A DNA stretch of 39,242 nucleotides from Rhodospirillaceae bacterium (GTDB lineage: Bacteria; Pseudomonadota; Alphaproteobacteria; CACIAM-22H2). Of this stretch, positions 1-39,242 are shown piece after piece. Below the pieces are notes generated by a model. That model searched no databases. It worked only from the letters and a program-made list of their open reading frames with translations, and had not been told where the DNA came from. The translations under genes and the position numbers were made by a program. Every line of letters starts with the position of its first letter. The first letter of the stretch is position 1. The stretch spans positions 1 through 39,242 of the forward strand of contig JALHMR010000043.1 of assembly GCA_022843945.1 (NCBI GenBank). Direction: 5' to 3'.

Positions 1-3000
1 GGCCTGGCTGGCCGCTCTCGCCGCCAGCCAGGCCGAAGGGCGGCACGCGCCGCCGGTTGGCCAGCACGGCGCAGGTCATGGCCTCGCGGAAGCGCAGGCG
101 GCGCACCACGCCGTCGCCGCCGCGCTGCTTGCCCTTGCCGCCCGAGCCCCGGCGGATGCGGAAGGAATCGACGATCACCGGGAAGCGCCACTCCAGCACT
201 TCCGGGTCGGTGAGGCGCGAATTGGTCATGTGGGTGTGCACCGCGTCGCAACCGTCGAAATCCGGCCCGGCGCCGGAGCCGCCGCAGATGGTTTCGTAGT
301 ATTGATGACGCGCGTTGCCGAAGGTGACGTTGTTCATCGTGCCTTGCGCCCCGGCCAGCACGCCTAAAGCGCCGTAGATCGCGTCGGTCACGCATTGCGA
401 GGTCTCGACATTGCCCGCCACCACCGCCGCCGGATAGCGCGGGGCGAGCATGCAGCCGTCGGGGATGACGACCTTGAGCGGCTTGAGCACGCCCGCGTTC
501 ATCGGGATGTCGTCTTCGATCAGGGTGCGGAAGACATAGAGAACGGCGGCCATGCACACCGCCGAGGGTGCGTTGAAATTGGTCGGCCGCTGCGGCGAGG
601 TGCCGGTGAAGTCGATGACGCCGGTGCGGTTCACCCGGTCGAAGGAGACCTTCACGGCGATCACCGAGCCGTCGTCCATCTCGTAGCGGAAGGCGCCGTC
701 CTTGAGCACGCCGAGCACCCGGCGGACCTGCTCCTCGGCGTTGTCCTGGACATGGTTCATGTAGGCCTGGACGACCTCGAGCCCGAACTGCGCGACCATC
801 TTGCGCAGCTCCTGCACGCCCTTCTCGCAGGCCGCGATCTGCGCCTTGAGGTCGCCGATGTTCTGCGCCGGATTGCGCGACGGGTAGCGGCCGGAGCGCA
901 GGAGCTCGATGGTCTCCGCCTCGCGGAAACGCCCCTGCTCGACCAGCACGAAGTTGTCGATCAGCACGCCCTCTTCCTCGACGGTCGTGGAGTCGGGCGG
1001 CATGGAGCCCGGCGTGATGCCGCCGATATCGGCCTGGTGCCCGCGCGAGGCGACGAAGAACAGGATCTCGGCGCCCTTCTCGTCGAAGACCGGCGTGATC
1101 ACCGTGACGTCGGGCAGGTGCGTGCCGCCGTTGTAGGGCGCATTCAGCATGAACACGTCGCCCGGACGCATCGAGTTGCCGCGCGCCCGCTTCACCGCCG
1201 CCACACTCTCGCCCATCGAGCCGAGGTGCACGGGCATGTGCGGCGCATTGGCGATCAGCGAACCGTCACGGTCGAAGAGCGCGCAGGAGAAGTCCAGCCG
1301 CTCCTTGATGTTGACCGAATAGGCGGTGTTCTGCAGGGCCACACCCATCTGCTCGGCGATCGACATGAACAGGTTGTTGAACACCTCGAGCATCACCGGA
1401 TCGACCTGGGTGCCGATCGCGGCGTCGCGCTTGAGCGCGGTGGTGCGGTTGAGCACCAGGTGATCGCGCTCGGTCACCACGGCGCTCCAGCCGGGCTCGA
1501 CGATGGTGGTGGCGTTCTTCTCGGCGATGATCGCCGGGCCGGCGACCGTCATGCCGGGCTTCAGGGCCTCGCGATCGTGGACCGGCGTATCGTGGCTGCG
1601 GCCCTCGGCGTACATGGTGGTGCGCGCCATCACCGGCGCCGCGCCGGCCCTGCCCGCCGGCTTCACGGCGTCGTCGGCCGTCTCGGTATGGCCGACGACC
1701 TCGACGGCCGCCGCCTCCACCACCATCGCCTTGTCGGGCATCATGAAGCCGTAGCGCTGGCGGTGGGCGCCAGCGAACGCCTCGGCCACCGCCTCGCGGG
1801 CGCCGAAATCGACTACCATGGTCGAATCGGTGCCTTCGTACTTCACATGCAGCTTGCGCTGGATCTCGATCTTGGCGTCGGGAATGCCCTGGCGGCGCAT
1901 CTCGCCCATGCCATCGGCGCCCAGCGCCTCGAGGGTCGTGGCCAGTGAGGGCATCAACCCGTCTTCCAGGCGCGCCTCCACCGCTTTCTCGCGCATGACG
2001 CGCAGGTCGGCGAGGCCCATGCCGTAGGCGGAGAGCACGCCGGCCAGCGGATGGACGAAGACCGAGGTCATGCCCAGCGCATCGGCGACGCGGCAGGCAT
2101 GCTGGCCGCCCGCCCCGCCGAAACAGTTGAGAGTATAGCCGGTGACGTCGAAGCCGCGCTGCACCGAGATCTGCTTGATGGCATTGGCCATGTTCTCGAC
2201 GGCGATGCGCAAGAAACCGTCGGCGATCTCCTCCAGGCTGCGCGTCTCGCCGGTGGCCTTATTAATGGTGGCCGCCAGCTCCGTGAACTTGCGGCGCACC
2301 ACCTCGGCGTCGAGCGCCTGGTCGCCGTTGGGGCCGAAGACCTTGGGGAAGAAATCCGGCTGGATCTTGCCGGTCATGACATTGGCGTCGGTGACGCAGA
2401 GCGGCCCGCCGCGGCGATAGCAGGCCGGGCCCGGATTGGCGCCCGCGCTCTCGGGGCCGACGCGGAAGCGGCCGTTCTCGAAGAACAGGATCGAGCCGCC
2501 GCCCGCCGCCACGGTGTGGATCTTCATCATGGGTGCCCGCATGCGCACGCCGGCCACCAACGTCTCGAAGGCGCGCTCGTACTCGCCGTTGTAGAGCGCC
2601 ACGTCGGTCGAGGTACCGCCCATGTCGAAGCTGATGATCCGGTCGAAGCCGGCCATGGTGGCGGTGCGCGCCGCGCCGACGATGCCGCCGGCCGGACCCG
2701 AGAGGATCGAATCCTTGCCCTGGAAGAAGCGGGCATCGACCAGACCGCCATTCGACTGCATGAACATCAGACGGGTGGAACCGAGATCGCCCGCCACGCG
2801 GTCGACATAGCGCCGCAGGATCGGCGAGACATAGGCATCGACCACGGTCGTGTCGCCGCGGCCGACGATCTTCATCAGCGGGCTGACCTCGTGCGACACC
2901 GAGATCTGGGTGAAGCCGATGTCCCGGGCCAGCGTCGCGACGCGCCGCTCGTGATCGGGATAGCGGTAGCCGTGCATCAGCACGATGGCCACGGCCCGGA

Positions 3001-3484
3001 TGCCCTGGTCGAAGGCCCCCTGAAGCGACGCCCGCGCGGCCGTGTCGTCCAGCGGCGTCAGCACCTCGCCCTGCGCCGAGACGCGCTCGTCGATCTCGAC
3101 GACCTGCTCATAGAGCAGCTCCGGCAGGACGATGCGCCGGGTGAAGAGCTTCGGCCGGTTCTGGTAGGCGATGCGCAGCTGGTCGGCGAAGCCGCCGGTG
3201 ATGGCCAGCAGCACGCGTTCGCCCTTGCGCTCCAGCAGCGCATTGGTGGCGACGGTGGTGCCCATCTTCACAGCGTCGATCGGCTGGCCGGCCAGGGCCG
3301 CATCCCCGGCCAGCGACAACAGCTCGCGAATGCCCTGCAGGGCGGCGTCGCGGTAGCGCTCGGGGTTCTCGGAGAGCAGCTTGTGGGTCAGCAGGGCGCC
3401 ATCGGGCTTGCGCGCCACGATATCGGTGAACGTGCCGCCGCGATCGATCCAGAACTGCCAGCCCGCCTGCCCGCCATCCGCCAT
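1..3484 (-). CDS. 5-oxoprolinase / hydantoinase, fused HyuA-HyuB type (3' end cut by window)
   Basis: The minus-strand frame opens at the ATG at 3482-3484 and stays open for about 1161 codons to the window edge, so the C-terminus (probably some tens of residues) is missing. The N-terminal half is HyuA-like: an actin-fold phosphate-binding start with [11 protein letters not shown] near residue 14, then [15 protein letters not shown] and [15 protein letters not shown]. The second half (from about residue 690, near [20 protein letters not shown]) is HyuB-like, with [14 protein letters not shown] and a late [11 protein letters not shown] stretch. The two halves in one chain match ATP-dependent 5-oxoprolinase (5-oxoproline + ATP to glutamate), a cytoplasmic enzyme of glutathione-derived 5-oxoproline salvage. 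Some fused members act on hydantoins, so the substrate is inferred, not proven. It appears to stand alone, with a short 83-base gap to the next gene downstream in coordinates. Confidence 0.9.
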
Positions 3485-3567
3485 TTTCTCACCCGGACCC
3501 TCGAAAACCAGAGGCCGGTCTTAACACCGGAACCGGGGGTTGGGAAACAGGACTGGCGGGCGATGCC

Positions 3568-3819
3568 CTAGGGCAGGCAGTCGAAGACGGCGAGCTGGCG
3601 GCCGGTCGGCTGGGACAGGATCTGGCGCAGCCGCGGCTGCTTGCCGAAATTGGCGCACTGGGCGACGGCGGTTTGCCGCGCACTTTCCCAGTCGTCGAGC
3701 TGGTGCTCGACCACCACCCCTTCGTTATGGGCGGCGGCAAGCGGCCGCTCGGCCGGCCTGGCGGAGGAGCAGGCGGCCGTCAGCAGGGCCAGCAGGATGG
3801 TGATCGCAACCCGGCGCAT
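3568..3819 (-). CDS. Small putative lipoprotein, unknown function
   Basis: This 83-residue protein starts MRRVAITILLALLTAAC, a basic N-terminus, a short hydrophobic core and a lipobox-like LTAAC with the lipidation cysteine at residue 17. That predicts signal peptidase II processing and an envelope location. The mature part (about 66 residues) has no domain I recognise; it contains two further cysteines (in AQCANF and the C-terminal FDCLP) that could form a disulfide. No strong Shine-Dalgarno sequence precedes the ATG. It lies between the oxoprolinase and a histidine kinase, all on the same strand, with gaps of about 85 bases on each side, so co-transcription with either is possible but not shown. 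Confidence 0.7.
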   Translation of the reverse strand: MRRVAITILLALLTAACSSARPAERPLAAAHNEGVVVEHQLDDWESARQTAVAQCANFGKQPRLRQILSQPTGRQLAVFDCLP

Positions 3820-3906
3820 CGCAAGATAAGCGCCGGCCGAGGCCCGCGGGTTCCCGCGCTTTCGGGTAGGAGGCGCCTCTTCCGGAGGGACGGGCTTGCG
3901 GAGCGA

Positions 3907-5430
3907 TCAGGAGGCCCGCGACGCGGCGAGCGCGGCGCCGCCGGTCTCGGGCAGCAGCACGGAAACCGTGGTGCCGCGGCCTGGCGTGCTGGCGATGTCC
4001 ATCGTGCCGCCATGGAGCTGGACCAGCGAGCGCACCAGCATCAGCCCGAGGCCGATGCCCTGGCCGCGGCCGGGAAAGGCCCCCACGTATCCATTGTTGA
4101 GCTGCACGAAGGGCTGGCCGAGCCGTGCGATGTCGTCCTTGGCGATGCCCACCCCGGTATCGGCGACCCAGAGCCGTGCCCCGCCGCTCGCATGCGGGCC
4201 CGCCCCCAGGGTGACGCTGCCGCCGGCCGGGGTGAACTTGACGGCATTGGACACGAGATTGAGCAGCACCTGGCGCAGGGCGCGCCGGTCGGCGAGGAGC
4301 AGAGGTGCCGCTACCGCCTCGACGCGCAGGGCGAGGCTGGCGGTCTCGGCCTGCTTGGCCATGATCTGGCGCACCTCGTGCAGCAGGGAAGCGGGCTCCA
4401 GCGTCTCGCGCTCAAGATCGAACTTGCCGGCCTCGATACGCGCCACGTCGAGGATATCGTTGATGATCTGCAGCAGGTGCGCGGCGCTGGCGTGGATGTC
4501 CCCGGCATAGGCGCGGGTGCGCCCGGTGTCGAGCGGCCCGAACGCATCCCCGCCCATGGCCTCGGCAAAGCCCATGATGGCGTTGAGTGGCGTGCGCAAC
4601 TCGTGGCTCATGGTGGCGAGGAAGCGGCTCTTGGCCAGGCTGGCCGACTCGGCCTGCTCCTTGGATTTCTTGAGCGCGCGCTTGGCCTCCATCAGGTCGG
4701 TGACGTCGATCATCACCCCGCGCAGGCGCGGGCTGCCGTCGGCAGCGGTCGTGAAGCTGACCATGTCGCGCAGCCAGACGACGCGCCCATCGGCGGCGAT
4801 CATCCGGTATTCGAAATCGTGACCGCGGCCGGCCTTGGTCTCGGTGACGCAGTATTCAATGACCTGATCACGGTCCTCCGGGTGAAGGTACTTGATCCAG
4901 GCGTTGGGCGTGTCGAACCACTCGGAAAGCGGATAGCCGAGGATGCGTTCGGCATGCTGGTTGACGAAGAGGAAGTCGAGCGAGCCGACCTCCGCCTCCC
5001 AGACGATGCCGTCGATGCTGTTGATGAGCTGGGCGTGGTCGTCCTGGACGCGGCGCAGCGCATCCTCCGCCCGCTTGCGATCGGTGATCTCGGTAACCGT
5101 GCCGACATGCCCGACGAGCCGGCCGGCCTCATCATGCTCGGGCACGGCATGGCCGAGAACCCAGGTGACGCGGCCATCGTCCCGCTGAAAGCGATACTCG
5201 GAGCGGAAGGCGCCGGACCCCTCGGCCGCCTGCTGCCATTCGCGTACCACGCGCTCGCGGTCTTCCGGATGCAGGGCCTTGATCCAACCTTCGCCGCGCG
5301 CCGCGGCGGAACCGATACCGACGATCTCTGTCCAGCGCTCGTTGACGAAGACGCAGGCACCGCTGGCATCGGTGCGGAACATGCCCACGGGGGACAGCCG
5401 GACCAGCGTCTCGAAACGTTCGTCAGTCAT
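3907..5430 (-). CDS. Soluble PAS-PAS sensor histidine kinase
   Basis: With the start at MTDERFETL the protein has 507 residues and no membrane segment, so it should sense a cytoplasmic cue. Two PAS/PAC modules are visible at about 5-120 (ends GHVGTVTEITDRKRAED) and 131-247 (GYPLSEWFDTPNAW, ends MIDVTDLMEAK). HisKA follows with SHELRTPLNAI, phospho-acceptor His276, and then an ATPase domain with N box NLVSNAVKF (around 391-399), DTGVGI (424-429) and GRGQGIGLGL (455-463). The HisKA helix text (AFGPL, DIHASAAHLLQIINDILD) resembles the alphaproteobacterial PleC/DivJ group. No receiver domain or response regulator gene is adjacent, so it is an orphan kinase. The frame stays open upstream to 5568, and starts at 5511 or 5568 cannot be excluded; I prefer 5430 because the PAS domain begins directly there and the upstream residues look non-coding. 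Confidence 0.88.
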   Translation of the reverse strand: MTDERFETLVRLSPVGMFRTDASGACVFVNERWTEIVGIGSAAARGEGWIKALHPEDRERVVREWQQAAEGSGAFRSEYRFQRDDGRVTWVLGHAVPEHDEAGRLVGHVGTVTEITDRKRAEDALRRVQDDHAQLINSIDGIVWEAEVGSLDFLFVNQHAERILGYPLSEWFDTPNAWIKYLHPEDRDQVIEYCVTETKAGRGHDFEYRMIAADGRVVWLRDMVSFTTAADGSPRLRGVMIDVTDLMEAKRALKKSKEQAESASLAKSRFLATMSHELRTPLNAIMGFAEAMGGDAFGPLDTGRTRAYAGDIHASAAHLLQIINDILDVARIEAGKFDLERETLEPASLLHEVRQIMAKQAETASLALRVEAVAAPLLLADRRALRQVLLNLVSNAVKFTPAGGSVTLGAGPHASGGARLWVADTGVGIAKDDIARLGQPFVQLNNGYVGAFPGRGQGIGLGLMLVRSLVQLHGGTMDIASTPGRGTTVSVLLPETGGAALAASRAS

Positions 5431-5628
5431 CGTGAAATCGTGCAATCTCGAAAGTGTGCCGCGCCAGGGTCTGAGGTTTAGGGGGTTATCGTTAAAATAG
5501 GTTGAAAGCATCCGGTCCCCCGGACTGCACAGGCCGCGAGCCCACACAGCAGGCTGTAGGCCGGCCACGCGCCGGTTCGTAGCCGGGCGGCATGCCCGGC
5601 CTTCGCTGACCCGTTACACCGTGAGCGA

Positions 5629-5841
5629 TTAATGCAGCCGGGCGCCGGCGTGCGGTCCTGCGGCCTGCAGTGCGGCAATGGCCTTGACGATCAGAGCGAA
5701 GCGAGCGGCCCCTTCCACGTCGCCAAGACGCTTCAACTCGATCGCCCGCTCGGCGGCACGCTCGGCCGCCTTGTCGCCCAGGCTATCGATCAGGCGGTTG
5801 GCCGCCAGGTAGATATCTTTTTGAAGCTGAAGCGTGCTCAT
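5629..5841 (-). CDS. Conserved-looking 70-residue helical protein, unknown function
   Basis: The protein MSTLQLQKDIYLAANRLI onwards is 70 residues, alpha-helical in appearance, with alternating charged and alanine residues (KAAERAAERAIELKRLGD). It resembles short alphaproteobacterial proteins of the pattern helix - ALxAAxRADEL - GDxxG - helix that are usually annotated as hypothetical; I cannot name a family with certainty. The frame continues upstream to 5910, but that region would run into the transcription terminator of the FAH gene at 5909-5939, so the ATG at 5841 is the better start. It precedes the soluble histidine kinase by about 200 bases on the same strand and may share a transcript with it. 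Confidence 0.6.
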   Translation of the reverse strand: MSTLQLQKDIYLAANRLIDSLGDKAAERAAERAIELKRLGDVEGAARFALIVKAIAALQAAGPHAGARLH

Positions 5842-5908
5842 CGGCGCCAATCTACCGCGAATTCCGCTGCCGTCAAAATCGGCATGACTCCGGGCGGCGG
5901 CGCGCCGC

Positions 5909-5939
5909 AAAAGAAAAAGGCCGGTCCGGGAACCGGCCC
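5909..5939 (-). terminator. Rho-independent terminator of the FAH-family gene
   Basis: Read on the minus strand, GGCCGGT and ACCGGCC (5932-5938 and 5919-5925) form a 7-bp GC stem with a 6-base loop, followed at once by a T-rich run TTTTTCTTTT (5918 down to 5909). It lies 34 bases after the stop codon of the FAH-family gene. This is the clearest intrinsic terminator in the window. Confidence 0.9.
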
Positions 5940-5973
5940 TTCGCTCGGGCGTGATGTCAGCGCGCCGGGCCGT

Positions 5974-6819
5974 CTACGGCCCGACGACCTGCTGGCGCTG
6001 GGTGCCCAGCCCGTCTATGCCCAGCTCCATGACGTCGCCCGGCTTGAGGAACTGCGGCACCGGCTTGATGCCGAGGCCGACACCCGGCGGCGTGCCGGTC
6101 GGGATGATGTCGCCCGGCATCAGGGTCATGAACTGGCTGATGTAGCTGACCAGGTGCTTGACCCCGAAGATCATCGTCGAGGTTGAGCCGTTCTGCTTCG
6201 TCTCGCCGTTGACCTTGAGCCACATCCGGAGGCCCTGCGGATCCTTGATCTCGTCGGTCGTCACCAGCCACGGGCCGACCGGGCAGAAGGTGTCGCAGCT
6301 CTTGCCCTTCACCCACTGGCCGGAACGCTCGATCTGGAAGTGCCGCTCCGACACGTCGTTGATGACGCAGAAGCCGGCGACGTATTTGAGCGCGTCCTTC
6401 TCGGCGACGTACTGCGCCTTGCGGCCGATGACGATGCCGAGCTCGACCTCCCAGTCGCCCTTCTGGTGGTTGCGCGGCAGCTTCACCTTGTCGTTCGGGC
6501 CGTTGAGGCTGGTGATCGACTTCATGAAGAGGATCGGCTCCGGCGGGATCGGCAGGCCGGCTTCCTTGGCGTGGTCGGAGTAGTTGAGGCCGACGGCCAC
6601 GATCTTGCTGATGCCGGTCAGCGGCACGCCGAGGCGCGGCTTGCCCGGGACCAGCGGCAGCTTCTCCGGGTTGAGCTTGCGCAAGCTCGTGAGGCCGGCC
6701 GGCGACAGCGTCTCCGGCGTGATGTCCTTGATCTTCTTGTGGAGGCTGCGGATGCGCCCCTGTGAATCGACGAGGCCCGGCTTTTCCTTGCCCGCCGGGC
6801 CGTAACGCAGCAGTTTCAT
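5974..6819 (-). CDS. Fumarylacetoacetate hydrolase (FAH) family protein
   Basis: The 281-residue protein has the FAH C-terminal fold: a variable N-terminal cap to about residue 70, then KIVAVGLNYSDHAKEAG, the metal-binding E-x-E in DWEVELGIVIG (Glu124, Glu126) and Asp155 in VINDVSERHFQ, and the late MTLMPGDIIPTGTPPGVG loop. Family members cleave or isomerise beta-diketo or oxo acids with a divalent metal (fumarylpyruvate hydrolase, ureidoglycolate lyase-like, homoprotocatechuate-pathway isomerase); the exact substrate cannot be read from sequence. The start at 6819 has a purine-rich GGGGGGAAAGAG just upstream. It is monocistronic: a palindromic repeat lies upstream and a strong terminator downstream. 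No other aromatic-degradation genes are nearby to fix the pathway. Confidence 0.9.
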   Translation of the reverse strand: MKLLRYGPAGKEKPGLVDSQGRIRSLHKKIKDITPETLSPAGLTSLRKLNPEKLPLVPGKPRLGVPLTGISKIVAVGLNYSDHAKEAGLPIPPEPILFMKSITSLNGPNDKVKLPRNHQKGDWEVELGIVIGRKAQYVAEKDALKYVAGFCVINDVSERHFQIERSGQWVKGKSCDTFCPVGPWLVTTDEIKDPQGLRMWLKVNGETKQNGSTSTMIFGVKHLVSYISQFMTLMPGDIIPTGTPPGVGLGIKPVPQFLKPGDVMELGIDGLGTQRQQVVGP

Positions 6820-6907
6820 CGGCTCTTTCCCCCCTTAAGGGCTGGTTCGTTGAAGGCGCGATATTGACGAACAGGCGGGCAAGAAGCAATGACAGGCATG
6901 GTTCCGG

Positions 6908-7011
6908 TCTCACCCTTCGAGGCTCACTGCGCTCGCACCTCAGGGTGAGGGGCATAAGACGGGCCTCACCCTGAGGAGCGGCCGTCTTCGGCCGCGTCTC
7001 GAAGGGTGAGG
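6908..7011. repeat. Pair of REP-like imperfect palindromes
   Basis: Two palindromic units lie in tandem between the FAH gene and the esterase gene. Unit one (6909-6950) runs from TCACCCTTCGAGGC to CCTCAGGGTGAGG. Unit two (6964-7011) runs from CCTCACCCTGAGGAGCGG through a GGCCGTCTTCGGCC core to TCTCGAAGGGTGAGG, with opposite arm order. Each can fold into a long hairpin, and the two units are roughly inverted copies. This format is like the dispersed intergenic palindromes common in Rhizobiales and Rhodospirillales genomes. The repeat ends just before the esterase stop codon, so it may also act as an mRNA 3' hairpin. Confidence 0.75.
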
Positions 7012-7018
7012 CGCCGAT

Positions 7019-8062
7019 TCAGCGATAGAGGCCCTTGCTCTCGAGCCATTTCTGCATCACGGCCGCGACATCGAGATTGTTCCGGTCATTCATGATCATG
7101 TGCGAGTTGCCGCGGATTCCCATCTTGGGCAGGTCATAGACCTCATAGTTGCCGCCCGCGGTCTTGACCCCGTCGAGGAAGCGGACGCCGTTGGCCTTCA
7201 TCTGCGGCCAGCGCGAATCCTGCTCGATGTAGTCGCCGTAGACGGCGAGGATCGGCACGTTCTTGAGCGCGGCGAACTGGGTCGCATCGCCGACACCGGC
7301 CGGCTCGACCAGGATCAGCGCCTTGACCTTGTCGGGCCGCGCCTGGGCCACCTTGAGGCCGAACTGCCCGGCCTGGCTGTGCACCAGCACGACACAAGGG
7401 CAGACCTTGTCGACCAGCGCCGTGTAGGCGGCGATGATCGCCGGATCGGTCGTCGTCCAGCGCGGCACCACCTGCTTGGTGAAGTTGTCGTAGCCCTCGA
7501 CCGGGAACTGGCTGCCCGGCAGCGTCTTCATCTTCGCCGGATCCTTGTTGTAGTTGCCGGCGCCGGAAGCGCCGATGCGGAAGCGCTCGAACGGGTTCTC
7601 CTTGGTCAGGAAGATCGGCTCGCCGGGGAAGATGTCGGGATACTGGGCCCAGCCGGAGCGCCCACGCTCCACCGCGTCGGAATTGTAGACCGCCCAGCCG
7701 CGCTTGACGAAGTAGTTGAGCCAGCCTTCGCGGCCGTCGGGCGTGGATTCATAGGTGACGCCGGTCAGGCCGCCGCCGTGCCACATCAGCAGCGGCAGGC
7801 TGCCGCGCTGGCGCGCGGGGATGAAATACTGCACGTACATCTGCTCGACCTGATAGAGCCCGTTGGGATCGACCTTGGCCGGTACGCCGCCGGGCGTGAA
7901 CACGACCTCCTTCACGGGCTTGCCGGTGATCAGCACCTCGCGCCCGCCGACATGGAACGAGCCCATATCCTTGAGGGCGATGGGCGGCTCGCTGGCGCAG
8001 GCGGCGAGCAGGCTCAGGGCGGCGGCCGCGGAAATGCGGCGCGCCAGGGTGGATGCGGTCAT
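7019..8062 (-). CDS. Lipoprotein alpha/beta-hydrolase, esterase-713-like
   Basis: The 347-residue protein starts MTASTLARRISAAAALSLLAAC, a lipoprotein signal with lipobox cysteine 22, so an envelope-anchored enzyme is expected. The fold is alpha/beta-hydrolase: oxyanion-side MWHGGGLTG (93-101), a nucleophile elbow VLVHSQAGQFG with Ser229 (variant H-S-Q-A-G instead of G-x-S-x-G), a strand ending LILVEPAG with Glu253, and GNSHMIMND with His321. A Ser-Glu-His set with HSQ(S/A)G resembles the Alcaligenes esterase of known structure (esterase 713); natural substrates of that group are unclear. The start at 8062 is chosen over the longer frame to 8158 because AGGGAGA precedes it at good spacing and it begins the signal peptide. 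Confidence 0.85.
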   Translation of the reverse strand: MTASTLARRISAAAALSLLAACASEPPIALKDMGSFHVGGREVLITGKPVKEVVFTPGGVPAKVDPNGLYQVEQMYVQYFIPARQRGSLPLLMWHGGGLTGVTYESTPDGREGWLNYFVKRGWAVYNSDAVERGRSGWAQYPDIFPGEPIFLTKENPFERFRIGASGAGNYNKDPAKMKTLPGSQFPVEGYDNFTKQVVPRWTTTDPAIIAAYTALVDKVCPCVVLVHSQAGQFGLKVAQARPDKVKALILVEPAGVGDATQFAALKNVPILAVYGDYIEQDSRWPQMKANGVRFLDGVKTAGGNYEVYDLPKMGIRGNSHMIMNDRNNLDVAAVMQKWLESKGLYR

Positions 8063-8166
8063 GGCGTTCTCCCTATCGTCGTTGCCGCGATAGTGGCGAA
8101 GCCGCCGGACGGAGGCAATCGCGCCATATCCCACTTTCCGCTCTGGCAGCCGTCCCACGACGCGGT

Positions 8167-8211
8167 GTCATCCCGGCCAAGCAGCCGTTCGACGGCTGCG
8201 CGAGCCGGGAC
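8167..8211. repeat. GC-rich palindrome with GTC-CCGGC ends
   Basis: The segment begins GTCATCCCGGCC and ends GAGCCGGGAC around a perfect core GCAGCCGT-TCG-ACGGCTGC. It lies between the membrane histidine kinase (stop 8299) and the esterase (start 8062), both minus strand. It resembles dispersed alphaproteobacterial intergenic palindromes and lacks a T tract, so intrinsic termination is doubtful. Confidence 0.55.
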
Positions 8212-8298
8212 ATGGTAATCGCGGCACGATGGATGACGGATCGCGGCGCGGGCTTCGCCACGCGCCTTGTCCGGCATGACGACGATAATGTAGTGGCG

Positions 8299-10395
8299 TC
8301 AGTCCGCAGCGTTGGACACGCCGGCCACGACGCGCGCGGCGGGCAGGCGCGCCGTAACCGTGGTGCCGACATTCTCCTCGCTCTCGATCTCGATGGTGCC
8401 GCCGTGCATCTCGACCAGCGCCTTGCAGATCCACAGGCCCAGGCCCGTGCCCTCGAAGCGCCGGCTGACGGTGGGGTCGGCCTGCTGGAAGGGAGCGAAA
8501 ATGCGCAGCCGCGTCTCGTTGCTGATGCCGATGCCGGTATCGGCGACGGCCAGCGCATAGGAGCCGTCGCCATCGACCCTAGTGTGGACGGTGACGCGGC
8601 CGCCGGCCCGGTTGAACTTCACGGCGTTGGTCAGCAGGTTGAGCGCGATCTGCTTGAAGGCGCGCTGATCGGCGTGGATCGTCAGGCCCGCCACGCTGTG
8701 AATGCTCTCCACCGTGAGCTGCTTCTCCTGGGCGCGCACCTCGATGAGGGCGACACAGCCGGCCAGGGTCTCGGCGGGCTCGAAGACCTCCTCGTGCAGG
8801 TCGTAGCGCCCGGCCTCGACCTTGGACACGTCGAGGATGTCGTTGATCAGCTCGAGCAGGTGCGTGCCCGAGGAATGGATGTTCTCGAGGTATTCGCGCT
8901 GCTTGCCTTCGAGCGGCCCGAAATGGCCGGAGTTCAGCAGGTCCGAGAAGCCGATGATGGCGTTGAGCGGCGTACGCAGCTCGTGGCTCATGCTGGCGAG
9001 GAATTCCGACTTGGCGCGGTTGGCGCTCTCGGCCTCGGCCTTGGCGGCCAGCAGCTCGACCTCGCGCTCCTTGAGGGCCGTGATGTCGGTGCGCACGCTG
9101 ACGATGCCGCCCTCGCGCGTGCGGCGCTCGCGCATGCGGATCCAGCGGCCCGACGACAGGCGCTGCTCGAACGGCTCGCCGGTGGGATTGCGGTGATGGG
9201 CGACGCGCTCGCCGACATAGGCCTCCTCGCGGCCCATGGCCTGGGCGATGCGGCCGAGGGACACCCGGCGCTCGACGAATTGCTGGAAGCTGACGCCGGG
9301 GGTGAGCATCTCGCCCATCTCGGGATCCATCTGGCCGACCGCGTCGTTGCGCATGACCAGTCTGTCCTCGGCATCCCACAGGATGAAGCCGTCGGCCAGG
9401 CTGTCGACGGCATCGCGCAGCCGTTCCTCGGCGCGCTTGCGGTCGTTGATGTCGGTGAGGATGCCGGCCATGCGCACCGGACGCCCCTCGGCGTCGCAGA
9501 TCGCCTGGCCGCGGATATGGAACCAGCGATAGCCGCGGTCGCGGGTCAGCAGCCGGTGCTCGACGTTGTAGGGCTGCGACGGGTTGCGCAGATGGCCGCG
9601 CAGCAGGTCGAGGCAGCGATGCCAGTCCTCGGGATTGACCAGCCACTTGATCGAGCCGGCGGTGAGCTCGTCGAACTCCTTGTCGCCGTAGCCGAGCAGC
9701 TCCTTGAAACGCGGCGAGTAGTAGACCGAGTTGGCAACCAGGTCCCAGTCCCAGATGCCGGCTTGGCGGACGGCGATGTCGTAGCGCTCGTTGATCCGCC
9801 GCAACTCGTCGGCGGCGCGCTGACGGGTGGTGACGTCAGTGCCGGTGCCGCGATAGCCCTGGAAGCGCCCCCGCTTGTCGAAGACCGGCCGGCCGCTGAC
9901 CGAGACGTAGCGCGGCGTGCCGTCGTCGGCGGCGACGCTGTAGACGAAATTGCGGAACGGCTCGTGGCGCTCGAGCAGCGTGTAATGCGCCGCCCATTTC
10001 TCGGCTTCGGTGCTGGCGTCTAGCGCCAGCTCGCGCCGCGTCTTGCCGACGCGCGTCCGAATGTCGATGCCGACCGGACGGCGGCGCTGCGAGAGGAAGG
10101 TGAAGCGGTGCTCGACATCCGTTTCCCAGTACCAGTCCGACGCCGTCGCCGCGTAGTCGCGCAGCCGCTCGTCGATCCGGGCACGGCGGATCTGCTCGCG
10201 GCGCAATGCCACGGCAAGGACGGCCGCGCCAATCAGCGCGGCGATCGCCAGCCAGGCGAACAATTCGGCAAACAGCGGGCTGGTGGGCCTGACAGCGACT
10301 TCAAAGGCATAGGCGTGCGCCGAGGCCACGACGGCACTGGCCGCCGCACCCGCCGCGCTCACCAACCGCGCGCACCTGCTCCGACGACGCAGCAC
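8299..10395 (-). CDS. Membrane-anchored multi-PAS sensor histidine kinase
   Basis: The 698-residue protein has two hydrophobic segments (about 11-30 and 45-64) with a short loop between them, then three sensor modules: PAS at about 75-190 (ends GYRGTGTDVTTRQRA), PAS/PAC at 203-322 (ILTDINDRKRAEE), and a PAS-like module at 325-445 (SLADGFILWDAEDRLVMRN). HisKA has MSHELRTPLNAIIGF with His471, followed by the ATPase domain with NLLTNAVKFN, DTGIGIS and EGTGLGLWICKAL. The HisKA text FGPLEGKQREYLENIHSSGTHLLELINDILDVS (broken here only by description) is close to PleC/DivJ-type cores. Start is GTG at 10395 with GGGGGAAG just upstream. A TATACT hexamer is visible in the 158-base gap upstream, but I see no good -35. 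No partner regulator is adjacent. Confidence 0.9.
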   Translation of the reverse strand: MLRRRSRCARLVSAAGAAASAVVASAHAYAFEVAVRPTSPLFAELFAWLAIAALIGAAVLAVALRREQIRRARIDERLRDYAATASDWYWETDVEHRFTFLSQRRRPVGIDIRTRVGKTRRELALDASTEAEKWAAHYTLLERHEPFRNFVYSVAADDGTPRYVSVSGRPVFDKRGRFQGYRGTGTDVTTRQRAADELRRINERYDIAVRQAGIWDWDLVANSVYYSPRFKELLGYGDKEFDELTAGSIKWLVNPEDWHRCLDLLRGHLRNPSQPYNVEHRLLTRDRGYRWFHIRGQAICDAEGRPVRMAGILTDINDRKRAEERLRDAVDSLADGFILWDAEDRLVMRNDAVGQMDPEMGEMLTPGVSFQQFVERRVSLGRIAQAMGREEAYVGERVAHHRNPTGEPFEQRLSSGRWIRMRERRTREGGIVSVRTDITALKEREVELLAAKAEAESANRAKSEFLASMSHELRTPLNAIIGFSDLLNSGHFGPLEGKQREYLENIHSSGTHLLELINDILDVSKVEAGRYDLHEEVFEPAETLAGCVALIEVRAQEKQLTVESIHSVAGLTIHADQRAFKQIALNLLTNAVKFNRAGGRVTVHTRVDGDGSYALAVADTGIGISNETRLRIFAPFQQADPTVSRRFEGTGLGLWICKALVEMHGGTIEIESEENVGTTVTARLPAARVVAGVSNAAD

Positions 10396-10553
10396 GCTTC
10401 CCCCGCGCCTACGAGCCCTCTCCTCAATCCGGTGCGGTTGATCGCCGGAAAACGACTAATTTCCGCTAATTTTATCCGAATCTCAGCGGCTTACAGCATA
10501 GAGTATAGCAAACGCGGCCCGCCGACGCACCCCAACCAAAGCGCATCAGGCAT

Positions 10554-11111
10554 TTAGTTACGATCGGCGTTGCTGCCCAAGAGGGGAGCCCACCACTGAC
10601 GGGCAAAGGAAACACTGTCGCCCAGTGCCTCGGCCAGCAGCGAGAACTGGGTCGGAAAGGGCACGGCGATATCGGCTTCGACCTGACTGCCTTCAAAGAT
10701 CAGGTCGCCTTCGAATTTACGGGCGATGGCCTGCATCCGGCGATTGTCGGTCAGGCAGATCATGTAGAGCGATTTCAGCCCCCGATTGCGCGCATGGATG
10801 ACCGCTAGACGCAGAAGCTCGGTACCGATCCCCCGATCCTGCCAGGCTTCTTCGACGGTGACCGCCAGCTCGGCACGCCAGCCGAAGCCCGGATCGAGCC
10901 AGCGCAGCTCGGCCACGCCGCGCAGGCGCCCGCCCTCGAAGCAGCCGATCAACCAGCCGGTGCGCCAGTCGAAGCGCCGGACATGCTCGATCAGCGCCGC
11001 GGCCGACACGCCGCCCGAGAATCGTGAAATGCGGTCATCCGGCGACAGCCGCCCAAGATGGTCGTGAAACAGTGGCGCTTCGGTGGGCAGGAGTTTGCGA
11101 TAGACGCGCAT
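10554..11111 (-). CDS. GNAT family N-acetyltransferase
   Basis: The 185-residue protein has the GNAT core: the beta4 region LAVTVEEAWQDRGIGTELL carries the acetyl-CoA pyrophosphate-binding Q-x-x-G-x-G (Gln91 to Gly96), followed by AVIHARNRGLKSLYMICLTDNRRMQAIARKFEG, the usual beta5 and helix pattern with NxxM. The N-terminal part, PTEAPLFHDHLGRLSPDDRISRF, resembles the acetyltransferase domain that accompanies some acyl-CoA synthetase-like protein acetylases, but here it is free-standing. The acceptor is unknown. The start at 11111 follows GAGGTCGGTC; the longer frame to 11264 lacks support. It is divergent from the receiver-kinase gene at 11325, with a gap of 213 bases. Confidence 0.85.
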   Translation of the reverse strand: MRVYRKLLPTEAPLFHDHLGRLSPDDRISRFSGGVSAAALIEHVRRFDWRTGWLIGCFEGGRLRGVAELRWLDPGFGWRAELAVTVEEAWQDRGIGTELLRLAVIHARNRGLKSLYMICLTDNRRMQAIARKFEGDLIFEGSQVEADIAVPFPTQFSLLAEALGDSVSFARQWWAPLLGSNADRN

Positions 11112-11324
11112 GACCGACCTCGGTGTCCAGTGGCGGCGCGTTTTCGCTCCCTCGAACTGTGGCGACTCGTCGACCTTGTCGCACTGCAGAAAACATGGGG
11201 AGCGGACCGGGAAACCGCAACCCTGCCCGGCGCATGGCTGCCCTGTCCGGAACAGTCTTAACACCGCGTTTACGAGGCGCTTGTAGAGTTAACCCTGTCT
11301 CACGCACGGCATCGAAAAACCCCC

Positions 11325-12623
11325 GTGAAGCCTTCGCCCGTCCCGCCGGGTCCCACGGATTCCGGCCTGCAGCCGCCCGATATCCGACCCCAGGATGTGC
11401 GCATCCTGGTGGTCGATTATCATGCGTTCACGCTGCACATCGTCGAGAGCCTGCTGGTCAAGGACGGCTACGCGGCGGTGCGCGGCACGTCGACTCTCGA
11501 TGAGGCGCCCCGCCTGTTCAGGGAGATGCAGCCCGATATCGTGCTCATCGACCTGACGCCGCCGAAGCTCGACGGGTTTGCCGTCTTCGACCGCCTCAAG
11601 GCGGTGGCCGGCGGACGGCACTTCGCCACCATCTTCCTGTCGGCCGCCGAGGACCGGGCGATACGCGCCGAGGCCTATACCCGCGGCGCCTCGGAATTCG
11701 TGCTCAAGCCGATCGACGAGACCGAGATGCGCCTGCGCGTGCGCAACCAGGCGCGCGCCGTCGCCTTCGAGCGCGTCCTGCGCCAGCAGAACGAGCGCCT
11801 GGCCCAGACCGTGGCCGAGCGCACGGCGCGGCTGCAGCAGGCGATCGACGTGCTCAAGCGCGCCGAGGCGCAGATGAGCGAGAGCCTGCGCGCCAGCGAG
11901 GCGCAAGGGCGCGAGCGCATGGCCTTCCTCGCCAGCATCAATCACGAGCTGCGCACCCCCCTCAACGCCATTCTCGGATTCGCCGATCTGCTGAAGGACG
12001 AGAAGTTCGGGCCGCTCGGGGGCGAGCGCTACCGCGAAGCCGCCGTCTTCATCCGCGACGGCGCCGGCCATATGCTGCGCCTGGTCAACGACCTGCTCAA
12101 CCTCGCCTCGACCGAAGCGGGCGACTTCCGCCTGACCATGGCCCCGGTCGACGTGACGGCGACGGTGCGCGACAGCGTGGCCCTGCTGGCCGAGGATGCC
12201 CGGCGCGCCGGCGTCGATCTGGCCGTCGACATCCTGCCCGGCCTGCCGCTGATCGAGACCGACGAGACGCGCCTCAAGCAGATCATCATCAACCTGGCCT
12301 CGAACGCCATCAAGTTCACGCCGTCGGGCGGCCGGGTCACGGTCAAGGTCCGGACGGAAGGCGAGAAGGACCTGCTCATCCTCGCCATCTCGGATACCGG
12401 TGTCGGCATCTCGACCGAGCAGATGCTCGACGTGATGAAGCCGTTCGGCCGCGTGCGTCAGATGAAGGCGCCGGCCGCGATGGCTGGCAAGCAGGGAACT
12501 GGCCTGGGCCTGCCGATCACCAAGCGCCTCACCGAGCTGCTCGGCGGCAAGCTGGAGATCGTCAGTCGCGAGGGCGTGGGCACGCTGATCACGGTGCGCC
12601 TGCCGCTGAACCGCGCGCCCTAG
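11325..12623 (+). CDS. Receiver-histidine kinase (REC-HisKA-HATPase) with atypical receiver pocket
   Basis: The protein has 432 residues and no membrane segment. A receiver domain (about 25-140) comes first: VRILVVDYHAF, phospho-acceptor Asp76 in VLIDLTPPKLDGF, Ser106 at the usual Thr/Ser switch site and Lys128 in FVLKPID. The acidic pair normally found at the first strand is D-Y here (Asp31, Tyr32), so one metal-binding acid is missing. A coiled-coil linker (about 145-195, QQNERLAQTVAERTARLQQ) leads to HisKA with INHELRTPLNAI (His207) and an ATPase domain with NLASNAIKFTPSGG, DTGVGIS and GTGLGLPITKRL. It fits the class of kinases gated by their own receiver. Start is GTG at 11325. It is the only plus-strand gene in this part and converges on the ABC operon 25 bases downstream. 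Confidence 0.88.
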   Translation: MKPSPVPPGPTDSGLQPPDIRPQDVRILVVDYHAFTLHIVESLLVKDGYAAVRGTSTLDEAPRLFREMQPDIVLIDLTPPKLDGFAVFDRLKAVAGGRHFATIFLSAAEDRAIRAEAYTRGASEFVLKPIDETEMRLRVRNQARAVAFERVLRQQNERLAQTVAERTARLQQAIDVLKRAEAQMSESLRASEAQGRERMAFLASINHELRTPLNAILGFADLLKDEKFGPLGGERYREAAVFIRDGAGHMLRLVNDLLNLASTEAGDFRLTMAPVDVTATVRDSVALLAEDARRAGVDLAVDILPGLPLIETDETRLKQIIINLASNAIKFTPSGGRVTVKVRTEGEKDLLILAISDTGVGISTEQMLDVMKPFGRVRQMKAPAAMAGKQGTGLGLPITKRLTELLGGKLEIVSREGVGTLITVRLPLNRAP

Positions 12624-12632
12624 CCGGCGCGC

Positions 12633-12644
12633 GAGCCCGGGCTC
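12633..12644. other. Perfect 12-bp palindrome between convergent genes
   Basis: GAGCCCGGGCTC lies in the 25-base space between the stop codons of the receiver-kinase (plus) and the ABC permease (minus). Its place suggests a shared 3' hairpin, but the arms leave almost no loop and neither side has a T run, so terminator function is weakly supported. Confidence 0.3.
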
Positions 12645-12648
12645 CCTC

Positions 12649-13545
12649 CTAGACCTTGAACTTGGGATCCAGCCAGTCGCGCAGGGAATCGCCGAACAGG
12701 CTGAAGGCGAAGACCGCGAGGCTGATGGCGATGCCCGGGAACAGGGCCATCCACGGCGCCTCGCGGAAGAAGTCCGTCGCGTTGCCCGACAGCATGAGAC
12801 CCCAGGCCGGTGTCGGCTCGGCAACGCCGAGGCCGAGGAAGGACAGCGACGCCTCGAGCAGGATCGCCTGGGCGATATAGGCCGTCAGCATGATCAGGTA
12901 GGGCGCCATCAAGTTCGGCAGCATGTGCCGGCAGATGATGCGCAGGTGCGAGTAGCCCGCCGTACGCGCGGCGTCGATATAGGGCATGGCGCGCACCGAC
13001 AGGGCGGCGGAGCGCACGATGCGCGTCACGTTCGGCACGATCGGAATGGCTATCGCGAAGATCAGGTTGATATCGATGCCCAAGACCTGCCACTTGCCGA
13101 GCACGGCAACGACGACCAGGGCCAGGACGATGATCGGGAACGACAGCATGATGTCGACGAAGCGCTGGATGACCATGTCGACACGGCCGCCGAAATAGGC
13201 GCAGGTCGCGCCGAGCAGCGCGCCGAGGCTGGAGCCGATGAACGACGACGCGAAGCCGATGATCAGCGCCGTGCGGGCGCCGTAGATGATGCGTGAAAAC
13301 GTGTCACGGCCAAAAGCATCGGTGCCGGTCCAATGCTCCCAGGACGGCGGCGCCAGGATACCGCCGAAATCGATATCGAGCGGATCGTGAGGCGCCACTC
13401 TTTCGGCGAACACGCCGGCGAACATCATTACCACGATGACGACGAAGCTCGCCGCGCCCATCGGCTGCTGACGCATGAACTCGAGAATCTGCGAGCGCGG
13501 GCGGCGCGCCGGTTCGGCTTTTTCGGTGGTGGCGATTGTGGTCAT
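12649..13545 (-). CDS. ABC importer permease, DppC/GsiD type
   Basis: The 298-residue inner-membrane protein has an N-terminal cytoplasmic arm and about six membrane segments. It carries the OppC-type entry (PHDPLDIDFGGILAPPS, HWTGTDAFGRDTFSRIIYGAR) and the cytoplasmic EAA loop DAARTAGYSHLRIICRHMLPN that docks on the ATPase. It ends FGDSLRDWLDPKFKV, the usual end of this family. It is the last gene of the four-gene operon and begins 11 bases after the stop of the first permease. Spacing and family pairing make it the heterodimer partner of that permease. A Shine-Dalgarno sequence is weak, so translational coupling to the upstream gene is likely (inference). Confidence 0.93.
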   Translation of the reverse strand: MTTIATTEKAEPARRPRSQILEFMRQQPMGAASFVVIVVMMFAGVFAERVAPHDPLDIDFGGILAPPSWEHWTGTDAFGRDTFSRIIYGARTALIIGFASSFIGSSLGALLGATCAYFGGRVDMVIQRFVDIMLSFPIIVLALVVVAVLGKWQVLGIDINLIFAIAIPIVPNVTRIVRSAALSVRAMPYIDAARTAGYSHLRIICRHMLPNLMAPYLIMLTAYIAQAILLEASLSFLGLGVAEPTPAWGLMLSGNATDFFREAPWMALFPGIAISLAVFAFSLFGDSLRDWLDPKFKV

Positions 13546-13556
13546 GATGGCCGGGC

Positions 13557-14510
<954 letters not shown>

Positions 14511-14520
14511 GGGAGAAACC

Positions 14521-14553
14521 GGAAGCGGCCCGGCGTGGCGCCGGACCGCTTCC
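14521..14553 (-). promoter_or_regulatory. Strong intercistronic stem-loop before the DppB-type permease
   Basis: GGAAGCGG (14521-14528) pairs perfectly with CCGCTTCC (14546-14553). Inside, CCGGC (14530-14534) pairs with GCCGG (14540-14544), separated by a single mismatch, with a 5-base loop. It begins 8 bases after the binding-protein stop codon and ends 10 bases before the permease ATG, filling the whole intercistronic gap. Only three T residues follow in the minus-strand sense, so it is more likely an mRNA-stabilising or translation-limiting hairpin than a full terminator. Confidence 0.75.
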
Positions 14554-14561
14554 TGGGCGAC

Positions 14562-16142
14562 TTACTGGTTGAGCCAGACCTGGGCCAGATCCTGGCCCAG
14601 GTTGTGACTCGGCGACATCTCCCACCCCATGACCGTCTTGTGCGTGGCGACGATGCGATGCCACCACAGGATCGGCACCTGGTAGGACTGATCGAACAGC
14701 CGCTTCTCGAAGGCCTGGATCAGCACGATCCGCTTCTTCGGGTCGGTCTCCCGCATGTGCCGGTCGTAGAGCGAGTCGAGCTCGGCATCGACCGAACGCG
14801 ACTTGTTCTCCGACGACTTGCCCAGCGACAGGTACTTGCTTAGGCCGAGACTCGAATCGTCCATGAACAGGTTCGAGAAATCGACCGCCACCTCGAAATT
14901 GCCGCTGTTCAGGCCGGCAAGATAGGGTGCCGTCTCAAACTGCTTGTTCTCCGCCGTCACGCCGATCCGGCGCCACTGGTCGACCAGATAGATGCCCGCG
15001 GGCGTATACGGCTGCGGGATCGTGCGGTTATGAAGCGTGAACTTGAGGTCCGGCACCCCGGCCTCACGCAGCAGCCTCTTGGCCTCCTCGCGCGACGCGT
15101 TGATGTCCTTGGAGAAGCCGGGCAGCTTGACGAGCTCGGCTTCCGGTGTCGCGGATGGCGAGCCGGGACGGATCACGCCGCCGACCGCGCGCAAGGTCGA
15201 GTTTTTCGAAAGGCCCGCGCTGCCGCCCCAGCGGTCGATGGCCAGGCTAAGCGCCTTGCGCACCCGCACGTCGTCGAACGGCTTCTTTTCGGTGTTGAAG
15301 GTGAGGAGCAGGTTGAGCGTCCAGCTCGACTCCTCGATACGCAGCTTGTCGCCCATGGCCTGGACGAGGCTGTCGCGCTCTGGCGGGGAAACACTGCGGA
15401 ACTCGGCCAGCACCTGGCCGCCCTGCAGCGCGGTGCGCATCGCCGCCGCCTGGAGCATGAACACGCCCTTCCATTCGTCGAGATGCGGCAGGCCCGGCTT
15501 GAAGTAGTTCGGGTTCTTCTTGCCGATGACGTGGCTGCCCTTGGCATGCTCGCTGAAGATGAACGGCCCGGTGCCGTTGATCTTGACCTTGGGCGAGTTG
15601 GGGTCGGCGGCAAGATCCTTGGCGGCGTAGATGCAGTTCCACGGGCTGGCGAAATGCTCGAGCATCGCCGCATTGATCGCCTTCATCTTGAAGACGACGG
15701 TCAGGGGATCCGGGGTCTCGATCGTCCCGATATCGGCGAATGTCGCCTTGCGGGTCGACACCACACCGTCCGGCGGATTGCGCAGCCGGTCGTAGGTTGC
15801 CTTGACGTCCGCCGAGGTCAGGGGCTGGCCGTCCGCGAACTTGACGTTCGGCGTGAGCTTGAACGTGAAGGTCATGAGGTCGGGAGACACGGTCCACGAC
15901 TGGGCGAGATCGCCTTTGACCGCCGGGTATTTCGGCAGATCGAACTGCAGCAGCGTCGAATAGAAGGGCGACGCGAAATGCAGCGTCGCGTAGGTGTCGC
16001 TGCCGTGGCAGTCGTAGTGCGGGGTCTCGGCGCTGATGGCGAACTGGAAACTCCCGCCCTTCTTCGGCGTCTGGGCGACCGCGTCGCCGGCAAACGCCAG
16101 CGTGGCGGTGAGCGCCAGCGCTATCGTGCTTTTCCGGATCAT
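14562..16142 (-). CDS. Periplasmic solute-binding protein, SBP_bac_5 (peptide/glutathione type)
   Basis: The 526-residue precursor starts MIRKSTIALALTATLAFAGDAVAQ, a Sec signal peptide with likely cleavage after AVA. The mature protein shows the family-5 pattern: GGSFQFAIS, LAQSWTVSPDLMTFTFKLTPNVKFADGQPLTSADVK (quoted in pieces in the family motif), INGTGPFIF, VRKALSLAIDR and a late QVPILWWH segment. It would capture peptides or related solutes in the periplasm for the permease pair. The ligand is not readable from sequence. The start at 16142 is fixed by the very strong GGAGGAGGAAACG just upstream; the longer frame to 16247 overlaps the preceding gene. It lies 35 bases after the fused ATPase gene. 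Confidence 0.92.
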   Translation of the reverse strand: MIRKSTIALALTATLAFAGDAVAQTPKKGGSFQFAISAETPHYDCHGSDTYATLHFASPFYSTLLQFDLPKYPAVKGDLAQSWTVSPDLMTFTFKLTPNVKFADGQPLTSADVKATYDRLRNPPDGVVSTRKATFADIGTIETPDPLTVVFKMKAINAAMLEHFASPWNCIYAAKDLAADPNSPKVKINGTGPFIFSEHAKGSHVIGKKNPNYFKPGLPHLDEWKGVFMLQAAAMRTALQGGQVLAEFRSVSPPERDSLVQAMGDKLRIEESSWTLNLLLTFNTEKKPFDDVRVRKALSLAIDRWGGSAGLSKNSTLRAVGGVIRPGSPSATPEAELVKLPGFSKDINASREEAKRLLREAGVPDLKFTLHNRTIPQPYTPAGIYLVDQWRRIGVTAENKQFETAPYLAGLNSGNFEVAVDFSNLFMDDSSLGLSKYLSLGKSSENKSRSVDAELDSLYDRHMRETDPKKRIVLIQAFEKRLFDQSYQVPILWWHRIVATHKTVMGWEMSPSHNLGQDLAQVWLNQ

Positions 16143-16177
16143 CGTTTCCTCCTCCTCCGTCGTTTCTCTCTTCGCTC

Positions 16178-18241
<2,064 letters not shown>

Positions 18242-18253
18242 TGATTAATAAAT

Positions 18254-18283
18254 CACCGTCCCGCGCGACGCGCAGGGGCGGTG
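18254..18283 (-). promoter_or_regulatory. Possible leader hairpin upstream of the fused ATPase gene
   Basis: CACCG (18254-18258) and CGGTG (18279-18283) can close a GC-rich hairpin (inner CCC/GGG pairing). On the minus strand it is preceded by a purine-rich GGGAGGGAGGA and followed within about 12 bases by the GTG start. A good ribosome binding site therefore sits too far upstream unless the hairpin brings it near. This is suggestive only. Confidence 0.35.
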
Positions 18284-18514
18284 AATCCTCCCTCCCTGTT
18301 TTTCTTAGCTCGACCCTAACACAGGGGTTTTCGATGCTGAAAGCGCCAATTTTCGCGGCTATTCCACGCGCTTAGCCCGATCTTGCGCCGCGCAGGGTGT
18401 CGCACGCCGTCGAGGTTCCCTGTCGGTTTGTCGCTTCAGCCCATTTCCGGTACGGCAGCAATGCGCGGCCTGCGTGGCGACCGGCGAAGGCTAGCTTTAT
18501 GCTGCGGCCTCTTC

Positions 18515-19384
18515 ATGCGGCCGCTCGATCTCCTCCTTGCCATTACCGTGATGCTGATCTGGGGCATCAACTTCGTCGTGGCCAAGCTCGGCTTGGCGGA
18601 GCTGCCGGCGATCTTTCTCATGGCCATGCGCTTCGGCGCCGTCGCCCTGATCCTCCTGCCCTTCGTCAAGCTGCCGCGCGGTCGACTCAAGGGCATCGCG
18701 ATGCTCTCGTTTTCGCTGGGCACCGTTCATTACGCCTTCATGTTCACCGGCATGTCCCGGCTCGACGCCGGCACGACGGCGATCCTGACGCAGCTCCAGG
18801 TGCCGTTTTCCGCCGCCATCGCGGCGGTGATATACGGCGAACGCCTCGGCTGGGCGCGGACCGGCGGCATGGTGATCGCCTTCGCCGGCGTTGCCGTGAT
18901 GATGGGCGAGCCGCGTATCACGGCCGACCTCGTGGCGGTCGGCTTTGTCCTCTTTGCCACCCTGGTCTGGGCTCTCGCCAACATCCAGATCAAGGAGCTG
19001 GGACCGATCAACGGCTTCTCTCTCAACGCCTATCTCGGCCTGTTCGCGGCCCCGCAATTGCTGCTCGCCTCTTTCATCCTCGAATCCGATCACCGCGAGG
19101 CGCTGGCCCAGGCCGATTGGAGCGCCGTGCTGTTGGCGGTGTTCTATCTCGCGGTGGTGGTGCAGATTGTCTCCTATGCCATGTGGTATCGGTTGCTGCG
19201 CTTGTATCCCGTGAACCAGGTGATGCCGATCACGCTCCTCTGCCCGGTCATTGGCGTGCTTGCCGGCGTGGTGCTGCGCGGCGAAATCCTCACCCTGCCC
19301 GCCATCATCGGCAGTGCCGCGACGCTCGCTGGCGTGGCGATCATCATGCTGTGGCCGGCTCCCGCGCCACGACCGGCGCCATGA
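18515..19384 (+). CDS. EamA family exporter (drug/metabolite transporter superfamily)
   Basis: The 289-residue inner-membrane protein has about ten hydrophobic helices in two EamA repeats. Repeat one runs from LLLAITVMLIWGINFVVAKLG to about residue 135 (GMVIAFAGVAVMMG), and repeat two from FVLFATLVWALANIQIKELG to IIGSAATLAGVAIIML. Family members export amino acids and other small metabolites; the substrate here is unknown. The start at 18515 is chosen because the first membrane helix begins directly after MRPLDLLL; frames extending to 18383 look non-coding. The gene is divergent from the ABC operon and its stop overlaps the amidase start (ATGA at 19381-19384), so the two are translationally coupled. 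Confidence 0.88.
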   Translation: MRPLDLLLAITVMLIWGINFVVAKLGLAELPAIFLMAMRFGAVALILLPFVKLPRGRLKGIAMLSFSLGTVHYAFMFTGMSRLDAGTTAILTQLQVPFSAAIAAVIYGERLGWARTGGMVIAFAGVAVMMGEPRITADLVAVGFVLFATLVWALANIQIKELGPINGFSLNAYLGLFAAPQLLLASFILESDHREALAQADWSAVLLAVFYLAVVVQIVSYAMWYRLLRLYPVNQVMPITLLCPVIGVLAGVVLRGEILTLPAIIGSAATLAGVAIIMLWPAPAPRPAP

Positions 19385-20154
19385 GCCTGCTCTCCCTGTT
19401 CGGCTTCGGCGGCACCATCGACCGCCTGCGGATTCAGAGCCGCCCGTCGCCCAATCACGATGCGCGCCCGCCCGACACGCCGATCGACACGCTGGTCCTG
19501 CACTACACCGGCATGCCGACCGGGGCCGCCGCGCTCACCCGGCTGTGCGACGCCTCGGCCAAGGTCAGCGCGCATTACCTCGTCGAGGAGAACGGCCGTG
19601 TCTTCCGCCTCGTCGCCGATGAACGGCGGGCCTGGCACGCCGGCATCGCCTACTGGCGCGGCCATCGCGACATCAACGCGCGCTCGATCGGCATCGAGAT
19701 CGTCAATCCCGGGCACGAACACGGCTACCGCAAGTTTCCCGTGACCCAAATGGCGGCGGTGCGCGACCTGTCGCGCGACCTGATGCGGCGCCATCCGATC
19801 CCGGCGCGCAACGTGGTCGCCCATTCCGACGTGGCGCCGGAGCGCAAGGAAGATCCGGGCGAGCTGTTCGACTGGGCCTATCTTGCCGGTAAGGGGGTGG
19901 GCCTCTGGCCGAAGCCCAATGCCACGACCCGCCTGCGCGAGTTCGCGGCCGGCGAGCGCGACCGCGCGATCGCCGATGCGCAGGCCAAGCTGGTGGCGTG
20001 GGGCTATGAAGTGCCGACGCACGGTCTGCTCGATCCCAAGACCGAGCGCGTGCTCGTGGCCTTCCAGCGGCACTACCGCCCGTCGCGCTTCGACGGCCGG
20101 CTCGATGCCGAGACCGTCGCTATCCTCGACGCGCTGCTGCTCGCCGCCGGTTGA
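19381..20154 (+). CDS. N-acetylmuramoyl-L-alanine amidase (Amidase_2 plus peptidoglycan-binding domain)
   Basis: The 257-residue protein has an AmpD-like amidase domain (about 33-165) with the zinc set His41 (LVLHYTG), His148 and Asp158 (VVAHSDVAPERKEDPG), catalytic Glu106 (IGIEIVN) and Lys156. A C-terminal peptidoglycan-binding domain follows (about 190-255: AQAKLVAWGYEVPTHGLLD, TERVLVAFQRHYRPS). It cuts the bond between MurNAc and L-Ala in peptidoglycan or muropeptides. No signal peptide is evident at the N-terminus (MSLLSLFGFGGTIDR), so a cytoplasmic recycling role is more likely than wall hydrolysis, although AmiD-like forms are exported. It overlaps the upstream exporter by 4 bases, and its stop codon lies inside the rnpB promoter. 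Confidence 0.93.
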   Translation: MSLLSLFGFGGTIDRLRIQSRPSPNHDARPPDTPIDTLVLHYTGMPTGAAALTRLCDASAKVSAHYLVEENGRVFRLVADERRAWHAGIAYWRGHRDINARSIGIEIVNPGHEHGYRKFPVTQMAAVRDLSRDLMRRHPIPARNVVAHSDVAPERKEDPGELFDWAYLAGKGVGLWPKPNATTRLREFAAGERDRAIADAQAKLVAWGYEVPTHGLLDPKTERVLVAFQRHYRPSRFDGRLDAETVAILDALLLAAG

Positions 20155-20179
20155 CGCCCCGGCGCGCGACGCTTAGGTA
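20151..20179 (+). promoter_or_regulatory. Promoter of rnpB overlapping the amidase stop codon
   Basis: TTGACG (20151-20156), a 17-base spacer and TAGGTA (20174-20179) form a sigma-70-type promoter. The expected start 6-7 bases later coincides with position 20186, where the P1 helix of RNase P RNA begins. The TGA inside TTGACG is the stop codon of the amidase. Confidence 0.75.
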
Positions 20180-20185
20180 ATCCCT

Positions 20186-20572
<387 letters not shown>

Positions 20573-20653
20573 ATTACTTTCAGCCTAATATTCAAGCTTT
20601 TTCAAGGCCGTAAGGACCCGATCGGGGCCGCGTGTCAAGAATTGGCCAAACCG

Positions 20654-20668
20654 GAACATAAAACGAAC
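20654..20668. promoter_or_regulatory. Putative LexA (SOS) box, GAAC-N7-GAAC
   Basis: GAACATAAAACGAAC is a perfect match to the direct-repeat SOS box of alphaproteobacteria (GAAC-N7-GAAC, equal to GTTC-N7-GTTC on the other strand). It is framed by ACCGG and CCGGT. It lies 260-274 bases before the mraZ start and about 110 bases before the proposed mraZ promoter. Only eight bases are specified, so chance occurrence is possible; position in the regulatory gap raises the likelihood. Confidence 0.5.
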
Positions 20669-20771
20669 ATACCGGTGCCCCAATCCGCGATGAAATTCTG
20701 CCCCTTGGGAATCAAGCTCTGGTGGGTTCTCCACCCGCTAATCCCATAAACCATAAGCGTTTTTCGGGAGC

Positions 20772-20779
20772 TTAACCAT
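20772..20779 (+). promoter_or_regulatory. CtrA-type half-site TTAACCAT
   Basis: TTAACCAT matches the 8-base CtrA motif reported for Caulobacter and overlaps the first base of the -35 element TTGACG. A GAATC (GANTC) site lies 59 bases upstream. CtrA and CcrM/GcrA control of division genes is known in alphaproteobacteria; here it is inferred from motif and position only. Confidence 0.4.
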
Positions 20780-20807
20780 TGACGCCCATTACTTCCCATG
20801 ATATCCC
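20779..20807 (+). promoter_or_regulatory. Putative promoter of mraZ and the dcw cluster
   Basis: TTGACG (20779-20784), 17-base spacer, then TATCCC (20802-20807). The -35 is identical to that of rnpB; the -10 matches the consensus only in its first half. Transcription would start near 20814, giving a leader of about 114 bases. The TGGGN repeats cover the spacer, -10 and start region. Confidence 0.45.
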
Positions 20808-20819
20808 ATATCGTCCCAT
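20784..20819 (-). promoter_or_regulatory. MraZ operator: four TGGGN repeats with 10-base period
   Basis: Four CCCAT words lie at 20785, 20795, 20805 and 20815, exactly 10 bases apart. On the minus strand this reads TGGGA-N5-TGGGA-N5-TGGGA-N5-TGGGC. The E. coli MraZ site is described as direct TGGGN repeats separated by 5 bases, so this is the same format with four units. The block covers the likely promoter, which fits autorepression of mraZ and downstream genes. Confidence 0.85.
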
Positions 20820-20927
20820 ATAGGCGCTTTTGCGGCCGCGTGGCGCTGAGGGACGCTGGGAAATGGATATTTCCTAGCCCAACCAAGGGGTTGGACCCGA
20901 AATTCACGCGCGGCTGGCGGGACGTCG

Positions 20928-21374
20928 ATGAAGGCTTTTGCCGGCAGCTTCACCTTCAAGGTGGACAAGAAAGGGCGGGTTTCCGTCCCGGCGGAGTTTC
21001 GCGTCGTCCTGGCCGCGCAGGCCGCCGGTTCGGACTTCACCGGCTTCCTGGCGTTCCCCTGGTTCGAATACCGGGCCGTGCGCGGCTGCGGCGTGGAGCT
21101 GATGGAGCGCATCGCCCAGAATCGCAGCCCGACCGCCGTCTTCGAGAACCAGCCGGTCGACAACGCACTCGTCTCGGTGGCCGACATGATGCAGCTGCCC
21201 TTCGATAGCGAGGGCCGCATCGTCCTGCCGCGCGATCTGGCGGAGCACGCCGGGATCACCGAGAGCGCGACCTTCGTCGGCCAGGTCAATTTCTTCGAGC
21301 TGTGGAACCCGGCCGCCTTCAAGCAGCACCAGGCGGCGCGACGGGCGCTCCGCTCACCGGCAACGGGGAGCTGA
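20928..21374 (+). CDS. mraZ: Transcriptional regulator MraZ
   Basis: The 148-residue protein carries two AbrB-like swapped-hairpin halves: [16 protein letters not shown] (10-25) and [19 protein letters not shown] (92-110). MraZ forms ring-shaped oligomers and binds TGGGN repeats in its own promoter, repressing the division and cell wall cluster. Such repeats are present 109-144 bases upstream. The ATG at 20928 is preceded by a GGCGGGAC segment as modest ribosome binding site. It is the first gene of the cluster and is followed 4 bases later by rsmH. Length and position are normal. Confidence 0.96.
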
Positions 21375-21378
21375 CGCC

Positions 21379-22371
21379 ATGCCCGCGGCGGTCAATACTC
21401 CCCCCGCCGAGACTCCCGCCTCCGGCTCGCACGTCCCGGTCATGCTGGACGAGGTGCTGCGCGCGCTGCAGCCGCGCAATGGCGCCGTCTATGTCGACGG
21501 CACGTTCGGTCGCGGCGGCTACACCGCCGGCCTGCTCAACCTCGCCGCCTGCAAGGTCTACGCGATCGATCGCGATCCGCAAGCGATCGCGCAAGGGCGC
21601 ACGCTGCGCGAACGCTTCGCCGGGCGGCTGGAGCTGATCGAAGGCCGCTTCGGCGACATGGAAGCGCTGCTGGCCGAGCAGGGCGTCACGGCGGTCGACG
21701 GCATCGTCTTCGATCTCGGCGTGTCTTCGCCGCAGATCGACGAGGCGGCGCGCGGCTTTTCCTTCCGCGCCGACGGCCCGCTCGACATGCGCATGGGCCG
21801 CGACGGCACCACCGCCGCCGACCTGGTGAACCAGCTTCCCGAGCAGGAGCTCGCCGACGTCATCTGGCAGTACGGCGAGGAGCGCCACGCCCGGCGCATC
21901 GCCCGCGCCATCGTCGCGGCCCGCGCCACGGCACCCATCGCGCGGACCACGGAACTCGCCGGCATCGTGCGCCAGGTCGTGCGCAAGTCGGCCGACGGCA
22001 TCGACCCGGCGACCCGCACCTTCCAGGCGCTGCGCATCCGGGTCAACGACGAGCTCGGCGAGCTGCAGCGCGGCCTGGCTGCCGCTGAAAGGCTGCTCGC
22101 CCCGGGCGGCTGGCTCGCGGTCGTCTCCTTCCATTCGATGGAGGATCGGCAGGTCAAGAATTTCATGCGGACGCGCGCCGGCGAGAGCGACCGCGGCTCG
22201 CGCCATCGGCCGGAGGTGGCGCGCCACGCCCCCAGCTTCCGTCTCGCCACGCGCAAGGTGCTGCGCCCGTCCGACATCGAGACCCGCTTCAATCCCCGGG
22301 CCCGCTCCGCCCGGCTGCGCGCCGCGCAGCGCACGGACGCCCCCGCCTGGCCCGCCGAGGAAACAGCATGA
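21379..22371 (+). CDS. rsmH: 16S rRNA m4C1402 N4-methyltransferase
   Basis: The 330-residue enzyme (also MraW) methylates N4 of C1402 in 16S rRNA, next to the decoding centre. Family signs are [10 protein letters not shown] (18-27), the SAM-binding [15 protein letters not shown] (39-53), [20 protein letters not shown], and late [16 protein letters not shown] short N-terminal extension (about 17 residues rich in Pro, Ala and Thr) precedes the conserved core, so an alternative internal start is conceivable but none stands out. The stop overlaps the ftsL start by ATGA (22368-22371). Confidence 0.97.
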
Positions 22372-22820
22372 TCCGCCTCGGCAACCTCTTCTGGGTCGCC
22401 CTCGCCGGCACGCTCGGCTACGGGCTCTACCATCTCAAGCACGAGGTGAAGGCGCTCGAGGACGAGCTCTTCCGCCTCAACCGCCAGATCCTCGCCGAGC
22501 AGCAGGCCATCCATGTCCTGCGCGCGGAGTGGAGCTACATCAACCAGCCTCAGCGCCTGCAGTCACTCGTCCAGCGTCATCTTGATCTACAGCCTACCAA
22601 GCCTGCACAGATCGGCACGCTCGCGACTCTCCCCGTGCGGCCTGCCGAAGCCCCGGCGCCGGTTGCTGCTGATTCCTCCCCAGCAGCACCGGCGCCGGCG
22701 GCGCCTTCGCTGAAATCCAAGACCACCAGCGTGACCGCGGCCCCGGCCGGGGCGGCCAAAACCGTGCAGCGCGCCCCCGTGCTTGCCGCGCATGAAACCC
22801 CCGCCGCGGGAGGGCGCTGA
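22368..22820 (+). CDS. ftsL: Cell division protein FtsL
   Basis: The 150-residue bitopic protein has a membrane helix at about 4-22 ([20 protein letters not shown]) and then a coiled coil (about 24-55, [32 protein letters not shown] in heptad-like form) with the family pattern [26 protein letters not shown]. It should join FtsB and FtsQ in the divisome and help activate FtsW-FtsI. About 70 residues of Ala/Pro-rich, low-complexity tail follow the conserved part, longer than in enterobacterial FtsL (about 120 residues). It overlaps rsmH by 4 bases and ftsI by 1 base (TGATG at 22818-22822). Confidence 0.92.
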
Positions 22821-24520
22821 TGGCGACACGCCTTTCCGATGTCCTGCGCGGCCTGCCCGCCCGCCTGCGCCTCGAAGGCACGGCGAAGCAATCGGTCGAG
22901 ACCGCGCATCACCGCCTGATGGTCGCCGGCGTGCTCTTCGCCGTCGGCTTCGCCGTGGTCAGCCTGCGGCTGGTCGACGTGACCATGCTCAAGGAAGGCC
23001 ATGAGCCGCGTATCGCGCACCATAACCGCGCCACCGGGCTCGAGCGCGAGCGCGCCGATATCGTCGACCGCAACGGCGAATTGCTGGCGACCTCGCTCGG
23101 CACCGCCTCGCTCTACGCCAACCCCAAGCTGATCCTCGACGCCAACGACGCGGCAGCAAAACTCGCCAAGGTGCTGCCCGGCAGCGGCGAGCGCGAGCTC
23201 GCCAATCGCCTCGGCTCGGACAAGAGCTTCGTCTGGGTGAAGCGCAACCTCAGCCCTCGCCAGCAGTTCGCCGTGAACCGGCTGGGCATTCCCGGCCTGT
23301 TCTTCCAGCGCGACGAGCGGCGGGTCTACCCGCATGGCGCGCTCACCGCGCACATCCTCGGCTTCACCGACATCGACAATCGCGGTCTCGCCGGCATCGA
23401 ACAGTCCTTCGACGAGAAGCTGCGCCAGAGCGACACGCCGCTGCAGCTCTCCATCGACATTCGCCTGCAGCACGTGGTGCGCCAGGAGCTGGCGGCGGCG
23501 GTCGAGGAGTTCCGCGCCATCGGCGGCGCGGCCCTGGTGCTCGACGCGCCGACCGGCGAAGTGCTCGCCCTGGTCTCACTGCCCGATTTCGACCCCAACG
23601 CGCCGGGCGCCACCGACAGCGAGGCGCGCTTCAACCGCATCACGCTGGGCACCTACGAGCCGGGCTCCACCTTCAAGATCTTCAACGCCGCGGCGGCCCT
23701 CGACTACGGCGTGACCACGATGCGCGACGGCTACGACGCCTCCAAGCCGATCCAGATCTCGCGCTTCACCATCTCCGACTACAAGGGCCAGAAGCGCTGG
23801 CTGTCGCTGCCCGAGATCATGATGCACTCGTCGAACATCGGCTCGGCGCGCATGGGCATCGATCTCGGCCGCGACCGCCAGCGCCAGTTCCTCTCGCGCC
23901 TCGGCATGCTCAAGCCGGCGACCTTCGAGCTGCCCGAGGTTGCCGCCCCGCTGGCCCCCAATCCCTGGCGCGACATCAACGTCATGACCATTGCCTTCGG
24001 CCACGGCATTTCCGTCACGCCCCTGCAAGTCGCGGTCGGCGTCTCGGCGGTGGTCAATGGCGGCATCCTGCGTCCGGCCACGCTTATGCGCCGGCCCGAG
24101 GGCCAGGTGCCCCCCGGCGAGCGCGTCATGACGACGCGCACCTCCGAACAGGTCCGGGCGCTGATGCGCCTGGTGGTCGAGCGCGGTACCGCGAAAAGCG
24201 CCAACGTTCCCGGCTACGTGGTCGGCGGCAAGACCGGTACGGCCGAAAAGATCGTCAAGGGCCGCTATCACCGCGACATGCGGATTTCTTCCTTCGCTGG
24301 TGCGTTCCCCATGCAGGCACCGCGCTTCGTGATCTACGCCATGCTCGACGAACCCAAAGGCAACAAGGCGACCCACGGCTATGCAACCGCCGGCTGGGTC
24401 GTCGCCCCCCTCGTCGGACGCCTGGTGAGCCAGATCGCCGCTCTCTACGGGCTGCCGCCCGTCGACGAGAGCGGCCCGGAACTACGCGATCAATTGCTGA
24501 TCAACGTGGCTGTCCGCTGA
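22820..24520 (+). CDS. ftsI: Peptidoglycan transpeptidase FtsI (PBP3)
   Basis: The 566-residue class B penicillin-binding protein has an N-terminal membrane anchor (about 33-50), a pedestal region starting RADIVDRNGELLATSL, and a transpeptidase domain with all three active-site motifs: Ser283-x-x-Lys286 in PGSTFKIFN, SSN at 337-339 in MMHSSNIG, and Lys471-Thr-Gly in GGKTGTAEK. It cross-links septal peptidoglycan together with the glycosyltransferase FtsW encoded downstream. Its start overlaps the stop of ftsL by one base. Length is typical for alphaproteobacteria. Confidence 0.97.
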   Translation: MATRLSDVLRGLPARLRLEGTAKQSVETAHHRLMVAGVLFAVGFAVVSLRLVDVTMLKEGHEPRIAHHNRATGLERERADIVDRNGELLATSLGTASLYANPKLILDANDAAAKLAKVLPGSGERELANRLGSDKSFVWVKRNLSPRQQFAVNRLGIPGLFFQRDERRVYPHGALTAHILGFTDIDNRGLAGIEQSFDEKLRQSDTPLQLSIDIRLQHVVRQELAAAVEEFRAIGGAALVLDAPTGEVLALVSLPDFDPNAPGATDSEARFNRITLGTYEPGSTFKIFNAAAALDYGVTTMRDGYDASKPIQISRFTISDYKGQKRWLSLPEIMMHSSNIGSARMGIDLGRDRQRQFLSRLGMLKPATFELPEVAAPLAPNPWRDINVMTIAFGHGISVTPLQVAVGVSAVVNGGILRPATLMRRPEGQVPPGERVMTTRTSEQVRALMRLVVERGTAKSANVPGYVVGGKTGTAEKIVKGRYHRDMRISSFAGAFPMQAPRFVIYAMLDEPKGNKATHGYATAGWVVAPLVGRLVSQIAALYGLPPVDESGPELRDQLLINVAVR

Positions 24521-24549
24521 TCAGGAGGGGCGGAACGAGTTTTGAGGAC

Positions 24550-26001
24550 GTGCGCTTGAGTCGACTATCAGAGCTAGCACCCGCGTCGGCCACGCCGGAT
24601 CCCGAGATTCTCGGGATCACGGCGGATTCGCGCGCCGTGCGGCCGGGCTGGCTGTTCGCCGCCCTGCCCGGCGCCAAGGCCGATGGCCGGACCTTCGTCA
24701 GCGACGCGCTGAGCCGCGGCGCTGCCGCCGTGCTGGCCGAGCCCGGCCTAGACCTGCCGGCCAGCGTCGTGCCCGTCGCCTCGCGCAACCCGCGCCGGGA
24801 CCTCGCCCTCATGGCGGCGAAGTTCCACAGCGCCCAGCCGAAACACGTGGCGGCCGTCACCGGCACCAACGGCAAGACCTCGGTCGCCTCCTTCGTCCGC
24901 CAGATCTGGACCCGGCTTGGCCTGCAGGCCGCCAGCCTGGGCACGCTCGGCCTGGTGGCGCCGCATCGCGAACGCGCGGGCGCCCTGACCACGCCCGATC
25001 CGGTGGCCCTGCATGCCGATCTCGCGGAACTGGCGGGAGAAGGCATCGATCACCTGGCCATCGAGGCGTCGAGCCACGGCCTGTCGCAGCATCGCCTGGA
25101 CGGCGTACGCGTGACCGCCGCGGCCTTCACCAACCTGACCCGCGATCATCTCGACTATCACGGCACGATGGCGGCCTATTTCGCCGCCAAGAAGCGCCTG
25201 TTCGCCGATGTCATGGCGCCGGGCGGTACCGCCGTGCTCAACGCCGATACGCCCGAGTTCGCCGAGCTCGAGCGCCTGTCGCGCGCCGCCGGCCACCGGG
25301 TCCTCGCCTATGGCCGCTTCGGCGGCGAGATCGCCATCGAGACCCTGGCGCGCGAGCCGCACGGCCAGCGCCTGGAGATCAAGGTGCTGGGGCGGCCGGC
25401 CGCGGTCGAACTGCCGCTGGTCGGCGAGTTCCAGGCGATGAACGCGCTGGCCGCGCTTGGCCTGGTCATCGGCACCGGCGGCAATGCCGACCGCGCGGTC
25501 GCCGCCTTGGCCCAGCTCGACGGCGTCCCCGGCCGCCTGCAGCGCGCCGCCCTGCGCAAGAACGGCGCCGCCGTCTATGTCGATTACGCGCACACACCCG
25601 ATGCACTGGAGACGATCCTTACGGCCTTGCGGCCCCACGCCGCCAGGCGCCTGGTCGTGGTCTTCGGCTGCGGCGGCGACCGCGACGCCGGCAAGCGCCC
25701 GCAGATGGGCGCCATCGCCACGCGGCTGGCCGACACGGTGTACGTCACCGACGACAATCCGCGCACCGAGGACGCGGCGCTGATCCGCCGCGCCATCATG
25801 GCCGCCAGCCCCGGCGCCACCGAGATCGGCGATCGCCGCCAGGCCATCTTCACCGCCGCCGCCGGCCTCGAAACCGGCGACCTGCTGGTCCTCGCCGGCA
25901 AGGGCCACGAGCGCGGCCAGATCGTCGGCGCCAAGACCCTGCCTTTCGACGACGTGGCCGTCGCCCGCGAAGCGGTTCAAGCCGCTGAGGAGGGCGCATG
26001 A
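24550..26001 (+). CDS. murE: UDP-MurNAc-L-Ala-D-Glu: meso-diaminopimelate ligase
   Basis: The 483-residue cytoplasmic Mur ligase adds the third residue of the stem peptide. ATP-binding loop VTGTNGKTS is at 103-111. The substrate-selecting motif is DDNPR at 401-405, the form that specifies meso-diaminopimelate, so the wall is of the Gram-negative type. The domain order is normal (UDP-binding, central ATPase, C-terminal Rossmann-like). Start is GTG at 24550, with GAGGA-like bases just before it; a TTG two codons later is an alternative. The 29-base gap after ftsI is the widest before mraY. The stop overlaps murF by ATGA. Confidence 0.97.
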   Translation: MRLSRLSELAPASATPDPEILGITADSRAVRPGWLFAALPGAKADGRTFVSDALSRGAAAVLAEPGLDLPASVVPVASRNPRRDLALMAAKFHSAQPKHVAAVTGTNGKTSVASFVRQIWTRLGLQAASLGTLGLVAPHRERAGALTTPDPVALHADLAELAGEGIDHLAIEASSHGLSQHRLDGVRVTAAAFTNLTRDHLDYHGTMAAYFAAKKRLFADVMAPGGTAVLNADTPEFAELERLSRAAGHRVLAYGRFGGEIAIETLAREPHGQRLEIKVLGRPAAVELPLVGEFQAMNALAALGLVIGTGGNADRAVAALAQLDGVPGRLQRAALRKNGAAVYVDYAHTPDALETILTALRPHAARRLVVVFGCGGDRDAGKRPQMGAIATRLADTVYVTDDNPRTEDAALIRRAIMAASPGATEIGDRRQAIFTAAAGLETGDLLVLAGKGHERGQIVGAKTLPFDDVAVAREAVQAAEEGA

Positions 26002-27443
26002 GCGCGCGCTGGACCTCGACCGATGCCGCGGCCGCGACCGGTGGCCGCGCCACAGCACCGTTCACCACGACCGGTGTCTCGATCGACAGCCGCACGCTCA
26101 ATCCCGGTGAGCTGTTCGTGGCGCTGAAGGGTCCGAACCACGACGGCCACGATCATGTGGCGCCCGCCTTCGCCCGCGGCGCGGCGGCGGCGCTGGTCGA
26201 CCACGAGCCGCCAAGCCTGCCGCCGGGCGCTCCGCTGCTGATCGTCGGCGACACGTTGAAGGCGCTCGAAGGTCTCGGCCGCGCGGCGCGGGCCCGCGCC
26301 AAGGCGCGCATCGCCGCGGTCACCGGCAGCGTGGGCAAGACCTCGACCAAGGAAGCGCTGCGCCTGGCGCTCGATGCCGCCAGCGGCACGATCACGCATG
26401 CCAGCGCCGCGAGCTTCAACAACCATATCGGCGTGCCGCTGACCCTGGCGCGCCTGCCCGAGGACGCCGCCTACGCGGTGTTCGAAATCGGCATGAACCA
26501 CGCCGGCGAGATCGTGCCGCTCACCCGGATGGTGCGTCCGCAGGTGGCGCTGATCACCACGGTCGAGGGCGTACACACCGAGAACTTCCCCGACGGCATC
26601 GCCGGCGTCGCCGCCGCCAAGGCCGAGATCTTCGACGGTTTCGAGAGCGGCGCGGTCGCCGTGCTCAACCGCGACAACGCCTTCTTCGATTTCCTGGCCG
26701 AGCGCGCCCGGGCCCGCGGCGCCCGCGTCGTCGGCTTCGGCGCCGATGCCAGGGCCGAGTTCCGCCTCATTGACTGTGCGCCGGAGGCAAGCGGGTCGGT
26801 GGTCAGCGCCGAGATCCACGGCCGTCGCCTCGACTACACGGTCGGTGCCGCCGGCCGGCACTGGGCGCTCAACACCCTCGCCGTGCTGGCGACCGTGGAA
26901 GCGCTGGGCGCCGACCTCGGGCGCGCGGCTTCCGCCTTCGCCCGGCTCAGCGCCGGCAAGGGCCGCGGCCAGCGCCATCGCATCGCCCTGGGTGGCGGCC
27001 ATATCGAGCTGATCGACGACAGCTACAACGCCAGCCCGGTCTCGATGCGCGCCTCCTTCGAAGTGCTGCGCGCCGCCGTGCCCGGCCAGGGCGGGCGGCG
27101 CATCGCCGTGCTCGGCGACATGCTGGAGCTCGGTCCCCAGGCCGCGGCGCTACATGCGGGCCTGGCCGAGCCGCTGACCGCCGCCGATGTCGACCTGGTC
27201 TTTACCTGCGGCCCGCACATGAAGCGCTTGCACGAGGCGCTGCCCGACGCGCGCCGCGGCGCTCACACCGCCAACTCGGAGGCGCTGCTGCCGCTGGTGC
27301 GCGCGGCCTTGCGCGCTGGCGACGTCGTCGTGGTCAAGGGCTCGCTCGGCTCGCGCATGGGCCCGATCGTCACCGCCCTGCTGGCCGGGCCCGCCAACGG
27401 CAATGGTTCCGCTCCCCCCAACAGCCGCGCCGCGAACGGCTGA
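25998..27443 (+). CDS. murF: UDP-MurNAc-tripeptide: D-Ala-D-Ala ligase
   Basis: The 481-residue cytoplasmic Mur ligase adds the D-Ala-D-Ala dipeptide made by Ddl (encoded downstream), completing the pentapeptide. Visible are the N-terminal [18 protein letters not shown], the ATP loop VTGSVGKTS at 108-116, the [11 protein letters not shown] segment, and [13 protein letters not shown] near residue 340, all diagnostic of MurF. A low-complexity Gly/Asn/Pro tail ends the protein. It overlaps murE by 4 bases and is followed after 13 bases by mraY. Confidence 0.97.
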
Positions 27444-27456
27444 GAGGACGCAAAAG

Positions 27457-28545
27457 ATGCTGCCCAATCTCCTTGTCCCGCTGTCCGAATACTTCACGCC
27501 CTTCAACCTGGTCCGCTACCTCACCTTCCGGACCGGGGCGGCGGTGCTGACGGCGCTGGTCATCTGCTTCGTGCTCGGCCAGCCGATCATCGACTGGCTG
27601 CGTCGCATGCAGCGCGAGGGCCAGCCGATCCGCACCGACGGGCCGGAGAGCCACCTGATCACCAAGAAAGGCACGCCGACCATGGGCGGCGTGCTGATCC
27701 TGCTCGCCCTGTCGGTTTCCACCCTCCTCTGGGCCGACCTGCGCAACGGCTACGTCTGGGCCGTGCTGATGGTGACGCTGGGCTTCGGCTTGGTCGGCTT
27801 CATCGACGACTATCTCAAGGTCAGCAAGCGTAACCACCGGGGCCTGCCCGGCAAGACCAAGCTCTTCGTCCAGGCCTGCTTCTCCTTCGCCGCCGTCGCC
27901 TGGATCGTCTGGCTGACGCGCGAGCCGCTCTCGACGCAGCTTGCCGTGCCCTTCTTCAAGTCGCTGCTCATCGACCTCGGCCTGTTCTTCTTCCCCTTCG
28001 CCATGTTCGTGATGATCGGCGCCTCCAACGCCGTCAACCTCACCGACGGGCTCGACGGGCTCGCCATCGTGCCGGTGATGATCGCCGCCGCCTGCTTCGC
28101 GGTCTTCTCCTACTTCACCGGCCACGCGGTGTTCTCCAACTACCTGCTGATCAACCACGTGCCCGGCACGGGCGAGCTCGCCGTGCTCTGCGGCGCGCTG
28201 GTCGGCGCCGCGCTCGGCTTCCTCTGGTTCAACGCCCCGCCCGCCTCGGTGTTCATGGGCGACACCGGCTCGCTGTCGATGGGCGGCGCGCTGGGCGCCA
28301 TCAGCGTCGTCACCAAGCACGAATTCGTGCTCGCCATCGTCGGCGGGCTGTTCGTGCTCGAGACGGTCTCGGTGATCGTCCAGGTCGCCTCCTTCAAGCT
28401 CACCGGCAAGCGCGTCTTCATGATGGCGCCGCTCCACCACCACTTCGAGAAGAAGGGCTGGAAGGAGCCGACCATCGTCATCCGCTTCTGGATCATCGCC
28501 ATGATCCTTGCCCTCGCCGGCCTCTCGACCCTGAAGCTGCGGTGA
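27457..28545 (+). CDS. mraY: Phospho-MurNAc-pentapeptide translocase (lipid I synthase)
   Basis: The 362-residue inner-membrane enzyme transfers phospho-MurNAc-pentapeptide to undecaprenyl phosphate. About ten membrane helices are present, with the conserved loops [16 protein letters not shown] (Asp-Asp), [18 protein letters not shown] and the histidine-rich [14 protein letters not shown]. The start at 27457 follows GAGAGGACGCAAAAG and gives the standard N-terminus [17 protein letters not shown]; the longer frame from 27403 lies inside murF. murD follows 4 bases after the stop. Confidence 0.97.
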
Positions 28546-28549
28546 ACAC

Positions 28550-29965
28550 TTGATCGACGTCTTCCCCTTCTCCGGCTATCCGGTCGCGGTCATGGGCCTG
28601 GGCAAATCAGGCCTGGCCACCGCCGAAGCCTTGCGCGCCAGCGGCGCCGAGGTCTGGGCCTGGGACGACAGCGAGGCGCGTCGCGCCGAGGCCAGGGAAA
28701 AGGGCTTCGAGCCCGTCGACCTCACGACCTGCCACTGGAATGAGCTGCCGACCCTGGTGCTCTCGCCCGGCATTCCGCACACCCATCCCAAGCCGCATCC
28801 CGTGGCGGTGCTGGCGCGCAAGCACAAGGTCGAGATCATCGGCGACATCGAGCTGCTCGCCCGCAGCGAGCGGGTGGCCACCTTCGTCGGCGTCACCGGC
28901 ACCAACGGCAAGTCGACCACCACGGCGCTGATCGGCCATATCCTCAAGATGGCCGGCAAGCGCGCCGCCGTCGGCGGCAATATCGGCACGCCGGTCCTGG
29001 CGCTCGATTCCGTGGGCGACGGCATCTACGTGCTGGAGATGTCGAGCTACCAGCTCGAGCTCACGCCCTCGCTGACCTGCGACGTCGCCGTGCTGATCAA
29101 CATCAGTGCCGACCACCTCGACCGCCACGGTGGCATGGACGGCTACATCGCCGCCAAGAAGACCATCTTCCAGCGTCAGACCACGCCGCGCACGGCGATC
29201 CTCGGCGTCGACGACGCGCATTCGCGCAAGCTGTACGACGAGTTGCGGCGCATCGGCGACCAGAACGTGGTGGCCATCTCCGCCGCGCGCCGGCTCGAGA
29301 TGGGCGTCTTCGCCCTCGACGGCATTCTCTACGACGCGCTCGACGGCGCGGAGAAGCAGGTCGCCGATCTGCGCGGCATCGCCACCCTGCCCGGCCCGCA
29401 TAACTGGCAGAACGCCGCCGCCGCCTACGCCGCCTGCCGCGCGCTGGGCGTCGAAGCCAAGACCATCGCCGCCGCCCTGGCCAGCTATCCCGGCCTGCCA
29501 CACCGGCAGGAGATCGTGGCGTTCGCCGACGGCCTGACTTTCGTCAACGACAGCAAGGCGACCAACGCCGATGCCGCGGCGCGGGCGCTCGCCTGTTACG
29601 ACGCGATCTACTGGATCGCCGGCGGTCGGGCCAAGGAAGGCGGCATCGACACGCTGGCGCCGTTCTTCGGCCGCATCCGCCGCGCCTACCTGATCGGCGA
29701 GGCAGCCGAGAGCTTTGCCCGCACGCTCGGCGACAAGGTACCGCATACCCTGTCCAGCACGCTGGACGCAGCCGTGGCCGCTGCGCATGCCGACGCGCTG
29801 CAGGACCGCGCCACCGGTGCCGTGGTGCTGCTCTCGCCGGCCTGCGCCTCGTTCGATCAGTTCCCGAATTTCGAGGTGCGCGGCGACAGCTTCCGCGCCC
29901 TGGCGCTCGCCCTGCCGGGCGCCGGCAAGCCGGCCTCCGCTTCCGCCGCGGGAGGTCGCGCATGA
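28550..29965 (+). CDS. murD: UDP-MurNAc-L-Ala: D-glutamate ligase
   Basis: The 471-residue cytoplasmic Mur ligase adds D-Glu as the second stem residue. The N-terminal nucleotide fold reads VAVMGLGKSGLATAEAL, the ATP loop VTGTNGKST is at 115-123, followed by GGNIGTPVL, LEMSSYQLE and NISADHLDRHG, and a C-terminal NDSKATNADA segment. The start appears to be TTG at 28550, which yields the family-typical opening (M)IDVFPFSGYPVAVMG; the first ATG lies too far inside the nucleotide-binding fold. The stop overlaps ftsW by ATGA. Confidence 0.96.
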   Translation: MIDVFPFSGYPVAVMGLGKSGLATAEALRASGAEVWAWDDSEARRAEAREKGFEPVDLTTCHWNELPTLVLSPGIPHTHPKPHPVAVLARKHKVEIIGDIELLARSERVATFVGVTGTNGKSTTTALIGHILKMAGKRAAVGGNIGTPVLALDSVGDGIYVLEMSSYQLELTPSLTCDVAVLINISADHLDRHGGMDGYIAAKKTIFQRQTTPRTAILGVDDAHSRKLYDELRRIGDQNVVAISAARRLEMGVFALDGILYDALDGAEKQVADLRGIATLPGPHNWQNAAAAYAACRALGVEAKTIAAALASYPGLPHRQEIVAFADGLTFVNDSKATNADAAARALACYDAIYWIAGGRAKEGGIDTLAPFFGRIRRAYLIGEAAESFARTLGDKVPHTLSSTLDAAVAAAHADALQDRATGAVVLLSPACASFDQFPNFEVRGDSFRALALALPGAGKPASASAAGGRA

Positions 29966-31083
29966 ATCCCGCGCGCGCCGATACCTCCGTCTTTGCCCGC
30001 TGGTGGTGGACCGTCGACCACTGGACCCTGGCCGCACTGGCCGCTCTCGTCGGCTTTGGCGCGGTGCTGGCGCTCGCCGCCACCCCGGCGGTCGCCCAGC
30101 GCATCGGCCTTGACCCGTTCTTCTTCGTGCGCCGGCAGATGATCGTGCTCATTCCGGCGATCGCCCTGATGGTCACCGTGTCGATGCTCGAGCCCAAGAC
30201 GGTGCGGCGCATCGCCATGGTCGGCTTCCTGGCCGCCGTCGCCCTGCTCGCCCTGACCTTCGTGGTCGGCATGGAGATCAAGGGCGCCAAGCGCTGGATC
30301 CACCTGCCCGGCTTCTCCCTGCAGCCGTCGGAATTCGTCAAGCCGACCTTCGCCGTCGTCGCCGCCTGGCTGTTCGCCATGCAGCACAAGCACGAGCGTT
30401 TCCCGGGCGACCTGATCTCCATCGCGCTCTACCTGCTGGTGCTCGGCCTGCTGCTGCTGCAGCCCGATGTGGGCATGGCCGTGGTGGTCACGGCCGTGTG
30501 GTTCAGTCAGTTCTTCCTGGCCGGCCTGCGCATGTCCCTGGTCATGCTGCTCGGCGGCGCCGGCCTCGCCAGCCTGGTCGGCGCCTACTTCGTGTTCCCG
30601 CACGTCGCCAGCCGCATCAACCGCTTCCTCGATCCCAGCTCCGGCGACACCTACCAGGTGACAACGGCGCTCGAAGCCTTCCTCAACGGCGGCCTGCTGG
30701 GCCGCGGGCCCGGCGAAGGCACGGTGAAATCCGTCCTGCCCGACGCGCACAGCGATTTCATCTTCGCCGTGGCCGGCGAGGAGTTCGGCCTGATCGCCTG
30801 CATCGGCCTGGTCGTGCTGTTCATGTTCATCGTCCTGCGCGGCTTCACCCGCGTGCTGCAGGAATCGAACCTCTTCATCCTGCTCGCGGTCGCCGGCCTG
30901 CTGGTGCAGTTCGGCCTGCAGGCCCTGATCAACATGGGCTCGACGCTGCATCTCATCCCGACCAAGGGAATGACGCTGCCCTTCATCAGCTACGGCGGCT
31001 CCTCGCTGCTCGCCCTCTCGCTCGGCATGGGCTTCGTGCTGGCGCTGACCCGCAAGCGCTTCGGCCCGGGGGAGGCGACATGA
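29962..31083 (+). CDS. ftsW: Septal peptidoglycan glycosyltransferase FtsW (SEDS)
   Basis: The 373-residue inner-membrane SEDS protein polymerises glycan strands from lipid II at the septum with FtsI. About ten membrane helices are seen; family signs are [48 protein letters not shown] and the late [19 protein letters not shown]. The catalytic Asp is expected in the large extracellular loop and fits the SDFIF or preceding Asp. It overlaps murD and murG by 4 bases each. Confidence 0.96.
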
Positions 31084-32204
31084 CGGCGCCTCTCATCGTG
31101 CTCGCCGCCGGTGGAACCGGGGGCCACGTCTTTCCCGCCGAAGCATTGGCCCGCAGCCTGTCGGCGCGCGGCTATCGCCTGGCGCTGGTCACCGATGCCC
31201 GCGGCACCGCCTATCGCGGCGCCCTGGCGCAGATCGAAACCCATCGCCTGCCGGTCTCAACGCTCAGCGGCTCGATCGGTCAGAAGCTGCGCGGCGGATT
31301 GGACCTCGCCCTCAGCCTGGTACGCGCCCGTCTCCTGCTGCGGCGGCTCAAGCCGGCGGTGGTGGTCGGCTTCGGCGGCTACCCCTCGGTGCCCACGATG
31401 CTGGCCGCCCAGCAATCCGGAACCCCCACGGTGATCCACGAGCAGAACGCCGTGCTCGGTCGCGCCAACCGCCTGCTGGCCCGGCGGGCGCGCGTGATCG
31501 CCACCTCCTTCCCCGAGGTCACCTACCTGCCCGAGGGCAGCGAGCGCCGCGTCAAGCTGACCGGCAATCCGGTGCGCCCGGGAGTGATCGCCCTGCGTCG
31601 CGACGGCTACGAGGCGCTGGCTCCCGAAGGCCGGCTGCGCCTCCTGGTCACCGGCGGCAGCCAGGGCGCCTCGATCTTCAGCCGCGTCGTGCCGGAGGCG
31701 GTCGCCGCGCTGCCGACGACCCTGCGCGAGCGCCTGGAGATCGTGCAGCAGTGCCGCACCGAGGACCTCGAGCGCGCCCGCGGCCTCTACCGCGAAAGCG
31801 GCGTGAAAGCCGAGCTCGACACCTTCTTCGAAGACCTGCCGGCGCGCCTGGCCACGGCCTCGCTTGCCATCTGCCGCTCCGGCGCCTCGACGGTCGCCGA
31901 GCTCACGGTCATCGGCCGCCCGGCGATCTTCGTTCCCTATCCGCACGCCATGGACGACCACCAGACCGCCAACGCCGGCGCCATCGCCGACGAAGGGGCT
32001 GGCTGGCTGGTCGACAACGCGGCCTTTACGCCGAGCCTGCTGGCCGAGCGCCTGTCGGCGTTCCTTGCCGACCCGACACCGCTGGCCCGCGCCGCTTCGG
32101 CGGCCTGGAACCTCGGGCGTCCCGACGCCGCCGATCGCCTGGCCGAAATCGTGATGGGCCTCGCCCCGGCCAACGGCAACCTGACGACGGAGAAGGCCGC
32201 ATGA
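31080..32204 (+). CDS. murG: UDP-GlcNAc: lipid I N-acetylglucosaminyltransferase
   Basis: The 374-residue peripheral membrane GT-B enzyme makes lipid II. The first glycine-rich loop [16 protein letters not shown] is at 9-24, [17 protein letters not shown] gives the second G loop, [16 protein letters not shown] and TGGSQGA the third, and [12 protein letters not shown] with [14 protein letters not shown] the nucleotide-sugar site. Length and motifs are normal. ATG at 31080 overlaps the ftsW stop, and the murG stop overlaps the murC start (ATGA at 32201). Confidence 0.97.
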
Positions 32205-33616
32205 GAGCGCTCCCGCTCGACATCGGCATGATCCACTTCGTCGGCATCGGCGGTATCGGCATGTCCGGCATCGCCGAGATCCTGCACAACCTCGGCTACA
32301 AGGTGCAGGGTTCCGACCAGTCCGAGGGCGGCAACGTCAAGCGCCTGCGCGACCTCGGCATCACGGTTTCCATCGGCCACCGCGCCGAGAATGTCGGCTC
32401 GGCCCAGGTCGTGGTCGTCTCGACCGCGGTCAAGCCCGACAATCCCGAAGTGCTCGAGGCACGCCAGCGCCTGATCCCGGTGGTGCGCCGGGCCGAGATG
32501 CTGGCCGAACTGATGCGCCTCAAATGGTCGATCGCCGTCGCCGGCACGCACGGCAAGACGACCACCACCTCGCTGGTCGCCGCCATGCTCGAATCCGCCG
32601 GCCTCGATCCCACGGTGATCAACGGCGGCATCATCAACGCCTACGGCACCAATGCGCGCCTGGGTGCCGGCGATTGGCTGGTGGCTGAGGCCGACGAGAG
32701 CGACGGCACCTTCAACAAGCTGCCCTCGACCATCGCCATCGTCACCAACCTCGACCCCGAGCACCTGGACTACTGGGGCTCGTTCGACGCGCTACGCCAG
32801 GGCTTCCGCAACTTCGTCGCTAATATCCCGTTCTACGGCTTCGCGGCGCTATGCGTGGATCATCCCGAGGTCCAGGCGCTGATCCCGCAGGTCTCCGACC
32901 GCCGCCTCGTCACCTACGGCATCACCAACCCGCAGGCCGACGTGCGTGCCACCAACATGACGCTGTCCGCTGATGGCGGCCGCTTCGACGCGGTCATTGC
33001 CGACCGCAGCGGCGGCTCGCAGACCTTCGCGCAGCTTCACCTGCCGCTGGTCGGCGCCCACAACGTCTCGAACGCGCTGGCGGCGATCGCCGTAGCGCAC
33101 GAGATGGGCCTGACCGAGGCCGACATCCGCAAGGCGCTGGCCGGCATCAAGGGCGTCAAGCGCCGCTTCACCAAGACCGGCGAAGGGGCCGGCCTCACCG
33201 TGATCGACGATTACGGCCATCACCCGGTGGAGATCGCCGCCGTGCTGCGCGCCGCGCGCAGCGCCACCGCCGCCGGCGTGGTCGCCGTGGTCCAGCCGCA
33301 TCGCTATTCGCGGCTCAAGAACCTGTTCGAGGATTTCTGCTCCTGCTTCAACGACGCCGACGCGGTGATCGTCGCCGACGTCTACGCCGCAGGCGAGGCG
33401 CCGATCGAAGGCGTCGACAAGGACGCGCTGGTCGCCGGCCTGCGCGCGCGCGGTCACCGCAAGGTCGTGCCGCTGAGCGATCCTTCCGCCCTCGCGGCGA
33501 CCGTCCTGGAGAACGCCAAACCAGGAGACCTCGTCGTCTGCCTGGGGGCCGGCAACATCACGGCCTGGGCGGCCTCGCTGCCGCAGGAACTCCAGAAGCT
33601 CGGAGGGGCGCGATGA
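32201..33616 (+). CDS. murC: UDP-MurNAc: L-alanine ligase
   Basis: The 471-residue cytoplasmic ligase adds the first stem residue. The opening [18 protein letters not shown] is the MurC nucleotide-binding fold, followed by [13 protein letters not shown], the ATP loop GTHGKTTTT near 115-123, EADESDGTF and [11 protein letters not shown], and C-terminal [14 protein letters not shown] with QPHRYSR. All are diagnostic. It sits between murG and murB with 4-base ATGA overlaps on both sides. Confidence 0.97.
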
Positions 33617-34557
33617 TGGCCGCCCTCCAGCACACGCCGCATCTCATCGATCGCCTGCCGGCGGTGCGCGGGCGCTACAGCGCCAACGCGGCGCTGGCCC
33701 AGGTCACCTGGTTCCAGGTCGGCGGGCCGGCCGAGGTGCTGTTCCGCCCGGCGGACGTCAACGACCTCGCCGCCTTCCTCGCCGGCAAGCCCGCCGACGT
33801 GCCGGTCACAGTCATCGGTGTGGCCTCGAATCTGCTGATCCGCGACGGCGGCATCCCGGGCGTGGTCGTGCGTCTCGGCCGGGGCTTCGTCGACATGACG
33901 CCCGAAGGCGACCGCCTGCATGTCGGCGCCGGCGCGCTCGACGCCAACGTCGCCCTGGCGGCGCGCGGCGCGGGCATCGCGGGTCTCGAATTCCTGTCCG
34001 GCATCCCCGGCACGATCGGCGGCGCCCTGCGCATGAACGCCGGCGCCTACGGCTCCGAGATGAAGGACGTGGTGGTCTCGGCGCTGGCCCTCGACACCAA
34101 GGGGGAACGCCAGCGCCTGACCAACCAGGCGCTCGGCTTCACCTACCGCCATTGCACCGTGGCCGAGGACTGGATCTTCGTCGGCGCCGAGCTGCGCGGC
34201 CGGGTCGGCGACCCGGCCAACATCCAGAAGAAGATGGACGACATCGCCAGCAAGCGTGAGTCCACGCAGCCGGTGCGCACGCGGACCGGCGGCTCGACCT
34301 TCGCCAACCCTGAAGGCCACAAAGCCTGGGAGCTGATCGACAAGGCCGGCTGCCGCGGCATGAAGGTCGGTGGCGCCATGGTCTCCGACAAGCACACCAA
34401 CTTCCTGATCAACACCGGCGCGGCGACGGCGGCCGATATCGAGGCGCTGGGCGAAGAGGTGCGGCGCCGCGTGTTCGATACGTCCGGCATCGTCCTCGAA
34501 TGGGAAATCCGCCGCATCGGCGTGCCTGCTCCCGAGATGAGCGGAGGCGACGCATGA
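33613..34557 (+). CDS. murB: UDP-N-acetylenolpyruvoylglucosamine reductase, type II-like
   Basis: The 314-residue FAD enzyme reduces UDP-GlcNAc-enolpyruvate to UDP-MurNAc. FAD-binding text [31 protein letters not shown] and [20 protein letters not shown] is present. The catalytic serine is in [10 protein letters not shown] and the catalytic glutamate is in the LEWEIRRIG end. The short C-terminal domain of this layout matches type II MurB (Bacillus/Staphylococcus style and most alphaproteobacteria), unlike type I of E. coli. It overlaps murC and ddl by 4 bases each. Confidence 0.96.
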
Positions 34558-35480
34558 AGAAGCGCGTGGTCGTCCTGCTCGGCGGCACCTCCAGCGAGCG
34601 CGACGTTTCGCTGGTCAGCGGCGCTGCCGTGGTCAAGGCGCTCAACGAGCGCGGCTACGAGGCCGTGCCCTTCGATCTCGGCAGCGATATCGCGGCCCTG
34701 GTCGACGCGCTCACGCCGCGGCCCGACGCGGTGTTCAACGCGCTCCACGGCAGCGGCGGCGAGGACGGCACCGTCCAGGGCCTGCTGGAGCTCATGGGCA
34801 TCCCCTATACGCATTCGGGCGTGCTGGCCTCGGCGCTGGCCATGGACAAGCCAATGACCAAGCGCGTGGTCGAGGCCTCCGGCGTGCGCACGCCCAAGGG
34901 CCGGGTGGTGACTGTTGCCGAGGTGCGCCGCGACCATCCGATGGCGCGCCCCTACATCATCAAGCCGGTGGCCGAAGGCTCGACCGTCGGCGTGCACATC
35001 ATCCGCGAAGGCGAGAATCTCCCGGCGCTGGATGCCGGCTGGGCCTTCGGCGACAGCGTGCTGTGCGAGGAGTACATCGCCGGCCACGAGCTGACCGTCG
35101 GCGTGATGGGCGACAAGGCGCTGGCCGTCACCGAGATCCGCTTCGGCGGCACGCTGTTCGACTACACTTCGAAATACACGCCTGGGCACGCGCAGCACAT
35201 CATTCCGGCGCCCGTGCCGCAGCCGGTCTACGACGAGGCGATGCGCTGGGCGCTGGTCGCGCACCAGGCGGTCAGCTGCCGCGGCATCAGCCGCAGCGAC
35301 TTCCGCTACGACGACAAGAAGCCGGGTACGTCCGGCCTCTATTTCCTCGAGATCAACAACCAACCGGGCTTCACCCCGGTTTCGCTCGTGCCCGAGCAGG
35401 CCCAGCGCGCCGGCATCTCGTTCGGCGAGCTGGTGACCTGGCTGGTCGAGAACGCCACCTGCGACAGGCTGAGGTCATGA
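34554..35480 (+). CDS. ddl: D-alanine: D-alanine ligase
   Basis: The 308-residue cytoplasmic ATP-grasp enzyme makes the D-Ala-D-Ala dipeptide used by MurF. It opens KRVVVLLGGTSSERDVSLVSG, then NALHGSGGEDGTVQGLLE, GIPYTHSGVLASALAMDK, IIKPVAEGSTVGVHII (ATP lid region), and ends with the metal-binding EINNQPGFTPVSLVPEQA. In many homologues the corresponding loop reads N-T-(L/Q)-P-G-M-T; the N-Q and G-F forms here are mild variants. Start at 34554 overlaps murB; the longer frame from 34500 lies inside murB. The stop overlaps ftsQ. Confidence 0.96.
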   Translation: MKKRVVVLLGGTSSERDVSLVSGAAVVKALNERGYEAVPFDLGSDIAALVDALTPRPDAVFNALHGSGGEDGTVQGLLELMGIPYTHSGVLASALAMDKPMTKRVVEASGVRTPKGRVVTVAEVRRDHPMARPYIIKPVAEGSTVGVHIIREGENLPALDAGWAFGDSVLCEEYIAGHELTVGVMGDKALAVTEIRFGGTLFDYTSKYTPGHAQHIIPAPVPQPVYDEAMRWALVAHQAVSCRGISRSDFRYDDKKPGTSGLYFLEINNQPGFTPVSLVPEQAQRAGISFGELVTWLVENATCDRLRS

Positions 35481-36349
35481 AGCGCGCCAAAAAACCCCGC
35501 CGCCCGCGGCGCTGGCCGCGCTTCAAGTGGCCGTCCGCCCGCACGCTCAAGATCAGCGGAGCGGCGCTGGCCTTTGCCGCGGCCGCCGCGCCGGTGATCT
35601 ACCTGGCCAGGACCGGCCTGCCGGCAACGGCCATCGAGGCTTACGACCGCACGGTGTCGCGCACCATCGCGGCCAGCGCGCAACTCGGCCTCTCGGTGCA
35701 GGAGATCTTCGTCGAGGGCCGCGGTGAGACGCCCGGCGCCGATGTACTCGAGGTTCTCGACGTCAGCCGTGGCACGCCGATCCTGACCTTCGACCCGGCG
35801 CTGGCCAAGGCCGACCTCGAAAAGCTGCCCTGGGTACGCACGGCCGCTGTCGAGCGCCGGCTGCCCGATACGGTCTATGTCCGTCTCAAGGAACGCCGCC
35901 CGCTCGCCCTCTGGCAGCACCACGGCAAGTACGCCCTGATCGGCGACGATGGCCAGGAGATTGGCGGCACCGATATCGCGCGCTTCGGCCACCTGCCGGT
36001 GGTCGTCGGTGATGACGCCCCGCGCCACGCTGCGGGCCTTCTCTCCCTGCTGTCGACCGAGCCCGATCTCGAGCGCCGCGTCGTCGCCGCCGTGCGCGTG
36101 GGCGAGCGGCGCTGGAACCTGCGCATCGACGCCGGCGCCGATCGCACGATCGAGGTCCAGCTGCCGGAGATCAATCCGGCCGCCGCCTGGTCGCGCCTCG
36201 CCGAGGCCGTGCGGGCCGCCGGCCTGTTCGAACGCAACGTCGTCAATGTCGATCTTCGCCTGCCCGACCGCCTGGTCGTGCGGGTGATCCGCGAACCGCC
36301 GCCCGCCCCGCCGGCCAAGCGCGGAAAGAACGAGAGAAAAGCGACATGA
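35477..36349 (+). CDS. ftsQ: Cell division protein FtsQ
   Basis: The 290-residue bitopic protein has a very basic cytoplasmic N-terminus (KRAKKPRRPRRWPRFKW), a membrane helix at about 29-46, and a periplasmic part with a POTRA domain (VQEIFVEGRGETPGADVLEVLDV, about 74-96) followed by the FtsQ domain (PWVRTAAVERRLPDTVYVRLKERRPLALW). It links the cytoplasmic ring to FtsB-FtsL. The C-terminus ends in a Pro/Lys-rich tail. ATGA overlap with ddl; a 25-base gap follows before ftsA. Confidence 0.94.
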   Translation: MKRAKKPRRPRRWPRFKWPSARTLKISGAALAFAAAAAPVIYLARTGLPATAIEAYDRTVSRTIAASAQLGLSVQEIFVEGRGETPGADVLEVLDVSRGTPILTFDPALAKADLEKLPWVRTAAVERRLPDTVYVRLKERRPLALWQHHGKYALIGDDGQEIGGTDIARFGHLPVVVGDDAPRHAAGLLSLLSTEPDLERRVVAAVRVGERRWNLRIDAGADRTIEVQLPEINPAAAWSRLAEAVRAAGLFERNVVNVDLRLPDRLVVRVIREPPPAPPAKRGKNERKAT

Positions 36350-36374
36350 CTGAACACCCAACACCGAGGACGCC

Positions 36375-37628
36375 GTGATTTTGAAGAAGAAGAAATCCCG
36401 CAGCGGACTGATTGCCGCGCTCGATGTCGGCTCGACGAAGATCGCCTGCTTCATCGCCAAGCTCGAAGGGCAGGAGCCGCGTGTCGTCGGCATCGGCCAC
36501 CAGGTGTCGAAGGGTGTGCGCGGCGGTGCCGTCGTCGATCTCGAGGCGGCCGAGTCCTCCATCCTCAACGCGGTCAGCGCCGCCGAGCAGATGGCCGGCG
36601 AATCACTTGAGTCGGTGATCGTCAACGTCGCCGGCGGCCAGCCCGAATCGCGCACCGTGAAGGTCGAAGTCTCGCTGGCCGGCCACGAGATCGGCGACGC
36701 CGATCTGCGCCGCGTGCTGGCGCAGGGCCGCGCCCAGGCCCAGCACGCCGAGCGCCACCTCCTGCATGCCATTCCGGCAGGCTTCACCATCGACGGCAGC
36801 CGCGGCATCCGCGACCCGCGCGGCATGTTCGGCGAGAAGCTCGGCGTCAACATGCACCTGGTCACGGTCGACACCGGCGCCGTGCGCAACCTCGCCGCGG
36901 CCATCGGCCGCTGCCGGCTCGATGTCGACGAGGTCGTGGTCAGCGCCTATGCGGCGGGCCTTGCCGCCCTGGTCGAGGACGAGCTCGATCTCGGCGCCAC
37001 GGTCATCGACATGGGCGGCGGCACGACCAGCGTCGCCGTGTTCAACGGCGGCGAGTGCGTCTACACCGACATCGTGCGGCTCGGCGGCACACACGTCACC
37101 AACGACATCGTCCAGGGCCTCAACACGCCGCTGGTCCATGCCGAGCGCATGAAGACGCTCTACGGCAGCGCGCTGGCCTCCCCGGCCGACGAGCGCGAGA
37201 TCATCGACGTGCCGCTGATCGGCGAGGACGAGCACGCCCAGGCCAACCACGTGCCCAAGTCCATCCTCACCGGCATCATCCAGCCGCGCCTGGAGGAGAC
37301 CTTCGAGCTGGTGCGCGCGCGCCTGGCCACGGCCGGGTTCGACCGCATCGCCGGCCGCCGGGTCGTGCTGACCGGCGGCGCTTCGCAGCTTCAGGGGGTG
37401 CGCGATCTTGCCGCCCTCATCCTCGACAAGCAGGTGCGGCTCGGCCGCCCCGTGCGTCTGCCCGGCCTCGCCGATCAGACCGGCGGGCCGGCTTTCGCCA
37501 CCTGCGCAGGCCTCATCGCTTTCGCGCTGCATCAGAACGCGCAGGCGCTGAAACCGTCGACCGCGTCCGACACCACGGCCGGCGGATGGTTCACCCGTGT
37601 CGGGCTTTGGCTGCGGGAGAACCTGTGA
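36375..37628 (+). CDS. ftsA: Cell division protein FtsA
   Basis: The 417-residue actin-like protein anchors FtsZ filaments to the membrane. Actin-fold motifs are AALDVGSTKIACFIAKL (14-30), the second phosphate loop ATVIDMGGGTTSVAVF, and LTGGASQLQGV near the C-terminal part. An amphipathic membrane-targeting end is visible in WFTRVGLWLRENL. Start is GTG at 36375, preceded by CGAGGAC at normal distance. It lies between ftsQ and ftsZ, as in other alphaproteobacteria. Confidence 0.96.
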   Translation: MILKKKKSRSGLIAALDVGSTKIACFIAKLEGQEPRVVGIGHQVSKGVRGGAVVDLEAAESSILNAVSAAEQMAGESLESVIVNVAGGQPESRTVKVEVSLAGHEIGDADLRRVLAQGRAQAQHAERHLLHAIPAGFTIDGSRGIRDPRGMFGEKLGVNMHLVTVDTGAVRNLAAAIGRCRLDVDEVVVSAYAAGLAALVEDELDLGATVIDMGGGTTSVAVFNGGECVYTDIVRLGGTHVTNDIVQGLNTPLVHAERMKTLYGSALASPADEREIIDVPLIGEDEHAQANHVPKSILTGIIQPRLEETFELVRARLATAGFDRIAGRRVVLTGGASQLQGVRDLAALILDKQVRLGRPVRLPGLADQTGGPAFATCAGLIAFALHQNAQALKPSTASDTTAGGWFTRVGLWLRENL

Positions 37629-37708
37629 TGGCGCAGGCCCTCAATCAGTCCCCGACACTTTTCTGCAATCCCAATCCGCGCCGGGCGGTTTCCCGGCGGA
37701 CCCATTAG
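37628..37708 (+). CDS. Possible 26-codon leader ORF between ftsA and ftsZ
   Basis: An ATG at 37628-37630 overlaps the ftsA stop by one base (TGATG) and reads [20 protein letters not shown] and so on for 26 codons to TAG at 37706-37708. The ftsZ start is 25 bases further on. A 7-bp hairpin (CGCCGGG/CCCGGCG, 37679-37698, loop GGTTT-type) lies inside its end. It may be a coupling or leader ORF that carries ribosomes from ftsA towards ftsZ, or just an open frame by chance. No family is recognised. Confidence 0.25.
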
Positions 37709-37733
37709 GCGAAGAGAGCAACTGGAGGCGACA

Positions 37734-39242
37734 ATGACAATCAACATCTCAATGCCCGCACCTGAACACGAGCTCAAGCCCCGCATCACCGTGATCGGCT
37801 GCGGCGGGGCCGGCGGCAATGCGGTCAACAACATGATCCGCGCCAAGCTGGAAGGCGTGGAATTCGTGGTCTGCAACACCGACGCCCAGGCCCTGCAGGG
37901 CTCGCTCGCCGAACGGCGCGTGCAGCTCGGCATCGGCATCACGCAAGGGCTCGGCGCCGGCTCGCGGCCCGAAATCGGCCGCGCCGCGGCCGAAGAGGCG
38001 CTGGCCGACATCCTCGAGCATGTCGAGGGCTCGCACATGGCCTTCATCGCCGCCGGCATGGGCGGCGGTACGGGCACCGGCGCCGCGCCGGTGATCGCCC
38101 GGGCCTGCCGCGAGCAGGGCATCCTGACGGTCGGCGTGGTGACCAAGCCCTTCCACTTCGAGGGCTCGCAGCGCATGCGCCTGGCCGATGCCGGGATGGA
38201 GGAGCTGGCCAGCGTGGTCGACACGCTGATCATCATCCCCAACCAGAACCTGTTCCGGGTGGCCAACGAGCGCACGACCTTCGCCGACGCCTTCAAGATG
38301 GCGGATGACGTGCTCTACTCGGGCGTGCGCGGCGTGACCGACCTGATGGTCAACCCCGGCCTGATCAATCTCGACTTCGCCGACGTGCGTTCGGTGATGG
38401 CCGAGATGGGCAAGGCGATGATGGGGACCGGCGAGTCCGAGGGCGACGACCGGGCCCGCGAGGCGGCGCAGAAGGCCATCTCCAACCCGCTGCTCGACGA
38501 TGTCTCGATGAAGGGCGCGCGCGGCGTGCTCATCAACATCACCGGCGGCCTCGACATGACCCTGTTCGAGGTCGACGAGGCGGCGAACCTGATCCGCGAC
38601 CAGGTCGATGCCGAGGCGCGCATCATCTTCGGCTCGGCGCTCGACGAGAGCCTCAACGGCCGCATCCGCGTCTCGGTGGTGGCCACGGGCATCGACGCCG
38701 AGGCGGCGGTGGAGCCCAAGCCGACCATCGTCTCGCTGATCAACCGTACGCCGCGGCCGCAGGCGACCCACGTCGCCCGCTCCTCCGAGGCGACCGCGCG
38801 CAAGATCGAGCCGACCCTGATGGCGGCGCAGCCTGCGCCGGTGGCGACGGCGGCACCCCAGCCGGTGCTCGCCGAGGTCCCGGCCCCGGTGGTCATGCAG
38901 CCGGCACCGGTCGTCGCGGAAGCGGCCCCGGTGATCGACACGGTCGCGACGGTGGCCCCGATGGCGGCGATGCCCGCCCCGGCGCCGCGCGCCGAGGCCT
39001 TCATCGCGCCCAAGGCGATGGAACCGGTCCTCGAGCCGCGGATCGCCAACCCGACGAGCACGCGTCAGGCACCGCTCAACGCCTTCAACGCGGCGGACAT
39101 GGCCAATGCCCATGCCGCCCCGCGCGAGGCGCCTCCGCGGCGGCGTCTGCCCAGCCTGTTCGAGCGCGTGACCGGCACCGGCCGTTCGCGGACCGAGGCC
39201 GCTTCGGCGGCTCCGGCTGCGCCGGCGGCAGCACCGGCTCCC
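37734..39242 (+). CDS. ftsZ: Cell division GTPase FtsZ (3' end cut by window)
   Basis: The frame opens at ATG 37734, preceded by ACTGGAGGCGACA, and remains open for 503 codons to the window edge. The GTPase core is complete: [18 protein letters not shown] (18-35), tubulin signature GGGTGTG at 110-116, [19 protein letters not shown], and the T7 loop [11 protein letters not shown] at 207-217 that completes the partner's active site. From about residue 325 a long Ala/Pro/Val-rich linker begins, already over 170 residues, as in alphaproteobacterial FtsZ. The C-terminal FtsA-binding peptide is beyond the window. It polymerises into the division ring that recruits the other products of this cluster. 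Confidence 0.97.

Follow-up and report, generated by a model that had tools for sequence, protein, structure and literature searches.

A predicted LexA operator at a conserved distance upstream of the mraZ promoter in Alphaproteobacteria

The window, that is the whole stretch of 39,242 nucleotides analyzed here, carries the gene for RNase P RNA class A (rnpB, 20187..20575; Rfam RF00010, 296 bits) followed by a dcw cluster, all on the + strand. The cluster opens with mraZ (20928..21374; PF02381 MraZ, 62.5 bits) and rsmH/mraW (21379..22371; PF01795, 329 bits), continues through ftsI (PBP3; 22820..24520; PF00905/PF03717) and a Mur ligase gene in the murE position (24550..26001; PF08245/PF02875), and includes ftsA as a distal gene (36375..37628; PF14450/PF02491). 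The placement of rnpB immediately 5′ of mraZ (20187-20928) is a common gene order across the class. An initial annotation of this DNA had reported a full SOS box in the gap between rnpB and mraZ, and this was borne out, the gap measuring 352 bp: the predicted LexA operator GAACATAAAACGAAC (20654..20668, + strand) is an exact 15-bp GAAC-N7-GAAC direct repeat with the AT-rich spacer ATAAAAC. The palindromic ACCGG/CCGGT frame that had been noted around the site did not hold up, as the congener has TTA-GAAC...GAAC-ATGCTGG in its place, and we rejected it as a local coincidence. By itself, the site is weak evidence because a 39-kb window gives one by chance about half of the time; when the window was shuffled 100 times with its dinucleotides preserved, 55 of the shuffles held at least one GAAC-N7-GAAC. 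Genome-wide, the motif has 72 matches versus 59 for a reversed control pattern, and from these counts the chance of a site in the 352-bp gap comes to about 0.5%.

Two checks proposed with the annotation, a search for the same site at the same place in relatives and a genome scan with comparison of scores, were carried out. Within the genus, the comparison is with one congener, G001, whose rnpB-mraZ gap is split over two contigs; here 17 consecutive bases (GAACATAAAACGAACAT) are identical at the mraZ site while the rest of the gap is clearly diverged. In the same family, exact sites precede mraZ in genera g1, g2, g3 (two), g4 and g6, and genus g7 has degenerate sites. Genus g5 is without the direct repeat before mraZ, and most of its members have an inverted GAAC-N7-GTTC at a fixed place. 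This inverted repeat, mostly GAACGNAACGTGTTC (L037, L041, L042, L045, L046, L049, L053), lies about 206 bp upstream of mraZ, just 5′ of the mraZ -35, and three more g5 members have a degenerate form of it, GAACAGACCGTGTCC. The class-wide sample was gathered by similarity to this MraZ, with families counted by their labels. Its first batch drew 133 regions from 82 families, and 64 of these regions have an exact GAAC-N7-GAAC no more than 450 bp upstream of mraZ, compared with a mean of 1.25 and a maximum of 6 in dinucleotide shuffles. The signal is specific to both half-site and spacing: 11 alternative half-sites of equal composition gave 0-3 matches in the 133 regions, and other spacings of the GAAC repeat gave 0-7. 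A further 38 regions, retrieved later as an independent second batch, gave a similar rate, and over both batches the exact site is present in 83 of 171 mraZ upstream regions and in 57 of 100 alphaproteobacterial families. That more than half of the sampled families have the site at this position suggests that much of the class may couple DNA damage signaling directly to its main operon for division and the cell wall.

Comparison with the lexA gene itself allowed us to relate the mraZ site to the motif of the host regulator. This genome encodes one LexA (PF01726), and its gene (C17) has GAACCAAACTAGAAC approximately 70 bp upstream of the DNA-binding domain, with the same GAAC-N7-GAAC motif as the mraZ site. 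Across the family, GAACYAAA[CA]TAGAAC or a one-base variant precedes lexA in 21 of 22 upstream regions, in closely similar forms (GAACCAAACTAGAAC, GAACTAAACTAGAAC, GAACCGAACTAGAAC, GAACCAAAATAGAAC); the lone exception, a second lexA-like copy in genome G019, has GAACGCAAATAGAAC, which is still an exact GAAC-N7-GAAC. Elsewhere in the class, the exact site was found upstream of 23 of 30 lexA genes. Use of this motif by the host LexA, on which the annotation had depended, is thus supported, with GAACYAAACTAGAAC preceding lexA here and in nearly all family members. The recA upstream regions of the family carry GAACAAA-N4-G[TA]AC, and the GTAC form often occurs twice. When the exact GAAC-N7-GAAC sites of the genome are ranked by a matrix built from lexA and recA sites alone, the mraZ site comes 9th of 72, its score of 18.9 being below the 29.7 of the lexA site. 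As a second SOS yardstick we looked at dinB of this genome and found no near-exact box. At L031 and the other lexA loci of the family, genus g5 excepted, the lexA box is followed after about 25 bp by a second box, reversed and with one mismatch (GAACAAAGNCGCAAC type), which suggests that operators may be paired at lexA. Two further high-scoring LexA-type boxes of this genome lie between genes. The first (L019, 1501-1515) has a radical SAM gene of the PA0069 family on one side and an unknown gene of 144 aa on the other; the second (L113, 1258-1272) is flanked by genes for a DAP epimerase and an N6-methylase-like protein. The genes beside these boxes are candidate SOS genes.

The mraZ-upstream site also follows the presence of lexA, as called from one HMM. 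By genome, the site is found in 78 of 141 lexA-positive versus 1 of 26 lexA-negative cases (Fisher p=5e-7), and by family in 53 of 79 versus 0 of 17 (Fisher p=1e-7). The single lexA-negative genome with a site is a MAG with 10% contamination, and its sister genome has lexA. The exact site is absent from 63 of the 141 lexA-positive genomes, g5 and g7 of the same family among these. Since lexA-negative genomes are mostly small, genome reduction may account for part of the co-occurrence.

Downstream of the box, the gap contains a promoter of the TTGAC-17/18-TATCCC pattern, with the -35 box TTGACG at 20779..20784 and the -10 box TATCCC at 20802..20807 (both + strand). Four CCCAT repeats with 10-bp spacing (20785, 20795, 20805 and 20815; together 20785..20819, + strand) overlap this promoter as MraZ boxes and are conserved across families, and the promoter pattern itself is clear in 107 of 133 mraZ upstream regions, representing 65 families. 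CCCA repeats resembling MraZ boxes reach 5′ of the four promoter boxes, both in the window (20743-20819) and in aligned regions of other families; counted from the -10, positions -57 and -47 have a conserved C, and these upstream repeats are clearer in genomes with a LexA box than in others. The LexA box usually lies about 270 bp upstream of mraZ. With the -10 placed using the -35 as anchor, the distance from the box center to the -10 is 141 bp here and 139 bp in the congener, and falls at 165-174 bp in 22 of 45 family-level cases of the first batch and 5 of 15 of the second. The distance from rnpB to the box varies widely, and much more than that from the box to the promoter. The constant distance to the one and the variable distance to the other tie the box to the mraZ promoter and not to rnpB, so that read-through from rnpB, which had been offered as an alternative target of the damage signal, is left without specific support.

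From conservation across families, the match to the LexA motif, the co-occurrence with lexA and the constant distance to the MraZ-box promoter, we consider it highly probable that LexA has a functional operator here, one that serves the mraZ-dcw transcription unit and has been conserved since ancient times. This analysis observed the box and its conservation, the motif match, the dependence on lexA across genomes and the constant promoter distance; from them we infer that LexA occupies the box, in which direction it regulates, by which route, and with what effect on division. The proposal made for this locus at the outset, an SOS input to mraZ-dcw transcription, gains support from the motif shared with lexA, the occurrence in 57 of 100 families, the co-occurrence with lexA and the fixed promoter distance. 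LexA bound to the box would hold part of mraZ-dcw transcription down, and after DNA damage RecA would trigger LexA cleavage and free the transcription so held.

There are two possible routes for such control. In the first, to which we give a little less than an even chance, LexA would repress a second promoter that coincides with the box or adjoins it, and a transcript from there would run through the MraZ-box promoter into mraZ. Repression of a promoter at its own box is the ordinary mode of LexA action. A transcript of this kind would raise MraZ, the operon's own DNA-binding regulator, along with the division and wall genes. No promoter-like pair was found at the box in this gap, and no consensus promoter overlaps the box uniformly across families. 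Some families, but not this genome, have a CATAAT where the box ends on the right, and it could be the -10 of an upstream promoter there. In several families (for example L044, L052 and L074) the box is followed by an extended block, GAACATAATTTTGCCAYATTYTC, that may hold a -10 and a start site or else bind a further protein.

Alternatively, LexA may act from afar, as repressor or activator, on the MraZ-box promoter approximately 140-170 bp downstream, through looping or through contact with RNA polymerase or MraZ; we regard this second route as tenable and advance it tentatively. The lack of a uniform promoter at the box is in its favor, as is the retention of the 165-174 bp distance in about half of the families across an interval that is itself unconserved in sequence (mean ungapped identity 31%). 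LexA repression from about -180 would be unusual and counts against it, as does the reversed orientation of the box in 18 of the 83 site-bearing regions. Helical phasing of box and promoter would fit action at a distance, and outlier distances of the first batch favored a 10.45-bp period (jitter p=0.002), but the second batch did not replicate this (V=0.15, p=0.26); phasing was rejected and is not claimed. By either route, LexA cleavage would alter mraZ-dcw transcription after DNA damage. If LexA were an activator from afar, dcw expression would fall after DNA damage and cells would divide more slowly.

A less favored explanation, which we think unlikely, is that the stretch from the box to the mraZ promoter encodes an sRNA or leader peptide under LexA control. 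Its position would be like that of UpsM of Rhodobacter, which in R. sphaeroides starts 268 nt upstream of mraZ (PMC5089854), near the usual place of the box; that paper is silent on LexA and SOS. An Rfam search of the interval gave no match, no conserved ORF was found between the box and the mraZ promoter, and no terminator was found in 20560-20935 of the window. Among 63 regions, 6 had terminator-like structures in the interval versus 2.7 expected, and a 19-aa ORF at 20690 lacks its start codon in the congener. On these grounds we rejected the idea that the interval conceals a small ORF, an sRNA or a terminator, and with none of them found mraZ-dcw is the most plausible target. A chance match, or the motif of another regulator, is very improbable despite the frequency of such sites in window-sized shuffles, given the excess over shuffled mraZ regions, the specificity of half-site and spacing, and the co-occurrence with lexA.

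If the LexA operator reading is true, the damage response would also set the supply of the division machinery, via an operator that stands, across much of the class, ahead of the complete operon of division and cell-wall genes, and MraZ would gain a testable physiological context. More speculatively, LexA might govern the alphaproteobacterial dcw operon from a fixed distance 5′ of an autoregulated MraZ promoter, such that a single promoter would receive signals of DNA damage and of division-gene dosage through two repressors. Such an arrangement could be ancestral and stand in place of inhibitors dedicated to stopping division in the SOS response.

The motif itself is familiar. SOS boxes of the forms GAAC-N7-GAAC and GTTC-N7-GTTC have been described in Caulobacter and Rhodobacter (PMC12700426, PMC13384398), and the same direct repeat is found here, also before lexA; the main texts of these two papers name neither mraZ nor dcw among the targets of LexA. 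Our literature search found no paper joining LexA, mraZ and Alphaproteobacteria, a result that does not prove novelty, as subscription journals lay outside the search. The one LexA-mraZ precedent in the literature searched is from gut Firmicutes, where a LexA site precedes an mraZ homologue, as here, and is bound by B. subtilis LexA in EMSA (PMC3998124). That case differs in phylum and LexA motif and concerns a single target from a metagenome, for which the accessible text describes neither a conserved position nor a promoter architecture. In Rhodobacteraceae, UpsM is a 5′-leader sRNA of the dcw cluster with a terminator and no proximal mraZ promoter (PMC5089854). For Caulobacter, the same paper places the start site of mraZ no more than 70 nt from the gene. 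The present locus is like UpsM in having a regulatory input about 270 bp upstream of mraZ, although no LexA is reported for UpsM (PMC5089854). In contrast to UpsM, the window has no terminator before mraZ (20560-20935) and has a strong proximal MraZ-box promoter, TTGACG-17-TATCCC, so that the features of an UpsM-type leader sRNA are absent from it.

Control of division during the SOS response is usually ascribed to separate inhibitor proteins such as SulA, SidA and YneA. In the particular case of Caulobacter, the documented link between LexA and division is a dedicated inhibitor, SidA. The arrangement proposed here is like SulA, YneA, DivS and SidA in coupling SOS to cell division, and unlike them in that the predicted LexA target is the division operon itself rather than a separate inhibitor gene.
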